From: Chloroflexota bacterium
GTDB lineage: Bacteria > Chloroflexota > Dehalococcoidia > JACPEP01
NCBI GenBank assembly: GCA_016183425.1
Contig: JACPEP010000001.1
Location: 1 to 64,000, forward strand
Direction of reading: 5' to 3'
Length of the DNA stretch: 64,000 nucleotides
In this document: piece after piece, positions 1 through 64,000 of the stretch
Layout of the letters: every line of letters starts with the position of its first letter
How positions within the stretch are numbered: the first letter of the stretch is position 1
The notes under the pieces: generated by a model
Database searches by the model: none
Seen by the model: only the letters and a program-made list of their open reading frames with translations
Told to the model about the DNA's origin: nothing
Made by a program: the position numbers and the translations under genes

Positions 1-1
1 C

Positions 2-61
2 ACAGCGGGGTGGCTCTTTATTTTCCTGGTTGTAATCTCCGCCGCATTTATCCTCGGGTAA
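2..61 (+). CDS. C-terminal end of a membrane protein (cut by window edge)
   Basis: One open frame enters from the window edge and stops at TAA 59-61. The 19 visible residues are almost all hydrophobic (WLFIFLVVISAAFILG), as in a last transmembrane helix. Nothing else of the protein is visible, so the family cannot be named. It ends four bases before the tRNA gene. Confidence 0.35.
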   Translation, partial: TAGWLFIFLVVISAAFILG

Positions 62-65
62 TCAC

Positions 66-140
66 TCCCCGATAGCTCAACGGTAGAGCGGGCGGCTGTT
101 AACCGCTAGGTTCGAGGTTCGAATCCTCGTCGGGGAGCCA
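66..140 (+). tRNA. tRNA-Asn (GTT) with encoded CCA
   Basis: A full cloverleaf can be drawn. The acceptor arms are TCCCCGA (66-72) and TCGGGGA (130-136). The anticodon loop reads CTGTTAA with anticodon GTT, the T-arm contains GTTCGAATC, the discriminator base is G137, and CCA (138-140) is encoded. Confidence 0.97.
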
Positions 141-171
141 GTTAAACTTTTGCTAATCCGGGTAATGAATA

Positions 172-1141
172 ATGAATATGGTAACAGTCATACCTGCCGA
201 CCGCAGGTCAGCCGTGCTCACGCCCTCAAGCCTGGCTTGCCTGTCGCACCTGCCCACCGTCAATCTAACCGCCGGCTGCGCCCATAGTTGCCTCTACTGC
301 TATGCCCGCGGGTATACCATCTATCCCGGGGAAGACAAGGTTGTTCTTTACCGGAACACCCTGGAGAAGATAAAGGAGAAGCTTGCTCACAAGCGGACGA
401 AGCCCCGGGCGGTGTATTTTAGTCCTTCCAGCGATCTTTTCCAACCTGTGCCTGAAGTGTTGGCGCTGGGCTACCATATTCTGGAGCTTCTATTGACCCG
501 AGGCATCGGCGTGGCCTTTCTGAGCAAGGGGCATATCCCGGATGAAACCATGAGCCTTCTCCTCGACCACGCAGATAATGTCAGGGCGCAGATAGGGATC
601 ATTACCCTTGACGAAGGCGTCCAGCGCATGTTCGAGCCCAATGCCGCCAGTCCCAGGGTGCGACTTAACCAGATAACAGAGCTAATCGCTGGTGGCATAC
701 CTACAGAGGCCAGGCTTATTCCTGTTCTGCCCGGTGTCACCGACACTGACGATGCCCTCAGACATCTTTTCTCTGCCCTTGCTAAAGCGGGGTCAAGTGT
801 GCCGCAGCCAGCGCCCTTTTCCTCAGGCCAAGTGTTGTAGAATCCCTCAAGCGGAATGTTTGCGACAAGGAGGTTCTGCAAAGGCTTCTCGCATTGTACA
901 CGGATGCGAAGCGTCTAGTAGCCCCCGTGCCGAGCGCTCGTCCATCACTGCCTTGCCCCGCACCACAAGGGAGGAAATCTTTGCGCGCCTTAGATGCCTG
1001 AGCAAAGAATACTCTATAGAACTATCCATTTGTGCCTGTATGAACACGGATATTGGCTACGGCACTTGCAACATCAGCGGTACCTGGCCGGGGCAGTCCG
1101 TCCCCAATGTGCAACAAAGCCTGTTTGACAATGGAGGCTGA
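172..1141 (+). pseudogene. SPL-like (spore photoproduct lyase family) radical SAM protein, two frameshifts
   Basis: The N-terminus carries the radical SAM cluster motif CAHSCLYCYARGY (CxxxCxxC), with the arrangement of SPL-family radical SAM proteins. The reading frame breaks twice. Near 790 frame 1 hands over to frame 3, consistent with one G lost from a G run. Frame 3 continues (VVESLKRNVCDKEVLQRLL) to about 945, then hands over to frame 2, consistent with one lost C, and ends with the family-like tail CNISGTWPGQ up to TGA 1139-1141. Joined, the three pieces give a protein of about 320 residues with no other stop. This is either a recently decayed gene or two assembly errors; two indels within 160 bp favour decay. 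It overlaps the ParB-like start at 1131. Confidence 0.75.
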
Positions 1142-1499
1142 ACCTTTGCAGAAGGGCCAAATGACGCTTCAGGATATCCCTGTCGCTCTCCTCGTAGCGC
1201 ATCCAGAGAACAGCAATTTTATGGATGCGGGGACGCTTAAGAAGCTGCGCAGGCATATCGATCGAACAGGCAGGTATGAGCCTCTGACTGTGCGCCCCCA
1301 CCCCTGGGAAGAGGGCAAGTTTCAGGTCATAAATGGTCATAGCCAGCGACGCTATCTACGATCTCGTAAAGCGTGTTTTGGCCAAAGGGGGAGTCCGCAA
1401 GCGCACCGAGATGATGAAAGTGATATATTATGTGAAAGCTGCTTGATCGCCGTGATAACCGTCGAGGAGCAGAGCCGTGACCGTGATCAGTATCCGTGA
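1131..1499 (+). pseudogene. ParB-like N-terminal (ParB/Srx) domain gene, truncated
   Basis: Starting at ATG 1131, overlapping the stop of the radical SAM gene, the product begins with a good ParB/Srx domain core: LVAHPENSNFMDAGTLKKL, then HIDRTGRYEPLTVRPHP, then FQVINGH. The similarity stops abruptly after INGH (about 1340), and the rest of the open frame to 1499 is Arg/Cys/Ser-rich with no family character. ParB-like domains normally continue with a helical RL..L segment after the GH motif, so the 3' half is missing. SPL-like radical SAM and ParB-like genes are plausible partners, and both are damaged here. The break point adjoins the CHAT locus. Confidence 0.6.
1333..1446 (+). CDS. possible 37-residue ORF upstream of the CHAT gene
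   Basis: ATG 1333 to TGA 1444-1446, in a different frame from the ParB fragment. It encodes a charged, amphipathic peptide with the core YDLVKRVLAKGGVRKR followed by TEMMKVIYYVKAA. The composition is protein-like, in contrast to the overlapping ParB-frame extension, and it begins exactly where ParB similarity ends. It lies 30 bases before the CHAT start. It may be a small partner peptide or the tail of a larger gene lost on insertion. I recognise no family, and there is no clear ribosome-binding site. Confidence 0.25.
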   Translation: MVIASDAIYDLVKRVLAKGGVRKRTEMMKVIYYVKAA

Positions 1500-4400
1500 G
1501 CAGGTGGAGGCAGCGGATGGTTCCAATGCCGCCGTCAGCTTCGACCGCGAGGAAATCAGATACCCAGCCAGCGTCACAAACCCCTTCTCCCCAGAGGAGG
1601 AGGAGCTGGTGGAATGGTACTTCGAGGAACACCTGCACCTCCCCTTCGTGAGACAGGTGGAGGCACAGGCCGCTGCCGCGAGCATCAAGCGCTATGGCGA
1701 GGCGCTGTTCGAACAGGTTTTCGCCGACCGTGATGCCTACTCCCGCTACCAGCAAGCGCTACAGGCTGGTCTGGACAGCCTGCATTTCGAGATCGTCGGC
1801 TCACCTGAGTTCCACAGCTATCACTGGGAGGCTCTGAGGGACCCCTCGCTGCCCCGCCCTCTCGTTCTGGAGGCGCCGATGGTGCGCAGAAACGTCACGA
1901 CCCAGCCAGTGCGGGCGAGGGTGCGGCCCTGGCCCACCATCAACCTCCTCATCGTCACGGCCCGGCCAAAAGGGAGGGGGGACGTGAGCTATCGCACTAT
2001 TTCCCGGCCGCTAGTAGAGAGTCTCAGTCAGGCGAAGGTGCGGGTACACATTGAGATACTGCGCCCCGGCACATACGAGGAGCTGGTCAACCACCTTGAA
2101 TCGATTAGAGACCGCCATGGCAGCGGCTTCTACCACGTCATCCACTTCGATGTTCACGGTGGCCTGCTGACCCACCCACAAATCATGAAGGGGTATGAGA
2201 CCGACCACTACCTGTACCAGGGCCCCCATGACCCCGGCGACAGCGGGGAGTACGAGGGCTCGAAAGCCTTCCTCTTGTTCGAGGGAAAGAAGGAAGGGCA
2301 GGCGCACCCGGTAGAGGCCAGCAAGCTGGCCGACCTGCTGATCTCCCACCAGGTGCCCATAGTCGTGCTCAATGCGTGCCAGTCGGGCAAGCAGGTAGGG
2401 GTGGCAGAGACCAGCCTGGGGAGCCGCCTGATGCAGTCGGGGGTGCAGGTTGCGCTGGCCATGGGGTACTCGGTCACCGTTACCGCTGCCGAGCTGATGA
2501 TGGGGCGGCTTTATGAGCAGCTCTTTTCGGGCCTTGACCTATCCACTGCCATTCGCCGTGCCCGGTTGGAGCTCTACAACCAGAGGGGGCGCCGCGCTTA
2601 CTTCGACCAGGTCATTGACCTGGAAGACTGGTTGCTGCCGGTGGTGTATCAGAACCAGGAGATGCGCCTGGAGGTGCGCGACTTTACGCCGGAGGAGCAC
2701 GCCCGCTACTACGAGCGCCGTGCGGAGCGCTACCGGCCTACCGAGCCGGCTTATGGCTTCGTGGGTCGCGACCTGGATATTCTGGAGATCGAGAAGCGCC
2801 TGCTTTCTCGCCGCAACATGCTGCTCATAAGGGGCATGGGTGGGGCCGGCAAGACGACCCTCCTGCACCACCTGGGCTTCTGGTGGCAGACTACCCACTT
2901 TGTTGACCAGGTCTTCTACTTTGGCTACGATGAGAGGCCCTGGAGCCTCCAGCAAATCCTGGTAACCATTGCCCAGAAACTGCTCAGCCGGGTGGAGTAT
3001 GCGCAATTCCAACCTCTCAGCCTCAAGGCCCAGCAAGAGCATCTGTCTCAGCTCCTGCGGTCCCAGCGCCACCTGGTTATCCTGGACAATCTGGAATCCA
3101 TTACCGGAACCTACCTCGCCATAAAGAACATTCTGCCCCCGGAGGAACGGGAGGCGCTACGCCGCTTCCTGGCCCAGATGGTGGGAGGCAAGACGCTGGT
3201 GCTGCTGGGCTCGCGGGGCGGCGAAGACTGGCTGGCCCAGGGGACCTTTGGCGACAACGTGTACGAGCTACCTGGCCTCGACCCCGAAGCGGCCTCAACC
3301 CTGGCCGACCGCATACTGGACCGTTACGGGGCGACACGCTATCGCAGCGACCAGGGTTTTCAGAGACTGCTCAAGCTGCTGGACGGTTACCCCCTACCGA
3401 TCGAGGTGGTGCTGGACAACCTGGCCCGTCAGAGGCCGGAGGAGGTGCTGGCGGCGCTGGAGGCGGGGGACGTGGCCCTGGACAAGGGTGACACGGAGAA
3501 GAAGAACGAGAGCATCCTACGCTGCATCGAGTACTCCCACAGCAACCTCTCCCCGGAGGCGCAGGGGCTGCTCACATGCCTGGCTCCCTTCACGTCGGTT
3601 ATCAACGTGCGCGTCCTGGAGCAGTACACCGCCCAGCTACGGCAGCAGCCGGCTTTGGCCCATCTGCCCTATGAGCGCTGGCAGGAAGTGCTACAGGCGG
3701 CGGCCAACTGGGGGCTGCTCAGTCCACACCCTGAGGTGCCGGGCTTCTTGCGTTTGCAGCCCACCTTGCCCTACTTCCTGCGCAGTCGCCTGAACGCGCC
3801 GGAACAGGCCGAGGTGCGGCGGGGCGTGGAGACTGCCTTCCGCCAGCACTATGAGGAACTGGGCGTCGCCATTGCGGTGGCGCTCCAGTCCAAGGAGCCG
3901 GAGCAAAGGCAGATGGGCCAGATGCTGGCAAGCCTGGAGTACGAAAACATGGCCACTGCCATGGGCTTGGCCCTGGAGGCGCAGGTCTCCATTAGCGGTC
4001 CCTACCAGGTACTGTCCCTCTATCTCGACGCCATCCAGGACCAGCGGCGGGGCCTGGAGCTGGGTGAGAGCGTCTTGCGCCGCCTGGAGGGCCATGCGGC
4101 GGAAAGCCTGGTCGGGCCCCTGGGCGTTGAGTTTGTCGCCGTCCTCATCAACGTTGCAAAACGCCAGCTTCTCCTCAAACAGTACCCTGCTGCTGAGGCA
4201 TCGTACCAGAAGGCCTTGTCTCTACACATGGACCTGAACATCTTTGAAGAGAGGGAAAAAGCCCTCAGAAGCGCCTCCATCTACCACCAGTTGGGCATAG
4301 TGGCCCAGGAGCAGCGGCGGTGGCCGCAGGCGGAGGGGTACTACCAGCAGGCCCTGGCAATCAAAATCGAGTTCCAGGACCGCTACTCCCAGGCCGTCAC

Positions 4401-5010
4401 CTACCACCAGTTGGGCAGGGTAGCCCAGGGGCAGCGCCGGTGGCCGCAGGCGGAGGGGTACTACCAGCAGGCCCTGGCAATCTTCATCGAGTTCCAGGAC
4501 CGCTACTCCCAGGCCTCCACCTACCACCAGTTGGGCGTGGTGGCCCAGGAGCAGCGCCGGTGGCCGCAGGCGGAGGGGTACTACCAGCAGGCCCTGGCAA
4601 TCGAGATCGAGTTCCAGGACCGCTACGAACAGGCCTCCACCTACCACCAGTTGGGCATGGCGGCCCAGGAGCAGCGGCGGTGGCCGCAGGCGGAGGGGTA
4701 CTACCAGCAGGCCCTGGCAATCAAGATCGAGTTCCAGGACCGCTACTCTCAGGCCTCCACCTACCACCAGTTGGGCATGGTGGCCCAGGAGCAGCGGCGG
4801 TGGCCGCAGGCCCGTGACTACTTCCTGACGGCGCTAAAGACATACGTAGACTACAAAGATTCCCACGACGCCGGTATTGTCCTGAGCAGCCTGGCCCGGC
4901 TGTGGATGGCGAGTGGCGACGCGGACATACCCGCTGCCGTCGCCTCAATCCTGGGCGTCACCGCCGATGAGGCCGAGAATTTGCTGCGGCGTCCGGCTGG
5001 TGAGGGATAG
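1477..5010 (+). CDS. CHAT protease - NB-ARC NTPase - TPR protein (NLR-like STAND protein)
   Basis: GTG start with GAGGAG at 1464-1469. The 1177 residues divide into an N-terminal lead (1-150) and a caspase-like CHAT domain (about 150-395) with the catalytic dyad visible as His227 in HFDVHGG and Cys301 in VVLNACQSG. Next is an NB-ARC NTPase with P-loop GMGGAGKTTLL (453-463) and Walker B LVILDNLE (533-540), a helical arm, and a TPR region (about 880-1130) with near-identical 40-residue units. The architecture is that of bacterial STAND proteins, where the repeats sense a ligand, the NTPase oligomerises and the CHAT protease is switched on, often for phage defence. No dedicated gasdermin or other CHAT target gene is adjacent, so the substrate is unknown. 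The flanking damaged genes and repeats suggest acquisition by transfer. Confidence 0.9.
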   Translation: MTVISIREQVEAADGSNAAVSFDREEIRYPASVTNPFSPEEEELVEWYFEEHLHLPFVRQVEAQAAAASIKRYGEALFEQVFADRDAYSRYQQALQAGLDSLHFEIVGSPEFHSYHWEALRDPSLPRPLVLEAPMVRRNVTTQPVRARVRPWPTINLLIVTARPKGRGDVSYRTISRPLVESLSQAKVRVHIEILRPGTYEELVNHLESIRDRHGSGFYHVIHFDVHGGLLTHPQIMKGYETDHYLYQGPHDPGDSGEYEGSKAFLLFEGKKEGQAHPVEASKLADLLISHQVPIVVLNACQSGKQVGVAETSLGSRLMQSGVQVALAMGYSVTVTAAELMMGRLYEQLFSGLDLSTAIRRARLELYNQRGRRAYFDQVIDLEDWLLPVVYQNQEMRLEVRDFTPEEHARYYERRAERYRPTEPAYGFVGRDLDILEIEKRLLSRRNMLLIRGMGGAGKTTLLHHLGFWWQTTHFVDQVFYFGYDERPWSLQQILVTIAQKLLSRVEYAQFQPLSLKAQQEHLSQLLRSQRHLVILDNLESITGTYLAIKNILPPEEREALRRFLAQMVGGKTLVLLGSRGGEDWLAQGTFGDNVYELPGLDPEAASTLADRILDRYGATRYRSDQGFQRLLKLLDGYPLPIEVVLDNLARQRPEEVLAALEAGDVALDKGDTEKKNESILRCIEYSHSNLSPEAQGLLTCLAPFTSVINVRVLEQYTAQLRQQPALAHLPYERWQEVLQAAANWGLLSPHPEVPGFLRLQPTLPYFLRSRLNAPEQAEVRRGVETAFRQHYEELGVAIAVALQSKEPEQRQMGQMLASLEYENMATAMGLALEAQVSISGPYQVLSLYLDAIQDQRRGLELGESVLRRLEGHAAESLVGPLGVEFVAVLINVAKRQLLLKQYPAAEASYQKALSLHMDLNIFEEREKALRSASIYHQLGIVAQEQRRWPQAEGYYQQALAIKIEFQDRYSQAVTYHQLGRVAQGQRRWPQAEGYYQQALAIFIEFQDRYSQASTYHQLGVVAQEQRRWPQAEGYYQQALAIEIEFQDRYEQASTYHQLGMAAQEQRRWPQAEGYYQQALAIKIEFQDRYSQASTYHQLGMVAQEQRRWPQARDYFLTALKTYVDYKDSHDAGIVLSSLARLWMASGDADIPAAVASILGVTADEAENLLRRPAGEG
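4273..4812 (+). repeat. tandem 120-bp repeats encoding near-identical TPR units
   Basis: Four full units (4273, 4393, 4513, 4633) and a fifth that diverges near 4810, each 120 bp and almost identical at DNA level. Each encodes one 40-residue TPR unit around YYQQALAIKIEFQDRY. Variation is concentrated in a few codons (KIE, FIE, EIE; YSQ, YEQ). Such identity implies recent expansion or gene conversion, as expected for a sensor array under diversifying pressure. Confidence 0.95.
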
Positions 5011-5068
5011 TACCAGTCTCATAAATCGGCGTGCTAACCGAGATTCTTCGCCTCCGCTACACCAAACA

Positions 5069-5187
5069 TGTCATTGCGAGCCCTTCCGCAGAAGGGCGTG
5101 GCAATCCGTCACAACGCACCTGGGGTTACGGATTCCCACGGCCTCTTCCGCTTCACTGTGTTTGCGGGTCGAGGCCTCGGAATGACA
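5069..5187 (+). repeat. dispersed MITE-like repeat with TGTCATT/AATGACA termini
   Basis: About 119 bp bounded by the inverted ends TGTCATT and AATGACA, with internal palindromic blocks (CCCTTCCGCAGAAGGG). No coding potential is visible. Together with the next repeat it accounts for most of the gene-free stretch between the CHAT gene and pth (5011-5320). Confidence 0.6.
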
Positions 5188-5192
5188 GAGTC

Positions 5193-5256
5193 GTAGGGTG
5201 AGTGAAGTGAAACGAAACCCACCACAAAAAGTGAAGGTGGGTTCCCCCCACCCTAC
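5193..5256 (+). repeat. palindromic GTAGGGTG...CACCCTAC repeat, copy 1
   Basis: An inverted repeat: GTAGGGTG at one end and CACCCTAC at the other, with inner arms AAACCCACC and GGTGGGTT. The same element occurs at 57320-57384, sharing GTGAAACGAAACCCACC. It is a short dispersed palindromic element able to fold as RNA, not obviously a terminator because no T run follows. Confidence 0.75.
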
Positions 5257-5320
5257 ATACTAATGTGAAGATTAGTGTGTATGTTGTGAGGCCATACAAA
5301 GACGCCCCAACTCTCGACCC

Positions 5321-5881
5321 TCAGGTGTTGTAGCGGTTCATGGCCGCCTCCAGCCCCTCATCGAGGAGGCAGAGGAGGGCCTGAACCACCCGCTCCCTCA
5401 CCTCCCCCATCACCGCTTCCTCCTCTGGGGCGAAAGGGCTGAGGACGTAGTCCTCGGTGGCCATCTCCTCGGGCGGGCGGCTGATGCCCACCCGAACCCG
5501 AATAAAGTCCTGACTCCCCAGGGCGGCGATGATGGAGGCGACCCCTTTGTGGCCTCCCGACCCGCCCCCAGGCCGAATCCGTATCCGCCCCAGGGGCAGG
5601 TCCAGGTCGTCGTGGAGGACGATGATGTCGGGTGGGGGAAGATGGTGACGGGCCGCCAGGAGGCGTACCGCTTCGCCGCTCCGGTTCATGTATGTCTGGG
5701 GCTGGGCCAGAAGCAGGGGCTGCCCCGCCATCTGGCCCATGCCCACTCGCGCTTTAGACTGGCTTTGCTTTATGGAAATGAGGCAGGCTTTGGACAGAAG
5801 GTTGAGGCATTGAAAGCCCACGTTGTGGCGGTGGCGGGCATACTCCTGGCCGGGGTTGCCCAGGCCCACAATCAGTTTCAT
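5321..5881 (-). CDS. pth: peptidyl-tRNA hydrolase
   Basis: Releases peptides from peptidyl-tRNA in the cytoplasm. At 186 residues it has the usual length. The family landmarks are in order: GLGNPG near residue 6, the catalytic His in RHNVGF, the YMNRSG loop, the HDDLDLP acid motif and GSGGHKG. The last motif has Lys where E. coli Pth has Asn (GGHNG); I cannot judge from here how common that is in relatives. It is the last gene of the minus-strand polysaccharide cluster, nine bases after a small membrane segment gene, so it may share that transcript. Confidence 0.95.
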   Translation of the reverse strand: MKLIVGLGNPGQEYARHRHNVGFQCLNLLSKACLISIKQSQSKARVGMGQMAGQPLLLAQPQTYMNRSGEAVRLLAARHHLPPPDIIVLHDDLDLPLGRIRIRPGGGSGGHKGVASIIAALGSQDFIRVRVGISRPPEEMATEDYVLSPFAPEEEAVMGEVRERVVQALLCLLDEGLEAAMNRYNT

Positions 5882-5890
5882 GTTTGCTTG

Positions 5891-6094
5891 CTAACGGCGA
5901 AGCAAAAAGATCCCTAGACCAACAACAAAGACGAAAGCGGCCACTCCAATTCCGGCCAGTAAGGGAGTCACCAGAAAGTCCAGGGAGATCTCCGGAAAGG
6001 AGAGAAGCGACGGGCCGAGGGTGGGGGTGGCCGTAGTGGCGGGGGTGGGTATGTCAATGCGCACCGGCGGGCCATAGTCCGGGGGAGGGGTCAA
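5891..6094 (-). CDS. C-terminal membrane anchor, probably the end of the upstream secreted protein
   Basis: This 67-residue frame, with only a TTG start, begins with Pro/Thr-rich sequence and ends with one transmembrane helix (AGIGVAAFVFVVGLGIFLL) and Arg-Arg. Its start overlaps the stop of the gene at 6091-6657. The open frame continues upstream without stops into the Pro-rich linker of that gene, so the two probably form one protein interrupted by a one-base slip in the long C/G runs near 6130. As a separate gene it would be a small single-pass protein. Confidence 0.4.
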   Translation of the reverse strand: MTPPPDYGPPVRIDIPTPATTATPTLGPSLLSFPEISLDFLVTPLLAGIGVAAFVFVVGLGIFLLRR

Positions 6095-6657
6095 CGGGGG
6101 GAGGGGAGTAGGGGTGAGGAGGGGGACGGGGGGGGGGTGGACTCCGGAGTAAGGGTGGGATGGGGTGTGGGGGTAGCGCTGGGGGTGGGGGTAGGGGTGG
6201 CGGTGGGCTCGCTGAGCAGAATCTCTCGAAACTCTACGTAGATCCTGGTATCTCCGGTGACTACGATGAAAGCCGGCTCGCTGGGACGGTCCGTCAGTTG
6301 AATGCTGAACTCGCCTTTTCCCAGGGTAAAGACGAAGCCCCCACCCCCTCCGGAGGGGGTGTCAGCGTACCAACCAGGAGAGGACACCCTCACCAGTGCC
6401 CCGGTGACGCCTCTCCCCTGGCGATCCACCACCGCTCCCCTCACCTCCTGGGGCAGAGGTACAGTGCCTCCCACTGGAGTCACCGTGACGGTGGGCCGGA
6501 ACACGGAGGTTATGGGGGTGGCGGTGACCAGGGCAGAGACGCCCCCCTCCGGCGCCGCCACGGCTCCCTTCGTCAGGGTCAACGCCGCTGCCAGGGAGAG
6601 GGATATGAAAATGGCCCAAAGGTGCGCCAACCTTTTGTCGTGCCTGGTCTCTTTCAT
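6091..6657 (-). CDS. secreted protein with carboxypeptidase-regulatory-like domain and Thr/Pro-rich stalk
   Basis: I place the start at ATG 6657, since the longer frame runs into the upstream sugar transferase gene. The product has a signal peptide (about 1-34, core LWAIFISLSLAAALTL), a beta-sandwich-like domain of the CarboxypepD_reg type (EVRGAVVDRQGRGVTGALV onward), and a C-terminal stalk of TPTPTP-type repeats. On its own it would be released. If joined to the 5891-6094 frame it would be an externally displayed, C-terminally anchored protein. It sits directly downstream of the polyprenyl sugar transferase in a polysaccharide operon. Function unknown. Confidence 0.6.
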   Translation of the reverse strand: MKETRHDKRLAHLWAIFISLSLAAALTLTKGAVAAPEGGVSALVTATPITSVFRPTVTVTPVGGTVPLPQEVRGAVVDRQGRGVTGALVRVSSPGWYADTPSGGGGGFVFTLGKGEFSIQLTDRPSEPAFIVVTGDTRIYVEFREILLSEPTATPTPTPSATPTPHPTLTPESTPPPSPSSPLLPSPR

Positions 6658-6674
6658 TTGAGTTATCCGTCCTA

Positions 6675-8090
6675 TCAATAAGCGTTTTGGCCCCGGAAAA
6701 GGGCCACTATGGTGCGCAGCATTATCTTGATGTCCAGCCAGGGAGTCCAGTTTTCCACATACCACAGGTCGTATGAGGTGCGCTCCTCGATGCTGACATC
6801 GCCCCGCAGCCCGTGAATCTGCGCCCAGCCAGTGAGCCCTGCCTTTTCCCGATGCCGCTCCAGATAGCGGGGTACCTGGCGGCTGAACTGTTGAACAAAA
6901 TGGGGGCGCTCGGGCCGCGGCCCCACCACGCTCATCTCCCCCATCAGAACGTTAACAAACTGGGGCAACTCGTCCAGGGAGAAACGGCGCAACACCGCCC
7001 CCAAGGGCGTCACGCGGGGGTCCCTTTTGGTGGCCCAAACCGGGCCCGTCTCCCTCTCCGCATCGGGCCGCATGGAGCGAAATTTGATAACCTTGAAGGA
7101 CTTCCCATCCAACCCCACCCGCTCTTGGACGTAGAACACCGGACCCTGAGGGGAGGTGAGCTTGATGAGAAGGGAGATGCCGAGCATCAGCGGGGAGGCC
7201 AGGACAAGAACGGCGGCGCTGAAAACCATGTCCATGGCTCGCTTTAGGGACAGGTTCCAGCCCCGTAGGGCGATGTCCCGCACGGTAACCATGGGCAGGC
7301 CGTTTAGGTCTCCTATAGTGGCCGCCGTTGACATGATCTGGAAAATGTCGGGCACGACCCGGATGCTTACGTGGGCACCCTGACATTGGGCAATGATGTC
7401 CAATAGCTCCTCCCGGGACAGGGACGGCTCGGCGATGATGACCTCATCTACGGGATTGTTCTTTATGATGGCTCCAATCTGTCGCCAGCTTCCTATAACC
7501 GGCAGGTCGTCGCTAGTAGCCGGGGCACCCTCTGGGCCCACAAAGCCGACACCGCGATGCCCCAGAGCCGGCGCCTGGCGTATGCGGTGGATTATGCCCT
7601 GGGCTGCCTCTCCAGTGCCTACCACGAGCACCCTATCCTGCATAACGCCCCGGGCGAGCAAGAAACCTTGCACCCAGATCCAAACCGTGCGACCGGTCCA
7701 GATAAAAAACACCGCCAGGGCCCAAGCCCCGGTGAGAACAGCTCGGGAATAGGCAAAGTCGCGGGACAAAAAGGCGCTAGACGCCAGGGTAAGGACAGTG
7801 GCGATGGAAACGGAGACGAAGACCTGCTGGAGCTCGTCCATGCGCGACTGTCCCCGCTGAAAGCGGTACGCCCCACGAAGGAAGAAAACACCGGGAAAGA
7901 GAAGGGTCTCCACTATAAAAAGGAGGAGATAGTCATCCACTCGATGGTAGACTTGATAGGACACCAGCCCGGCAGAAAAGCGCAAATAGTAAGCCGCCAG
8001 AAGAGAGAGGTTGGTGAATATGACATCGTTGGCTAAGAGGGCCAGGGAGACCCACCCCTGACCCTTCCCGGCCCGACTCTCCTTAGCCAT
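6675..8090 (-). CDS. undecaprenyl-phosphate sugar phosphotransferase (WcaJ/exopolysaccharide type)
   Basis: Transfers a sugar-1-phosphate to the lipid carrier, the first step of exopolysaccharide or O-chain assembly at the inner face of the membrane. The 471 residues comprise four N-terminal membrane helices, a nucleotide-fold domain (LVVGTGEAAQGII), a fifth helix (RAMDMVFSAAVLVLASPLM), and the bacterial sugar transferase catalytic domain with QERVGLDGKSFKVIKFRSM and the SLDELPQ and VGPRPE motifs. The last motifs are diagnostic of the family. It overlaps the 651-residue gene by eight bases, indicating translational coupling. Confidence 0.95.
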   Translation of the reverse strand: MAKESRAGKGQGWVSLALLANDVIFTNLSLLAAYYLRFSAGLVSYQVYHRVDDYLLLFIVETLLFPGVFFLRGAYRFQRGQSRMDELQQVFVSVSIATVLTLASSAFLSRDFAYSRAVLTGAWALAVFFIWTGRTVWIWVQGFLLARGVMQDRVLVVGTGEAAQGIIHRIRQAPALGHRGVGFVGPEGAPATSDDLPVIGSWRQIGAIIKNNPVDEVIIAEPSLSREELLDIIAQCQGAHVSIRVVPDIFQIMSTAATIGDLNGLPMVTVRDIALRGWNLSLKRAMDMVFSAAVLVLASPLMLGISLLIKLTSPQGPVFYVQERVGLDGKSFKVIKFRSMRPDAERETGPVWATKRDPRVTPLGAVLRRFSLDELPQFVNVLMGEMSVVGPRPERPHFVQQFSRQVPRYLERHREKAGLTGWAQIHGLRGDVSIEERTSYDLWYVENWTPWLDIKIMLRTIVALFRGQNAY

Positions 8091-10038
8091 GGCTCTCTTC
8101 CTCCGTCGGTGCTGAGGGGGGGAAAGAAGATGCCTCTTTGAAAAGCTTCCTCAGAAAGGCTGCCAGTTCCTCGTCCATGATCTCTACCAGCCCCGATATG
8201 TCGGTGGCCTGAGCCACCTGCAAGAAACGTTCCCTGTCGCCCTGGCCGCGGTAAGCCAGAATATGATGCGCAATCTGGCGGCTGAGGCGCCGTTGTTGTT
8301 GTCTCAGGGCTGCCTCAATCTCTTCCAAAAGGTTGGTCACCCGCTCTCGGGGCACACTATCCGTCAATGTCAGATGACAGTGCCCACAGAGAGCGCTTCG
8401 CTGTAGGTCGGGGAGTGGGATGGGACACACCGGAACGCCCAAAGATTCATAGCTGGCCAGGGCAGATTCCGCCAGAGGCGCTCCCAACTCAACCACCGAG
8501 TTCAGATGCTTCAGGGCGGCGACCAATCCCTGGGCCGCCGCCAAAGCGCGGTTAAGGACGGCCTGTTCCTGATGGTAGTGACGGTGGTGTCGCTGATATG
8601 CCTCACTGTATCGGGCCCGAAACCACTGAAAGAGACTATCCAGGCTGGGCCATAAATGGGGATTGGCCTCCAAGTTGGCCAGGGTCAACTGCCCCAGGAG
8701 CGACGCCTTATCCAGATATAGCTCCTCATCTTTCTCATCCACCACCGCCTCTTCCAGGTAGGCCCTCGCCTTACCCGCCTCTCGGACGAAGGGAGCTATC
8801 TTGTGCCAGCGGCGCACCCGGGCCACATCCTCGGCCAAGCCCTGGGGCGAAGGATACATCTCCTTGGCTTCTATATAGAAACGGAGGCTGGAGGGGCTGG
8901 CCGCCAGCTCACTTATTCGTTTCAGAACGGCCCTATCCATCTCTCCCCAGGGAAGATGGCCCACTACCTCTCCAACCTGGAGTGAGGTCTCCCTTAGCTC
9001 CGAGAGGGCATGATGAAATCGCTCTTCTTCATGCGCTATCTCCTCCTCGCTGGAGAAGGACGTGAGGTCAGGCAAAACAACGGCGATAAAAGGCTGCATG
9101 GTACGCCACAAAAGGGGGCTGCTGTAACATACCCATTGAAAGCTGTCCTCCAGGCAGTCCATCCAGGAGTAGCGTGATACCTGATGCTGATTGAGCCTTT
9201 TTTCTCCGGCGCGTCCGCCCCGAAGCTCCGTGGACGGATGGCCGTAGGCGACAAAGGCCAGAAGGAAAAGGGAGATGGCTGGACAGGTCAGCCCGTAATG
9301 GCAGGCCAGTTCCCGATACAGCGGCCCCAGGGGGAGAACACCCCCCTCCCGTATCAGCTTCTCCTCCAAGATGGGAAATACGGGGCACCGGGCAGGATCG
9401 AAGGCTTGGGGATGAAGGGGGGTGGTCAACCCCAAACCAAGGGCAAAGCCTTCCAACTCCACAGAAAGGGGTATTTCTCGGGCCAGGAGGGCGCGAAAGA
9501 GCTGCTCCGCGTCTGGAGAAGAAAAAGGCCGGGGGAAGGATGAAGTGTCCACTAGCACCTGATGGTGGGCACCATCCAGCGCCTGAGCCAAGAGGTGGGC
9601 CAGGTGCGTTCCCTCTATTTGCGTCGGCCACAATTGAAGAGTAGAGCCGCCCCCGGCGACGATATGCCCCTCCCGCAGCCGCCCCAGGAGGTGTTTCCAC
9701 CTTGGCGGCAGGGGCAGCCCCTTCGTCCCGGCAACGGGTAGCCGATACGGGGCGGCCGCCTTACCCATGGCCCGCTGGGGAGCCGCAGCCAGTGTTCCTG
9801 AGGCGCAAGGGATATAGAGGATCACCCGAGGGTCAGCAATATCCTGGGGCAAGATATCCTGGGGCTGGGTTAAAAGCACGAGACGGAAGTGGGTATCCTT
9901 CTCCTGGATGTCCCCTAATTGAGGATGCCAGGCGTCGGCCACTACCAACTGGCCGGGGTATTGCATGCCTCTGTGTTCTATAGACCATCTCAGGGCACTG
10001 CCATCTGTGCCATCAGGAGGAGGGGAACTCCGGGCCAT
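8083..10038 (-). CDS. 651-residue protein of unknown family in a polysaccharide operon
   Basis: ATG start six bases after the stop of the GT2 gene; its 3' end overlaps the sugar transferase start. No signal peptide or membrane helix is evident, so it is probably cytoplasmic. The C-terminal third is long helical and Gln/Arg/Glu-rich, possibly coiled, and contains one CGHCHL motif that could bind zinc; the motif formally matches CxxCH, but without export it is unlikely to carry heme. The N-terminal half has hydrophobic strands (RVILYIPCA, HQVLVDTSS). I recognise no enzyme signature. Tight coupling to glycan genes on both sides suggests a role in the same process. Confidence 0.8.
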   Translation of the reverse strand: MARSSPPPDGTDGSALRWSIEHRGMQYPGQLVVADAWHPQLGDIQEKDTHFRLVLLTQPQDILPQDIADPRVILYIPCASGTLAAAPQRAMGKAAAPYRLPVAGTKGLPLPPRWKHLLGRLREGHIVAGGGSTLQLWPTQIEGTHLAHLLAQALDGAHHQVLVDTSSFPRPFSSPDAEQLFRALLAREIPLSVELEGFALGLGLTTPLHPQAFDPARCPVFPILEEKLIREGGVLPLGPLYRELACHYGLTCPAISLFLLAFVAYGHPSTELRGGRAGEKRLNQHQVSRYSWMDCLEDSFQWVCYSSPLLWRTMQPFIAVVLPDLTSFSSEEEIAHEEERFHHALSELRETSLQVGEVVGHLPWGEMDRAVLKRISELAASPSSLRFYIEAKEMYPSPQGLAEDVARVRRWHKIAPFVREAGKARAYLEEAVVDEKDEELYLDKASLLGQLTLANLEANPHLWPSLDSLFQWFRARYSEAYQRHHRHYHQEQAVLNRALAAAQGLVAALKHLNSVVELGAPLAESALASYESLGVPVCPIPLPDLQRSALCGHCHLTLTDSVPRERVTNLLEEIEAALRQQQRRLSRQIAHHILAYRGQGDRERFLQVAQATDISGLVEIMDEELAAFLRKLFKEASSFPPSAPTEEESHG

Positions 10039-10044
10039 GCTAGA

Positions 10045-10935
10045 TCAACCTCCCTGCCAGAGGCGAGGGGGACGCAACAGGCTCGCCAGATAAGCCATCG
10101 CTCCGCGTCCGTAGATGGCGGCGACGATAAGCCACCCCAGAAGGAAAAAGGTGCTTCGGGCGTAGTGCTTACGGTAGAAAATATGCATCGCCCGGTAGAA
10201 CTCCCAGGTGGCCCTCAGGCGGTGGCGGCGGCTGCTCTCCCCTTTATAGTGGATCACTGTCACTTTCGGATAGTAGACCACCTTCCATCCCTTAGCCTTG
10301 ATACGGAAGGCCCAGTCCAGGTCCTCGCCGTAGAGAAAGAAGCTTTCGTCCAGAAAACCCACCTGGCGGATGGCCTCCCCACGAACCATCATACATGCAC
10401 CCACCACAGAGTCCACCGCCGCCGTCTGGTCCGGGTTCAGGTAAGTGAGATTGTAGCGGGCGAAGCGTCGGCTCTGGGGAAACCTTTTGCTCAGGCCCAG
10501 CATCCTGTAGAAGGATACGGCGGGGGAAGGGAAACTGCGGCGGCAGGCCAGGTCCAGGCTACCGTCGGGGCGCACCAGCTTTGGCCCCAGGATTCCCACT
10601 TGGGGGTTGGTCTCCATGAAGTGCCACATATCGTACAAAGCATAGGGCGGCAGGATGGTATCCGGGTTGAGAAGAAGGATGTAGGACGAGGGGTGGGGAG
10701 GTAGCTCCATCAGGGCCAGGTTGTTGGCCCAGGCGTATCCCCGGTTGGTAGCGCTCTCGATGAGGTGGGTCTGGGGGAACTCTTCCCTTACCATGGCGGC
10801 GCTTCCATCCTGGGAGGCGTTGTCCACCACCCAAACCTCTGGAGCCACCCCCCGGCTCTGATATAAGGAAATAAGACACTGCCTAAGTAGGGAAGCTACA
10901 TTGTAGCTGACGATGACTATGTACAGGTTCGGCAT
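10045..10935 (-). CDS. glycosyltransferase family 2, membrane associated
   Basis: Transfers a sugar from a nucleotide donor to a growing glycan. Starting at ATG 10935 (the frame is open further upstream, but the family begins here with LYIVIVSYN), it shows GT2 landmarks: [10 protein letters not shown] for nucleotide binding, LLLNPDT as the DxD-like metal motif, and [18 protein letters not shown] with the ED acceptor/base motif typical of rhamnosyltransferase-like GT2 enzymes. A C-terminal hydrophobic helix ([14 protein letters not shown]) probably anchors it. It is the first gene of the minus-strand polysaccharide operon. Confidence 0.93.
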
Positions 10936-11131
10936 CCTGGGTGGATTATACCGCAGAGACGTTTCCGTCGCAAAGAGGGAAAGATAGAGGGCGTTGAGCA
11001 ACGCTTTTCGACCATCCCCCAGACCCCCCATCAACGGGGCTTCGCCCCCTCGTCCGCCTATGGCGGATTAAACGGTCTCAAAGACAGTTTATTTATGCCT
11101 CCCACTGAAGGGAAGGGAAAGACGAGGTGGA

Positions 11132-11156
11132 CCAACCCTTGACCTAAAAGGGTTGG
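11132..11156. repeat. inverted repeat between divergently placed operon ends
   Basis: CCAACCCTT and AAGGGTTGG separated by seven bases form a nine-base-pair hairpin between the start of the polysaccharide operon and the end of the next minus-strand operon. No clear T run follows on either strand, so terminator function is uncertain. A second small hairpin (GGGGCTTCGCCCC) lies at about 11036-11048. Confidence 0.45.
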
Positions 11157-11187
11157 GTAGCTTCAGTAGGGTCTTCCCCCCGCTTGG

Positions 11188-12321
11188 TCAGCCACCCCCC
11201 GTCAACCGTTTTCTATCCTCCTCCAACCAGGCGGCCTCCACCAAGGCCCAGAGGCCGCCGGAGACCAGAGAGTGCCCCCCCAGAACTACGGGCAATGGAG
11301 CCTCCAGGGCGCCCTCCGTGAACTCTCGCACCATAGGGTCTTTTATTTCGCGGACCTGGCCCAGGTCAGAGTAGTAGCGGTCGGGGCCGGAAGGATGAAG
11401 GCCCAGATGTCCAAAGACGACCCGGCTATCTATGAAGACGGCGTCTCCCAGTTGGGCCAGGGTTCGGAAGAAGGCGGCGGTACCCACCTGCTGAAGGTAG
11501 AATCCCAGGAGGGAGCGCACCTCGCCCCGCTCCTCACGGCCCTCTGCCCCCATCCCCCGCTCCTCAGAAAAAAAGCGCACCCGGCAGGCAGTTTCCTTCT
11601 CCAGGTAGGCCCAGAGGTGGCTTCCCACTCGCCCTGCCACCACCACCTGCCCCAGGGGGTCGGTGAAGGAGGCCATGGCCCGGCGGAGAGGTGTTGTGTC
11701 TAAAGCCGCCTGATCCAGGAAGGTCCTCAAGTGCGGCCCCGTCCCGGGATGGAGGCTGAGGATGAGAAGGTCGGTGGGGGTATCTACGTCCAGTTGAGTG
11801 GCGGCATTGCGAGGTAAGGAGACATCCTTGAGCCCCCCCTGGCGGCTGAGGAGGAAGGCCAAAGGGTTGTCCCGCTGGGGAAGAGGGATGGTGCTCAAAG
11901 CGGAGCCAGGGGTGAATGCCACCAGGTCTGCGGAGTAGAGGTTGTTAGTAATGACCGTGTTTTCTGCCTTGCCCAGTTGCTGGGCGACCTCCGCCAGGCC
12001 TTGGGTTCCCAGTAGGGGGAGGCCGCCGCCCCCCATGTAGAAGGGGCGCTCTACATGGTATTTTTCAATAACCTCCCGCAGACGCTGCCCCAGGTGGAAG
12101 GGCGCCCCTCCCGGGTCTATCTCAACCTCCGTCCCGGGCGGTAGCCCCTGGGCCATGGCCGGCTGGTTGGTGACCAGTATGAAGCCGTGAAAGGCGTCCG
12201 TCTCTACAGCCTGCTCAAGGATATCCCTGACTATGGCTCCCTGGGCTTCAAGGAGCATCTCTTCCACCGGACTGCCCCCGCTGCCGCCCACAAAGAGGAT
12301 CAGAATCGCCTTAGCTACCAT
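11188..12321 (-). CDS. nucleotidyltransferase-like protein with extra C-terminal domain
   Basis: The N-terminal part (about 1-200) resembles the MobA/CofC-like nucleotidyltransferase fold: AILILFVGGSGGSPVEEMLL at the start in place of a classical Gly-rich loop, a GFILVTNQP strand, NTVITNNLYSADLV mid-domain, and LDVDTPTDLLIL where CofC-like enzymes have their DTP motif. The loop lacks the usual basic residue, so activity is doubtful. The C-terminal half (about 200-377) looks like a separate mixed domain with no motif I can name (FIDSRVVFGHLGLHPSGPDR). It is the last gene of an operon with a PfkB kinase. Confidence 0.65.
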   Translation of the reverse strand: MVAKAILILFVGGSGGSPVEEMLLEAQGAIVRDILEQAVETDAFHGFILVTNQPAMAQGLPPGTEVEIDPGGAPFHLGQRLREVIEKYHVERPFYMGGGGLPLLGTQGLAEVAQQLGKAENTVITNNLYSADLVAFTPGSALSTIPLPQRDNPLAFLLSRQGGLKDVSLPRNAATQLDVDTPTDLLILSLHPGTGPHLRTFLDQAALDTTPLRRAMASFTDPLGQVVVAGRVGSHLWAYLEKETACRVRFFSEERGMGAEGREERGEVRSLLGFYLQQVGTAAFFRTLAQLGDAVFIDSRVVFGHLGLHPSGPDRYYSDLGQVREIKDPMVREFTEGALEAPLPVVLGGHSLVSGGLWALVEAAWLEEDRKRLTGGG

Positions 12322-12350
12322 CTGTCTGTAACCAGTAAGAGTCCAAAGGA

Positions 12351-13280
12351 CTATAAGGAATAGACCTGCACCTGGGGGAAGAGTCTTTCCACGTCTTGTC
12401 TACGGCATAGCTGAGTCCCGGGGATAAGGCAGGTGGCGGCGGCGGCCGCCGTCCCCAGGCGAAGGCCCTCCACCAGAGAGCCTCCCTGGTTCAGTACCAG
12501 CACCATCCCCGCCACCAGGGCGTCACCACTTCCGGCCGGACTGGCCCCCTCCACTTTAGGGGGTATTGCTCGCCACCGGCCCTGGTCGCTGATGGCGATG
12601 GCCCCCTCCTCCCCCAGAGACACCACCACCACCGGAATGCCGTTGTCGTGCACCTCCTCCGCCCCTTTGAGAATGTCATCCAACGTCCTTAGCTCCCTTT
12701 TCAGCAGCCTCTGGAGCTCTCGCCGATTGGGTTTAACCAGGTATGGCTTGGCTGTCAATCCCTGGGACAACGCTTCGCCGTCGGCGTCCAAGACGACGTA
12801 GCTCTTCCTATTCTTGGCGTAAAGAACGATATCGGCGTAGATGGAGGGGGGGATGGGGGGGGGGATACTCCCTCCCACCACCAGCCAGTTCCCTGGCCTC
12901 AGGTACTTCTTGATGCGCCGGTGCAGGCCGGCGACGTGCTGGGAGGCGATCTCCGGCCCCCGCTCATTGATGGCGGTGCGGATATTGCTGTCGGCGTGGA
13001 TGACAGTGATGTTAGTGCGCGTCTGCCCGGGCACATGAATGAAGTCCTCGAAGATGCCCTGCTCTTTCAGGTCATGCTCGATAAACCTTCCTAGGCCTCC
13101 GGCCACGAAGCCCAAGGCCAGGCTCTCGTGCCCCAGGGTGTGAATGACCCGGGAAACGTTGATACCTTTGCCCCCGGGGTCAGTGCGACTCTGGGTAACC
13201 CGGTTGGTATCCCCCAGAACCAGACTGTCCACAACCACGGTGTGGTCTATGGCTGGGTTTAAGGTCAGGGTAATAATCAT
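12351..13280 (-). CDS. 1-phosphofructokinase-type PfkB family sugar kinase
   Basis: Phosphorylates a sugar phosphate using ATP. At 309 residues it fits 1-phosphofructokinase (FruK) and tagatose-6-phosphate kinase. It begins MIITLTLNPAIDHTV as this subfamily does, carries the N-terminal PfkB signature GGKGINVSRVIHTLG, and near residue 250 the C-terminal signature PAGSGDALVAGM with the catalytic Asp. No PTS or fructose transporter is nearby, so the substrate is open. Its start overlaps the stop of the methyltransferase gene (ATGA). Confidence 0.9.
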   Translation of the reverse strand: MIITLTLNPAIDHTVVVDSLVLGDTNRVTQSRTDPGGKGINVSRVIHTLGHESLALGFVAGGLGRFIEHDLKEQGIFEDFIHVPGQTRTNITVIHADSNIRTAINERGPEIASQHVAGLHRRIKKYLRPGNWLVVGGSIPPPIPPSIYADIVLYAKNRKSYVVLDADGEALSQGLTAKPYLVKPNRRELQRLLKRELRTLDDILKGAEEVHDNGIPVVVVSLGEEGAIAISDQGRWRAIPPKVEGASPAGSGDALVAGMVLVLNQGGSLVEGLRLGTAAAAATCLIPGTQLCRRQDVERLFPQVQVYSL

Positions 13281-13918
13281 GGGGCGTCTTCCCTACCCCG
13301 TCGCCCTTCGATAAGCCGAACTAAAGGACCCATGACGGTGACCGCCACTTCGGGCACGCTTTCTCTTACCCTGACAACGGTATCCCGATTTATATTGTCG
13401 CCAAAAGTAAATTTCATCAAGGGATTGAGCAGGTCCTGGAGCCACCCTATAAGGAGATGGGAGCTCCGCACATGTTCCAATAGAACGATGGTGCCCTTTG
13501 GCCGGCAAACTCGCTTCACCTCAGCCAGGCCAAGAACGGGATCGGCCACGGAGCAAAAGACAAAAGAAGCGGCCACTGCATCGAAGATGCCATCGGCCAG
13601 GGCCAGATGCTCAGCATCCATAAGCAGCAGGTCTACCGCCATCCCTTCCCGGTGCCGCCTCTCCTTGGCCTGCTGCAGCATCTGTGGGCTCAGATCGATG
13701 GCCACCACCCTGGCCTGGGAAGGGTAATGGCTGAAGTTCTTCCCCGTACCTACCCCCACTTCCAGGACGAGGCCACCCCCCACCCGCCGCCACTGCTCCT
13801 GACGCCAGGAGCTAAAGGCCAGCCATTCTAAGGGCCACTCCACCAGGTCATACAGGGGCGCCAGGCGATTATAGCGCCTCTGAACTTTTTTAGCGGGAGC
13901 GCTCCTGGCCTGACCCAC
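13277..13918 (-). CDS. class I SAM-dependent methyltransferase (UbiE/Methyltransf_11-like)
   Basis: A 213-residue Rossmann-fold methyltransferase. Motif I is LVLEVGVGTGKNF, followed by VVAIDLSPQML with the acidic residue that holds the SAM ribose, LLMDAEHLAL, and VCRPKGTIVLLEHV as post-motif strands. The N-terminal sequence YNRLAPLYDLVEW is typical of UbiE-like lipid or quinone methyltransferases, but the substrate cannot be assigned. The start is GTG 13918, overlapping the CooC gene by 29 bases. Confidence 0.88.
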   Translation of the reverse strand: MGQARSAPAKKVQRRYNRLAPLYDLVEWPLEWLAFSSWRQEQWRRVGGGLVLEVGVGTGKNFSHYPSQARVVAIDLSPQMLQQAKERRHREGMAVDLLLMDAEHLALADGIFDAVAASFVFCSVADPVLGLAEVKRVCRPKGTIVLLEHVRSSHLLIGWLQDLLNPLMKFTFGDNINRDTVVRVRESVPEVAVTVMGPLVRLIEGRRGREDAP

Positions 13919-14699
13919 CAGTGCCTTCTCCCGCGGATACCTTCGCCTTCGTTAGCCCCAGGCGAAGAAGAATATCTTCTATAGCAGCCTGGAGGGGGGA
14001 ATCCAGGGGTAGGGGTATAAGGGGGGTTCCTTCCTCGTCCCGCCGCGCAATCTCTTCCTCCTCCTCCAGGATAGCAATCAGCTCCAGGGAGTTGGCTTGC
14101 TCCATCATCTCCGGCGATAACCTCCGGCGCACCCGATTGATAATTAGGGCCACCCGCCCCACCCTGATGCCCAGCTCCCCTACCAACTCTTTTATGCGCC
14201 GGGCAGCGGTGAGCCCCCTCAGAGAGGGGTCGGAGACCAGCAGGAGGAGGTCGATATCCCCCGATCGCTGACGGCTAAGGTGCTCCATGCCCGCCTCGTT
14301 GTCGATGACCACATAGTCATAGCTATTCACCAGACGCTCCAGGCAGAGACGGAGCATATTGTTGGCGGCGCAGTAGCAGCCCTTGCCCTCCGGCCTGCCC
14401 ATAGCGATGACATCAAAGCCGGGTGTTTCCACCAGGGCCTGGTTGATGCGTACCTCCAGATAGTCTTGCTTGGGCACGCTGGCGTCGAAGCTGCCCTTCC
14501 GGATGCGGTTCAGCATCTCCTCACGAACGTCCCCCACCGTCTCCTCCACCTCCACCCCCAGGGCAGCCGGAAGGTTGGTATTGGGATCCCCATCCACTCC
14601 CAGCACCGTACCCTTTCGAGCCAAAAGGCCGATAATGATGGCTGCCAGGGTGGTCTTCCCCGTCCCCCCCTTGCCTGCCAATGCTATGACTATGCCCAC
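13890..14699 (-). CDS. cooC: CooC-type nickel-insertion ATPase (MinD/ParA family)
   Basis: The product matches ATPases that mature carbon monoxide dehydrogenase by loading nickel. It has the deviant Walker A motif AGKGGTGKTTLAA, GVDGDPNTNLPAALG, and the CooC-specific metal site GKGCYCAANNM (CxC). I place the start at GTG 14699 because GGAGAGGAGG lies just upstream; the longer frame has no better site. No CO dehydrogenase gene is in the window, so its client must lie elsewhere. First gene of its operon. Confidence 0.88.
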   Translation of the reverse strand: MGIVIALAGKGGTGKTTLAAIIIGLLARKGTVLGVDGDPNTNLPAALGVEVEETVGDVREEMLNRIRKGSFDASVPKQDYLEVRINQALVETPGFDVIAMGRPEGKGCYCAANNMLRLCLERLVNSYDYVVIDNEAGMEHLSRQRSGDIDLLLLVSDPSLRGLTAARRIKELVGELGIRVGRVALIINRVRRRLSPEMMEQANSLELIAILEEEEEIARRDEEGTPLIPLPLDSPLQAAIEDILLRLGLTKAKVSAGEGTGGSGQERSR

Positions 14700-14847
14700 C
14701 GCAACCTCCTCTCCGTCCCTCGGCTCAAGAGAGAAATGGTAACTAAGATAACTACCGGCCAGCCCCGGGGAGCTGACCGGTCTACTTGCCAATATACTGA
14801 GAATATAGCACCTTCTCCTAAGGCCGTCAATTTCATCCCAACTCTTC

Positions 14848-14876
14848 TTGACACAGGGACCGTAGGATGTTACTAT
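14848..14876 (+). promoter_or_regulatory. sigma-70-type promoter upstream of the M20 gene
   Basis: TTGACA (14848-14853), a 17-base spacer and TACTAT (14871-14876), about 65 bases before the M20 start. It lies in the divergent gap to the CooC operon. Confidence 0.55.
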
Positions 14877-14940
14877 CCATCCGATTTCCCAGAGCGGGAC
14901 TGTTCAGTTCTATTCTATTTAATTAGAAAGGAGTTGCTTT

Positions 14941-16320
14941 ATGAGCCCCGAGCAAGAAAGTGTCCTGGTCAAGCCCGTGCCTCTATCTGCCCAGCAAAGG
15001 GAGTGGCTGGAGAAGGCCTGGGCCCAGATAGACCGGGAGCGCCTGACGCGCCTGGCCATGGACATGGTCAATATCCCTAGTCGCACGGGCGAGGAAGCAG
15101 ACCTGGCCCGGTTTATGGTGGATTACATGAATGGTGTGGGGCTGGAGGCTTTCTACCAGCACATAGAAGAGCGGCGGGGGAACGCCATCGGTATGATACG
15201 AGGCAGCGGCGAGGGCCCCGACCTCCTCTTCAATGGCCACATGGATACCTCGTGGACGGGGGTGGCGGAGGAGGACTATCCCCTCACCGGACCCCAACGC
15301 CGGGACCTGAAGTCCGAGGCCTATTTGGAGGATGGCAACATCCGGGGCCTGGGGGCGGGGAATATGAAAGGCCCCGACGCCTGTTCGGTGATGGCGGTTG
15401 AGGCGGTGAAGAGGGCTGGTATCCCCTTGAAGGGCACGGCTATGGCCACCCTGGTGTCCGGAGAGATCGAGAAGTGCCAGGTTCAAGGGGCTGTTCGCTC
15501 CTATATGGGTCGCCACTACATGGGGGAAGGCATCGGCTGCGAGTTCATGCTCCTCCACGGTATTCGATCCGACTATGCCATTAACGTGGAGCCCGGCTAC
15601 CAGGTTATCTGGGAGGACTCTGGGCTGTGCTGGTTCAAGGTGCAGATCAAAGGTGTTATGGGATACGTGGGTACCAAGGGCGGCGATATTTACAGAAACG
15701 CCATCGTGGAGGCCACCAAGGTGATAAACGGCCTGGAGGAGTGGGGCCAGGGGTATACCAAGCGGCACCACAAAGGCCTCACCCAGCCCCAGATGGCTAT
15801 TGGCGCTATCGAGGCAGGATGGCCCTACAAGCCGGGGATGATACCGGGCATCTGCAACATCTATATGGATGTGCGCACCAACCCTCGGGATGAGCTCATG
15901 GAGGTTAAGCGCGAGTTTGGAGAGGCCATCCAACGCATCAAGGGCACCAACCCTGGGCTGGAGTGTGACTGGGATATGTACCTTTCTGACCCCGGCTCCA
16001 TGACCGACCCTAATAATTGGATCGTTCAATCTGTCATAAGGGCCTGGGAGCACGTGGAAGGCAAGAAGCACGTCAACGTGTTGGGGAGGAGCGGCTCCAG
16101 CGATACCAACGTCACTCGCCGTTGGGGTATTCCCACGGCCCGCCTGGGCCCCCACGGCAGCATCAGAGAACCCTCCGGCCGACGTTCTTATGGTGAGGCC
16201 TGTGACATCGATCTCATGTATCGGGCCACCAAGTGCTATGTTTACGCCATAATAGACACCTGTACCAGAACCCGGGAAGAGGTGGGTTTGCCGCGGCCCG
16301 GGCCTATCGTTAACCCATAG
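14941..16320 (+). CDS. M20 family metallopeptidase / amidohydrolase (ArgE/DapE-like)
   Basis: A 459-residue member of the M20 group, which removes acyl groups or cleaves small peptides with two metal ions. AAAGGAG precedes ATG 14941. The first metal motif is clear: FNGHMDTSWTG (His-x-Asp). The second, usually DMKGG with a metal-bridging Asp, reads GAGNMKG, with Asn at the bridging position, and the Glu-Glu motif reads SGEIEKC. The dimerisation domain region and the late His motif (LGPHGSIREPSGRRS) are present. The altered metal residues suggest a divergent substrate or a changed metal site, not a textbook deacetylase. Confidence 0.85.
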   Translation: MSPEQESVLVKPVPLSAQQREWLEKAWAQIDRERLTRLAMDMVNIPSRTGEEADLARFMVDYMNGVGLEAFYQHIEERRGNAIGMIRGSGEGPDLLFNGHMDTSWTGVAEEDYPLTGPQRRDLKSEAYLEDGNIRGLGAGNMKGPDACSVMAVEAVKRAGIPLKGTAMATLVSGEIEKCQVQGAVRSYMGRHYMGEGIGCEFMLLHGIRSDYAINVEPGYQVIWEDSGLCWFKVQIKGVMGYVGTKGGDIYRNAIVEATKVINGLEEWGQGYTKRHHKGLTQPQMAIGAIEAGWPYKPGMIPGICNIYMDVRTNPRDELMEVKREFGEAIQRIKGTNPGLECDWDMYLSDPGSMTDPNNWIVQSVIRAWEHVEGKKHVNVLGRSGSSDTNVTRRWGIPTARLGPHGSIREPSGRRSYGEACDIDLMYRATKCYVYAIIDTCTRTREEVGLPRPGPIVNP

Positions 16321-16389
16321 GTTTTAGACAAGTGTAGTATCGAAGGGCTTTCTTATAAAGAGCCTCTTGCAGAAGGAGGGCCAATTTAG

Positions 16390-16740
16390 GTGCTCTGGAC
16401 AACGGATAAAGTTCCCCGCAGTACCCCTGAGGAGGCCAAAGCCAGGCTGGATTCCGACGACAACATAGTTATCTTGGATGTGCGCCGCGCTGAGAGCTAC
16501 GAGAGGCGTCGGATAAGAGGGGCTATTTCCATTCCCTTCGCCCAGCTCAGGGATGAGATGCATCGCATTCCTAAACAGGCACAGGTCATTACCTATTGAA
16601 CATGACCCAATGAGTTTACTAGTGCCCGTGCGGCACATATTTTAGCGCAGAATGGTTATTCCGCAGCCGCCCTGGTGGGAGGGCTTCGGGCCTGGATGAA
16701 CGCTGCCTATCCCACAGAGCCAGAGATGGGCCAGTCCTGA
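16390..16740 (+). CDS. rhodanese-domain protein with two in-frame TGA codons at Cys positions: candidate selenoprotein
   Basis: GTG start with AAGGAGG at 16372-16378. The frame encodes a complete single rhodanese domain: NIVILDVRRAESYERRRIRG, IPFAQLRDEM, then VITY, TGA (16597-16599), Thr, TGA (16603-16605), PNEFTSARAAHILAQNGY and ALVGGLRAWMNAAYPTE, ending at a third, true TGA at 16738-16740. In homologues as I recall them the active-site loop reads YCxCPNExTSAR, so both TGA codons fall exactly on the two cysteines; the second aligns with the catalytic Cys (C-x5-S). Reading both as selenocysteine gives an intact 116-residue sulfurtransferase-type protein. Selenoprotein rhodaneses are known in bacteria. 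The alternative is a pseudogene with two independent nonsense changes at exactly these codons. If UGA is read as stop, the product is a 69-residue fragment without active site. Confidence 0.7.
16622..16636 (+). promoter_or_regulatory. bSECIS-like hairpin downstream of the rhodanese TGA codons
   Basis: GTGCC (16622-16626) pairs with GGCAC (16632-16636) around the loop CGTGC, which has G at its second position. The loop begins 21 bases after the second TGA and 27 after the first, within the distance and loop rules described for bacterial selenocysteine insertion elements. The stem is only five pairs and lies inside coding sequence, so it is supportive but not decisive. Confidence 0.45.
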
Positions 16741-16777
16741 CGACAAAGGGAGAAGTGGGAGGTGGTGGCGGGGGGCC

Positions 16778-17560
16778 TCAGTGCCTGGCAGGAGGCCGGC
16801 TCTCCCCTGATGCCGGAGCCGTAGCCGTCCCAGACAGTATCTGGAGGCCATAGGGGCACTGGTGTCTCAAAGAGCACCCGGAGCACAGGGGCACTTTGCG
16901 GCAGGTGTCCTTTCCATGGCGCACCAGAAGGGCGTGATACTCGTTGAACAGAGATACGTCGTGGGACAGGTTCTCCATAAACAGGGCCTGGTATGAGGTA
17001 TAGTCCTCCTTGGGGGGCGCTAAGCCCAGGCGCTGGAGAATGCGCCGGGTATAGGCATCGATGACGAAGATGGGTTTGTGGGCAGCGTAGAGGATGATGG
17101 AGTCTGCCGTCTCCTGGCCGATGCCGTGGATGGAAAGAAGCTCACGGCGCAGGGAATCCAGGGAGAGGCGGAAGAGGTCGTCCAGTTTGTCCCCATAGCC
17201 ATCTCCCAGGCGCTGCGCCAGGGCTTTCAGCTTGTGGGCCTTGGCGTTATAGTAGCCACAGGGGTAGATGAGCTGGGCAAGCTTTTCCAGGGGGAGTTGC
17301 TTTATGGCCGCGGGGCTGAGGGCCCCCGCCGCCGCCAGGTTGCCAATGCCCTTCTCCACGTTGCCCCAGGCCGCCGACTGGGTGAGGATGGCCCCCACCA
17401 TGACCTCAAAGGGCTCCTTGGCCGGCCACCAGTGCTGGGGGCCGTAGGAATCCCAAAGGACCTGATAGAGGTGAGATAAGGCTTTACCTCGGGTTTCCCC
17501 TGTCCCATCTTCGGGCAAAGGAACTGCCTGGAACGGGATAAACTCTTTTTCTGTCACCAC
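16778..17560 (-). CDS. MagIII-like HhH-GPD DNA glycosylase with 4Fe-4S cluster
   Basis: Base-excision repair glycosylase of the endonuclease III superfamily. The helix-hairpin-helix LLSIHGIGQETADSI is followed by the catalytic Asp segment IFVIDAYTRRIL. The Lys that makes EndoIII a bifunctional lyase is replaced by Gln (GIGQET), so it should be monofunctional, as in 3-methyladenine glycosylase III. The C-terminal CRKVPLCSGCSLRHQC supplies the four iron-sulfur cysteines. At 260 residues it is slightly longer than EndoIII, with extra Pro-rich tails. It faces the rhodanese gene tail to tail. Confidence 0.88.
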   Translation of the reverse strand: MVTEKEFIPFQAVPLPEDGTGETRGKALSHLYQVLWDSYGPQHWWPAKEPFEVMVGAILTQSAAWGNVEKGIGNLAAAGALSPAAIKQLPLEKLAQLIYPCGYYNAKAHKLKALAQRLGDGYGDKLDDLFRLSLDSLRRELLSIHGIGQETADSIILYAAHKPIFVIDAYTRRILQRLGLAPPKEDYTSYQALFMENLSHDVSLFNEYHALLVRHGKDTCRKVPLCSGCSLRHQCPYGLQILSGTATAPASGESRPPARH

Positions 17561-17576
17561 TATTTACGCATAAAAG

Positions 17577-18635
17577 CTACACGATCAGCATGGCATCCCC
17601 TAAGGAGTAAAAGCGGTAGCCCCTTTCTATAGCCTCCAGGTAGGCGCGCTGGAGGTAGTCTTCGCCGGCGAAGGCGGCGGTCAGGAGGAGGGGCGTGGAG
17701 CGGGGGAGGTGGAAGTTGGTGATAAGGCCGTCCACCACCTTAAAGGCATACCCGGGCTGGATGAAGAGGTCGGCCCAGCCATCGAAGGGGTGAAGGGGCT
17801 GATGCTCTTTACCCGCTTCCCAGCCGCTGCGTCGCCCCGCCTCTTCCAGCACCCGCACTGTGGTTGTACCCACCGCTACGATGCGCCTTTTCTCCAGTCT
17901 CGCCTGGGTAAGGTGGTGGGCTACCTCAGGGCTTAGAGAGCACCATTCTTGGTGCAGATGGTGACCATCCCTGGCCACGGGACGGAAGGTGTCCTGGCCC
18001 ACGTGCAAGGTAACGAAGAGAATCGGGATGCCCCTCTTCTCCAGGTCTTTCATCAAGGAGAGGGTGAAGTGGAGACCGGCGGTGGGGGCGGCCACGCTTC
18101 CCCTGGCCCGGGCGTAGACCGTCTGGTACTGCTCTGGGTCTGATAGGGGTTGGTGGATGTAGGGGGGCAACGGGATAGCGCCCCATTTCTCTGTCGGGTC
18201 TTTGTCAGGGAAGCGCAGAATCACGATGCCTTCCCCCCGCCCTTCCAACACCTCCACCCAGGTATCGTCTCCCGAACCCGGAGGCCCTCTGCCAGGAGGA
18301 GGCTCCAGGACGATTCGCATCCCGGCTCGCAGACGACGGGCGGGGCGGGCCAGGGCCTCCCAGCAAGCATCGTCCAGGGAGCGCAAAAGCAGCATTTCCA
18401 CCCGTCCCCCCGTATCCTCTTTTCGTCCCCAAAGGCGAGCCGGAATCACGCGGCTGTCGTTGGCCACCAGCACGTCTCCTGGGTGAAGGCAATCTCCTAG
18501 CTGGTGAAAGAGCCGATGTTCTAGGGAGCCATCACCTCGCCTCAGGGCCAGAAGGCGAGCCCGGTCTCTAGGCTGTTGCGGGGTCTGGGCGACAAGGTGA
18601 GTGGGAAGAGGGTAATCAAAGTAATGGCTAGCCAT
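17577..18635 (-). CDS. queA: S-adenosylmethionine:tRNA ribosyltransferase-isomerase
   Basis: Adds the epoxycyclopentanediol ring to 7-aminomethyl-7-deazaguanine in tRNA during queuosine synthesis. The 352 residues have the family length and landmarks: FDYPLPTHLVAQTP at the N-terminus, DVLVANDSRVIPARLWG, SVAAPTAGLHFT, VTLHVGQDTFRPV and the C-terminal ITNFHLPRSTPLLLTAAFAG. No other queuosine gene is near. It starts three bases downstream of the DUF2905 gene, so the two are probably cotranscribed. Confidence 0.97.
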   Translation of the reverse strand: MASHYFDYPLPTHLVAQTPQQPRDRARLLALRRGDGSLEHRLFHQLGDCLHPGDVLVANDSRVIPARLWGRKEDTGGRVEMLLLRSLDDACWEALARPARRLRAGMRIVLEPPPGRGPPGSGDDTWVEVLEGRGEGIVILRFPDKDPTEKWGAIPLPPYIHQPLSDPEQYQTVYARARGSVAAPTAGLHFTLSLMKDLEKRGIPILFVTLHVGQDTFRPVARDGHHLHQEWCSLSPEVAHHLTQARLEKRRIVAVGTTTVRVLEEAGRRSGWEAGKEHQPLHPFDGWADLFIQPGYAFKVVDGLITNFHLPRSTPLLLTAAFAGEDYLQRAYLEAIERGYRFYSLGDAMLIV

Positions 18636-18638
18636 GAG

Positions 18639-18881
18639 CTATCGGGGAAAGATACGGAGAAGGATGTTTACAATGATGGTCAGAAAGAGGCTGAGGAGGA
18701 GAAAGGTGGCTACGGGAAAGTACAGGGAGAAGCCGTCTCGCTGGACAAAAATGTCGCCGGGCAGTCTTCCCCCGTAAGGCAGTTTCCCCACCAGAATCAG
18801 CACCAAGCCCAAGAACAAAAGCCCACCCCCCATGAGGAGCAATAGTTTTCCTACGCCGGCGAGAGGCAATAGCGACTCCAT
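18639..18881 (-). CDS. DUF2905 family small membrane protein
   Basis: Eighty residues with two transmembrane helices flanking the conserved loop LPYGGRLPGDIFVQRDGFS, which together with the following YFPVATFLLLSL is the DUF2905 signature. The biochemical function of the family is unknown. Its position three bases upstream of queA is a recurring arrangement for this family as I remember it. Confidence 0.88.
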   Translation of the reverse strand: MESLLPLAGVGKLLLLMGGGLLFLGLVLILVGKLPYGGRLPGDIFVQRDGFSLYFPVATFLLLSLFLTIIVNILLRIFPR

Positions 18882-19059
18882 ATGACGACTCCCATCTCCC
18901 CGATATTATAAGCGCCGCCCTTCCCGGTGTCGAGGTGGTGTGTCAGACGCGCACTGAGAAGCAAAGGGGAGTCCAGCCCTGTCCTTCAGGGCAGGGGTAG
19001 AATGATATCACTATTGGGTGGGCTAGTGTCCTGTCTTCGAAATTTCTTGAACAATCCGC

Positions 19060-19134
19060 TCCTCCTTCGACACGCTCAGGATGAGCGGGGAAGAAGGGTT
19101 TCCCCGCTCGTGGTGAGCCTGTCGAACCACGAAC
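19060..19134. repeat. dispersed repeat with strong hairpin
   Basis: Contains CCTTCGACACGCTCAGG and, inverted, GTGAGCCTGTCGAACCAC, around a near-perfect hairpin GAGCGGGGAA/TTTCCCCGCTC (about 19083-19109). This is a non-coding dispersed palindromic element type. The rest of the 410-base gap 18882-19292 holds only this repeat, a short CCCTG/CAGGG hairpin near 18975 and the promoter below. Confidence 0.6.
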
Positions 19135-19243
19135 CTATGGGTCGAGGACCCTGATTTATGGGATGTCGGTTTATTTAATCAATGACCATGAGGGGGTTTG
19201 GGGGTGATCCCAAGGTGATATTAAACATCTCATCAGGGGAAGG

Positions 19244-19272
19244 TTGTTATGCCCAGCGCGCGATGCTATAAT
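19244..19272 (+). promoter_or_regulatory. promoter of the ABC exporter operon
   Basis: TTGTTA (19244-19249), a 17-base spacer and a perfect TATAAT (19267-19272), with the first gene starting 20 bases later. The short leader leaves little room for a strong ribosome-binding site, and none is obvious. Confidence 0.5.
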
Positions 19273-19292
19273 GGCTTCAGGATACACATTCT

Positions 19293-21101
19293 ATGTCGGT
19301 ACTTATCCGCCTATTTGGCTTCACTGCTAAATATTGGAAGGCGGTGGTGTTGGCCTATGTCTGCCTTCTGGGGGCCACTGCCTTCGCCAGCATCGCTCCC
19401 TGGCTCATAAAAGAGGCCATTGACCGGGGCATTGCCATAGACCTGCAAACGGGCATCGCCCGGGGCAATATGTCCCTTTTGATACAGGTGGGCGCTTTGG
19501 TGCTGGTGGCAGCGGCGGCCCGGGGCGCTTTCTCCTACGGGCAAAGCTACCTGGCGGAGCTCATCTCTCAACGGGTGGCCTACGACATCCGTAACGCCCT
19601 CTATGACCGCTTGCAGCGCCTCAGCTTTGCCTTCCACGACCGTTCCCAGACCGGCCAGCTCATGTCCCGAGCCACCGCCGACGTTGAGGCGGTACGAACG
19701 TTCATCAGCATGGGCTCCATGCGCAGCATCTACGGCATCGTTCTTATCCTGGTCAACTCCGGCATCCTCTTCTCCCTTCACTGGCGACTGGCCATGGCCG
19801 TTCTCCTCAGCCTTCCCCTCCTGGGGGGACTGGCGGTGGTAATGAACATTCAGCTACGTCCCATGTGGTTGGGAATCCAGGAAGGTATCGCTCAACTGGG
19901 AGTTCTCCTTCAAGAGAACATCTCCGGGGTTCGGGTAGTCAAGGCCTTTCACCGGGAAGGCTACGAGAGTACCCGCTGGAGCCAAAAGGCCAAAGAACAA
20001 TACGACCGAAACTTCGCTACCAGCCGTCTCCAGGCTTTCAACACTCCTCTGATGTCACTCATTCTTCTGGCCGCCATGGCCTTCATACTGTGGTATGGAG
20101 GCAACGAGGTCATCGAGGGAAGGTTTACTCTGGGGGGCCTGGTCGCCTTCAACAGCTACCTCATGATGCTTATATGGCCGGTGAGGACGCTGGGCATGAT
20201 GGCTAACCTCATCCCCCGCTCCATCTCCGCCGGGCAGCGCATCTTTGAAATCCTGGATGCCCAATCGGCGGTGAAAGAGGAACTCCACCCCCGGGAGCTA
20301 TCTGAGGTCGAGGGCCAGGTGCGATTCGAGAGCGTCTCTTTCAGCTACGACTCGGTGAGCCCAGTGCTGTACAACGTTTCCTTTGAAGCAGCGCCAGGGA
20401 CAGTGGTGGCTCTCCTTGGCCCCACCGGGTGCGGCAAGACCACCGTGGTCAACCTCATTCCCCGCTTCTACGATGTCACATCAGGGATAATCACCATCGA
20501 TGGCACGGACATTCGGAAGATCAGCTTTGCTTCTTTGCGGCGCAACGTGGGGATAGTACAGCAGGACGTTTTCCTCTTCACTGCCTCCATCAAGGACAAC
20601 ATTGCCTACGGCGCGGTCAACGCCTCCCTGTCAGAGATAGTCACCGCCGCCAAGGCGGCGCGCATTCACGACTTCATTATGAGCCTGCCCCAGGGCTACG
20701 ATACCTGGGTAGGTGAGCGAGGCGTCACCCTCTCCGGCGGACAGAAACAACGGGTGGCCATCGCTCGCACCCTCCTCACCAACCCGCGCATCCTCATCCT
20801 GGACGATTCCACCTCCAGCGTCGACCTAGAAACGGAATACCTCATCCGCCAGAGTCTGGAGGAGCTAATGCAGGGCCGTACCACCTTTATCGTCGCCCAG
20901 CGCTTGTCCAGCATCAGGAATGCCGACCTCATCCTGGTATTCAAAGACGGTCAGGTGGTGGAGCGGGGCACTCACCAGGAGCTTCTGGAGAGGGGCCAGC
21001 TCTATCGCCGTATCTATGACCTCCAGTTCCGAGAGCAGGAAGAAACGCCCTTCCCGAGCGAGGATGAAGAATCATGGCCAATAGCAGAAATCAAAAGATA
21101 A
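19293..21101 (+). CDS. ABC exporter half-transporter with degenerate catalytic residue (MsbA/BmrC-like)
   Basis: A 602-residue half-transporter: six membrane helices (about 1-320) and an ATPase domain with Walker A GPTGCGKTTVV, Q loop, signature LSGGQKQRVAIART and Walker B ILILDDSTSSVD. The catalytic Glu that normally follows the Walker B Asp is Asp (DDS), the hallmark of the degenerate site in heterodimeric exporters. The partner is the gene at 21759, which has a normal Glu. The substrate (lipid, drug or peptide) cannot be told from sequence. Confidence 0.93.
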   Translation: MSVLIRLFGFTAKYWKAVVLAYVCLLGATAFASIAPWLIKEAIDRGIAIDLQTGIARGNMSLLIQVGALVLVAAAARGAFSYGQSYLAELISQRVAYDIRNALYDRLQRLSFAFHDRSQTGQLMSRATADVEAVRTFISMGSMRSIYGIVLILVNSGILFSLHWRLAMAVLLSLPLLGGLAVVMNIQLRPMWLGIQEGIAQLGVLLQENISGVRVVKAFHREGYESTRWSQKAKEQYDRNFATSRLQAFNTPLMSLILLAAMAFILWYGGNEVIEGRFTLGGLVAFNSYLMMLIWPVRTLGMMANLIPRSISAGQRIFEILDAQSAVKEELHPRELSEVEGQVRFESVSFSYDSVSPVLYNVSFEAAPGTVVALLGPTGCGKTTVVNLIPRFYDVTSGIITIDGTDIRKISFASLRRNVGIVQQDVFLFTASIKDNIAYGAVNASLSEIVTAAKAARIHDFIMSLPQGYDTWVGERGVTLSGGQKQRVAIARTLLTNPRILILDDSTSSVDLETEYLIRQSLEELMQGRTTFIVAQRLSSIRNADLILVFKDGQVVERGTHQELLERGQLYRRIYDLQFREQEETPFPSEDEESWPIAEIKR

Positions 21102-21114
21102 AGGAGGCGGTATC

Positions 21115-21498
21115 ATGAAGTGGTTCCTACTATCAGCGGTTCTTGTGGGCCTTAGCGTGGCGTGCGCTGGTTATGGCACTGCCCCCGCTCCCACCCAGGC
21201 GCCCGGGGCTAAAACAACCCCCGGAGGGATAAGGGAGATCGCCGTCACCGAGAAGCTGGCCACCTTCTCCCCGGCCACCATTACCGTGGCCAAAGGGGAG
21301 AAGGTACGTCTGAAGCTGACCAGCGCCGACTTGGGCCATACCTTCACCGTGGATGAATTGGGGATTGACATCAACGTGCCCGCGGGACAAACGGTGACTC
21401 AGGAAATAACGGCCCAAAAGGAAGGCACCTTTACCCTCTACTGTCGCCCCCATCGCTCCCAGGGTATGACAGGCAGCTTCGTGGTAAAGGGTAGCTAG
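21115..21498 (+). CDS. cupredoxin-domain lipoprotein
   Basis: A 127-residue exported lipoprotein: signal peptide with lipobox ending at Cys17 (LSVAC), a Pro/Thr-rich linker and a plastocyanin-like beta domain. The type 1 copper ligands are all visible: His75 (DLGHTF), Cys110 (TLYC), His113 and Met118. Such domains carry electrons or bind copper outside the membrane. AAAGGAGG lies just before ATG 21115, 13 bases after the ABC gene, so it is in the exporter operon, which is unusual. Confidence 0.9.
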   Translation: MKWFLLSAVLVGLSVACAGYGTAPAPTQAPGAKTTPGGIREIAVTEKLATFSPATITVAKGEKVRLKLTSADLGHTFTVDELGIDINVPAGQTVTQEITAQKEGTFTLYCRPHRSQGMTGSFVVKGS

Positions 21499-21540
21499 AG
21501 GAAGAGACGCCTACCCCCCCCTAGCTCTGGAAGGACGGAT

Positions 21541-21759
21541 ATGCCCCGTACTCCTTTCGCCAAGTACCATCGGGCCGACGAACCGGCCATGCGTCAGATG
21601 CTTGTCCAGGCCAGACAGGCTGCCTTGAGTAAGGCTCTGGCTCGGGTGGACATCCTCTTGACTGCGGCCAAGGGTGAAGAGGCGGCTCTACTTACGGAGA
21701 AAAGGCGAGAGGTAGAAAGGCTTCTCTCTAAAGCGAAACAGGCGATGAGGAAGACGTAA
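21541..21759 (+). CDS. small helical protein of unknown function
   Basis: Seventy-two residues, rich in Ala, Arg, Lys, Leu and Glu, predicted by eye to form two long helices (MRQMLVQARQAALSKALARV and the EKRREVERLLSKAKQ segment). No signal or membrane segment. Its stop TAA overlaps the start of the next exporter subunit (TAATG), so it is translationally coupled to it and may be an accessory protein. No family recognised. Confidence 0.6.
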   Translation: MPRTPFAKYHRADEPAMRQMLVQARQAALSKALARVDILLTAAKGEEAALLTEKRREVERLLSKAKQAMRKT

Positions 21760-23633
21760 TGTATCACGGAGGAGGCGGAGGTTGGCACGGTCCCGGCCAC
21801 TGGGGAGGTGGTCAGCATGCTGACCTGGACGAAAGCCTGGGCCGGATCTACGACCATCGAGTGGTGACCCGGTTGGCCAAGTACCTCCTTCCCCATAAGT
21901 GGTGGGTGGCCCTGGCCGTGGTATGCATGCTGGCTTACACCGTGGCCCAATCGGTGGTGCCCCTGCTGATAGGCATGGCCATTGACCGCTTTATAAGAGG
22001 CGGTGATCGGGAGGGGCTTACGGCCATCGTCCTCCTGTTTTTCTTCAACGCCTTGGCCTTGTGGGGAGCACAGGCGGGCCAAACGGTAACTCTATCCTGG
22101 GTAGGCTACGGCGTCCTTTTCAGACTGCGGCAGCAACTCTTCGACCACCTCCAGCGCTTGACCCTACGTTTCTTCGACCACAACGAGGTGGGCATCATCA
22201 TGTCCCGGGTGCAGAACGACGTCCTGTCTCTCCAGGAACTTCTCACCTCAGGCTTTATCTCCATCTTCGGCGATCTTCTAATGCTGGTGTTAGTAATCGG
22301 CATCATGGTTTCTATGAACCCCCGCCTCGCCCTGATAACCTTGTCCGTTGTTCCCTTTCTAGGGCTAATAATGGTGATATGGCAATCCCACGCCAAGACG
22401 GCTTTTATGAGGGTGAGGCAGGCGGTGGCACTGGTATACGCCGGCCTTCAGGAGAACATCTCTGGGGTTCGGGTTATTCAGAGCTTGGTACGAGAGGATG
22501 TGAACGTCAGGCTATTCGATGGGGTCAACGCTTCCCATTTGGAGGCAAACCTCCACGCTGGCCGCCTAGCGGCCACCATGATGCCGGTCATTGAGCTACT
22601 TATGGCCCTGGCGACGGCCTTGATCATTGTCTTTGGCGGTGCTCAGGTGCTGGGTCAGCAGCTCCTGGTGGGGGAACTGGTGGCCTTCACCCTTTATGTC
22701 ACCCGTTTCTTCGAGCCTATCCGTACTCTGACCATGCAGTACACCGAGCTACAGCGGGCCATGGCCGGCGGTAGCCGCATCTTCGAGCTTCTGGATATGG
22801 AGCCCGATTTTGCGGACGCCCCCCAAGCCCAGGCTTTGCCACCCATCCAGGGAGAAGTTTGCTTCCACAACGTGAGCTTCGAGTATGAGAAAGAAGTAAG
22901 GGTTCTCCACAACATTGATCTTCTCCTCGCCCCGGGGGAGACGGTAGCCCTGGTGGGGAGAACGGGAGCCGGGAAGAGCACCCTGGTCAGCCTTCTGGCC
23001 CGCTTTTATGACGTCGCCGAGGGAAGCATAACCGTGGATGGCTACGACATTCGCCAGGTGACCCAGGGCTCCCTGAGACAGCAGATGGGAATAGTACCTC
23101 AGGATCCCTTCCTCTTCTCGGGCACCGTGGAGGACAACATCAGGTATGGACGCCTTGAGGCGACCTCTGAAGAGGTGGTTGCGGCGGCCAAAGCCGTAGA
23201 AGCCCATGACTTCATCCAGCGCCTGGAGCTAGGGTATCAGACCCCGGTGCAAGAACGAGGCCTCAACCTCAGCACCGGTCAACGCCAACTCATCGCCTTC
23301 GCTCGCGCCATCATTGCCGATCCCCATATTATCATCCTAGACGAGGCGACGGCCAACGTGGACACCCAGACGGAGGCCGTCATCCAGCGGGCACTGCGCC
23401 AGCTTCTCCGCGGTCGCACCGCTCTGGTCATTGCGCACCGGCTGTCTACGGTAAGGGAAGCCGACCGCATTGTCGTTCTGGAGCAGGGAAGAATAGTAGA
23501 GGAGGGAAACCATACCGGCCTTCTGGCCCGTGGGGGCCTCTACGCCCAGCTTTACAACATGCAACTAGAGCGGGGCTCTCCCACCCCCCAGGCCACCAGC
23601 CAGGCATCTGGAAGACGGGCTTACCAAGAATAG
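21759..23633 (+). CDS. ABC exporter half-transporter with canonical ATP site (BmrD-like)
   Basis: A 624-residue half-transporter. It opens with a Gly/His-rich stretch (GGGGGWHGPGHWGGG), then six membrane helices, then an ATPase domain with Walker A GRTGAGKSTLVS, signature LSTGQRQLIAFARAII and Walker B IIILDEATANVD. The catalytic Glu is present here, while the signature deviates (LSTGQ), which fits the composite-site asymmetry of heterodimers with the 19293 product. The His-rich N-terminus could bind metal, of interest next to a copper protein. Confidence 0.92.
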   Translation: MYHGGGGGWHGPGHWGGGQHADLDESLGRIYDHRVVTRLAKYLLPHKWWVALAVVCMLAYTVAQSVVPLLIGMAIDRFIRGGDREGLTAIVLLFFFNALALWGAQAGQTVTLSWVGYGVLFRLRQQLFDHLQRLTLRFFDHNEVGIIMSRVQNDVLSLQELLTSGFISIFGDLLMLVLVIGIMVSMNPRLALITLSVVPFLGLIMVIWQSHAKTAFMRVRQAVALVYAGLQENISGVRVIQSLVREDVNVRLFDGVNASHLEANLHAGRLAATMMPVIELLMALATALIIVFGGAQVLGQQLLVGELVAFTLYVTRFFEPIRTLTMQYTELQRAMAGGSRIFELLDMEPDFADAPQAQALPPIQGEVCFHNVSFEYEKEVRVLHNIDLLLAPGETVALVGRTGAGKSTLVSLLARFYDVAEGSITVDGYDIRQVTQGSLRQQMGIVPQDPFLFSGTVEDNIRYGRLEATSEEVVAAAKAVEAHDFIQRLELGYQTPVQERGLNLSTGQRQLIAFARAIIADPHIIILDEATANVDTQTEAVIQRALRQLLRGRTALVIAHRLSTVREADRIVVLEQGRIVEEGNHTGLLARGGLYAQLYNMQLERGSPTPQATSQASGRRAYQE

Positions 23634-23669
23634 ACCAGAAGGGAAAGGGCGGCGGCAAAAGGTCCCTTT

Positions 23670-23745
23670 TGGTGCCCCCAGGGGAATTCGAATCCCCGTT
23701 TCCACCTTGAAAGGGTGATGTCCTGGGCCTCTAGACGATGGGGGC
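23670..23745 (-). tRNA. tRNA-Glu (TTC) with encoded CCA
   Basis: Read on the minus strand from 23745: GCCCCCA pairs with TGGGGGC at the 3' end, the anticodon loop is CTTTCAA with anticodon TTC, the T-arm contains GATTCGAAT, the discriminator is A and CCA (23672-23670) is encoded. Confidence 0.97.
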
Positions 23746-23904
23746 GAGGCTGAAGGTAGTGTATCACGGTGGCTGTCGCCAGGCAAGAGAACCTTTGACC
23801 TCTCCATTGGTCCCTGGCTTATTAGAGCTAAGGCCATCCTCTACCCCTTGCCCCAGGCTTCGCCATAGACTAAACTAACACAGATAGCGGGGAAAGGGGT
23901 CAGC

Positions 23905-24666
23905 ATGAACATTATCGTTTGTGTCAAGGAGGCGGTGGACCTGGAGCAGGTGCGGGTCAACGAGTCCACCCGAGAGCCCACCCTGGAAGGTCTACCCTTG
24001 GAAATAGAGGACCTGAGCAAGAACGCCGCCGAGGAGGCCGTGCGCCAGAAGGAGCAACATGGCGGCACGGTGGTTGCCCTGGCCGCCGGCTTGCCCACCC
24101 TCAAGAAAACCATACGAGAGGTGCTGGCCATGGGTGTAGATGAGGCAAGGCTTGTCCTTCATCCCTCCCTGGCTACCACCGACCCGCCTTCTATAGCCCG
24201 CATCCTGGCCCGTGCTATCTTACAGACGGAAGATTACGGCCTCGTGCTCCTGGGGGAAGGCTCGGCAGATAACTTCTCCGGCCTCGTCGGCCCCATCATC
24301 TCGGAGACGCTGGGGCTGCCTGGGGTCACCGGCGTCAGAGAGCTGAAGATCCAAAACGGCGTGGCCCGATGTACCCGGGACCTGGAGGATTGCTATGAGG
24401 TGGTGGAGGTGCTCCTGCCCGCTGTAATTACGGTCACTAGCGAGATAAACGAACCCCGCCTCCCCTCCCTCACCGACGTCCTTAAGTCCTCCCGCAAGCC
24501 AGTGACGGAGCTTCAGGACCTGGGCCTGAAAGAAGAGAATCGCACAAGGCGGGTCAAGAACATCGCTCCCCCCTCCAGTCGAAAAGGCGTCCTCTTCCAG
24601 GGAGAGGCCGGGGAAGCAGTGAAGAGTCTGTTGGAGGCCCTGCGTCGCGACGGGGTGCTGACCTAG
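23905..24666 (+). CDS. etfB: electron transfer flavoprotein, beta subunit
   Basis: Beta subunit of the ETF heterodimer, which accepts electrons from acyl-CoA and related dehydrogenases. The 253 residues begin MNIIVCVKEAVD, with LSKNAAEEAVRQKE, the AMP/nucleotide loop LGEGSADNFSGLVGP and LPAVITVTSEINEPRLPSL, all family landmarks. EtfA follows after ten bases. The likely electron acceptor partners, FixC and FixX, are encoded 22 kb downstream with an acyl-CoA dehydrogenase. Confidence 0.95.
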   Translation: MNIIVCVKEAVDLEQVRVNESTREPTLEGLPLEIEDLSKNAAEEAVRQKEQHGGTVVALAAGLPTLKKTIREVLAMGVDEARLVLHPSLATTDPPSIARILARAILQTEDYGLVLLGEGSADNFSGLVGPIISETLGLPGVTGVRELKIQNGVARCTRDLEDCYEVVEVLLPAVITVTSEINEPRLPSLTDVLKSSRKPVTELQDLGLKEENRTRRVKNIAPPSSRKGVLFQGEAGEAVKSLLEALRRDGVLT

Positions 24667-24676
24667 AAGAGGCAAC

Positions 24677-25615
24677 ATGGCCAAGATTCTCGTTTTCTCG
24701 GAAAAGAAGGAAATGGGTCTACTGTCTAAAGGCTGGGAGCTCTCCGCCGGAGGCGGAGGGGGGCAAGGTGTGGCGGCGGTGGCATCCTCGGCCGAGGGGA
24801 TGGCGGAATACTTCTCCTACGGTGCCAACCCAGTCTACCAGGCCGATGGCGACCATACCGCCGCGGAGGAGACGTGGGCTGATCTGCTCAGAGGAATAGT
24901 GGAACGAGGAGGGTTTCAGCTTGTCCTCCTCACCTCCACCAAGCGAGGCAAGGAGATCGCCGCCCGACTGGCCTATGCCCTGGGGGCCGGCTGTGTCACC
25001 GATGTTACCAGCCTGAGATGGGAGGGGGAGCGCCTCCTGGCCGATAGGTACACCCTGGGGGGCAACTGTGTCGCCACCGAAGAGATACTTACTCCAGTTA
25101 AAGTGTGTGCCGTGATGCCTTACGCCTTCCCCGTGGGGCAGCCCGATCCCGCGCGTCGCGGCGATACGGTAGTGGTAACCCTCCCGGGGGAAAGCCAGAA
25201 ACGGGTGATAGAAAGAAGGGCCAAGGCCCACGAAACGGTGCGGCTAGAGGAGGCCGAGCGCATCGTAGGGGTGGGGAAGGGCCTTCTCCATAAGGAGGAC
25301 CTGGAGATGGTGATGGAGCTGGCCGGGGTTCTGGGGGCGGAGGTGGGCTGTTCCAAGCCTCTGGCCCTGGAGCTGCACTGGTTCTCGGAAGACCGCATCA
25401 TCGGCCTCACCGGGAGCAAGGCCAGTCCCAAGCTATACCTGGCCCTGGGAGTTTCGGGACAGATCCAACACATGGTGGGGGTGGGGCGGGCCAAGACCAT
25501 CGTGGCCATCAACAAGAGTGCCGACGCTCCCATCTTCAAGGGGAGCGACTACGGCATCGTGGGCGACCTGTACCAGGTGGTGCCCAAGCTGGTGGAGGAG
25601 CTGAAGAAAGCCTGA
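24677..25615 (+). CDS. etfA: electron transfer flavoprotein, alpha subunit
   Basis: The 312 residues pair an N-terminal nucleotide-fold domain (TSTKRGKEIAARLAYALGAG) with the C-terminal FAD domain, where LGVSGQIQHMVGV, IVAINKSADAPIF and DYGIVGDLYQVVP form the flavin signature. It is slightly shorter than some bacterial EtfA proteins but complete. Immediately downstream is a broken piece of fixX, suggesting that fixX once adjoined etfBA or that a cassette end recombined here. Confidence 0.95.
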   Translation: MAKILVFSEKKEMGLLSKGWELSAGGGGGQGVAAVASSAEGMAEYFSYGANPVYQADGDHTAAEETWADLLRGIVERGGFQLVLLTSTKRGKEIAARLAYALGAGCVTDVTSLRWEGERLLADRYTLGGNCVATEEILTPVKVCAVMPYAFPVGQPDPARRGDTVVVTLPGESQKRVIERRAKAHETVRLEEAERIVGVGKGLLHKEDLEMVMELAGVLGAEVGCSKPLALELHWFSEDRIIGLTGSKASPKLYLALGVSGQIQHMVGVGRAKTIVAINKSADAPIFKGSDYGIVGDLYQVVPKLVEELKKA

Positions 25616-25632
25616 CCGTACCTCTGAGGACG

Positions 25633-25680
25633 GCGCAGATCTTTACGCACCACTTGGGGCCGCAGGTGCGGCATGTCGCC
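25633..25680 (-). pseudogene. internal fragment of fixX
   Basis: About 48 bp closely match the intact fixX at 45825-45871 (shared stretch TTGGGGCCGCAGGTGCGGCA, encoding the reverse-strand cluster loop around CGPKWC). No open frame of useful length remains, and nothing else of fixX is next to it. Confidence 0.7.
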
Positions 25681-25698
25681 TCTCGCGGAGGGAGACTC

Positions 25699-26148
25699 CT
25701 AGGGTTTTGGAGCGGGGCGAATCTCTATCCAGTTCCCATCAGGGTCGAGGACAAATACTGACTTCCACCGCCCCGCATCCACCGGCTCTGAAATAAACCT
25801 AACACCGGCCGTCTTCAGCCTCTGATAGAGACTATCCGAATCAGTGTCATAGAAGCACTGGGAGCGAAAGCCCAGATCGCAGGGTCTCATCTCGGTGGGG
25901 AAGGGCCTGGGGGTGGGGGCATGCCACTGGATGAGCTCCAGGACGTAGGCATCCCCCGTTTCCAGTTGTACGACCCGATGTAAGCTGACCCCCGAGAGAC
26001 CGAAGAGCTTGTCCATGAAGGGATCGGGGGGCCGGGGACCGGGGCCTGAATCCCGACGCACCTTCATCCCCAGCAGGTCCCGGTAGAAGGCCAGGGACTT
26101 ATCCATATCCTTCACCGAAATGGCACCATGGGTCTCCTTCAATAACAT
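25699..26148 (-). CDS. VOC (glyoxalase/bleomycin-resistance) superfamily protein, copy A
   Basis: A 149-residue single-chain vicinal-oxygen-chelate protein with two beta-alpha-beta-beta-beta modules. It begins HGAISVKDMDKSLAFYRDLLGM, which places the first metal His, and ends FVLDPDGNWIEI with the metal Glu. Paralogue of the protein at 38534-38980, with the same length and most residues shared. VOC proteins include isomerases, dioxygenases and epimerases, so the reaction is open. It lies at the end of cassette A, with the substrate-binding protein and hydroxylase upstream on the same strand. Confidence 0.88.
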   Translation of the reverse strand: MLLKETHGAISVKDMDKSLAFYRDLLGMKVRRDSGPGPRPPDPFMDKLFGLSGVSLHRVVQLETGDAYVLELIQWHAPTPRPFPTEMRPCDLGFRSQCFYDTDSDSLYQRLKTAGVRFISEPVDAGRWKSVFVLDPDGNWIEIRPAPKP

Positions 26149-26350
26149 CTTTTCCTCCCTTTCTCTTTTCGTCTCTTAAGAAGGCGACCGAGACTCTGGC
26201 GGTGACTCAAACAACCCACTCCCTCTATCATCCAGTTCGAGGCACGTGGCTGCCTCCCACCTTTGGATGGTCATCGGCGGTCCCAAGCAGTGCCCCCCGG
26301 CGGCTAAGAGCTTGAGATACCTGACACCACCGTCTCAGGCCAGCACATCC

Positions 26351-27997
26351 CTACGCATTTACCCCCGGCCCGTAGTTGTATAAGTGCGCCCCCCACTGTA
26401 CCGGATGAAAATCAGGCAGTTTTTTCTTATTGTAGGCCCAGTTGTAGGGGATCTGGAACAGGAAGATCCAGGGGGCGTCTTCCTTGATGAGGGCCAGGAG
26501 CTTCTTGTAGATGGCCTTCCGCTTCTCCGGGTCCACGGTACTACGGCCCTCGCCGAGGAGCTTATCTGCCTCTGGATTGGCGTAATAGCTGTAGTTCTTG
26601 TTGCTCTGAGAGTTAAGCTCCTGGCTGACGATAATGTCCACATCCAGGGAGGAGGTGCCCCGGCAGGCCTCGATCAACCCGTAAGGCCCCTCCTTCTTCT
26701 CCCAGGCCGTCTGCGCGAAATTTGCTGCCGCGGCGTGGGGTGTCAGCTTGGCCTTTATGCCCACATCGGCCAGGTAGCCGGCGATGGCCTGAGTGTACTC
26801 CTTCGTCTCCGCGTAGCAGGAGCCAGTGGTGTCGAAGACCACCTCGAAGCCGTTGGGGTAGCCCGCCTGGGCCAGGAGCTCCTTGGCCTTCTTGGGGTCA
26901 TAGGTATAGGGCTTCAGGTCCTTATCGAAGCCGAAATAAGCGGATCCCATAGCGCTGGCATTGCGCTCCGCATATCCCTTCATGATCTGTTTGATGATGG
27001 TGTCCACGTCCACGGCGTAGTTCATAGCCTGGCGCACCCGCCTGTCCCGAAGGGGGCTGGCCTTATCGAACTGGCTGATCTTGATCATGGGGGTGCCGCT
27101 GCCCTTGACAGAGAGCAAGCCCAACTCGGCGCTGGCTTTGAGCTCTTCGAAGGCCTCCGGTAGTGGGCCATAGATGATGTCAAACTCTCCCGTCTTCAAG
27201 CCAGCCAGGCGGGCCGCCGGCTGAGGGATGGGTCTGAAGACGATCTTGGGGATCTTAAGGGCCTTCTCCCACCGCTCCCCCTTTTGCCACCCCCACCACC
27301 CTTCGTTCATCTCCAGCTCTATCCGGTCGTCCTTTACCCATTTCACCCATTTGTAAGGGCCGGTACCGAAGGGCTCCTCGGCCTGGGCCTTGTTCCCCCG
27401 AGGCCCCTGGTTGTGCTTCATAGGGACCACCGTGGACTGAAGATACTTGAAGGGGATGGTGGGGTCCGGCTCTTTGGAGATGACCCGGACGGTGTAGTCG
27501 TCCACCACCTCTACCTTCTCAATGTCCGTGAAGTCGCTCATGTAATTGGGCTTGAAGGCGGCGTCCTGCTGCCGCTGCGTGTTGAACTTAACCACCTCGC
27601 CGGTGAAGGGCTCCCCGTTTTGGAACTTGACGCCCTTCCTCAGCTTCACCTCCCAGGTGCGGCCGTCCCCCAGCCACTTGTGGCTCACCGCCAGGCCGGG
27701 GATGACGTCCAGGTTGACCCCCATCTTGAACAGGCCATCGTAAACATGGTCCCGGACACCCACGCCCGTGATGCCACCCTCCAGGTGGGGATCTGGGGTT
27801 CTGAGATCGCTGCCGTAGGCCACCGTCACCCTTTCTGGCACCTTAGCGGCCTGCGTTCCCCCAGGGGCTGCCGGGGCGCACCCCAAAAGGGATAGCCCGG
27901 CCAGGCCAATGCCGGTCCGTGCCGCCAGACTCAGGGCGCGGCGGCGAGACAGCCGCCGCTGCCAGACTTGATCCCAGTAGCTCCTAGTCTCTCTCAT
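26351..27997 (-). CDS. family 5 ABC substrate-binding lipoprotein (DppA/OppA-like), copy A
   Basis: Exported solute-binding protein of 548 residues. The N-terminus has a twin-arginine-like motif (SRRRALSLAA) and a lipobox ending at Cys40 (LSLLGC), so it is probably a Tat-exported lipoprotein. Family 5 landmarks follow: YDGLFKMG, WEVKLRKGVKFQNGEPF, GTGPYKWVKW, DRRVRQAMNYAVDVD and the Tyr-rich C-terminus. Family 5 binds peptides, nickel, opines or other organic solutes. No permease or ATPase gene is near, so it must use one encoded elsewhere. Upstream is the molybdenum hydroxylase gene of the same cassette. Confidence 0.92.
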   Translation of the reverse strand: MRETRSYWDQVWQRRLSRRRALSLAARTGIGLAGLSLLGCAPAAPGGTQAAKVPERVTVAYGSDLRTPDPHLEGGITGVGVRDHVYDGLFKMGVNLDVIPGLAVSHKWLGDGRTWEVKLRKGVKFQNGEPFTGEVVKFNTQRQQDAAFKPNYMSDFTDIEKVEVVDDYTVRVISKEPDPTIPFKYLQSTVVPMKHNQGPRGNKAQAEEPFGTGPYKWVKWVKDDRIELEMNEGWWGWQKGERWEKALKIPKIVFRPIPQPAARLAGLKTGEFDIIYGPLPEAFEELKASAELGLLSVKGSGTPMIKISQFDKASPLRDRRVRQAMNYAVDVDTIIKQIMKGYAERNASAMGSAYFGFDKDLKPYTYDPKKAKELLAQAGYPNGFEVVFDTTGSCYAETKEYTQAIAGYLADVGIKAKLTPHAAAANFAQTAWEKKEGPYGLIEACRGTSSLDVDIIVSQELNSQSNKNYSYYANPEADKLLGEGRSTVDPEKRKAIYKKLLALIKEDAPWIFLFQIPYNWAYNKKKLPDFHPVQWGAHLYNYGPGVNA

Positions 27998-28078
27998 GCC
28001 TTTATCCTCCTCATCTTCATACTAGGGTTTCTGACTAGAACCCTTATTTGTACGTCTCACGGCATTCAAAGCCCACCT

Positions 28079-30787
28079 CTATCGTCTCTGCAGTACCTCC
28101 AGAACTCGCTCTGGGGTGGCAGGTAGGTCGAAGATGCGGACTCCTATGGCGTTGGTCACTGCATTTATTACCGAAGGTGGGGTGGCGGTGATGATTATGT
28201 CTCCCGCACCCTTAGCGCCGTGAGGGCCCGAAGGCACCGGCTCCTCCACAAAGATACACTTTATCTCGGGAACATCCTGAAAAGTGGGTATTCTGTAATC
28301 TTTAAAGCTCCGTGTTTTGCCAGGTATAAAGGCCTCCTTCAAGGCATAGCCTATCCCCATGAGGAAACTTCCCTCCATTTGGCCCTCCAGGTTCAAGGGG
28401 TTCATGACTTTACCCGCATCCAGCGCCGCCACTATACGCCGCACCCTTATTTCCCCGCTCCGGGTGTTGACCTCCACCTCGGCAATCTGGGACACGAAGC
28501 CATAGACCTGGCCCAAGTTCCCCTGACCGGTCTCGGGATCGAACTGGCTGGGGACACGGGCTTTCCATGTCCCTTTTTGCCGTAGGGAAAGGCCCTTGCC
28601 CTTGGCCACCCCTGCCAGTCGTTCCAGGCTCGCCCGATGCGCCGGGTTCGCAACAGACACAGCGTAACCACCTTCCAGACGGACCTCCTTATCCTCCAGT
28701 ACCTCCGCTGCCATCTGGAGAAGCATCGCCTTCATGTTCCGGGCGCCGTCCAGGATAGCGTTGCCGTTAGCCTGGGTGGCCGAGGAGCCAGCAGTCATGG
28801 CCGTACTGCCGGCGGTTATCACCAGGGAGTCCATCGGAACCTTCAGTTCATTGGCTACAATTTGAGCGAAGATGGTGTAGGCCCCCTGCCCCATCTCAAT
28901 GGCCTTCGACTCTACCCAAATGCGTCCGTCCTCTTGAAGCTCCAAAAAAACCTCTTGGTCCCCCGGCGTCGAGGCTCGCCACGTGGAAGCGAGGCCAATG
29001 CCCCGGCGCCACGGAGACGGAGCCGGCTCCTGGGTCTGGCGGGCCTTGGCCTCTTCCCAATAGGGCTGTATAGCCTTAAGGGTCGCCACCAACCCAACGC
29101 TTTCGTCCAGGATCTGGCCTGTGGCCGTTTGATCACCTAGTTGAAAAGCGTTCCTAAGGCGGAGCTCCAGGGGGTCTATATTGAGGCGTTGCGCCAGAAT
29201 ATCCATCTGGGACTCATAGACGAAGGCAGCATGGGTGCCCCCCAGCCCCCGCATCGCGCCGTGCTTGTGCACGTTAGTAGCCACTGCCTTACCCCGAACG
29301 GTAACGTGGGGGACGTTGTAGGGTCCGGGGGCGTGGACCACATTCAACGGAAAGTCGCCGGTGGGTTGAACACCGATAGGGTAGGCTCCGCCGTTGCACA
29401 CCAGGTCTGCTTCCACCGCTATCAGCTTACCGTCCCGAGTCGCTCCCGTTTTGTATCTCATGTTCATGGCAAAGCGCTTCTTGGTAGCCATCATTACCTC
29501 TTCTCGGGTGTAGACCAGCTTCACCGGCTGGCCGGTCTTGAAGGCCAAGAGAGAGGTGATCATCCAACAGTGCTCTACATACTTGCCACCGAAGCCGCCG
29601 CCAACGTAGGTTGGAACTACCTTCACTCGCCCCGTATCGACGCCTAGAAGATTGGCAATGGCCGGTCCTAGAGGGCGAGCGAACTGGGTGCAGGTCTGAG
29701 TGACCAGACGCCCTTCTTCATCCACATACGAAAGGGCGGCATCGGGCTCCAGATAGGCATGCTCTTGGAAGGAGGTGGTGTAGGTGTTCTCCTCCACTAC
29801 CTCTGCCTGGGCAAAACCCGCGGCCACGTCCCCATGGATGAGGTTTCGCGTGAAGTCCAGGTTGCCCTCAGGCCCCAACTGGGGCGCCTTTTCATCCAAA
29901 GCGGCCATAGCATCCAGCACCGCCTCCAGGGGTTCATATTCTACCTTTATCTTGCCTACAGCTTTCTGGGCAACTTCTGGCGAGGTAGCAGCTACCACCG
30001 CTACCGGCTCTCCCATGAACTGCACCTTTTCTTCCGCCAGCAACGTCCAGCCTTTTCCCCCGGGACGCATACAATTGGCACCCGGAACATCCCCAGCGGT
30101 GAGAACGGCCACTACCCCTGGCATCTTCTGGGCCTCGGTCAGATTTATCTTCACAATGCGGGCATGGTGATGAGGGCTCCGCAGCACCTTAGCGTGGAGC
30201 ATACCGTCCCGATAGAGATCGGGGGCAAAGACAGCCTTGCCCGTGACTTTTTCGTAACCATCGATGCGAGGAACGCTAGACCACAGCAGACTGTCGGGTT
30301 TGGGCCGCGGTGACCCGCCTCGCATAAGATGGGCCGCATAAAGGATGGCATCGGTTATCTTCACATAGCCGGTGCAACGGCACAGATTTCGCGATAACCG
30401 GCGCGCTATGTCCTCTTTGGTTGGGTTGGGGTTGGCATCCAGAAGGGCCTTGGCGGCCATAATCAGCCCGGGGGTACAGTAGCCACACTGAACTGCTCCC
30501 GCCTCGATAAATGCTTGTTGTAGAGGGTGGAGTTGACCACTGTTAGACAGACCCTCGATGGTAACTACAGATCGGCCCCCCACCCGACTCATGGGGAGGC
30601 GGCAGGCCAGGGCTGCCTTGCCGTCCAGGAGGACAGTGCAAGCGCCACACTCCCCGCCGTCGCAGCCCTCCTTGGTGCCCATCAGGTGGAGGTCGTCTCG
30701 CAGCACCTTCATCAGGTTGCGTTTCGGGTCGGCGATTATCTCTCGACTTTGGCCATTGAGGGTGAAGGAGAATCTCTGTCCGTCCAT
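28079..30787 (-). CDS. molybdenum hydroxylase with fused 2Fe-2S and molybdopterin domains (Mop-like), copy A
   Basis: A 902-residue member of the xanthine oxidase family. Residues 1-80 form the plant-type 2Fe-2S domain (Cys42, 47, 50, 62 in GCDGGECGACTV), followed by the second cluster domain (QCGYCTPG and NLCRCTGY), then the molybdopterin domains with GGGFGGK. There is no FAD domain. This matches the layout and size of Desulfovibrio aldehyde oxidoreductase Mop, so electrons probably leave to another carrier. At the catalytic position, where the family has GxGE, this copy has Asp863 (GAKGAGDI), while copy B has Glu. The substrate is unknown; aldehydes or N-heterocycles are possible. Confidence 0.92.
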   Translation of the reverse strand: MDGQRFSFTLNGQSREIIADPKRNLMKVLRDDLHLMGTKEGCDGGECGACTVLLDGKAALACRLPMSRVGGRSVVTIEGLSNSGQLHPLQQAFIEAGAVQCGYCTPGLIMAAKALLDANPNPTKEDIARRLSRNLCRCTGYVKITDAILYAAHLMRGGSPRPKPDSLLWSSVPRIDGYEKVTGKAVFAPDLYRDGMLHAKVLRSPHHHARIVKINLTEAQKMPGVVAVLTAGDVPGANCMRPGGKGWTLLAEEKVQFMGEPVAVVAATSPEVAQKAVGKIKVEYEPLEAVLDAMAALDEKAPQLGPEGNLDFTRNLIHGDVAAGFAQAEVVEENTYTTSFQEHAYLEPDAALSYVDEEGRLVTQTCTQFARPLGPAIANLLGVDTGRVKVVPTYVGGGFGGKYVEHCWMITSLLAFKTGQPVKLVYTREEVMMATKKRFAMNMRYKTGATRDGKLIAVEADLVCNGGAYPIGVQPTGDFPLNVVHAPGPYNVPHVTVRGKAVATNVHKHGAMRGLGGTHAAFVYESQMDILAQRLNIDPLELRLRNAFQLGDQTATGQILDESVGLVATLKAIQPYWEEAKARQTQEPAPSPWRRGIGLASTWRASTPGDQEVFLELQEDGRIWVESKAIEMGQGAYTIFAQIVANELKVPMDSLVITAGSTAMTAGSSATQANGNAILDGARNMKAMLLQMAAEVLEDKEVRLEGGYAVSVANPAHRASLERLAGVAKGKGLSLRQKGTWKARVPSQFDPETGQGNLGQVYGFVSQIAEVEVNTRSGEIRVRRIVAALDAGKVMNPLNLEGQMEGSFLMGIGYALKEAFIPGKTRSFKDYRIPTFQDVPEIKCIFVEEPVPSGPHGAKGAGDIIITATPPSVINAVTNAIGVRIFDLPATPERVLEVLQRR

Positions 30788-30998
30788 GCCATCCGTCCCT
30801 TCGTGCTATCCGTCTTTCTGTCCGAGTTGGGCTGACCCGACGCTATGTTTCGGCAGCTACGCCGGAGGGTTGTTTTGTTCCTGGGGAGAACATTTTATGT
30901 TCCCGACTCCGGTCACCCCGCATAGGTCTTACCGGCTTGTTTGCCGCCGACGCGCACATCAGCCATTGCGGTGAGAGTGTAAGGCGATAGGCCGCCCC

Positions 30999-31028
30999 TT
31001 GTAAAGCGTAATGCACATCCAATATAAT
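30999..31028 (+). promoter_or_regulatory. promoter of regulator A, conserved in cassette B
   Basis: TTGTAA (30999-31004), an 18-base spacer and TATAAT (31023-31028). The surrounding bases (CCTTGTAAAGCGTAA and TATAATCAGCTAATAATTC) are nearly identical to those at 44521-44560 although the rest of the intergenic region has diverged. That points to a retained promoter and perhaps an operator, shared with the divergent hydroxylase gene. Confidence 0.6.
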
Positions 31029-31068
31029 CAGCTAATAATTCTATGCAATTATGACGAGGAGCCAGAGC

Positions 31069-32124
31069 GTGCCGTTTCAGGAGCAAGAAGTTCGAGCCTT
31101 AATAAGCTTGCTGCTGCGCTTTCGCAGACAAAAGGAGCTCGGTGAGAACAGCCAAAGCGCCATTGCCCGGCGAGCCGGTATTAGCCAGGCGAGGGTGAGC
31201 AACTGGGAGCAGGCTACGAACCCTGACCATGCGCTGGGGCGAGAATCGCTAAAGAGGCTGCTAACCTTGGGCCTGCGCTTTCCATACGAGGAAGTTGATG
31301 CCATCCTGTGGCTCGCGTGTTCACTATGGCGCGACGATAAAGACGTTCTTACGCCGGGTGAGGTCAAGGATTTTTTGGAAACCGTCTATGACCACTCGGC
31401 TGTCTTTCAGAGAAGAGGTCCCCAAGAACATGAGCGTATTCTTACAAAAATACTCAAGCGCATTGAAGAAAGAGCTCGGCCCGCCTCTCCCCTCACTATA
31501 TTCTCAGCAGCCCCCTCCGGTCACTTAGATTTTGAACGGTCACTTCTGGAGATGGAAGACACCGAGCAACCCAGGATGAACGTGACAACCTTACCGCCCT
31601 TTTTCTGTCGCCCCCCCGACATTGAAGAGAAATGGTATCGGCAAATATTCGGAGCCGATACCAAGGGATGTAACGATATAGTACAACTGGTGCAGCAAAG
31701 GTACGACCTGTGGAAGCGTTGGATAGAGAGGTACTCGCATAGGGTCATCGTAGAAAGAACAGTTATTGAGCGTTATTTTGCGGAAGGCCGGCAGGGGAAG
31801 CTTGCGTACAAGCCACAAGAGGTGAGGGCGCAGGGCGAGAGGTGGATTGAATCGCTACAGCGCCACGACAATTGCGCTGTCGCTATAAGTGATGCTCCAG
31901 ATTTGATGAGGTATATACTGGTCGGTATTTCAAACCTTATGCTTGTGTTATCAGCACCACGGCAAGCCGCCCCGGCACATTTGGGCATCGAGGCTATTCG
32001 CATCACAGATCCTTTGGTCATCCTCCGCTTTCGGCTGGAATTCGAGGAGACCTGGCAGAATATTCCCGAAGAGAACAAGGATAAAGAACGGGTTATAGAA
32101 TGGCTAAGGGTTCAAATCTCCTGA
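31069..32124 (+). CDS. XRE-type HTH regulator with large C-terminal domain, copy A
   Basis: About 351 residues from GTG 31069. The frame is open to ATG 31051, but in paralogue B an indel puts that ATG out of frame and a TGA is in frame upstream, so GTG is the likely start in both; GAGGAG lies 8 bases ahead. Residues 29-48 form the HTH (SQSAIARRAGISQARVSNWE). The remainder, mostly helical (LWLACSLWRDDKDVL, FAEGRQGK, LRFRLEFEETWQNIPEE), matches no domain I recognise and may sense a small molecule. Divergent from hydroxylase A, so probably its regulator. Confidence 0.8.
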   Translation: MPFQEQEVRALISLLLRFRRQKELGENSQSAIARRAGISQARVSNWEQATNPDHALGRESLKRLLTLGLRFPYEEVDAILWLACSLWRDDKDVLTPGEVKDFLETVYDHSAVFQRRGPQEHERILTKILKRIEERARPASPLTIFSAAPSGHLDFERSLLEMEDTEQPRMNVTTLPPFFCRPPDIEEKWYRQIFGADTKGCNDIVQLVQQRYDLWKRWIERYSHRVIVERTVIERYFAEGRQGKLAYKPQEVRAQGERWIESLQRHDNCAVAISDAPDLMRYILVGISNLMLVLSAPRQAAPAHLGIEAIRITDPLVILRFRLEFEETWQNIPEENKDKERVIEWLRVQIS

Positions 32125-32148
32125 CGCCTCTTTAAGCTCTAATACCTT

Positions 32149-32340
32149 TCAGCCGTACCGCAACTGGACCCCGAAGCTGCCCCGGGGGTAGTGCCAGTCC
32201 AGGCTGCGGGGAAGGCAGGCGAGGAATCCTTTGGGAGGGGTCCGTCCGGGAGACGACGTATCCCCCCTTCAAGGCCATCCCTTCCAGCCCCGTCTCCAGA
32301 AGTTCCGAGCCCACCTGGAGAAGGCCCAATTGACAGGCCC
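32149..32340 (-). pseudogene. rearrangement scar: fixX 3' end joined to a hydroxylase fragment
   Basis: Positions 32149-32219 nearly match the 3' end of intact fixX (45670-45740), while 32228-32340 match the molybdenum hydroxylase coding region around 40338-40440 (LLQVGSELLE, GYVVSRTDPSQR). Both are in minus orientation but derive from genes that are not adjacent in cassette B, so a deletion or unequal crossover joined them. The sequence is still alignable, so the event is fairly recent. Confidence 0.8.
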
Positions 32341-32363
32341 TAAAATCTGTGCATGAGTTCTGG

Positions 32364-33458
32364 TCAGTTGCCTGAATAGTCCAGATTGGAGAAGAGGGGA
32401 GTGGTAGGCCGGATCACTTTAACGCCTTTCAAGGAGATGCCCCCACCTGAGGACGCCACATGACAGGAGTTGCAGCCACTTATGGCACGGTCGTAAGCTT
32501 TCGTGAAAGCCGCCAAATCCTGGGCCTTGACCGCTTCCTGCAATTCGGTGTGAGCAGGCTGCCACCATGCTCTGAGCCCCGCAGTCCTTGCTGGCCTGGT
32601 CACCTCTATCGCCTTTAGCGTCTCGTCGGAGCGATATATCTCGAAGTCGACAAAGGTCCAGTTGCTGGCCTGGGCTGCGAACCACATAAGGTTGAAATGA
32701 TCTGTTAACTCCATCATCCGGGGTGCCGTGCCGGCCTGGATCCTCCAAAGGGACAGATCCGCGGAGTACGCGTTGAGCTTGTTGTAGATGGCTTGTTCTA
32801 CGGCTAACCTTTCTGCGTCTGAAATAGGAGCTACCGCGGCTGATGCAGCCGTGCCTTCGTCGGGTGAAACCCAATGCGCGAAGGCGCTGGCGGAGAGATC
32901 TCGCGCCGCACCTTTGGTGACCCTGTACGCAAAAGGTCCGACACTGCCCTTGGCGGCAACGGAGCTCACTAGCCAGGCCGCCGCTCCGCCATCGGAGCTG
33001 AAGAAGCCGCTGCCGCTAGGGGTGGCGACTGCACTGCTGAAGGTCGCACCCGCTGGCATTGAGCCAGCCACATAGAGATTTGAGATAACCTTGTCGCTGG
33101 GGTTGCTGACCATGATGGAGTAAACTACTGAATCATCGGTGGATGCGCCGGAAAGCGAAACAGAAATGGCGCTACTCGGTGCAGGCGCCGGAGCAGGAGC
33201 CGGTGCGCCAGATACCTGGTTCCAGGCACCAAGTGGATCGGTCAAATGCGTCGAGATAGACTGGAAAGCTTTGCCCTTATCGGTCAACGTGCCACCCCCC
33301 GCCGGGTTAACGTGGCAAGCGGCACAGGCCTGGCCCGTCTTCGCAGCGTAGTCCGGTACGGCCATGCCGGGCGTTGGCCGGATCAGTGCCGTGACGGCCG
33401 CGATGGCCGTGGCCAATGCTATCAAGAGCACTGTTCGGTTGGGCATAGATAGTCTCAC
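32364..33458 (-). CDS. exported diheme c-type cytochrome with DUF11-like middle domain
   Basis: 364 residues with a signal peptide (about 1-33), a first heme site CAACH (Cys45, Cys48, His49) in a short GGGTLTDKGKAF context, an Ala/Pro linker, a beta domain resembling DUF11/conserved-repeat domains (VYSIMVSNPSDKVISNLYV), and a C-terminal helical cytochrome c'-like domain ending in CNSCH (Cys329, Cys332, His333). It probably carries electrons outside the membrane. The signalling pair downstream on the same strand side is read separately. The fusion of a single-heme N-terminal motif, adhesion-type domain and c'-like domain is unusual. Confidence 0.85.
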   Translation of the reverse strand: MRLSMPNRTVLLIALATAIAAVTALIRPTPGMAVPDYAAKTGQACAACHVNPAGGGTLTDKGKAFQSISTHLTDPLGAWNQVSGAPAPAPAPAPSSAISVSLSGASTDDSVVYSIMVSNPSDKVISNLYVAGSMPAGATFSSAVATPSGSGFFSSDGGAAAWLVSSVAAKGSVGPFAYRVTKGAARDLSASAFAHWVSPDEGTAASAAVAPISDAERLAVEQAIYNKLNAYSADLSLWRIQAGTAPRMMELTDHFNLMWFAAQASNWTFVDFEIYRSDETLKAIEVTRPARTAGLRAWWQPAHTELQEAVKAQDLAAFTKAYDRAISGCNSCHVASSGGGISLKGVKVIRPTTPLFSNLDYSGN

Positions 33459-33662
33459 GACGATGACCTCCTCCTTACAAGATAATGCTATCCTAATGAA
33501 GGGTAACCGAGCCGGGTTTCGCCGTCAATCCGAAAACGTATGTAAATCAATGCAGGAAAAGCTGCAACTCAATATAGAAGGCTATGTAGGAGATGGGGGT
33601 GAAACTGCGTAGTGACCAGAAATAAAAAGGGTGACTAGGACCAAGGAGGTGGGTAGATCATG

Positions 33663-34322
33663 TCATTTGCTGGGGGTGATGAGCCCTTTACGAATGGCAT
33701 ATTGCACAACCTCAGATCGATTGTGCAAACCCAGTTTCTCCATAAAGTTGGCGCGATGGCGCTCGATGGTTTTGGGGCTCAGCGAGAGCTCTTCACCTAT
33801 CTCTCGGGCGGATCTTCCCTCTGCTGTCATACGCAGGATTTCACGCTCTCGGCATGTGAGGCGGCTGTAGCTTTCATTCTCTTCCCCCGCCTGAACGCGG
33901 CGCAGATAATCGTCTAGCAGCTTTCGCCCGAGGCTTGGATGAAAAGCCACGCCGCCACGAGAAACTATTCGCAACCATGAGACAACTTCCTCAGGAGTAG
34001 CCTCTTTGAGTATATAACCAGATGCCCCAGAGCTCACTGCCTCGAAGAAATACTCCTCGTCGTCGTGCATCGTAAGCATCAGGACTCGCGTGTCCGGATT
34101 TGTCTGCCGAATCTCGCGAGTAGCCTCCAATCCTGACAGGCCAGCCATAGCTACGTCCATTAGCACGATGTCCGGAGCCAACTCGCGCGTTTTTGCCACG
34201 GCTTCCCTGCCATCTTTGGCCTCTGCGATAACCTCGATACCCTCTTGCGAATCCAAAAGAAGTCGTATGCCCGCCCTCACGACGGCATGATCATCTGCGA
34301 TCAATACGCGAAGCTTGTCCAT
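33663..34322 (-). CDS. NarL/FixJ-family response regulator
   Basis: I place the start at ATG 34322, with AAAGGAAC just ahead and the stop of the kinase gene overlapping. About 219 residues: receiver domain with IADDHA, phosphoacceptor Asp56 in LMDVAMAG and Lys near the end, then a LuxR-type HTH (LTCREREILRMTAEGRSAREI). It is coupled to the kinase at 34324. The regulated genes are unknown; the neighbouring cytochrome is a candidate. Confidence 0.95.
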   Translation of the reverse strand: MDKLRVLIADDHAVVRAGIRLLLDSQEGIEVIAEAKDGREAVAKTRELAPDIVLMDVAMAGLSGLEATREIRQTNPDTRVLMLTMHDDEEYFFEAVSSGASGYILKEATPEEVVSWLRIVSRGGVAFHPSLGRKLLDDYLRRVQAGEENESYSRLTCREREILRMTAEGRSAREIGEELSLSPKTIERHRANFMEKLGLHNRSEVVQYAIRKGLITPSK

Positions 34323-34323
34323 A

Positions 34324-35847
34324 TTAGTTCCTTTCCACCAGCGGAAGACACACGTTGACTCTTGTCCCACTACTTGGGCTCGAATCGATAATCACCGTGC
34401 CACCCAGGAGGAGCGCTCGCTCGCGCATACCCATGAGTCCGAGCCCACACCCACTCTCCAGATGAGCTGTTGCTTTTGCCGGATCGAACCCAACCCCGTC
34501 GTCCTCCAAGACAGCTCTTACCTCCGATTCACTACGATCGAGCCGCAGTACAGCACGCCGTGCTTTGGAGTGGCGCGTAACATTATTCATTCCCTCTTGT
34601 AGAATGCGGAATAAAACTGTCTCGACCTCCGGTGGTAAGCGCCCATCCACTCCATTTGCGAAGACCTCAATATGTACAGAAGAACGCTTGGCCAGGTCCT
34701 CAGCTACCCGACGCAAAGCGGGTGCAAGTCCGAGGTCGTCAAGAAGAGCCGGCCGAAGTCCAAGGATAATCTTCCTGATACCTTCCAGAGTTTGGATAGC
34801 AACCTCACGCACATCCTCAAGAATTCTCCCCGCTTTAACTGTATCACGAGGCAGAGTCTCGGCGGCCGCTCCCAGGCCCATGATAACTGCGCTGACACTC
34901 TGGCCCATCTCGTCGTGCAACTCGCGAGCCACTCGCTTACGTTCCTCCTCCTGCGCGGCTATCACATGTGCGAAAAGGTGGCTGCGCACCTCCTCCTTTT
35001 GCTGTAGCTCCTCCCTCTCCCCGATGAATCTATCGGTCTCGATTTGAAAAATCTCGAGGCCTCGGATAACCCCAAGTGCGATTCCTAGTCCAGCTATTGA
35101 GCGTAACACGGGAGGGGGGATCGCGCCAACGCCGACCAAGAATGGAAGGTCGGGTAACGTCAAGAGAGACCATCCACCTGGCAGCGTTGAAAAGACCCAT
35201 TCGCCTCTTGAGGCGATCAGCCCCGCCACTATCGCGTACAATCCAAAGCAAAGAGCTGTCCAGCGGAAGTACCAGGCAATTCGTTGGGCGCCGGAATCTG
35301 CCACGATCTGGGACTGACGAATCATCCCAAAGCTGGCCACGGCTGCGCCTGTGAACCCGATTATGAATCGAGCCAAGTCTGTTGTCTGCGGAAATCGCAT
35401 TGATACATCAGCTCCAGTGAGTACAATCGCTCCCGTACCTACAGACAGGGCTAACCATGCGAATAGCACGATAATAGGGAATAAGCATAACAGTAAGGTA
35501 TGTCTTGAGATTGGGAAGGCGATTAGGACCCCAAACTGGAGGAGCAAATAATATGAGAGTACCAGCGTCACAGTCCGAATGGCCACCAGGGTTGACACCG
35601 TATCCGCAGAAAGATACGTGGACTGAATCGGAATGAAGGCATGCCCCCATTCGTACACGCCGTGAACTATGCCGAAGGCGGCCAGCCATTTGAGGTGATG
35701 TGCGAGAGCAAAACGGCTATGTTTGCGTGATCGGAGCGCTATAGCTACGCCCAGCGTGAAGAATACCTGTCCGTAGGCAAAGTAGACGATGACCTCGTTG
35801 ATTCTCAGAATGTCCGGTATGATTTCCACGGCCAGCTCAACATCCAC
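34324..35847 (-). CDS. NarX-type sensor histidine kinase with seven-helix N-terminal sensor
   Basis: 507 residues. The N-terminal 250 or so form about seven transmembrane helices (for example [33 protein letters not shown]). A HisKA_3 dimerisation domain follows, with the phosphorylated His311 in [10 protein letters not shown], then an HATPase_c domain with the N box [17 protein letters not shown] and G box [13 protein letters not shown]. The sensor is an intramembrane type, so the signal may be a membrane or redox state. Cognate regulator immediately downstream. Confidence 0.92.
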
Positions 35848-36053
35848 TCAGTCTTGTGGTAGGTGATCACATCGACGGGACAGGTGATCATGAGTACATT
35901 ATAGGCCCCCTTGATACTCTCAATCAATTTCTTGGTCTTTGGCATTCACCAGACTCGTCCTGAGTCCGGACGAAGGAATGGGCATCATCCCCTACAATTT
36001 CAGCAGAGATATTGACATGACCCTATAACCCATTCTTGGCCTGGAACCACATA

Positions 36054-36083
36054 TTGACAACCGTTATCGGTCAACGATATAAT
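36054..36083 (+). promoter_or_regulatory. promoter and likely PadR operator of the chromate transporter operon
   Basis: TTGACA (36054-36059), 18-base spacer and TATAAT (36078-36083), seven bases before the PadR start. The spacer holds the palindrome ACCGTTATCGGT flanked by TTGAC and GTCAA, a likely binding site for the PadR protein itself, placed where binding would block RNA polymerase. Confidence 0.6.
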
Positions 36084-36090
36084 CCCTTAC

Positions 36091-36402
36091 GTGAAACCTG
36101 AAGATCTGTACGCAGGCTTTGTGCATCTCCACATCCTTTATCACACTTCAAAGGGGCCAATCTTCGGGCTATGGATAGTGGAGGAACTGGCGCGCCACGG
36201 CTACCAGATGAGTCCGGGGACTCTCTATCCTGCCCTCCACAGGCTGGAGCACGCTGGCTACCTGACCTCTCAGCGCCAACTGGTGCAGGGGCACTTCCGC
36301 AGGGTTTATTCTATCACACCGACGGGCCTTGAAATCCTGGTGCAGGCCAAAGACAAGGTGCGGGAGCTGTTCGGCGAGCTATTTGAGAGGTCTCATGCGT
36401 AG
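36091..36402 (+). CDS. PadR-family transcriptional regulator
   Basis: 103 residues from GTG 36091. Winged-helix PadR domain: GPIFGLWIVEELARHGYQMSPGTLYPALHRLEHAGYL holds the recognition helix, followed by the wing and YSITPTGLEIL. The minimal length indicates a DNA-binding domain with only a short dimerisation helix. Its stop overlaps the start of the next gene, and it probably represses its own operon including the chromate transporter. Confidence 0.93.
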   Translation: MKPEDLYAGFVHLHILYHTSKGPIFGLWIVEELARHGYQMSPGTLYPALHRLEHAGYLTSQRQLVQGHFRRVYSITPTGLEILVQAKDKVRELFGELFERSHA

Positions 36403-36763
36403 GGCAGCGGCTAGCGGTGGCAAATGCAACACCTGCACTATCCAACTCGTGCGCATCGCCTACTTGCGGGCGCCGTGGTTCCGCGTGTTACGAGGGCCTC
36501 TCAAGTGGGGAATGATGGCCCTGGGGTGGCTCTACCGCGTGGACCCTCGGGCGTACGCCGTCCCCATCGAGGGCTGCGTCGGCTGCCTCCGCTTCACCAA
36601 GACTGAGCTGAGAGAGCGGTCGGCAATGTTCCGCTGGTTGAACGCCCGCATCAACCCCCTCTTCGACCGCATCCTGGAGTCTATCGTGACGCCGGACGAG
36701 GTGGCTGAGGCAAAGCGCTATGCCGCACTTATGCAATCAACTCTGAGGAGGTTTCATGGATGA
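36395..36763 (+). CDS. Cys-containing protein of unknown function in the chrA operon
   Basis: 122 residues from ATG 36395, overlapping the PadR stop by eight bases, and overlapping chrA by eight at the other end. It has two CxxC motifs (KCNTCTI and EGCVGCLRF), possibly a metal or redox site, and amphipathic helices. No membrane helix is clear. Strict coupling on both sides supports a shared function with ChrA. Family not recognised. Confidence 0.65.
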   Translation: MRRAAASGGKCNTCTIQLVRIAYLRAPWFRVLRGPLKWGMMALGWLYRVDPRAYAVPIEGCVGCLRFTKTELRERSAMFRWLNARINPLFDRILESIVTPDEVAEAKRYAALMQSTLRRFHG

Positions 36764-37979
36764 AAACAAGACGGAAAAACCAGAGAACGGTTCGCTTCGT
36801 CGGCTGCTCGAAGTCCTTTGGGTCGCTCTGCGGCTAGGCCTGACGTCGTTCGGCGGGCCGATTGCTCATTTGGGCTATTTTCGTGATGAGTATGTAGTGC
36901 GCCGCAAGTGGCTTGATGAGCATACTTACAGCGATGTGGTGGCGCTCTGCCAGATCCTGCCTGGCCCTGCCAGCAGTCAGGTGGGCATCACGGTGGGCAT
37001 CATGCGAGGAGGGCTACTTGGTGGCATCGTGGCGTGGCTTGGCTTCACCTTGCCGTCGGCCATTGCGTTAGTGGTGTTTGCGTACGGGATTGGATCCTTG
37101 AACGTAGCCGACGCTGGTTGGCTCCACGGACTGAAGATCGTGGCGGTTCCAGTTGTAGCGCAAGCTGTTTGGGGAATGGCACGGGTTTTGACTCCGGATA
37201 AGCCTCGTATCACGCTCGCTATCGTCGCAGCCATCGCGACTCTGGCATTTGCGGCCGCGTGGACACAAGTGCTAGTTATCGTGGTCGCAGCGCTCATTGG
37301 CTGGCGGCTGCTTAGATCAACACAGGCGGTACCAGAGATTCACGTGCCCGCTCCCGTTAAGCGCACTCATGGCATCATGGCCCTCGTCCTGCTGGCCGTC
37401 CTGCTCATAGGCTTGCCTATTGCCCAGCAGTTCGCCCCGGGCCAAACCCTTGCTGTGTTCGACAGCTTTTTCAGAGTCGGCGCCCTCGTGTTCGGTGGTG
37501 GCCATGTAGTATTGCCCCTGCTTCAACATGAAGTTGTGCTACCCGGATGGGTGACAAACGACCAGTTTCTGGCTGGCTACGGTGCCGCGCAAGCGGTCCC
37601 TGGCCCGCTGTTTACGTTCTCAGCGTACCTTGGTGTCGTTATGCTGCCTGGCTCGTATGCCTGGCTGAACGGCGGGCTGGCCCTTGTGGCGATTTTTCTT
37701 CCTTCATTCCTTTTCATCATTGGTGGGCTGCGGTTGTGGAGTGCGATCCGAGGACATACGAGTTTTCAGGCAGCCTTGCGTGGGGTAAACGCAGCGGTGG
37801 TGGGCTTGCTCTTGGCCGCGCTATATCAGCCAGTGTGGACCAGTGCCGTGAAGACACCAGCCGATTTCAGCCTAGCGCTGGCCCTGTTTGGGCTGCTCGT
37901 GTTCTGGCGGGTGCCGCCGTGGTTGTTAGTGGTGTTCGCCGCCATAGGGGGCGCAGCAACAGCATTACTCGTGCGCTGA
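36756..37979 (+). CDS. chrA: chromate transporter, two-domain CHR family
   Basis: Membrane protein exporting chromate, with about 12 helices in 407 residues made of two homologous halves. The first half has the family signature LTSFGGPIAHLGYFRDEYV with LCQILPGPASSQVGI, and the second has the equivalents GALVFGGGHVVLPLLQ and GYGAAQAVPGPLFTF. Many CHR proteins are annotated from homology only, so the ion exported here is not proven. Last gene of the PadR operon. Confidence 0.94.
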   Translation: MDENKTEKPENGSLRRLLEVLWVALRLGLTSFGGPIAHLGYFRDEYVVRRKWLDEHTYSDVVALCQILPGPASSQVGITVGIMRGGLLGGIVAWLGFTLPSAIALVVFAYGIGSLNVADAGWLHGLKIVAVPVVAQAVWGMARVLTPDKPRITLAIVAAIATLAFAAAWTQVLVIVVAALIGWRLLRSTQAVPEIHVPAPVKRTHGIMALVLLAVLLIGLPIAQQFAPGQTLAVFDSFFRVGALVFGGGHVVLPLLQHEVVLPGWVTNDQFLAGYGAAQAVPGPLFTFSAYLGVVMLPGSYAWLNGGLALVAIFLPSFLFIIGGLRLWSAIRGHTSFQAALRGVNAAVVGLLLAALYQPVWTSAVKTPADFSLALALFGLLVFWRVPPWLLVVFAAIGGAATALLVR

Positions 37980-38083
37980 GACGTTCAGACGAGATACCAT
38001 CTGTAGTGCAAGGTTTTTGTCCACTTCTGCTATATTTAAGGTTGTGGAGCGGGAGACAGGCCGCTCTGCGTCGTTCAACCCCT

Positions 38084-38467
38084 CTAGTCGATGACTGCTA
38101 TCGCTTCAATCTCGACAAGGAGTTCGGGTTGAACCATTTGTTTGATGCACACCGTAGTGCTGGCCGGCACATGCCCCGCAAAGAAGCGCTCCCGAACCCC
38201 CCGCAGCTTGGGCAGGTCGTCTGGGTTTACTACGAAGGTGGTTATCTTTACTACATCTTTGAAGGAGGCACCAGCCGCTTTGAGAATCTCGCTCAAGTTC
38301 TCATAGGCTTTTTCGGCCTGGGCTCTTACGTCTCCCACGGCCACCACTTTGACGTCCTTATCCCAAGCCACCTGCCCGGAAATAAACACCATGTTGCCCA
38401 CCTTCACCGCCTGAGAGCGAGCGGGATTGTGCATTATGTTAGGCGGATTGATAATCTGTTTTGTCAT
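38084..38467 (-). CDS. Rid (YjgF/YER057c) family protein, copy 1
   Basis: 127 residues with the Rid fold: VKVGNMVFISGQVAWD, AQAEKAYENLSEILKAAG, and the C-terminal VEIEAIAVID. Archetypal RidA hydrolyses reactive imines with an Arg in PAR(S/T); here the segment reads HVPASTTV, so the Arg is replaced by Ser and imine deaminase activity cannot be assumed. Paralogue of the gene at 39286. Both belong to the cassette B catabolic region. Confidence 0.92.
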   Translation of the reverse strand: MTKQIINPPNIMHNPARSQAVKVGNMVFISGQVAWDKDVKVVAVGDVRAQAEKAYENLSEILKAAGASFKDVVKITTFVVNPDDLPKLRGVRERFFAGHVPASTTVCIKQMVQPELLVEIEAIAVID

Positions 38468-38533
38468 GACATCGCTCCTTCTTTTCTTCCAACTCTAGGC
38501 ACCGTCGGCGGCGGTGACAGATGACCAGCCTTC

Positions 38534-38980
38534 CTAACGTCTCGTATGAGGGCGGATCTCCACCCAGTTCCCGTCAGGGTCCGAGCAGAACACTGTGGGC
38601 CCCCGCCCCAGATCCACAGGCTCAGAAACGAACCTGACACCGGCTGCCTTCAGCCTCTCGCAGAGACCATCAAAATCAGTATCGTAGAAGCACTGAGAGT
38701 GGAAGCCCACGTCGTTGGGTTTCATCTGGGCGGAGGAGGGCTCGGGGGTGGGGGCATGCCACTGGAGGAGCTCTAAAACGTAGGCATCGTCGGTCTCCAG
38801 ATGCGCTATCCGGAAGCTGATCCCTGACAGGCCGAAGAGCTTGTCCATGAGGGGGCTGTGGGGCCGGGGGACGGGACCCGTATCCATGCGCACCTTCATC
38901 CCCAAAAGGTCCCGGTAGAAGGCCAGGGACTTCTCCATATCTCCCACGGAAATGGCAGTGTGGTTATCTCTCAACAGCAT
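38534..38980 (-). CDS. VOC superfamily protein, copy B
   Basis: About 148 residues. The frame is open to 38995, but GGAGGACAAGAGG lies directly ahead of the second ATG (38980), and that start aligns with copy A, so I use it. Same landmarks as copy A: HTAISVGDMEKSLAFYRDLLGM and FCSDPDGNWVEI for the metal site. Function unassigned; its retention in both cassettes points to a role in the same pathway. Confidence 0.88.
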   Translation of the reverse strand: MLLRDNHTAISVGDMEKSLAFYRDLLGMKVRMDTGPVPRPHSPLMDKLFGLSGISFRIAHLETDDAYVLELLQWHAPTPEPSSAQMKPNDVGFHSQCFYDTDFDGLCERLKAAGVRFVSEPVDLGRGPTVFCSDPDGNWVEIRPHTRR

Positions 38981-39285
38981 CCTCTTGTCCTCCATAAATT
39001 CTTATTTCTGTGTGGAACATCATCTTTGGTGGAATGTCTTTTAGAACATGCCATTCTCTCCCGGGCGTTTACCCCTTCTTCTGTCATAAGTTGGAACCTC
39101 CTTTGCTAACGGCGCCGTTGTGGCCGTCATTTTGTCACCAGCCAGCTAGAAACGACACCCTTCTGGGCCAAGGCACTAGTGTCCTCTCCGCAGTAGCCGG
39201 CGGAGGCGAACATGGGGGTCCGGGCTACCTCTTTTCTGTCTCCCTGGGATGGAACGGGCCGCCAGGCCCATGCCATGGCTACCAA

Positions 39286-39669
39286 CTATTCGATGACAGC
39301 GATGGCCTCCATCTCCATCAAGAAGTCGGGGTGCGCTAGCCGCTTAACGACCAAGCCGGTGGCAGCCGGCCTGTGGTTGCCAAAGTAGCGGGTGCGAACC
39401 TCCCGTATTTTACCCATATCCTCCGGGTTTACCATATAGGTGGTCATCTTCACTACGTCTTTGAAGGTCGCCCCCGCGGCTTTAAGGACCTCGCCCATGT
39501 TCTCATAGACCTTCTCGGCCTGGGCCACTATGTCTCCCTTCCCGACCACGGGATTATCTTTGTCTCGGGCTACCTGGCCGGAAATGAAGATCATGTTTCC
39601 CACCTTGATGGCCTGGGAGTACAACGGGGAGGGAGGGGTGTTTGGTGGATCGATGGACTGCTTTGGCAT
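39286..39669 (-). CDS. Rid (YjgF/YER057c) family protein, copy 2
   Basis: 127 residues, same length and layout as the 38084 protein (VGNMIFISGQVARD, YENMGEVLKAAGATFKDV, EMEAIAVIE). The catalytic Arg segment reads HRPAATGLV, again without the Arg of RidA, so this belongs to a non-archetypal Rid subgroup. It lies about 100 bases downstream of hydroxylase B and may be cotranscribed with it. Confidence 0.92.
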   Translation of the reverse strand: MPKQSIDPPNTPPSPLYSQAIKVGNMIFISGQVARDKDNPVVGKGDIVAQAEKVYENMGEVLKAAGATFKDVVKMTTYMVNPEDMGKIREVRTRYFGNHRPAATGLVVKRLAHPDFLMEMEAIAVIE

Positions 39670-39771
39670 AGAAACCTCCTTACGTCTCGAACTTTGGCCT
39701 GTACCTGCTATTGTTTCGGACGCCCAGCAACGCCCTTCGGATTCTATCTACCCCCAGTTGAATCACTATCC

Positions 39772-42534
39772 CTAGTTAGCCCTCTTCTGAGCTAGGGCCG
39801 CTCGGATCTTGTTTGGTGTGGCGGGCGGATCCAATACGCGGACACCGATGGCATTGGCGATGGCGTTGGAGATAGCGGCCGCCGCCGCCAACACCGGGAT
39901 CTCGCCGGCCCCCTTGGCACCATAGGGTCCCGTGGGCACCGGGTCCTCCACGAAAATAGAAACGATGTCAGGCATGTCTTGGGTGGTGGGGATGGGGTAG
40001 GTGCGATAGCTTTGACATTCTCCCGTGACAAACTTCTCTTTTATGGCAAAGCCCAGACCCATGGCGATGCCTCCCTCCACCTGTCCCTCCAGGGCCTGAG
40101 GGTTGATCACGGTGCCCGGGTCCCCGGCGTGCACGATGCGCACCACCCGCACCTGGCCTGTCTTTACATTCACCTCCACTTCTGCAATTTGGCTGGCGTA
40201 GCAATAGATGGGGGTTACCACGCCTTGACCCGTTTCAAAATCAACGGACGGGAATTTGGGCCAGGCATGGCTGCCCACAAAGCGCCGGGCCATCCCCTTC
40301 GCCTGGAGGGCCGCCGCCAACCGGGTTAAGGGAACCCTCTGGGAGGGGTCCGCCCGGGACACGACGTAGCCATCCTGAAGATCCACCTTTTCCGTTTCTG
40401 TTTCTAGAATCTCTGAGCCTACCTGGAGAAGGGCCTTCTTCAAATCAGCAGCCGCCCGCTTAACGGCCATGCCACAAAAATAGGTCAGCTTGCTGCCGCC
40501 GGTAGTGACGGGGTAGGGGGCCAAAAAGGTATCGGAGCCGATAAGGTGGAAAGCCCCGGCGGGCAGGTTCAACTCATCGCCGGCCATCTGAACCAGGATG
40601 GTGGAGGTGCCACTCCCCGCCTCCCCAGCCCCGGTTAGGATCTGAACCCGGCCATCGGGCAAGAGCTCCACGGCTGATTCCACGGGGGCTAGGCTTTGTT
40701 GGCCATAGCCCCGCCAGGTGCAGCAAATGCCCAGGCCTCTCTTAATGGCCGAGGTATCGCCATCCTGTTTCAGTCTCGCGCGAGCGCGCTGGTAGGGCTC
40801 CTTTAGGGCCTCCAGTGTGGAGCGGGCGCCCACGCTCTCATCTAAGAGCTGACCGGTGGCCGTCTCTGAACCAATGACGAAGGCGTTGTTGAGACGAAAC
40901 TCCAGGGGATCCATTCCCAGCTTCTCCGCCAGGAGGTCCATCTGGGCTTCTACGGCAAAAGCAATCTGGACGCAACTGAAGCCCCGCATGGAACCTGACT
41001 TGGGGGTGTTGGTGCACACTGCCTGCGCCTCAACAAAGACGTTAGGCACCACATAGGGGCCCGTGGCGTGGGTCGCGGCAAACGAGGGGACGCTCATGAC
41101 GGACAGGCCGGTGGGATAGGCTCCGGAGTTTGCTATGATTTCCGCTCTCATTGCCACCAGCTTGCCGTCCTTGGTGGCTCCGGTGCGGTAGCGCATGTGG
41201 TAAGGGTGACGCTTGCAAGAAGCCTGGAGAGACTCGGCCCGGGTGTAGACCACCTTCACCGGTCGCTGAAGTTTGTAGGCCATGAGGCTGGTGACGGAGG
41301 CGACGTAGAACTCGCCCCCCTTGCCCCCGAAGCTGCCTCCGATGGGGGGAGAGATGACACGCACCCGATCCTTGGCGAGGCCCAGAACTTGAGCCACTAT
41401 CTCCGCCCCTCGGTAGGGATGAGCGATGGGGGTCCGAGTGACTACCCTTCCCTCCTCGTCGATATGGGCCAGGGCCGCCTCCGTCTCTAAATAAGCGTGC
41501 TCCTGGTGAGGGGTGATATAGGTGTTCTCTACGATTACATCTGCCTGAGCAAACCCTTTTTCGGCATCCCCCTTGACCACTCTTTGAGCAAACTCCACGT
41601 TGCCCTTGGGGTGGAGTTGGGGAGCATCCTCCTTCATCGCCTCGAGGATGTCAAAAACGGCCGGTAGGGGCTGGTAATCCACTTTTATTTTAGATAGGGC
41701 TGCTTCAGCCACCTCTTCTGTTTCCGCCGCCACCGCCGCCACCCCTTCCCCAAAGAACCGGACCCGATCCTCAGCGAAGACATAGGCTGAAGGACGAGCC
41801 CCGGGCAGATTGTTCACCCCCGGTATATCCCCAGCGGTGAAGACCCCCACTACCCCCGGCAGCTTCTTCGCCTCTGAGGTGTCTATACCTTTAATAAGGG
41901 CATGATGGTAGGGACTACGCAGAACCTTGCCGTAAAGCATGTCAGGGAGGAATAAGTCGCCAGCGAACTTGGCCAGGCCACACACCTTCTTCGGAGCATC
42001 GATGCGCTCCACGCTCTCCCCCACCAACCGGTCCCCTTTGCGGAAGGAACGCTTTTCACCGCCCCCCATAAGATGGGCGGCGTAGAGAACGGCGTCGATG
42101 ATCTTGACATAGCCGGTGCACCGACACAGGTTACGGGAGAGTCGCCGCACCACCTCCCCGCGAGTAGGGTTGGGGTTGGCCAAGAGGAGGGCCTGGGCCT
42201 GCATGATTATGCCTGGGGTGCAGTAGCCGCACTGAACGGCCCCACACTGGATGAAGGCATCCTGAAGGGGATGGAGACGGTCTGGGGCTCCCAGCCCCTC
42301 GATGGTGATCACCTCTTTCCCCACCACGCGACTCACCGGCAGGCGGCAAGCCATGAGCGCCTTCCCGTCCAATAGCACGGTGCAGGCACCGCACTCTCCC
42401 TTGTAGTCACAGCCCTGCTTGGTGCCGGTAAGCTCCAGGTCCTCTCGTAACACCCGGAGGAGAGACCGCTGGGGCTCCGCCTCCAGGGAGTAGGCATTCC
42501 CGTTCACCATTAATGAAATTTGCCGCTTCGCCAT
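39772..42534 (-). CDS. molybdenum hydroxylase with fused 2Fe-2S and molybdopterin domains (Mop-like), copy B
   Basis: 920 residues, paralogue of copy A with the same order: 2Fe-2S domain (Cys42, 48, 51, 63 in GCDYKGECGACTV), second cluster (QCGYCTPG, NLCRCTGY), and molybdopterin domains with GGSFGGKGGEF. The catalytic Glu is present (Glu878 in GAKGAGEI), unlike copy A. No FAD domain and no separate FAD subunit gene nearby. Substrate unknown. Downstream on the strand are Rid and VOC genes; upstream is the substrate-binding lipoprotein, so gene order differs slightly from cassette A. Confidence 0.93.
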   Translation of the reverse strand: MAKRQISLMVNGNAYSLEAEPQRSLLRVLREDLELTGTKQGCDYKGECGACTVLLDGKALMACRLPVSRVVGKEVITIEGLGAPDRLHPLQDAFIQCGAVQCGYCTPGIIMQAQALLLANPNPTRGEVVRRLSRNLCRCTGYVKIIDAVLYAAHLMGGGEKRSFRKGDRLVGESVERIDAPKKVCGLAKFAGDLFLPDMLYGKVLRSPYHHALIKGIDTSEAKKLPGVVGVFTAGDIPGVNNLPGARPSAYVFAEDRVRFFGEGVAAVAAETEEVAEAALSKIKVDYQPLPAVFDILEAMKEDAPQLHPKGNVEFAQRVVKGDAEKGFAQADVIVENTYITPHQEHAYLETEAALAHIDEEGRVVTRTPIAHPYRGAEIVAQVLGLAKDRVRVISPPIGGSFGGKGGEFYVASVTSLMAYKLQRPVKVVYTRAESLQASCKRHPYHMRYRTGATKDGKLVAMRAEIIANSGAYPTGLSVMSVPSFAATHATGPYVVPNVFVEAQAVCTNTPKSGSMRGFSCVQIAFAVEAQMDLLAEKLGMDPLEFRLNNAFVIGSETATGQLLDESVGARSTLEALKEPYQRARARLKQDGDTSAIKRGLGICCTWRGYGQQSLAPVESAVELLPDGRVQILTGAGEAGSGTSTILVQMAGDELNLPAGAFHLIGSDTFLAPYPVTTGGSKLTYFCGMAVKRAAADLKKALLQVGSEILETETEKVDLQDGYVVSRADPSQRVPLTRLAAALQAKGMARRFVGSHAWPKFPSVDFETGQGVVTPIYCYASQIAEVEVNVKTGQVRVVRIVHAGDPGTVINPQALEGQVEGGIAMGLGFAIKEKFVTGECQSYRTYPIPTTQDMPDIVSIFVEDPVPTGPYGAKGAGEIPVLAAAAAISNAIANAIGVRVLDPPATPNKIRAALAQKRAN

Positions 42535-42653
42535 GGCCTTGCCTTTCTCATGGAGGAAAAAACTCGCCTTCTAGCCGAGCCATTCCCCGTCATATTAACA
42601 AAGTTTTCCCGTCACAACTAGCCGTCTAAAGTGGCCGCCCGAGGACGATGAGT

Positions 42654-44330
42654 CTAAGGCCCGGTGGGGCCATAGTCGTAGAACCCCATGAGATACAGTC
42701 GGGGCTGGGCGTAGGGCAGCTTCTTCTTATTGATGGCGAACTCGTAAGTCCATTGCCACAGGTAGATGGCCGCCGGATCCTCGAAGGCCACATCCTGGGC
42801 TTTCTGATAGATCGGGACCCGTTTCTCCTGATCCATGGTGCGTCGCCCTTCTTCCACCAACCGGTCGAATTCGGGGTTATTATAGGAGGCGAAGTTCTCC
42901 GTGCCCTTGCTGTGGAAGGATTGGTAGAGCATGAAGTCTGGGTCCAGGGTGGCGGTGCCCCGAGTGCTGTATGTGAGGCCCACGGGCCCCTTCCCGCTTG
43001 CCATGGCCGCTCGTTCATAGTCCTCGGCCGCGGAGCGGGGTACGATCTTGGTCTTTACCCCCACCTCGGTCAGATACTGAGCAATGGCCTGAGCGTTCTC
43101 TTTCTGATAAGGGTGGCCGCGCTCGATATTTTGAAACTCCACCTCGAAGCCATTGGGATAGCCGGCGGCGGCCAGGAGCTCTTTGGCCTTCTTGGGATCG
43201 TAGGGGTAGGGCTTATGGTTGGGGTCGTAGCCCGGGTAAGAGGAGCCCATGATGCTGTACTGGCGTTCCGCGGTACCACCCATGATGGTCTTCAGCATGG
43301 TATCTACGTCCACGGCGTAGTTTAAGGCCTGGCGCACCCTTTTGTCTCGCAGTGGCCCAGGCTCGAACTGACTGAACCTGATCCAGGGGGAACTGCCGGA
43401 GCGAACGTAGCGGGCCTCTAAGCTAGGGTCGTCCTTAATGGACTTGGCCCCCTCGGTAGTAATGGGGTGGAAGATGTCCACATCTCCAGTTTTCAGGGAG
43501 GCTACCCGAGTCGCCTCCTGGGGGATAGGCCGGAAAATGAGCTTTTTGATTACTGCCGCTTTCTCATAGGGTGCGCCCGGCTGCCAGCCCCACCACCCCT
43601 CGTTGGCCTCCATTTCGATACGTTCATCTTTAACCCACTTGAGAAACCGGTACGGGCCGGTGCCCACGGGTTGGGTAGTTAGAATCTCATTTCCCTTTTC
43701 CTTCACGTATTTCATAGGTACGATGGCGGACTGGATGAATTTGAGGGGCACGGTGGGATCTATGGCCTTGGAGATAATGCGAACCGTTAGGGGGTCTACC
43801 ACCCTGACCTCGGTAATATCCTTGAAATCGGTGAGGTAGCGGGGCTTGAGGGCGGCATCCTGCTGCCGCTCCACGTTGAACTTCACCACCTCAGCGTTGA
43901 ACTCCTCCCCGTTGTGGAACTTCACCCCCGGCCGGAGCTTGAACTCCCAGGTCAGGTCGTCCACCACCCGAGAGCTGAGGGCCAGGCAGGGGATGAGGGC
44001 CAGCTTGGGATCCCTGCCTCGTCGAAAAAGGCCATCATACATGGCATCGTAGATGTCGTTGTCGGCCCGCCCGCTAGACATATGGCTATCAAGGGTCTTC
44101 AGGTCAGTGGCGTAGGAAAAGACGGCTGACTCTGGGGCCTTGATGGCTGGGGTAGGGGGGGTCTGGGGCCTTGGTGTCGGCGTGGCGGCACCTGAAGGAG
44201 CCTTGGTGGGAGTTGGCGCCGGGGTGGCGGCACATCCCAAAAGGGCTAATCCTGTTGCGCTCAGGCCAACTCGCGCCGCTGCCCGCAGCGCCTGTCGTCG
44301 CGACAGCCGTCTCGTCCAGTATCCTTCCAT
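42654..44330 (-). CDS. family 5 ABC substrate-binding lipoprotein, copy B
   Basis: 558 residues. N-terminal twin-arginine-like motif LSRRQALRAAAR, lipobox ending at Cys33 (LALLGC), then a Pro/Thr linker, then family 5 landmarks: DAMYDGLFRRG, WEFKLRPGVKFHNGEEF, GTGPYRFLKW and DKRVRQALNYAVDVD. Paralogue of copy A, again without permease genes. Here it lies upstream of the hydroxylase and directly opposite the regulator, whereas in cassette A the hydroxylase holds that place. Confidence 0.92.
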   Translation of the reverse strand: MEGYWTRRLSRRQALRAAARVGLSATGLALLGCAATPAPTPTKAPSGAATPTPRPQTPPTPAIKAPESAVFSYATDLKTLDSHMSSGRADNDIYDAMYDGLFRRGRDPKLALIPCLALSSRVVDDLTWEFKLRPGVKFHNGEEFNAEVVKFNVERQQDAALKPRYLTDFKDITEVRVVDPLTVRIISKAIDPTVPLKFIQSAIVPMKYVKEKGNEILTTQPVGTGPYRFLKWVKDERIEMEANEGWWGWQPGAPYEKAAVIKKLIFRPIPQEATRVASLKTGDVDIFHPITTEGAKSIKDDPSLEARYVRSGSSPWIRFSQFEPGPLRDKRVRQALNYAVDVDTMLKTIMGGTAERQYSIMGSSYPGYDPNHKPYPYDPKKAKELLAAAGYPNGFEVEFQNIERGHPYQKENAQAIAQYLTEVGVKTKIVPRSAAEDYERAAMASGKGPVGLTYSTRGTATLDPDFMLYQSFHSKGTENFASYNNPEFDRLVEEGRRTMDQEKRVPIYQKAQDVAFEDPAAIYLWQWTYEFAINKKKLPYAQPRLYLMGFYDYGPTGP

Positions 44331-44520
44331 TTGCTACCTCCTTGGTTTATCCTTTATGGCCAAAAAATACCCTCGTCTTTTCCAGTGGGGCTACCCCTCT
44401 CTCATGTAAGGGTTTCACGTTGGCGACTCCGGTCACTAGGCTATGGTGCGGAATGGCTTGTCTACAGGTAACTCACGCAGTAAACTGCCCTCTGGAGAGG
44501 GTATGACGACAGGTCGCGCC

Positions 44521-44549
44521 TTGTAAAGCGTAAAACATACATATATAAT
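44521..44549 (+). promoter_or_regulatory. promoter of regulator B
   Basis: TTGTAA (44521-44526), 17-base spacer and TATAAT (44544-44549), in a block nearly identical to the promoter of regulator A. A second shared block, CGACTCCGGTCAC, lies about 100 bases upstream in both regions and could be an operator for the divergent genes. Confidence 0.6.
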
Positions 44550-44589
44550 CAGCTAATAATTCATGAGATTATGACGCGGGAGACGGAGC

Positions 44590-45645
44590 GTGCCATTTCA
44601 CGAGCGGGAGGTTCGAGCCTTAATAAGCCTGCTGTTGCGCTTTCGTCGCGAAAAAGAGCTGGGCGAGAGGAGCCAAAGCGCCATTGCCCGGCGAGCTGGT
44701 ATTAGCCAGGCGCGAGTAAGCAATTGGGAGCAGGCTGCCAACCCAGACTACACGCTGGGAAGGGAATCCCTCAAGAGGTTGCTTACTTTTGGCCTGCACT
44801 TTCCATACGAAGAGGTTGACGCCATCCTTTGGCTCGCCTGTTCACTATGGCGCGACGACAAGGATGTTCTCACACCGGGGGAGGTCAAGGATTTTTTGGA
44901 AAGCGTCTACGATCATTCGGCTGTCTTTCAGAGAAGAAGTCCGCAAGAGTATGAGCAAATTCTTACCAAAATACTCAAGCGCATAGAAGAGAAGTCTCGA
45001 CCTGCCTCTCCCCTCACCATATTTTCAGCGGCCCCCTCAGGTCGCTTGGATTTTGAGCGGGCACTTCTGGAAATGGAATACACCGAGCAACCCAAGATGT
45101 CCGTGACAAACCTACCACCCTTTTTCAGTCGCCCCTGGGAAATCGAAGAGAGGTGGCACCGACAGGTTTTCGGAGCTGATACTAAGGAATACCACGATAT
45201 GGTGCAAGTTGTGAAGCAAAGATACGATTGGTGGGAGAGTTGGATAGAGAGATACCCGTATCGGGTCATTGGAGAAAGAACAGGAATCGAGCGCTATTTT
45301 GCTGAAGGCCGACAGGGGAAGGCTATGCTTAAGCCTTCGGACGTGAGGGCGCAAGGCGAAAGGTGGATTAAGTTGCTACAGCGCCATGACAATTATGCCT
45401 TCGCTGTTAGTGATGCTCTGGTTTTGATGAAGTACATATTGTTCGGTATTTCCCACCTTATGCTTGTAGTATCAGAACCAAGGCAAGACGACCCGGCCCG
45501 TTCTGGCATCGAGGCTATTCGCATCGCGGATCCTTTGCTCACACTCCGCTTCCGTCTCGAATTCGAGCAGACCTGGCAGAATATTCCTGAAGAAAACAAG
45601 GATAAAGAACGGATAATCGAATGGCTCAGGGTTCAGATCTCCTGA
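44590..45645 (+). CDS. XRE-type HTH regulator with large C-terminal domain, copy B
   Basis: 351 residues from GTG 44590; an in-frame TGA lies just upstream, so no longer form is possible. Closely related to copy A over the whole length, with the same HTH (SAIARRAGISQARVSNWE) and the same unassigned helical C-terminal domain. Divergent from substrate-binding protein B. Downstream, fixX runs in the opposite direction towards it, 24 bases away. Confidence 0.8.
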   Translation: MPFHEREVRALISLLLRFRREKELGERSQSAIARRAGISQARVSNWEQAANPDYTLGRESLKRLLTFGLHFPYEEVDAILWLACSLWRDDKDVLTPGEVKDFLESVYDHSAVFQRRSPQEYEQILTKILKRIEEKSRPASPLTIFSAAPSGRLDFERALLEMEYTEQPKMSVTNLPPFFSRPWEIEERWHRQVFGADTKEYHDMVQVVKQRYDWWESWIERYPYRVIGERTGIERYFAEGRQGKAMLKPSDVRAQGERWIKLLQRHDNYAFAVSDALVLMKYILFGISHLMLVVSEPRQDDPARSGIEAIRIADPLLTLRFRLEFEQTWQNIPEENKDKERIIEWLRVQIS

Positions 45646-45669
45646 CGCCTCTTTAAGCTCTAATACCTT

Positions 45670-45954
45670 TCAGCCGTACCGCAACTGGACCCCGAAGCCG
45701 CCCCGGGGGTAGTGCCAGTCCAGGCTGCGGGGGAGGCAGGCCACCAGACAGGTGCCGCATTCCAGGCAGCCCTCGAAGTTAAGGGTGACGCTGCCATCCC
45801 CATTGGCCGCGTAAAGGTGGGCAGGGCAGGTCTTTATGCACCATTTGGGGCCGCAGGTGCGGCACACCGCCGGATCAGGGACGATGTGAGGGCCTTTATC
45901 CACCTTGAAGGTGTCCTGCCCCAACTTGGCCTCGATGGAAAACTCCACGCTCAT
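45670..45954 (-). CDS. fixX: FixX-type ferredoxin-like protein
   Basis: Ferredoxin-like partner of FixC. Start at ATG 45954, overlapping the FixC stop (ATGA); a longer frame is open but starts inside fixC. About 94 residues with the cysteine groups CRTCGPKWCIKTCP and CLECGTCLVACLP, and the family end LDWHYPRGGFGV. Two broken copies of this gene lie at 25633 and 32149. Operon with fixC and an acyl-CoA dehydrogenase. Confidence 0.93.
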   Translation of the reverse strand: MSVEFSIEAKLGQDTFKVDKGPHIVPDPAVCRTCGPKWCIKTCPAHLYAANGDGSVTLNFEGCLECGTCLVACLPRSLDWHYPRGGFGVQLRYG

Positions 45955-47234
45955 AGCGTTTGGTGAACCTCCCAGGCGTCCCGGGCCAATTCCCACCAGG
46001 AGACCTGCTTTCTCAGCTCCCGCCTTAACGTCTTTACAAAGGACTCCTTAGGCTGGCCGTCCAGATACAGCATCTCCTCCAGAGCGGCGCAGGCCGCTTC
46101 TGGGTACTGGCGATAGAGCCGGGGATTGTTAAGGAACCGGCCCACCCGCTGGAAGGTGCGAAAGTCCCTTAATACAAAGCTATCCCTCAGCAACGATTCA
46201 TATACCGAGAGGCTGTTGGCAGAGAAATCCCCCGCCTGGTGCGCCTGTTCTATAGCTTGGGCCGCCATGACCCCTGAGGCCACGGCGTAGTCCATGCCCC
46301 GTACCGTCAGCCCCAGGTTGAGGCACAGCCCGGCAGCATCCCCCACGAGTAGCAGGCCGTGGGTACAGAGGGGCATTATCCCTCTTAGGCCCGCCTCGGG
46401 CAAGAGGTGGGCAGAGTACTCCTCGAGCCGGGCTTCTCGCAGAAGTGGGCTTAAGGCGGGGTGATCCTTCAGCTCCTCAGTAAGGCGGTACACCTCATGA
46501 TCCGAGTCCATGGCCTCCCTGACCCCTACCACAACCCCCAAGGATAGGGTGTCCCGGTTGGTGTACAGAAAACCACCCCCCCGCAGACCCTGGGAGGGGT
46601 AGCCCACCATAAGCATGGCGGCCCCTTCCCCATCCTCCAGTTGAAATCTGTCTTCGATAACCCTTTGGGGGAGGGACAGAACCTCCTTGACGCCCACGGC
46701 GCAGTCCTGGGGTCGGGGGATACCCCGGAGGCCCGCCTTCCGGGCCAGGGTGGAGCTAGCGCCGTCAGCGGCCACCACCACCGCCGCCGCCACCTGGTCT
46801 CCACCGGATACGATGCCCGCCACCCGGCCCCCCTCCCAGCGCAGGTCGTCCACCGTCATCTTAGGCACAACCATCGCCCCTGCCTCCTCCGCCCTCTCCG
46901 CCAGCCAACCGTCGAACCGGGCTCGAAGTACGGTGTAACTGTGGGGATGGCGGCGGTAGCGCTGGCTGGCCAGCTCCAGGCGCACCCAAGCCTCCCTGTT
47001 CATGAAGACCAGAGACTCCCTGGTCACCGGCCGCTCCAGGGGAGCCCCCTCCCAGATGTCGGGAAGAAGCGTCTTCAACGACTGGATGTAGATGCGGCCC
47101 CCCGTGACGTTCTTGGCGCCCGGGTAGTCCCCCCGTTCCACCACCAGGACGCCCACACCATTTTGGGCCAGGTGGTAGGCGCAGGCCAGCCCCGCCAGCC
47201 CCGCCCCCACCACGATAACTTCGAACTGTTCCAC
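45951..47234 (-). CDS. fixC: FixC / ETF-quinone oxidoreductase-like flavoprotein
   Basis: 427 residues with the FAD dinucleotide motif VVGAGLAGLACAYHLAQNG at the N-terminus, a second FAD contact LLVGDAAGLCLN near residue 300, and the FixC family region GMDYAVASGVMAAQAI. It should take electrons from ETF (EtfBA, 22 kb upstream) and pass them with FixX to quinone or ferredoxin. It overlaps fixX and starts one base after the acyl-CoA dehydrogenase stop. Confidence 0.93.
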   Translation of the reverse strand: MEQFEVIVVGAGLAGLACAYHLAQNGVGVLVVERGDYPGAKNVTGGRIYIQSLKTLLPDIWEGAPLERPVTRESLVFMNREAWVRLELASQRYRRHPHSYTVLRARFDGWLAERAEEAGAMVVPKMTVDDLRWEGGRVAGIVSGGDQVAAAVVVAADGASSTLARKAGLRGIPRPQDCAVGVKEVLSLPQRVIEDRFQLEDGEGAAMLMVGYPSQGLRGGGFLYTNRDTLSLGVVVGVREAMDSDHEVYRLTEELKDHPALSPLLREARLEEYSAHLLPEAGLRGIMPLCTHGLLLVGDAAGLCLNLGLTVRGMDYAVASGVMAAQAIEQAHQAGDFSANSLSVYESLLRDSFVLRDFRTFQRVGRFLNNPRLYRQYPEAACAALEEMLYLDGQPKESFVKTLRRELRKQVSWWELARDAWEVHQTL

Positions 47235-47235
47235 G

Positions 47236-48438
47236 CTAGCGATAGGGCATGTACTCCCGCCCCAGGATCTCCCGCCCCAGGATCACTTTTATGATATTCA
47301 GGGCACCCTCTGCCCCCACCATGTAAGACATCACCCCCCGCAGGGCCATTTCCAACTCGTTTTCCTTGCTATAGCTGGCGGCCCCGTACCACATCATGGC
47401 CCGTTTTATGGTCTCGAAGGCGATCTGGGGGGCGTAAAGCTTGCCCACGGACACCGCCTTGGTGGTCTCTGACAAAGTATAGCGGTCGGGGTTGGGATAG
47501 TTGTCTATCATCCAGGCGGCCTTGAGCACCATGAGCTTAGCCATTTCTATCTGGCAGTATTGCTCCACGATCTCGAACTGGACGCCCTCGAACTTGGCAA
47601 TGGCGCTGCCAAAGGCCTCCCTTCGCTTGCAATAGTCGATACCTATGTTCAGAGCCGCCTCCGCGGCGCCGATGCACGCCGCCGACACCAGGACGCGGGC
47701 GGCGTTGAAGCCCTCCATGGCATAGTAGAAGCCCCGGTTCTCCTCCCCCAGCAGGTAGCGAACGGGCACCCGAGCCTCCCGATAGCTCAACTGTCCGGTG
47801 GAGATGCCCATGCGGCCCATGTCCCGAAAGAGGAGGGTACTGATGCCCGGAGTGGCCACCGGCACATAGATGAAACTCATCCCCCGGTATCCTGCCGCAG
47901 CGTCTGTCCGCACCAGGGTCAGATGGCCTCCGGAGCCCAGGCGCTGGCTCTCGCCAATGCCGCTGATGAAGGCCTTCTCCCCGTTGATGACGAAGTAGTC
48001 CCCTTCTCGCCGCGCCACCGTCTTGATGTTGGCCAGGTCGGAGCCGCCTCCCGGCTCGGTGGTGGCGATGCCCAGGAAGGACTTACCCTCCACCACTTGA
48101 GGCAGGACATCGCTTTTGGCCTCCTCGGTGCCATACTTGGCCATGATGATGCTCCAGCCCGCCTCCAAGAGGTAGAAAACCACCGTGGCCATGCTGATGT
48201 CCCCCTGGGCGATCTCCATGGCCGCCAGGGCGGCCATGGTCAAAGAGCCGCCGGGGCCGCCGTACTTCTCAGGAATAGTGATACCTAGAAGACGAAGTTT
48301 GGCCATCTCCTGGAGTAAGTCCTCAGGGATTTGCTCCTTATCGTCGATCTCCCGGGCCCGGGGCTGAAGCTTCTTTGTGCAGAACTCCTTCACTACTTTC
48401 TGAAACAATTCCTCGTCGTCGGTCAAACGAAAATCCAA
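47236..48438 (-). CDS. acyl-CoA dehydrogenase family protein
   Basis: 400 residues, FAD-dependent. Landmarks: the N-terminal helical bundle (MDFRLTDDEELFQKVVKEF), GIATTEPGGGSDLANIKT and the FAD/substrate loop YFVINGEKAFISG, and the C-terminal bundle with KRREAFGSAIAKFEGVQF. The catalytic base near residue 365 is Glu in NELEMALRG, in the position used by short/branched-chain and glutaryl-type enzymes. It would feed electrons to ETF. Substrate unknown. First gene of the operon with fixC and fixX. Confidence 0.93.
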   Translation of the reverse strand: MDFRLTDDEELFQKVVKEFCTKKLQPRAREIDDKEQIPEDLLQEMAKLRLLGITIPEKYGGPGGSLTMAALAAMEIAQGDISMATVVFYLLEAGWSIIMAKYGTEEAKSDVLPQVVEGKSFLGIATTEPGGGSDLANIKTVARREGDYFVINGEKAFISGIGESQRLGSGGHLTLVRTDAAAGYRGMSFIYVPVATPGISTLLFRDMGRMGISTGQLSYREARVPVRYLLGEENRGFYYAMEGFNAARVLVSAACIGAAEAALNIGIDYCKRREAFGSAIAKFEGVQFEIVEQYCQIEMAKLMVLKAAWMIDNYPNPDRYTLSETTKAVSVGKLYAPQIAFETIKRAMMWYGAASYSKENELEMALRGVMSYMVGAEGALNIIKVILGREILGREYMPYR

Positions 48439-48475
48439 TGCGACTGTCCTCCTTCCCCAACTACACCCAAAATAT

Positions 48476-48500
48476 GGGCTCCCTCTTGGGAGCCCTTTTT
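48476..48500 (+). terminator. hairpin with T run between the NapH-like gene and the acyl-CoA dehydrogenase
   Basis: GGGCTCCC (48476-48483), loop TCTT, GGGAGCCC (48488-48495) then five T. It has the form of an intrinsic terminator for plus-strand transcription, although no plus-strand gene ends nearby. Read on the minus strand it precedes a weak ATATTTT run and could end transcripts from the NapH-like gene. The rest of this 276-base gap holds a CCCCTCCC/GGGAGGGG repeat near 48635-48665. Confidence 0.55.
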
Positions 48501-48714
48501 CACCCGTTATAGAACTATTTTATGCTAAAGAGGCGTCACTTTCAATCCGAGTCCAGGTGCCCTAATCCGTGAATTATTATGTAAATCTCTCTCCTTTGTG
48601 GTGAGAGGTTAGGTGAGGGTAGGTAGTCCCCCTCCCCTTAGTCCCCTCCCACCAGGGGAGGGGAAGGACACTCAGTGGGTGAGCAATCTGTATCCACGGA
48701 TTATGGAGGTATCC

Positions 48715-50241
48715 TTACATCCCCATCCGCCCCATCATGGGCTGCGTTAGAAGCCACAGATTCACCAGGGAAAAGACGAGAAGCATGGCCACCAGAGGGG
48801 CGTGGTCTCGCAACACCCCTCGGCCGTCAGGCAAAAGCCGACCATATATGCGATGGGCGACCAAAAGGGCGTAGGCCAAACCCACCAGAAGGAGGCCCAA
48901 CTGAAGGGGCTGGATCACCGGCAGGGGCAACACCGGGCCCAGTTGCCAGTAGGCCGTGCCCAACAAGTTCCATCCCAATCCCAAAGGGTCCGACGCCAGG
49001 GGGATTATCCACTGTCCCTCCAAGAAGAGATGCTGTGAGTTGTGGGCTAAATGGTAGAAAAGGGCCAGGGGCAGGAGGGGGTAGGCAAAGGCAATGAACA
49101 CCCTCTTTAGAGGTAGGGATGGATTAGGCGATAATGTGGCCGCCAAACGGGCGAAAAGGAGGCAAACCAGGGGGGTCATGGCCAGGATAAGGCCCATCCC
49201 CAGGGTAAAGGCCGCCACCGCTGCCCCTCCCCCACCTCCCAAAAAGGAAGCGATGGTAGCGGTCAGCCCGCTCCAGGCGGGAGTCATGGTCACACCGTGG
49301 AGGGAGGTCAGGCTCAGCACCACCAGGGCCAAATAAGCCTCGTCGGGACGGAGCCTGCGGGCCTTCACCAGGTCGGTGGCCGGAGGCCGCACGTTGAAGG
49401 CGATATTGTCGTAAGGACAGGTACGCAAGCACTCGGTGCACAGGATGCAGTCGGCATTGACATCCATGTTGCCCACGTATTCATAGACGGGGCAGCCATA
49501 GCCCTTGTCGTTGCCGTGTAAACAGTCCTTGGTGTGGCAGCGGTGGCAGACCTCTTTGTCCTTGCTCCGCAATTCCACCGGAGAGAAGAGGGCGTAGAGG
49601 CCGCTCACCCGACCTACCAGGCAGCCGTAGCGGCAGAACGGCTTCCTTTCGAAATAGAGAGCGGGCACCAGCGCCAGCATCAAGATAAGGAGGCCCAGGC
49701 CAGCGGTGGCCCAGGGAACAATGGTGATGCCAAAGCCCAGCTCCAGCCACGTCAGCCCCACGAAGAGGCTGGCGGCCATATATATATTTCTTAAGGCTTT
49801 GGGCCAACGGAGATTCAAGGAGAGGGTGGTATCCCTCTTCCCCCATAGGGCCAGGTGCTGGACCCACTCCGCGATGGCGTTCCAGGGGCAGACCAGGCAC
49901 CAGATTTTGCCCAGGAAAAGGATAAGAAAGATAAGGGCCGCCCACCAGATGGTCCAGGTAAGGATGGGGGCCACGTTCATGTAGCCTATCTGGATACCAA
50001 AAAAGCCAGCGAAGAGGATAAGAAGAAAGGCTATGACCACCGGCAGCCGCAGCCAGAAGGGAAAGGCAGGATGCGTCACCGCCCGCCGCAAGGGCCCTAT
50101 TTGCAGTATGTCCCGCCGAGGATAGATGCTTCCTTCTTCCCGCTTTCGACTCTCCAAATAAACAGGTACCGAAAGAGAGAGGCTGACCATAGCGAAGATA
50201 GTGGCATATAACAGCCACCCCGATAGCCCAGTCATGAGCAT
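48715..50241 (-). CDS. NapH/NosR-type membrane polyferredoxin
   Basis: 508 residues with about ten membrane helices. The N-terminal half has the paired motifs CLVCPWNA and CRYGCLVG of NapH/NosR proteins, followed by a cytoplasmic 4Fe-4S region (CHRCHTKDC and CILCTECLRTCPYDNI). The C-terminal part adds several helices. Such proteins move electrons across or along the membrane to periplasmic reductases. No reductase is adjacent. The YtkA-like lipoprotein and the small copper-type proteins nearby suggest a respiratory or metal-related role. Confidence 0.88.
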   Translation of the reverse strand: MLMTGLSGWLLYATIFAMVSLSLSVPVYLESRKREEGSIYPRRDILQIGPLRRAVTHPAFPFWLRLPVVIAFLLILFAGFFGIQIGYMNVAPILTWTIWWAALIFLILFLGKIWCLVCPWNAIAEWVQHLALWGKRDTTLSLNLRWPKALRNIYMAASLFVGLTWLELGFGITIVPWATAGLGLLILMLALVPALYFERKPFCRYGCLVGRVSGLYALFSPVELRSKDKEVCHRCHTKDCLHGNDKGYGCPVYEYVGNMDVNADCILCTECLRTCPYDNIAFNVRPPATDLVKARRLRPDEAYLALVVLSLTSLHGVTMTPAWSGLTATIASFLGGGGGAAVAAFTLGMGLILAMTPLVCLLFARLAATLSPNPSLPLKRVFIAFAYPLLPLALFYHLAHNSQHLFLEGQWIIPLASDPLGLGWNLLGTAYWQLGPVLPLPVIQPLQLGLLLVGLAYALLVAHRIYGRLLPDGRGVLRDHAPLVAMLLVFSLVNLWLLTQPMMGRMGM

Positions 50242-50293
50242 AACTACCCTTCTTTCTCTTTACATACCGCAGTGAGTTTGTCACAAAGAAGCA

Positions 50294-51763
50294 TCATGCA
50301 GTAGGAGGAGGGCTGCGCCTGCCGCCACCAAAGAAAGCCGCCAGTAGGGCGAGAACACCGATGCCCAGGCCCACCAATATAGTATCGTGGAAGCCACCAA
50401 TAAAGGCCAAAACAGCCACCGTATCGGCATTGGAGACGTTTCCCGCCAGTTGCTGGGTGTAGAAAAGCTGCCGCGCCGCAAAAATAGTGCCCGCTGCGGC
50501 CAGCCCCGTGGTCTGGCCCAGGGTGCGACTGGTGGCCGTCATCGCCGCTGCGGTGCCAAACTGATCCCGGGGCACCGAGCCCATGAGGGCGCTGTTGGTG
50601 GGCGTCTCAAAGATGGAGCCGCCAATGCCTATGACGAGAAGGCGAAGCAAGACATCCACCACGCTGGAACCTTGATCCAGATTCGCCGCTGCGAAGAGAC
50701 CGAGGCACATCAGGGCCAGTCCCCCTACGGAAAGGGGTCGGGTGCCCACTCTATCGGAAAGCCAGCCGCTGAAGGGAGAGACAATCACCATGGTGAGGGG
50801 CATGGCAGTGATTATCAGCCCGGTGGTGGCCGGAGCATAGCCTCGGGCCTGGATCAGGTAAAAGGGCATGAGGAGCATGAAACCCCGAAGGGCGAGGAAT
50901 CGCAGAAAGAGGCTGGTGCTGGCACCGGCAAAGGCGGGCACCCGGAAGAATTTCAGGTTCAGCACCGGGTTTTTGGCCCCCTTTTCGGCAAAGAGAAAAA
51001 GAAATAGCATGGTGGGGGCCATGGCTGACATAGCCATCACTAGCGGCGATGTCCATCCCCGGGCCTGGCCCTGGTTTATGGCCAGAATCAGCGCACTGAC
51101 CCCTAAGAACAAAGTGGCGGCGCCCCTGATGTCCATCTTGACGCTACGGCGCGGTGGGTCGCTCTCCTTAGGCAGTGCTATCCAGCCCAAGGCGATACCA
51201 AGAAGGGCCAGAGGTATCCTGATCCAAAATATGGATCGCCAGCCCAAAGTGTCTATCAGCAGCCCACCCAGGGCCGGCCCGGTAGTGAGCCCCGCTCCTA
51301 TCGTGGCTTGTATAATGCCCAAGGCCTTGCCCCGCTCCTGAGAGGGGAAGGCAGCGGCAGTAATAGCCGTACCCATGGCAGTCGCCATGGCAGCTCCTAT
51401 GGCCTGGAGGATTCGGGAAGCAACCAGGTGGAAGAAATCCTGGGCAAGGGAGGAGGAGATAAGACCCACGGCATAAACTATGAAGCCAGCCAGGTACATT
51501 CGTCTCCGCCCCATGGTGTCCCCCAGTCGGCCCCAAGTGAGCATCAGGCCAGTGGCGGTCAGCATGTAGGCCAACTGCACCCAGATAATTTGAGTGAGAG
51601 TAACATCGAAGACCCGGGCCAGAATGGGCAGGGCGACATTTACCATGGTGTCTTCCATGGGTATCATGGCCGTGGAGATGGATACAGCGCCAATAACCAG
51701 CCACTTGTGGGCTGCCCCGGCCCCCTCGGTACGACGGGCGGTAGCCTCCCTGCTCTCAAGCAT
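50294..51763 (-). CDS. MFS transporter, DHA2 (14-helix, EmrB/QacA-like) family
   Basis: 489 residues with 14 predicted helices. Signature motifs: LTWGRLGDTMGRRRMYLAGF between helices 2 and 3, and the motif C region IGAGLTTGPALGGLL in helix 5, typical of drug:proton antiporters. Likely exports a lipophilic compound; substrate not assignable. It lies upstream of the NapH-like gene on the same strand with a gap of about 50 bases. Confidence 0.92.
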   Translation of the reverse strand: MLESREATARRTEGAGAAHKWLVIGAVSISTAMIPMEDTMVNVALPILARVFDVTLTQIIWVQLAYMLTATGLMLTWGRLGDTMGRRRMYLAGFIVYAVGLISSSLAQDFFHLVASRILQAIGAAMATAMGTAITAAAFPSQERGKALGIIQATIGAGLTTGPALGGLLIDTLGWRSIFWIRIPLALLGIALGWIALPKESDPPRRSVKMDIRGAATLFLGVSALILAINQGQARGWTSPLVMAMSAMAPTMLFLFLFAEKGAKNPVLNLKFFRVPAFAGASTSLFLRFLALRGFMLLMPFYLIQARGYAPATTGLIITAMPLTMVIVSPFSGWLSDRVGTRPLSVGGLALMCLGLFAAANLDQGSSVVDVLLRLLVIGIGGSIFETPTNSALMGSVPRDQFGTAAAMTATSRTLGQTTGLAAAGTIFAARQLFYTQQLAGNVSNADTVAVLAFIGGFHDTILVGLGIGVLALLAAFFGGGRRSPPPTA

Positions 51764-51871
51764 GTGTTATATCTTATCACCTTATAGGGGCAGAATGTCT
51801 GGCTAAGTATGGCTGGTGCACCCTAGGTCATGGCCATTCTCATCTTCAGGGGCCGCTTCCCTTCTTGAAGG

Positions 51872-52228
51872 TTACTCTTTAATGGTAACCTTAACCTCGT
51901 GCCGACCCAAAGGCTTGTCGCCCCACTTCCCATCCACAAAGATGATCCATGACCCCGCCATGGTAAACTTCACCGTGCCCACATAGTGGCCGTCTCCCTT
52001 GTTGGTCGTACTCACCAGGTTCTTCTCCATCCTCATGGTAGTATGGACGACATCGAAGGTCACGGTGGCATCGGTGACCGGCTTGCCACTATCATCGGTG
52101 AGGTAGAGGTCTACCTGGTTCTCCCCTATGGGGAGGGTGCTGGAGCCGAGGGAAAGCTTCAAGCCCCCCGTGCTGCAAGCCACCAGCAGAAGTAAAAGGG
52201 AAAGAATAAGGACACCAAATCTGGTCAT
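51872..52228 (-). CDS. YtkA/FixH-like exported lipoprotein
   Basis: 118 residues. Signal peptide with lipobox ending at Cys18 (LLLVAC), then a beta-sandwich of YtkA type: VDLYLTDDSGKPVTDATVTFDVV and the end HYVGTVKFTMAGSWIIFVDG. In FixH-like proteins this domain is linked to copper delivery or cytochrome assembly, but this protein lacks the FixH membrane form. A GGAGGGCGAG site precedes the ATG. Confidence 0.8.
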   Translation of the reverse strand: MTRFGVLILSLLLLLVACSTGGLKLSLGSSTLPIGENQVDLYLTDDSGKPVTDATVTFDVVHTTMRMEKNLVSTTNKGDGHYVGTVKFTMAGSWIIFVDGKWGDKPLGRHEVKVTIKE

Positions 52229-52272
52229 CTCGCCCTCCTTTAGAGCCTCGCAGTAGTAAACGCGGCAATGGC

Positions 52273-52677
52273 TCAGGAAGAAGCCAGTGGAGGAGGCTTT
52301 AATGGAGGCGGGAAAAGGGTCTCCTGGGGGAAGACACCATCCTCGGGGACAGAGAAGATGCTGTTGTATTGAAAGGTCAGGGCTTGCCGCTCCGGGAGGG
52401 CCACGCCTCCCCCAGAGAAACCCAAGACCATCCCAGCATCCATGTACCTGACCAGAGTAACCTCGTTGCTTGGCGAAGGTACCGTGCTATCGGCCCCGTC
52501 GTTTCCTCCGTGGTGGTGGAAGCCTGGGTAGAGGTTATGAATGGCTACTTGCTCCGGGTAAACGTGGCCGCCCTCTATCCAGGCCAACGTTGCCACCGCG
52601 GGGAAAAAGATCAGGCTCCAGGCCAGCAGCAGTGGCAAGGTCAGAATAGCGGCTTTTAAGACCAGGTTGCCTTTCAC
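52273..52677 (-). CDS. small membrane-anchored protein of unknown function
   Basis: 134 residues: one hydrophobic N-terminal helix (AAILTLPLLLAWSLIFF), probably an uncleaved anchor or signal, then an exported part with a His cluster (YPGFHHHGGNDG) that could bind metal, and a Pro-rich C-terminus (FPPPLKPPPLASS). It lies 45 bases upstream of the YtkA-like lipoprotein on the same strand. I recognise no family. Confidence 0.6.
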   Translation of the reverse strand: MKGNLVLKAAILTLPLLLAWSLIFFPAVATLAWIEGGHVYPEQVAIHNLYPGFHHHGGNDGADSTVPSPSNEVTLVRYMDAGMVLGFSGGGVALPERQALTFQYNSIFSVPEDGVFPQETLFPPPLKPPPLASS

Positions 52678-52775
52678 AAGAAACCCCAGATAAGGATACC
52701 ATCTACGTCAACAACCGTCCAGGAGACGGGACCCTTTTTGCAAGACCCGAAGTGGTGTGGTACTATCTAGGCTAA

Positions 52776-53633
52776 ATGTACTCCTCGTCGATGACCCAGC
52801 CGCCCCCGGGCGAGCCCCCGCCTATGGCGGGCCTGCCATTGTACCATGGCCGCTGGGGGTCTCCCGACTTTTCCTCGGGCTCTTTGCGCAACTGGCTGGT
52901 GAAAAAAGAGCGCTTTTTCCTAACTGGGCGGCACGGGCGAGGGGGCCGGGTGCTGGACCTGGGCTGTGGTGGTGGGTGGCGTTTCTTCACCTGCCTGGGT
53001 AGCGTCGTCGGCGTGGACATTTCCCCCTTATCTCTCCAGGGAGCCCGACAGGTCTATCCCCAAGTAGTGGCCGCCCATCTGGGTCACCTGCCCTTCGCCG
53101 ACGACAGCTTCGACGTGGTGGTTAGCCTGGATGTGCTGGGGCACATTCCTCAAGAGGAAAAGGAGCGAGTGCTTCAAGAGATCTACCGTGTCCTCCGGCC
53201 GGGGGGAAGAACCCTCCATTACATAGAGACGGAAGGAGACGATCCCCTGACCCGCTGGGCCAAGGGCTATCCCCCCCTCTATCGGCGTCACCTCATACTT
53301 CCCGAGGGCCATGTGGGGTTGGAGGCCCCCCGGCAGGCCATCCGGCGTTTCCGGAAGTTGGGCCTACGTCCCCGCCGGGAGGTGCCTGCTTATAAAATGT
53401 TCCTCTATGTCCAGCGCTGGGCGCAGTGTTTTGATAACGAGTATGCCCAGAAATCGCCCCTTCTCAGGGCGGCTGTGGCTCTGAGTAAGACGGTAACAAA
53501 ATGGCCCCCTCTTCTCCTTTTGGCCAACGGGGCCATGGCCCTCCTTCTGGAGATCACCGATCGTCTGCTCCCCTTCAGTTGGGCGGGAGGCGTTATGGTA
53601 GACTACGATAAGGAGGCGGCAGGGTGGAGCTGA
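52776..53633 (+). CDS. class I SAM-dependent methyltransferase
   Basis: 285 residues. Motif I RVLDLGCGGGWRF, SVVGVDISPLSL, LPFADDSFDVVVSLDVL and YRVLRPGGRTL give a Methyltransf_11/25-type fold. The C-terminal 90 residues include a hydrophobic segment (LLLLANGAMALLLEI), suggesting membrane contact. It overlaps the Wzz-like gene by ten bases, so a glycan or lipid-linked substrate is plausible. Confidence 0.88.
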   Translation: MYSSSMTQPPPGEPPPMAGLPLYHGRWGSPDFSSGSLRNWLVKKERFFLTGRHGRGGRVLDLGCGGGWRFFTCLGSVVGVDISPLSLQGARQVYPQVVAAHLGHLPFADDSFDVVVSLDVLGHIPQEEKERVLQEIYRVLRPGGRTLHYIETEGDDPLTRWAKGYPPLYRRHLILPEGHVGLEAPRQAIRRFRKLGLRPRREVPAYKMFLYVQRWAQCFDNEYAQKSPLLRAAVALSKTVTKWPPLLLLANGAMALLLEITDRLLPFSWAGGVMVDYDKEAAGWS

Positions 53634-54301
53634 AGCAATACTGGGCTATAATCCAGCGCCGTCTCTGGATGGTAGTCGGCCTTACCCTGGCGGCTCTTCT
53701 GGTGAGCGGGATGCTGACCTTTCTCGTCGCTCCCTCTTACGTGGCCACCATGCGTCTGGTGCTCAGTGTCCCGTCGGAAGAACCCCAGGGTCAATTCTTC
53801 CGCTACGAGAAGATATACACCTTTCAGACCTCGGAGTACCTTATCGACGATTTCTCGGAACTGGTCACCAGCACCGCCTTCGCTCAGGACGTAAAAACTG
53901 AGTTGGGAGATACCAATGTTGATCTGACGGGCTTCACAGGCACCAGGGGTCGGAAGGTGCACCGTATCTTCACCCTTCAGGTGCGCTCCCCAAATCCAGA
54001 CGAGGCCAAACGCCTGGCCGATGCGGCGGCCAGGGTCATCGAGAAAAAAGGGGGGGAGTATCTGGCTCAACTCCAATACTCCCAAGCCCAGGTACGAATT
54101 ATCGACCCGCCCATAGTAGCTCGGGAAGGCGGGCTTCTGGGTATCCTCCTTAAGATAGCCGCCCCTTCGGCCCTCGCCCTTCTGGCGGGGTTGGCGCTGA
54201 CCTTCCTCTTCCACTATCTGGATGGGGCTCTCTACGAGGTGGGAGAGGTGGAGGGTCTGCTGGGGGTACCGGTGTTGGGACGGATACCTCCGGAGAGCTA
54301 A
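53624..54301 (+). CDS. Wzz-like polysaccharide chain-length regulator (no kinase domain)
   Basis: 225 residues from GTG 53624, with AGGAGG just ahead. Typical two-helix layout: helix 1 at about 12-32 (RLWMVVGLTLAALLVSGML), an extracytoplasmic part, and helix 2 near 175-195 (PSALALLAGLALTFLFHYL), with the Wzz-type segment RIIDPPIVAREGG before it. It matches the YveK/CapA type that pairs with a separate tyrosine kinase, but none is adjacent. Upstream is a methyltransferase gene, coupled by overlap. Confidence 0.85.
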   Translation: MELKQYWAIIQRRLWMVVGLTLAALLVSGMLTFLVAPSYVATMRLVLSVPSEEPQGQFFRYEKIYTFQTSEYLIDDFSELVTSTAFAQDVKTELGDTNVDLTGFTGTRGRKVHRIFTLQVRSPNPDEAKRLADAAARVIEKKGGEYLAQLQYSQAQVRIIDPPIVAREGGLLGILLKIAAPSALALLAGLALTFLFHYLDGALYEVGEVEGLLGVPVLGRIPPES

Positions 54302-54385
54302 GGCGCGCTACACGCCGAAGGGCTCCCGGAGCCGGCATTGCCTTGACACCCTCAAGCCAGGGGAAATATACTTAAGGGCGCCAAC

Positions 54386-54459
54386 GGGCCATTAGCTCAG
54401 TCGGTTAGAGCGCAGTCCTGATAAGACTGAGGTCTGTGGTTCGAATCCACAATGGCCCA
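54386..54459 (+). tRNA. tRNA-Ile (GAT)
   Basis: Acceptor arms GGGCCAT (54386-54392) and ATGGCCC (54452-54458), anticodon loop CTGATAA with anticodon GAT, T-arm GGTTCGAATCC, discriminator A. CCA is not encoded (the next bases are CTT). Genes of island-like character follow immediately. Confidence 0.97.
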
Positions 54460-54549
54460 CTTTGCGAGCATTTGTATAATGGAGTGCGAGCAGTTAGAGA
54501 TCGCCAGCAAGAACTTGAGGGCTTTCTGTGCTTCTGCGCTAGCGGTGAG

Positions 54550-54663
54550 ATGAAGAAGGCCATTGCCGTGGCCGCCTTACTCAGACAAGTTGCGAACGAC
54601 AACAAGCTGTTGCGCCTTGTCCCCAGTGGTGGTAAAATCACCATCGTAGAGGCTAGCGCCTGA
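54550..54663 (+). CDS. possible 37-residue ORF downstream of tRNA-Ile
   Basis: ATG 54550 to TGA 54661-54663, encoding a short basic, partly hydrophobic peptide (KKAIAVAALLRQVANDN then KLLRLVPSGGKITIVEA). A longer frame reaches back into the tRNA and is not credible. The sequence looks protein-like, and a TATAAT-like motif lies at about 54474, but evidence is thin. It may belong to the following module. Confidence 0.22.
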   Translation: MKKAIAVAALLRQVANDNKLLRLVPSGGKITIVEASA

Positions 54664-54688
54664 GACGCCAAATGTGACTGGGGGAGAC

Positions 54689-55399
54689 ATGAGCGAGAGG
54701 ATTTCTCTAGACGATATCGAGCCACAGCAGTTCGATAGCCTTGTGGACCTGCTGGCTGAATGGCTAGCCCAGGGGGAAGTGAAAGTACGGTTTCGCATGC
54801 CAGCTCAGGTCGAGCTTGATTTTGTTGAAGAGAAGGTCTCCCAACAATTGAAGAGCGCAGGGCTTCCTTCTGCCTGCATAGGACAGTTGCGGCTTGATGT
54901 TCCTTTCATGCTCTCCGGCATTCTTACAGGATATAGGAATGCTGTCATGCGTATGTTAGCCGACCATGCCAAGGTATCAGCCAAGGGCACTAAACCCACC
55001 AGGGATCAAATCACAAAAGAACTTACGGCACGAGCCCAGCGCGTCGAGGAGAAGCTGGTCAGCGCCGAGTTGCGCCGTCAGTACGTAGTGAAGCGGACTG
55101 CCAAGGCAAGCACATACATCGACACATCGTGGGAAGTCGTCGAAAAACAACAGGACAGTGTGCGTGGCTCCGTGCCAAAGCAAGTATATGCCACACTGCG
55201 GGTAACGGCGCAGAAGCCCAGCACACGTGCAGGCGATGTCGGGTTCTTGCCTCCGTTTAGCTTTGGCCTTCTGAATCCTCCCCAATACGATGAGCTCACT
55301 CTTACCATGACCACCGAGGACTTGCAGGATATAGTAGACAGTCTCTCCAAGGCGCTCAACGCGCTAAAGCAAGCCAGTACGGCGAAGGCGGAGTCATAA
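54689..55399 (+). CDS. unknown protein, first gene of a three-gene module
   Basis: About 236 residues from ATG 54689, with GGGGGAG seven bases ahead; a GTG at 54674 in the same frame is less well placed. No signal peptide or membrane helix. Mixed alpha/beta with a charged middle (RDQITKELTARAQRVEEKLV) and a C-terminus ending in helical DLQDIVDSLSKALNALKQA. I recognise no family. The next gene starts one base after the stop, so they are translated together. Confidence 0.7.
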   Translation: MSERISLDDIEPQQFDSLVDLLAEWLAQGEVKVRFRMPAQVELDFVEEKVSQQLKSAGLPSACIGQLRLDVPFMLSGILTGYRNAVMRMLADHAKVSAKGTKPTRDQITKELTARAQRVEEKLVSAELRRQYVVKRTAKASTYIDTSWEVVEKQQDSVRGSVPKQVYATLRVTAQKPSTRAGDVGFLPPFSFGLLNPPQYDELTLTMTTEDLQDIVDSLSKALNALKQASTAKAES

Positions 55400-55400
55400 G

Positions 55401-56123
55401 ATGGTACAACCGAGGCGCGAAGTACGGATGGAGCGACCTTTTCAGATCGAGTTCCCTTGGGCAAACGATCCTGTAACGGAGATTGAAGAGGATGTTTCGC
55501 AGAGGACATTCCGGAGCTACCTTCTTGCTCTTGACATTGACCGGCTAGACTACCTATTTCGAGCCTCACGCAGCTCCTCAGAGCCTCGTTATCAAGCTGA
55601 AGTTTTATTGCTGCAGCTAGCGCGACGCGTAGCCATGTTAGAATCTCGCATGAGCCATTCTATCCAACCTGTTCTAGAGAAATTCTCAAGAGCCCTTGAA
55701 CACTACCCAGAAAGGGACCCGTTTCCGGCAGCAGCATCCGGTGAATACGATTGGTGGAAGCAACTAAGAAAAATGTCCAACACTGTTGGACGCATTCGGG
55801 GCGTTTTCGAGGACCTCCACGAGCGGTTGAGGGTGTACGTTGAGTTGACCGACCAGTCAGAACAGCTTCTACGGTTGGCAAGGGCGACCGGCAGCCGACA
55901 CCTCCGGGAGGCTGCGCTGTTCCTCCATGATGCTGTTAGAGGTACTTACAGCGAAGACTTGACCATCGCCCAGGTTGAAGCCCTTGGTAGCGTTCTGGAA
56001 ACTCTGCGGGACTTCGATTTGGACAGGGAGAAAGTGTGGGCTGTCGATCAGAGCCTGAGAGAGTCTGGCTTTGAGACTATACCATCCGACAAGTTCAGAG
56101 CCCCTCAAGATGTCCACCGTTAG
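55401..56123 (+). CDS. unknown helical protein, second gene of the module
   Basis: 240 residues from ATG 55401, one base after the previous stop. Nearly all helical and rich in Arg, Glu and Leu (LALDIDRLDYLFRASRSSS, VAMLESRMSHSIQPVLEKF, LRVYVELTDQSEQLLRLAR). No signal or membrane segment, so probably a cytoplasmic scaffold or regulator. No family recognised. Its 3' end overlaps the PIN-like gene by 14 bases. Confidence 0.7.
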   Translation: MVQPRREVRMERPFQIEFPWANDPVTEIEEDVSQRTFRSYLLALDIDRLDYLFRASRSSSEPRYQAEVLLLQLARRVAMLESRMSHSIQPVLEKFSRALEHYPERDPFPAAASGEYDWWKQLRKMSNTVGRIRGVFEDLHERLRVYVELTDQSEQLLRLARATGSRHLREAALFLHDAVRGTYSEDLTIAQVEALGSVLETLRDFDLDREKVWAVDQSLRESGFETIPSDKFRAPQDVHR

Positions 56124-56907
56124 CGATGCCCCGCCAATCCTCTTCCTGGAAACCACTATTCAGATAGATCGGGTGATCGGCACCCAAGACCGCCGCGCTA
56201 CGATCACTTCGCACATTGGTGGACGACGCCTCTGCACGTCTGGGCACGTGCTGGGCGAATACAACAGGACACTGATTAGAGACGCAATAACCTTCCGGGA
56301 CTTGCTCCGCTCGTCACCGAGCGTAGAGGAGGCCATCAAGCGTCTTGGCAGGTATGCACCTTACGGCCGCAAGTACCGCCGGACTGTAGATTTGCTTGCC
56401 TCTATAGGATTTGATAGCGACAGGCAGAACACGCTGGACAGGCTCGAGATATACATTGATTGGTACCTTCACAAGCGATTCTGGGAATCAATAGACCCGT
56501 CCATCTCAACAGATAACGTCAGATGTTTCTTGAGGCTATGGCAACCGAAACTACCAGATGGCGAGACATACGACTTAGTCGGCTTGAAATGTATCAAGGA
56601 CAATCCACCCCCGTGTGAGGTCAGTGCGTTTATTGAGCAGCACAGAAGCGAATTGCAATATTTTGCCCAGGAGGCGAGGAGTCATCCTCGGCCGAATGTG
56701 GCCAGCGCGGCAGAAGCGTTTCGCCGAATCATCGCTGGCGAAGAAGTTCCCTTCGGGGAACGCTCCAATTGTTACGCGATTGCGGACACTCTGATTGTGC
56801 TTGAGGCACCCCCTGATGCGCTGGTCTATAGCGCCGATGGAGACGTTCATGTCATATGCGACATTTTCAGCAGGGCAAGGTACACGGAGGTTGGAACGAA
56901 CGTCTGA
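56110..56907 (+). CDS. PIN-like nuclease domain protein, third gene of the module
   Basis: 265 residues from ATG 56110 (a frame open to 56071 lies inside the previous gene). Acidic residues are spaced as in PIN-like RNases: Glu14 in ILFLETTIQID at the first strand, Asp226 in YAIADTLIVLE, and Asp243/Asp245 in VYSADGDVHVIC. The long helical insert in between (about 60-190) is unusual. PIN proteins cut RNA and serve as toxins or in RNA processing. The assignment is by motif only and needs structure comparison. Coupled to two unknown genes upstream. Confidence 0.5.
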   Translation: MSTVSDAPPILFLETTIQIDRVIGTQDRRATITSHIGGRRLCTSGHVLGEYNRTLIRDAITFRDLLRSSPSVEEAIKRLGRYAPYGRKYRRTVDLLASIGFDSDRQNTLDRLEIYIDWYLHKRFWESIDPSISTDNVRCFLRLWQPKLPDGETYDLVGLKCIKDNPPPCEVSAFIEQHRSELQYFAQEARSHPRPNVASAAEAFRRIIAGEEVPFGERSNCYAIADTLIVLEAPPDALVYSADGDVHVICDIFSRARYTEVGTNV

Positions 56908-57097
56908 CCCTCTCTTGCAATGCTGGGTGCACTTCCTTTTGGGGGCCGTACCTCACATGGCGAGAGCCAAACGAAGCTCACAGGTGGGCTGAGTTCTTAA
57001 TATTGTCCCCCCAGCTCCACTTGAGAATTCCTGCTATAATTTCAATTGAACTTCTGAAACTGCTACAATCGTGGATGAGGGTCAAGAGGGGCAAAGA

Positions 57098-57337
57098 ATG
57101 CTTACAGAATATATTGCTGCTGCCTTAAGCCGGGCGAAGTATGAAATTATTGACGATGAAGAGCCCTGCTACAAAGAGGTTCCAGAGCTTGAGGGGGTAT
57201 GGGCTTCTGGCAAAACACTTGAGGAATGTCGGCATGATCTGGCTGAAGTTATTGATGGCTGGCTTGTAGTAAGACTCAAAAAAGGATTGCCTATCCCCCC
57301 AATAGGTGAATACAGAGCCGTAGGGTGGGTGAAGTGA
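57098..57337 (+). CDS. HicB-family antitoxin-like protein, orphan, C-terminus made by a repeat
   Basis: About 79 residues from ATG 57098. HicB landmarks: YEIIDDEEPCYKEVPELEGV and WASGKTLEECRHDLAEVID, then LPIPP. HicB normally pairs with HicA and often has a DNA-binding tail; no HicA gene is beside it. The last codons (AVGWVK and stop) lie inside the palindromic repeat starting at 57320, so the original C-terminus was replaced. The 190 bases between the PIN-like gene and this start hold no recognised feature. Confidence 0.8.
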   Translation: MLTEYIAAALSRAKYEIIDDEEPCYKEVPELEGVWASGKTLEECRHDLAEVIDGWLVVRLKKGLPIPPIGEYRAVGWVK

Positions 57338-57384
57338 AACGAAACCCACCGGACGGCCAAAAAGGGTGGGTTCCGCTGTGCTAC
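57320..57384 (+). repeat. palindromic GTAGGGTG repeat, copy 2
   Basis: Same element as 5193-5256: GTAGGGTGGGTGAAGTGAAA then CGAAACCCACC, a spacer, and GGTGGGTTCCGC on the other arm. It enters the hicB reading frame and supplies its stop codon. Confidence 0.8.
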
Positions 57385-57433
57385 ACCTACCTACCAACTG
57401 GCTTGCCCGTTTCTGGCGCAGGTTTTACTAAGG

Positions 57434-57931
57434 CTACAGGTATCTCGCGATGACCATAGTAATTATGGCAATAGCAACAAATACGAAGTTGGTCTGAGTG
57501 AGTTTTGTGACCCGCTCCGAAAGATGATGCAGTTGCTGCGCCTCTTGAGGAGACGGAGGACGTCCCTCAATACTGCGCCCTAGTTTGTCAAGGCGGATGC
57601 CCGTGGGCACGATGAGGCCGAAGCCGATAACCATGACAATTATGGTAGCAACAGCACCAATAATAATATCCCACCCCCATGCGGTTGACCATAACGTATC
57701 TAAAGCGCCGGGATTGAGCAAAAAAATCATTGCAATACCGGTCCCTAGGATAATGGTAAAGCTGGCGGCCATTATCGGGGTCAATATGGGGGTTATCGCC
57801 CGCATGACAGGCGTCTGGACAGACGGACCTAGCTTTCTCAGGCGAGGCTCCAGGATAAGTGTCATGAAGATATAAGTGCCTCCCACAAAAATACCAAAGA
57901 GAATGTGAAACATCCGTAATGTGTCAAACAC
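57434..57931 (-). CDS. DUF2269/CopD-like four-helix membrane protein
   Basis: 165 residues from GTG 57931 with GAAGGAGG just ahead. Four transmembrane helices: the first with FHILFGIFVGGTYIFMTLI, the second AASFTIILGTGIAMIFLL, the third IIIGAVATIIVMVIGFGLI, and the fourth FVFVAIAIITMVIARYL at the very end. His in the first helix and the overall layout resemble DUF2269/CopD-like integral membrane proteins, some of which bind heme or copper. Specific role unknown. Confidence 0.75.
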   Translation of the reverse strand: MFDTLRMFHILFGIFVGGTYIFMTLILEPRLRKLGPSVQTPVMRAITPILTPIMAASFTIILGTGIAMIFLLNPGALDTLWSTAWGWDIIIGAVATIIVMVIGFGLIVPTGIRLDKLGRSIEGRPPSPQEAQQLHHLSERVTKLTQTNFVFVAIAIITMVIARYL

Positions 57932-57950
57932 TGGGCACCTCCTTCTATAG

Positions 57951-57962
57951 ATTATGCATAAT
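57951..57962. promoter_or_regulatory. palindrome ATTATGCATAAT ahead of the membrane protein gene
   Basis: A perfect 12-base palindrome 20 bases upstream of the minus-strand GTG start and just upstream of its GAAGGAGG. Its position near the expected -10 region suggests an operator, but no cognate regulator is identified. Confidence 0.3.
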
Positions 57963-58086
57963 GTATATTCTGGGTGACCATCGTGTCAATACCGTCGTCG
58001 TAAGATAGCGCGGTAGTCAGAGTCGTCGAGGGGGAAGGCTGGATTCTTAACCTTCTGTTTTCCTTTCCGCCCCTAGCGGGCCCGGG

Positions 58087-58509
58087 ATGCGAACCAAATT
58101 GACGCATAGAGAGGCGATGTGCTATTATCCCGTATTGAGAAGGCATAAGTTGCTACGAAAGCGTCTACTGTCGATGCTCACGGGGGCTGTGGTGGGGGTG
58201 GCGGGTGGACTCACTGGCGTGGGTGGAGGACCCATCATGATCCCCATGCTGGTGGGGGCGGTGGGCTTATCTCAACATGAAGCTCACGGTACGTCTCTGA
58301 CCGCCATGGTTTTGATGACAATGGCGGCCGCTTTGGTCTATGCTCACGGAGGCTATTTTGACGGACTCCTGACGGCGGAGCTGGCCGTTGGTAGCACCAT
58401 AGGCGTTGTTGTAGGGGCAAGATGGATGATGAAGGTGCCTGGCAGGCGACTCCGCCAGGGCTTTGGCCTTTTTCTTATTGCCACCTCGGTAAGCATGTTC
58501 TTTCGGTAG
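58087..58509 (+). CDS. TauE/SafE (TSUP) permease, N-terminal half
   Basis: Up to 140 residues; later ATGs at 58117 or 58174 are also possible because the start region is polar and has no clear ribosome site. Carries the TSUP signature GVAGGLTGVGGGPIMIPML with following helices. The family normally has two such halves in one chain of about 250 residues; here the second half is a separate gene 43 bases downstream. The halves probably assemble into a permease for sulfite, sulfoacetate or another anion. Confidence 0.85.
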   Translation: MRTKLTHREAMCYYPVLRRHKLLRKRLLSMLTGAVVGVAGGLTGVGGGPIMIPMLVGAVGLSQHEAHGTSLTAMVLMTMAAALVYAHGGYFDGLLTAELAVGSTIGVVVGARWMMKVPGRRLRQGFGLFLIATSVSMFFR

Positions 58510-58552
58510 GAGAGATGTTTGAGGGAGAGGGTATTCCTCAGGTGCGGTTAGG

Positions 58553-58909
58553 ATGACGGTGGCGCTGGGGATCTCAGTGGGGTTGGTGACGGGGGTTTTG
58601 GCTGGTATGTTGGGGGTGGGCGGGGCGGTAATCATGATTCCCGCCATGGTATGGCTTCTAGGCGTAGACCAGCACACGGCCCAAGGGGTCTCCCTGGCCG
58701 TTATATCCGCTACTGCTTTAGTGGGCTCCTTTGCCCATTACCGTCAGAAAACGACTCGCCTGGACGTGGCTCTGTGGATCGCCCCGACGGCCGTGGTTTT
58801 TGGGGTGGCGGCGGCCAGCGTGGCCGGGAAGTTGGACGCCGGCCTCCTGCGGCGCCTGTTTGCTCTGCTCATGATGTATCTGGGCGCCCGCATGTTCCTG
58901 CAACGGTGA
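58553..58909 (+). CDS. TauE/SafE (TSUP) permease, C-terminal half
   Basis: 118 residues with the repeated signature LVTGVLAGMLGVGGAVIMIP and three further helices. It is encoded by its own ATG gene after the first half, with an intervening stop and 43 bases. Since both copies keep the signature glycines, a natural two-subunit permease is more likely than a broken gene. Confidence 0.85.
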   Translation: MTVALGISVGLVTGVLAGMLGVGGAVIMIPAMVWLLGVDQHTAQGVSLAVISATALVGSFAHYRQKTTRLDVALWIAPTAVVFGVAAASVAGKLDAGLLRRLFALLMMYLGARMFLQR

Positions 58910-58922
58910 CGAGGGCTAGTTG

Positions 58923-59522
58923 ATGAGTACCCTAAAGGAGCTTCATGAAGAGATGCTGGGGTGCGTCCTATGCCCCCTCTCTCGCTCTCGTAGAGTGGTG
59001 GTGCCGGGGGAAGGGAGCGAGAGAGCAAGAATCGTTTTTATCGGGGAGGCGCCGGGGTGGCACGAGGATCAGCAGGGGCGGCCCTTCGTGGGGCCGGCCG
59101 GGCAGTTGCTGGACGAGCTTATGCGCTCTATCGGCCTGCGCCGAGAAGAGGTCTATATAACCAACGTAGTCAAGTGTCGCCCGCCCAACAACCGAGACCC
59201 CTTGCCCCTGGAGGTTCAGACCTGCACTACTCGGTGGCTAAGCCTCCAGTTGCAGCTAATCCAGCCTCAAATCACTGTCACCCTGGGCCGCTTTTCCCTC
59301 AATCTATACTTCCCCCAGGTCACCATAAGCAAGGCCCACGGAATCCCCCGCAAAAAAGACGGCGTTGTCTACTTTCCCATGTATCATCCCGCGGCCGCCC
59401 TCCACCAAGCCAGCCTTCGGCAGAGCCTGGACAAGGACATATTAAAACTGAAAGAGGTATTGGCCGAGGCAGAGCCGGTGCCGGAAGAGGCGCCGAAGCC
59501 GCAGCAACTGAGTATGTTCTGA
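58923..59522 (+). CDS. uracil-DNA glycosylase, family 4 (iron-sulfur)
   Basis: Removes uracil from DNA. ATG 58923 is preferred over an adjacent TTG. About 199 residues: FeS cysteines CVLC (14-17) and the pair CRPPNNRDP...VQTC, the family 4 catalytic motif FIGEAPGWHEDQQGRPFVGP, and FPMYHPAAALHQ as the DNA-binding His loop. Length is normal, with a Pro/Glu-rich tail. Its stop is three bases from the RNase J start. Confidence 0.95.
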   Translation: MSTLKELHEEMLGCVLCPLSRSRRVVVPGEGSERARIVFIGEAPGWHEDQQGRPFVGPAGQLLDELMRSIGLRREEVYITNVVKCRPPNNRDPLPLEVQTCTTRWLSLQLQLIQPQITVTLGRFSLNLYFPQVTISKAHGIPRKKDGVVYFPMYHPAAALHQASLRQSLDKDILKLKEVLAEAEPVPEEAPKPQQLSMF

Positions 59523-59523
59523 T

Positions 59524-61176
59524 ATGAGCACGGAAACCCTGAAGGTCATTCCCCTGGGCGGGCTGGGGGAGATCGGTAAAAACATGATGGCCCTGGAATA
59601 CGGTGGCCACATCCTGGTCATCGACTGCGGCCTTATGTTCCCCCAGGAGGAGATGCTGGGTGTCGATCTGGTCATTCCGGACATTACTTACCTTCGAGAC
59701 AACCGGGAGCGGGTGCTGGGCATACTGATCACTCACGGCCACGAGGACCACACCGGCGCCCTGCCCTATGTCTTGCCTGAATTGAAGGTGCCCGTGTATG
59801 CACCTCCTCTGGCCCGAGGGCTTATCTCGTTGAAGTTGAAGGAGCACAACCTGCTAAGAAGCGCGACGCTGGAATCGGTCAGGCCCGGGGATGAGTTGGC
59901 TCTGGGACCCTTCCAAGTAGGCTTTTTTCAGGTGAGCCACAGCATTCCTGACGCCACGGGGCTGGTTATTGACACGCCCTTGGGGACAGTGGTGCATAGC
60001 GGCGACTTCAAGCTGGACCATACCCCTGTGGATGGCAAAACCACCGACCTGGGTCTTCTGGCCCAATTGGGCCGGCGGGGAGTGCTGCTTCTCCTCTCCG
60101 ATTCTACCTATGCAGAGGTGCCCGGCTACACCCCGTCGGAAAAAACAGTGGGAGAGACCATGGATCGGATTATGGCTGAAGCAGAGGGGAGGGTCATCGT
60201 GGCCACCTTCGCCTCCCATATCTCCCGGGTGCAGCAGGTGATGGATGCTGCCGGGAAGCATGGACGCCGCGTCTATGTGGTGGGACGAAGCATGATAGAA
60301 AACGTGAACATGGCCCTGGAGTTGGGCTATTTGGAGGCACCTCCCGGTCTCATAGCCAAAGTGGATGAGTTGCGCTCATCGCCTTTGAACCGCATCGCCG
60401 TAATTACCACCGGCACTCAGGGTGAGCCCACTTCCGTCCTGGTACGAATGGCTCACGGCGACCACCGCTTGCTCAAAGTCATCCCCGGGGATACAGTGGT
60501 TGTCTCCGCCAGTCCCATCCCAGGCAATGAGCAGGTGGTCAACCGAACCATAAACAACCTGTTCAAAGAGGGAGCCCAGGTTCTCTACGGCCGGGTGGCC
60601 AACGTTCATGTGCACGGCCATGGCAGCCAGGAAGAGCTAAAGATGCTTCTCAGCCTGGTGAAGCCCCGCTATATGGTGCCCGTTCATGGAGAGTACCGCC
60701 ATCTGATGCTCCATGCTCAGTTGGCCAAGACTTTGGGTATATCCCCTGACCATACCTTCGTTTTGGAGAACGGCGATGTGTTGGAGATCGGGGAGGGGGA
60801 GGCGGCGGTAACGGGGCGAGTCAACAGTGACTACGTTTACGTGGACGGGTTGGGAGATGTGGGGAATATCGTCCTCAGAGATAGAAAGCACCTGTCTCGC
60901 GATGGGATACTGGTGGCCATCATCGTCGTGGACAAAAGGACGGGGCACATCGTGGGGCGGCCGGATCTGGTATCGCGAGGATTTGCCGATATAGATGAGG
61001 CTCAGGGGCTGCTCGACGAGGCCCGGGACCTCATCGCCAAGGGGTTGGATCAAGGGGGAAAGCATTACGCCGAGTGGTCTTTTGTTAATACTAAAGTGAA
61101 AAACGACCTGGGCCAGTTCCTCTATGAGCGGACAAAGCGTCGCCCCATGATCCTGCCTATTGTCATGGAGGTTTAG
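59524..61176 (+). CDS. rnj: ribonuclease J
   Basis: Metallo-beta-lactamase/beta-CASP RNase with endo- and 5' exonuclease activity in mRNA decay and rRNA maturation. 550 residues: VIPLGGLGEIGKNMMALEYG, the zinc motif ILITHGHEDHTGALPY, GDFKLDHTP, the beta-CASP domain (VIVATFASHISRVQQVMDA and the following GRSMIENVN), SGHGSQEE-like HVHGHGSQEELKML, and the VPVHGEYRHL motif, then the C-terminal domain. Full length. FtsK follows after eight bases. Confidence 0.96.
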   Translation: MSTETLKVIPLGGLGEIGKNMMALEYGGHILVIDCGLMFPQEEMLGVDLVIPDITYLRDNRERVLGILITHGHEDHTGALPYVLPELKVPVYAPPLARGLISLKLKEHNLLRSATLESVRPGDELALGPFQVGFFQVSHSIPDATGLVIDTPLGTVVHSGDFKLDHTPVDGKTTDLGLLAQLGRRGVLLLLSDSTYAEVPGYTPSEKTVGETMDRIMAEAEGRVIVATFASHISRVQQVMDAAGKHGRRVYVVGRSMIENVNMALELGYLEAPPGLIAKVDELRSSPLNRIAVITTGTQGEPTSVLVRMAHGDHRLLKVIPGDTVVVSASPIPGNEQVVNRTINNLFKEGAQVLYGRVANVHVHGHGSQEELKMLLSLVKPRYMVPVHGEYRHLMLHAQLAKTLGISPDHTFVLENGDVLEIGEGEAAVTGRVNSDYVYVDGLGDVGNIVLRDRKHLSRDGILVAIIVVDKRTGHIVGRPDLVSRGFADIDEAQGLLDEARDLIAKGLDQGGKHYAEWSFVNTKVKNDLGQFLYERTKRRPMILPIVMEV

Positions 61177-61184
61177 GAACGGAC

Positions 61185-63350
61185 ATGGCCGCGACAAAGG
61201 GGAGGAGACGGGCACCCCGGGGAGCCAATAGAGGGGCGGTGAGGGGCGCTGCCGCCATGGCCCGAGGCTCAAGGACCGTCGCCGGGATAGTGGCCGCCAT
61301 TGCCCTTGTCCTTTCCCTATGGTTTCTTCCCATTACCTCCTGGCTTCTGGCGGGGCTGCAAGGCCTCTTTTTGGCCCTGGGCCTAGGGGTCTTCTTGGTT
61401 CTCCTGGGGCTGGCTTACGTTACCTGGCGACGTCGCCGGCTGCCCTCTAGCTGGCAACTTAGAGGGCGATGGCTGGGCGTCTTTATTCTGGGCGTGGCCC
61501 TCTTGGGGATGGGCGGCCTGGTTTCTCCGCCAGGGTGGTCTATATTCGGCGCCTCTTTGGAAAAGGCCAGTCTGGGGGGAGAGCTAGGCCGGGGCATCGC
61601 TGGTGGCTACTGGCTAGGGGGCGTGTTGCGCCTTCTGGCGCTATTGGTGGTGGGCGGTGCCTTGGTGACACCTCGCCAGGGAGCGGGCCTGGGCACAAAG
61701 GCCTTGGCCGCTTATGGCTCCCATCGTTTCCGGCACCCCAAGTCAACTGATTCCTCACCCGGGTGGGAAGAAACGCCCCCTGTGGTGCCCAAAGCGGTCA
61801 CCCCTGAAGGGCACTCTACCATGGCTGCCCCGTCGGAAACCACCGCTCCCAATAGTGGCTGGGAGCTTCCCCCCCTGAGCTTGCTGGACAAGAACCAGGA
61901 GGGGGAGCCGAACCAGCAGGACAACGAGGAGAGGGCGCGGCGCATTGTAGAGGCCCTGGCCAGCTACGGCGTGGAGGCTCAGGTGGTACAGATAAACGCG
62001 GGGCCCACCGTCACTCAGTTCGGGGTGGAGCCGGGGTGGGAGCGCCGTTATCGGGAGACAAGGGAGCGGGACAAAGACGGCCGTCCTATGCTGGATATGG
62101 ATGGCCGGCCCAAGGTGAGGCGGGTAGAGGTAGCCAAGACCAGGGTGAAGGTGGAGAAGATAGCCGCCCTGACCAACAACCTATCCCTGGCTCTGGCGGC
62201 TCCCAGCGTCCGCATCGAGGCCCCCGTGCCCGGAAAGTCTGTGGTGGGTATTGAAGTCCCCAACGTCACCGCCGGACTGGTTGCCCTGCGGGGCGTCATC
62301 GAGAGCAGCGCCTTTCAGCGCCTGAAGGCCCGCTCCCGCCTGGCCCTGGCTCTGGGCAAGGGCACGGCGGGAGAGGCCGTGGTGGCCGACTTGGCTCGGA
62401 TGCCTCACCTTCTCATCGCCGGCGCCACGGGCAGCGGTAAAAGCGTTTGTCTCAACTCGATAATCGTGGCTCTCCTGATGCACTCCATACCCGAAGAGGT
62501 GCGTCTCCTCTTGGTAGACCCCAAACGGGTAGAAATGGTGGCCTTCAACTCCGTGCCTCACCTGCTGGCTCCGGTAGTGGTAGAATTAGAGAAGGTAGTG
62601 ACGGCCCTCCGCTGGCTCAGCCATGAGATGGACCAGCGTTATCGGGAGATGGCCGCTGTATCGGCCCGAAACATAGAGGCTTATAACCGTAACCCCCAGG
62701 TGGACAAGCCTTTGCCCTACATTGTGATGGTTATTGACGAGCTGGCGGACCTGATGATGTTCGCCCCCTACGAGGTAGAGAGAACCATCTGCCGTTTGGC
62801 GCAACTGGCCAGGGCCACCGGCATCCATCTGGTCATAGCTACCCAACGCCCCTCGGTGGATGTCATCACCGGGCTTATCAAAGCCAACTTCCCCACCCGC
62901 ATCAGCTTTGCCGTCACCTCCTTTGTAGACTCCCGAACCATTCTGGATGGCGGCGGCGCCGAGAAGCTGCTGGGGCGGGGAGACATGCTTTACATGCCTA
63001 CTGATGCTGCCAAACCGAAGCGGCTCCAGGGGGTCTATGTTTCCGATGCCGAGATCGAACGGGTGGTCAACTATTGGGCCGGCCGCCGTTCCCAAAGTCC
63101 TCTCGTACCTCAGTTCGAGGAGGCCATAGAGTTGGGGTCTGAAGAAACCGCCCCCAGTGATTCTTTGCTCGCCCAAGCCAAAGAGCTGGCGGCACAGCAC
63201 CCGCGACTTTCGGCGTCCTTTCTTCAGCGACGCCTCCGCATTGGCTATCCTCGGGCAGCTCGACTTATGGAAACTCTGGAGGAAGAGGGTGCTCTGGGAG
63301 GGGAGATGGCCCAAGGCCGGGAAGACGGGAAGAGGGTACGGGAACCCTAG
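61185..63350 (+). CDS. ftsK: FtsK/SpoIIIE DNA translocase
   Basis: Pumps the chromosome during division. 721 residues: four N-terminal membrane helices (about 25-165, for example GIVAAIALVLSLWFLPIT), a short linker (about 165-230), the alpha domain, the motor with Walker A IAGATGSGKSVCLNS and Walker B MVIDELADLMM, the RecA-core segment IHLVIATQRPSVDVITGLIK, and a C-terminal gamma winged helix (ASFLQRRLRIGYPRAARLME) that reads KOPS-like sequences. The short linker is typical of non-proteobacterial FtsK. Confidence 0.96.
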   Translation: MAATKGRRRAPRGANRGAVRGAAAMARGSRTVAGIVAAIALVLSLWFLPITSWLLAGLQGLFLALGLGVFLVLLGLAYVTWRRRRLPSSWQLRGRWLGVFILGVALLGMGGLVSPPGWSIFGASLEKASLGGELGRGIAGGYWLGGVLRLLALLVVGGALVTPRQGAGLGTKALAAYGSHRFRHPKSTDSSPGWEETPPVVPKAVTPEGHSTMAAPSETTAPNSGWELPPLSLLDKNQEGEPNQQDNEERARRIVEALASYGVEAQVVQINAGPTVTQFGVEPGWERRYRETRERDKDGRPMLDMDGRPKVRRVEVAKTRVKVEKIAALTNNLSLALAAPSVRIEAPVPGKSVVGIEVPNVTAGLVALRGVIESSAFQRLKARSRLALALGKGTAGEAVVADLARMPHLLIAGATGSGKSVCLNSIIVALLMHSIPEEVRLLLVDPKRVEMVAFNSVPHLLAPVVVELEKVVTALRWLSHEMDQRYREMAAVSARNIEAYNRNPQVDKPLPYIVMVIDELADLMMFAPYEVERTICRLAQLARATGIHLVIATQRPSVDVITGLIKANFPTRISFAVTSFVDSRTILDGGGAEKLLGRGDMLYMPTDAAKPKRLQGVYVSDAEIERVVNYWAGRRSQSPLVPQFEEAIELGSEETAPSDSLLAQAKELAAQHPRLSASFLQRRLRIGYPRAARLMETLEEEGALGGEMAQGREDGKRVREP

Positions 63351-63370
63351 TTCGGGACGGGGTGCCTTTG

Positions 63371-64000
63371 GTGAAGAATCTGTCAGAGCTATTGACCTAC
63401 CTGGTGAGACCGTCGCCTCGGAGGGAGGAACGCCTGCCCGAGGCGGAGAACTGCGTTGCCTGTAACAGCCCCCTGGCCGACTCGGAGCTATACCAACGCT
63501 ACCGGATTTGCCCCGCCTGCCGCTTCCACTACAGCATCTCGGCCCAGGAGCGAAGAGAGCTCCTGGCCGATGAGGGCAGCTTCCGGGAGGTGAACCGTTT
63601 CCTGGTCTCGGTAGACCCCCTTTCTTTCTCTCAGGGCCCGTCATACCGAAAGCGAATCTTTGAGGCGCAACGGCGTACGGGGCTCACCGATGCCGTAGTT
63701 ACGGGACGATGTACCATCGATGGACGGCCAGTAGTAATGGCCATACTGGATTTCGGCTTCATGGGAGGCAGTATGGGGTGTGTGGTGGGAGAGAAGGTGG
63801 CGCTGGCCTTTGAGTTGGCGGTAAAGAAGAGGCTGCCCTTGATCACTGTGGTGGCCAGCGGCGGCGCCCGGATGCAGGAGGGTATTTTGGCCCTGATGCA
63901 GATGGCCAAGACCGCCGCCGCCGCCCGACGTCTTCAAAAAGCCGGGTTGCCCTATATCTCTGTCCTCGCCAATCCCACCACCGGGAGTGTCTACGCCAGC
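63371..64000 (+). CDS. accD: acetyl-CoA carboxylase carboxyltransferase subunit beta (partial, cut by window end)
   Basis: From GTG 63371 the frame stays open for 210 codons to the end of the window. It carries the AccD zinc ribbon CVACNSPL and CPACRFHY (four Cys), and the crotonase-like carboxyltransferase core: MAILDFGFMGGSMGCVVGEK and VVASGGARMQEGILALMQM, ending in the oxyanion region LANPTTGSVYAS. Starts malonyl-CoA synthesis for fatty acids with AccA and AccBC. Confidence 0.95.
   Translation, partial: MKNLSELLTYLVRPSPRREERLPEAENCVACNSPLADSELYQRYRICPACRFHYSISAQERRELLADEGSFREVNRFLVSVDPLSFSQGPSYRKRIFEAQRRTGLTDAVVTGRCTIDGRPVVMAILDFGFMGGSMGCVVGEKVALAFELAVKKRLPLITVVASGGARMQEGILALMQMAKTAAAARRLQKAGLPYISVLANPTTGSVYAS

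Follow-up and report, generated by a model that had tools for sequence, protein, structure and literature searches.

Selenocysteine-containing rhodaneses are already known, and the closest described family to the protein considered here is NCBIfam NF041203 (rhodanese_LYCAU, 'rhodanese-related (seleno)protein'). It is listed in a 2026 review as rhodanese form 3, a CxU protein with one selenocysteine (Sec) (Table 1, PMC13188914). The candidate protein shares its fold, its loop position and the Sec at the second position, whereas it carries Sec at both positions of the motif (UxU) and the listed family has one (PMC13188914). It scored 87.2 bits against NF041203 and missed the cut-off of 115, which was passed by several UxU proteins from 'Deltaproteobacteria' metagenome-assembled genomes (MAGs; 120.8–177.2 bits). 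Ordinary single-domain rhodaneses (PF00581; GlpE, PspE) have the same fold, and likewise carry the nucleophile where strand 4 ends. Compared with these, the active-site loop here is two residues longer, has a second chalcogen residue and uses Sec in place of Cys. Bacterial families with two closely spaced Sec residues have also been described, namely the Prx-like UxxU, metal-binding NF041115 UxxU and FmdB-type UxxU families and the ULPU protein (PMC13188914). These likewise place two Sec a few codons apart, but they belong to other families and have U-x-x-U rather than U-x-U spacing. A text search of the 119 families or subfamilies in the review found no UxU motif (PMC13188914); the first-pass annotation had remarked that a two-selenocysteine U-x-U active site would be unusual. 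A literature search found no UxU or two-selenocysteine rhodanese; an earlier description is possible in articles outside that search. From sequence comparison, we judge the locus to be genuine and to represent a two-Sec form of a selenoprotein kind already known, and it would widen this poorly understood family from one to two selenocysteines with a spacing absent from the recent inventory (PMC13188914).

The window, meaning the whole 64,000-nucleotide stretch of Chloroflexota DNA that was analysed, contains the following features:

16373-16380 (approximate limits), + strand: AGGAGG-type ribosome binding site, about 10 nt 5' of the GTG start, sequence GCAGAAGGAGGGCCAATTTAGGTG
16390-16740, + strand: putative rhodanese-like gene with two selenocysteines, 116 residues, from a GTG start to a TGA stop, supported by translation, Pfam, AlphaFold2 and PDB fold matches
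16597-16599, + strand: first in-frame UGA (residue 70), matched by HMM and MAFFT alignment to the cysteine that is catalytic in ordinary rhodaneses; TGC or TGT in CxU relatives
16603-16605, + strand: second in-frame UGA (residue 72), within the loop that is 2 residues longer than that of ordinary rhodaneses
16622-16636, + strand: candidate bacterial SECIS, from covariation and a loop G that never varies among UxU and CxU relatives
16741-16824, + strand: in-frame remnant of a second rhodanese C-terminus (VVAGGLSAWQEAGSPLMPEP, ending in a stop), after the stop codon of the UxU gene

The first reading had held that the rhodanese frame is intact over 116 codons save for the TGAs at 16597 and 16603, and translation and the Pfam match agree. 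These two codons alone break the forward frame from 16390 to 16737, which is bounded by an in-frame TAG (16387-16389) directly 5' of the GTG start and by the terminal TGA (16738-16740). With TGA read as Cys, residues 12-104 matched the whole Pfam Rhodanese domain (PF00581; E = 6.5e-15), scoring 55.9 bits against a cut-off of 22.2. The active-site motif is Y-U-T-U-P-N-E-F-T-S-A-R-A-A. Both TGAs fall on the C-x-C positions of homologues, as the first-pass annotation had stated: HMM and MAFFT alignments match residue 70 to the catalytic cysteine, they place residue 72 in the two-residue loop extension, and CxU relatives carry Cys at the first position. Spacing to the conserved Ser had suggested the second Sec as the catalytic residue; this assignment was dropped as both alignments put the first Sec there. 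The AlphaFold2 model had a mean pLDDT of 92.4, and its best PDB fold matches were rhodanese domains. The rhodanese tail at 16741-16824 probably arose by partial duplication and then decayed, a sign of some recombination at this site; it probably lies outside the UxU product. It overlaps the 3' end of an endonuclease III-like open reading frame on the opposite strand (16778-17560).

The same pair of TGAs was found in many other genomes. A DNA pattern (Y-TGA-x-TGA with downstream S-A-R codons) was run on 84,980 species genomes and gave exact matches in at least 60 contigs, against a random-sequence expectation of about 7 by rough arithmetic. All 60 contigs listed read as a rhodanese-like frame with Y-U-x-U and had no stop besides the two UGAs; two were cut by contig ends (L079 and L111) and one was divergent (L105). 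By record title, the contigs listed belong to Chloroflexota, 'Deltaproteobacteria'/Thermodesulfobacteriota, Nitrospirota, Poribacteria, Planctomycetota and Actinobacteria. A protein search of 60 genomes, namely that of the window and 59 others from the same class, recovered the same TGA pair in four relatives (L023, L025, L029 and L031), together with further relatives carrying C-x-TGA. These four were found without selecting for TGA, and some share genomes with pattern-matched contigs. Back-translated nucleotide patterns made from the window protein found no related loci, probably because the Sec sites became Cys and the remainder is too diverged. Two nonsense mutations landing exactly on the two Cys codons had been called a coincidence, and the recurrence of the pair in the 60 contigs listed and the four protein-search relatives upholds that argument; the relatives showed no further disabling stops. 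An assembly error as the source of the TGAs was also rejected, since recurrence in independent assemblies makes sequencing error implausible.

Relatives with one TGA indicate how the pair may have arisen. All single-TGA Chloroflexota relatives that were read (32 loci, 31 distinct sequences) were CxU and none was UxC, and the UxC pattern was absent from all 400 Chloroflexota genomes searched. A CxC pattern search returned two real relatives. The codon for residue 72 was UGA in all of the UxU and CxU relatives that were examined. Given that CxU is common and UxC absent in the 400 genomes, the Sec nearer the hairpin is probably the older of the two. The tree required at least nine changes between UxU and CxU, with many forks weak, and its simplest reading would be an old proximal Sec and a distal Sec that was repeatedly gained or lost.

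Downstream of the second UGA, a 5-bp stem (GUGCC/GGCAC; 16622-16626 with 16632-16636) closes a 5-nt apical loop, CGUGC (16627-16631), at a UGA-to-loop distance of 21 nt from the second UGA and 27 nt from the first. The hairpin and its loop G were as first described; its placement, reported as beginning 21 bases after the second TGA, was not, as the stem starts 17 nt and the loop 22 nt after it. The published bacterial SECIS model has an apical loop of 3–9 nt with G in the first two positions, a stem of 4–16 bp and a loop 16–37 nt from the UGA (PMC13188914). The hairpin fits this model for both UGAs, and it covaries across relatives. No Rfam family matched 16622-16636. Folding stability of the window hairpin was ordinary (z = 0.33 over 54 nt and −1.14 over 35 nt), and it gains significance only by comparison across relatives.

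Across the window and the 60 contigs listed, the middle stem pair (columns 29 and 41, with numbering that starts from 0 at the Tyr codon) was T-A in 32, C-G in 26 and T-G in 3, with no mismatch. Fisher's test gave p = 3e-14 for this pair, a value that is too strong because relatedness is ignored and sequences are treated as independent. AGYGCN and MG were set in the search pattern, which makes conservation at those bases partly a product of its design; the covariation partners and loop position 3 were left free. Loop position 2 was G in 61 of 61 sequences (the window and the 60 contigs listed), a base partly fixed by the search pattern. In the same set loop position 3 was T or G only, whereas the Arg codons CGC and CGA account for about one third of Arg codons elsewhere in UxU genes. 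In a 26-sequence alignment of the hairpin, 99.2% of cells paired, none of 500 shuffles reached the observed covariation score and slid versions all paired far worse. Individual relatives showed compensatory changes: in L139 a C-G pair became T-A together with two residue changes (SVRAT), and in L112 Ser was encoded by TCA and three pairs were changed and re-paired. Stems were broken in the Cys-only relatives L170, L171 and L147 (three sequences only).

Most of the Sec machinery was identified in the window's genome, a 2.7 Mb draft of 52 contigs that is 95.3% complete. Profile searches found SelB (325.6 bits) and a tRNA-Sec with a TCA anticodon (76.6 bits). Two further genes have in-frame UGAs, selD at the usual CAGU site and formate dehydrogenase alpha at LUHSPS. 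The loop after the selD UGA is CGUGC, identical to that of the rhodanese hairpin, and the loop after the fdh UGA is GGUCU. The first-pass annotation had named the Sec machinery as a check, which came out in part: selB, selD and tRNA-Sec are present, and SelA gave no match to TIGR00474 or PF03841 in the 95.3%-complete draft. Nor was SelA found beside selB and selD. Genes next to selB encode NurA, HerA-like, GAF/HD and cytochrome oxidase proteins. Those next to selD encode an ArsP-like permease, a prismane (hybrid-cluster) protein and a two-domain rhodanese (L143, 3350-10812, contig C34, of the same genome). With SelA absent from the draft, Sec synthesis in this strain is incompletely supported. 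A gap in the draft is the likeliest explanation, because SelA was above cut-off in 41 of 47 other UxU genomes and SelB in 44 of 47.

Recurrence of UxU, the covarying candidate SECIS, SelB, tRNA-Sec and the Sec-containing SelD and formate dehydrogenase support the original proposal of a UxU selenoprotein. The gene is almost certainly unbroken, with selenocysteine inserted at both in-frame stop codons. It is highly probable that it encodes a rhodanese-like protein with two Sec in a U-x-U redox-pair active site, both UGAs being decoded through one hairpin; a single hairpin appears to direct both insertions. SelB carrying Sec-tRNA-Sec would dock on this hairpin (16622-16636), and the ribosome would decode the UGA at 16597 and then, two codons on, that at 16603 before melting it. 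The product would be a small rhodanese-like oxidoreductase whose loop, Y-U-T-U-P-N-E, carries Sec at both U positions. A signal sequence is not evident, and the protein is probably cytosolic. The Sec at residue 70 would stand in for the catalytic rhodanese nucleophile, with that at residue 72 as its close partner. At this distance the two Sec could be expected to join in a diselenide. The pair probably passes from selenols to a diselenide, or to an intermediate of the selenenyl-sulfide or -polysulfide type, and back, a cycle that would serve electron or sulfane-sulfur transfer. Such genes would offer a compact natural system for studying how SelB reads two almost adjacent UGAs with a single SECIS, and the naturally occurring CxU and UxU relatives, with the rare CxC ones, would allow the abilities of the diselenide and the selenenylsulfide (CxU) to be compared. 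Ordinary gene callers could take UxU genes for pseudogenes or truncated proteins.

Other explanations of the two TGAs were weighed against this reading. The gene could be a pseudogene, a former CxC rhodanese with two nonsense mutations, and the missing SelA and the decayed rhodanese tail 3' of the gene would be in keeping with that. We consider it very unlikely, as the start signal and full frame are intact, the hairpin constrains synonymous sites and the same two UGAs recur with no other stops in all 60 contigs listed, from several phyla. Genome-wide use of TGA as an ordinary amino acid is refuted by its use as a stop (TGA ends 16 of 41 long open frames in the window), and SelB and a tRNA-Sec with a TCA anticodon are present; the probability we leave to it is negligible. 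A third reading places Sec at the second UGA only, with the first read as Cys or Trp or mostly terminating, which would leave a truncated product and selenium-dependent read-through. The abundance of CxU without UxC and the shorter distance of the second UGA to the hairpin would suit it, and the two-Sec reading presumes that one SECIS can serve a pair of UGAs six bases apart. It is nevertheless improbable: the first TGA is also present in the four class relatives found without TGA selection, its 27 nt to the loop lie within the range of the SECIS model (PMC13188914), and UxU and CxU alternate in the tree (at least nine changes, many forks weak), as expected if TGA functionally equals Cys.

A fourth alternative accepts the two-Sec protein and concerns its function only, taking the C-x-C/U-x-U loop as a metal or metalloid binding site rather than one for redox chemistry or sulfur transfer. 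Sec-containing metal-binding families exist (PMC13188914), and the ArsP-like permease gene adjoins selD in this genome. The fold is that of a rhodanese domain, however, and nine of the 60 UxU genes listed continue into a C-terminal region that has eight CxxCH haem motifs, a cytochrome-like fusion that points to electron transfer; we therefore regard the metal site as rather unlikely. Five of the nine haem-fused proteins were multihaem cytochromes by Pfam, and many other UxU proteins carried signal peptides or lipoboxes (by simple pattern and by eye). For the two-Sec redox protein, the haem extensions and the signal peptides or lipoboxes speak for a role in electron transfer or sulfur redox chemistry rather than in sulfur transfer alone. 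We lean slightly toward a broader picture in which one SECIS serves two Sec one codon apart in a natural diselenide rhodanese site that evolved repeatedly from CxU and became fused to eight-haem cytochromes. The haem-fused loci (L053, L055, L060, L078, L081, L088, L106, L108 and L109) came mostly from deltaproteobacterial MAGs. A Poribacteria UxU rhodanese (L101, from about 2134 on the + strand) had a C-terminal extension of ~420 residues that is free of haem motifs.
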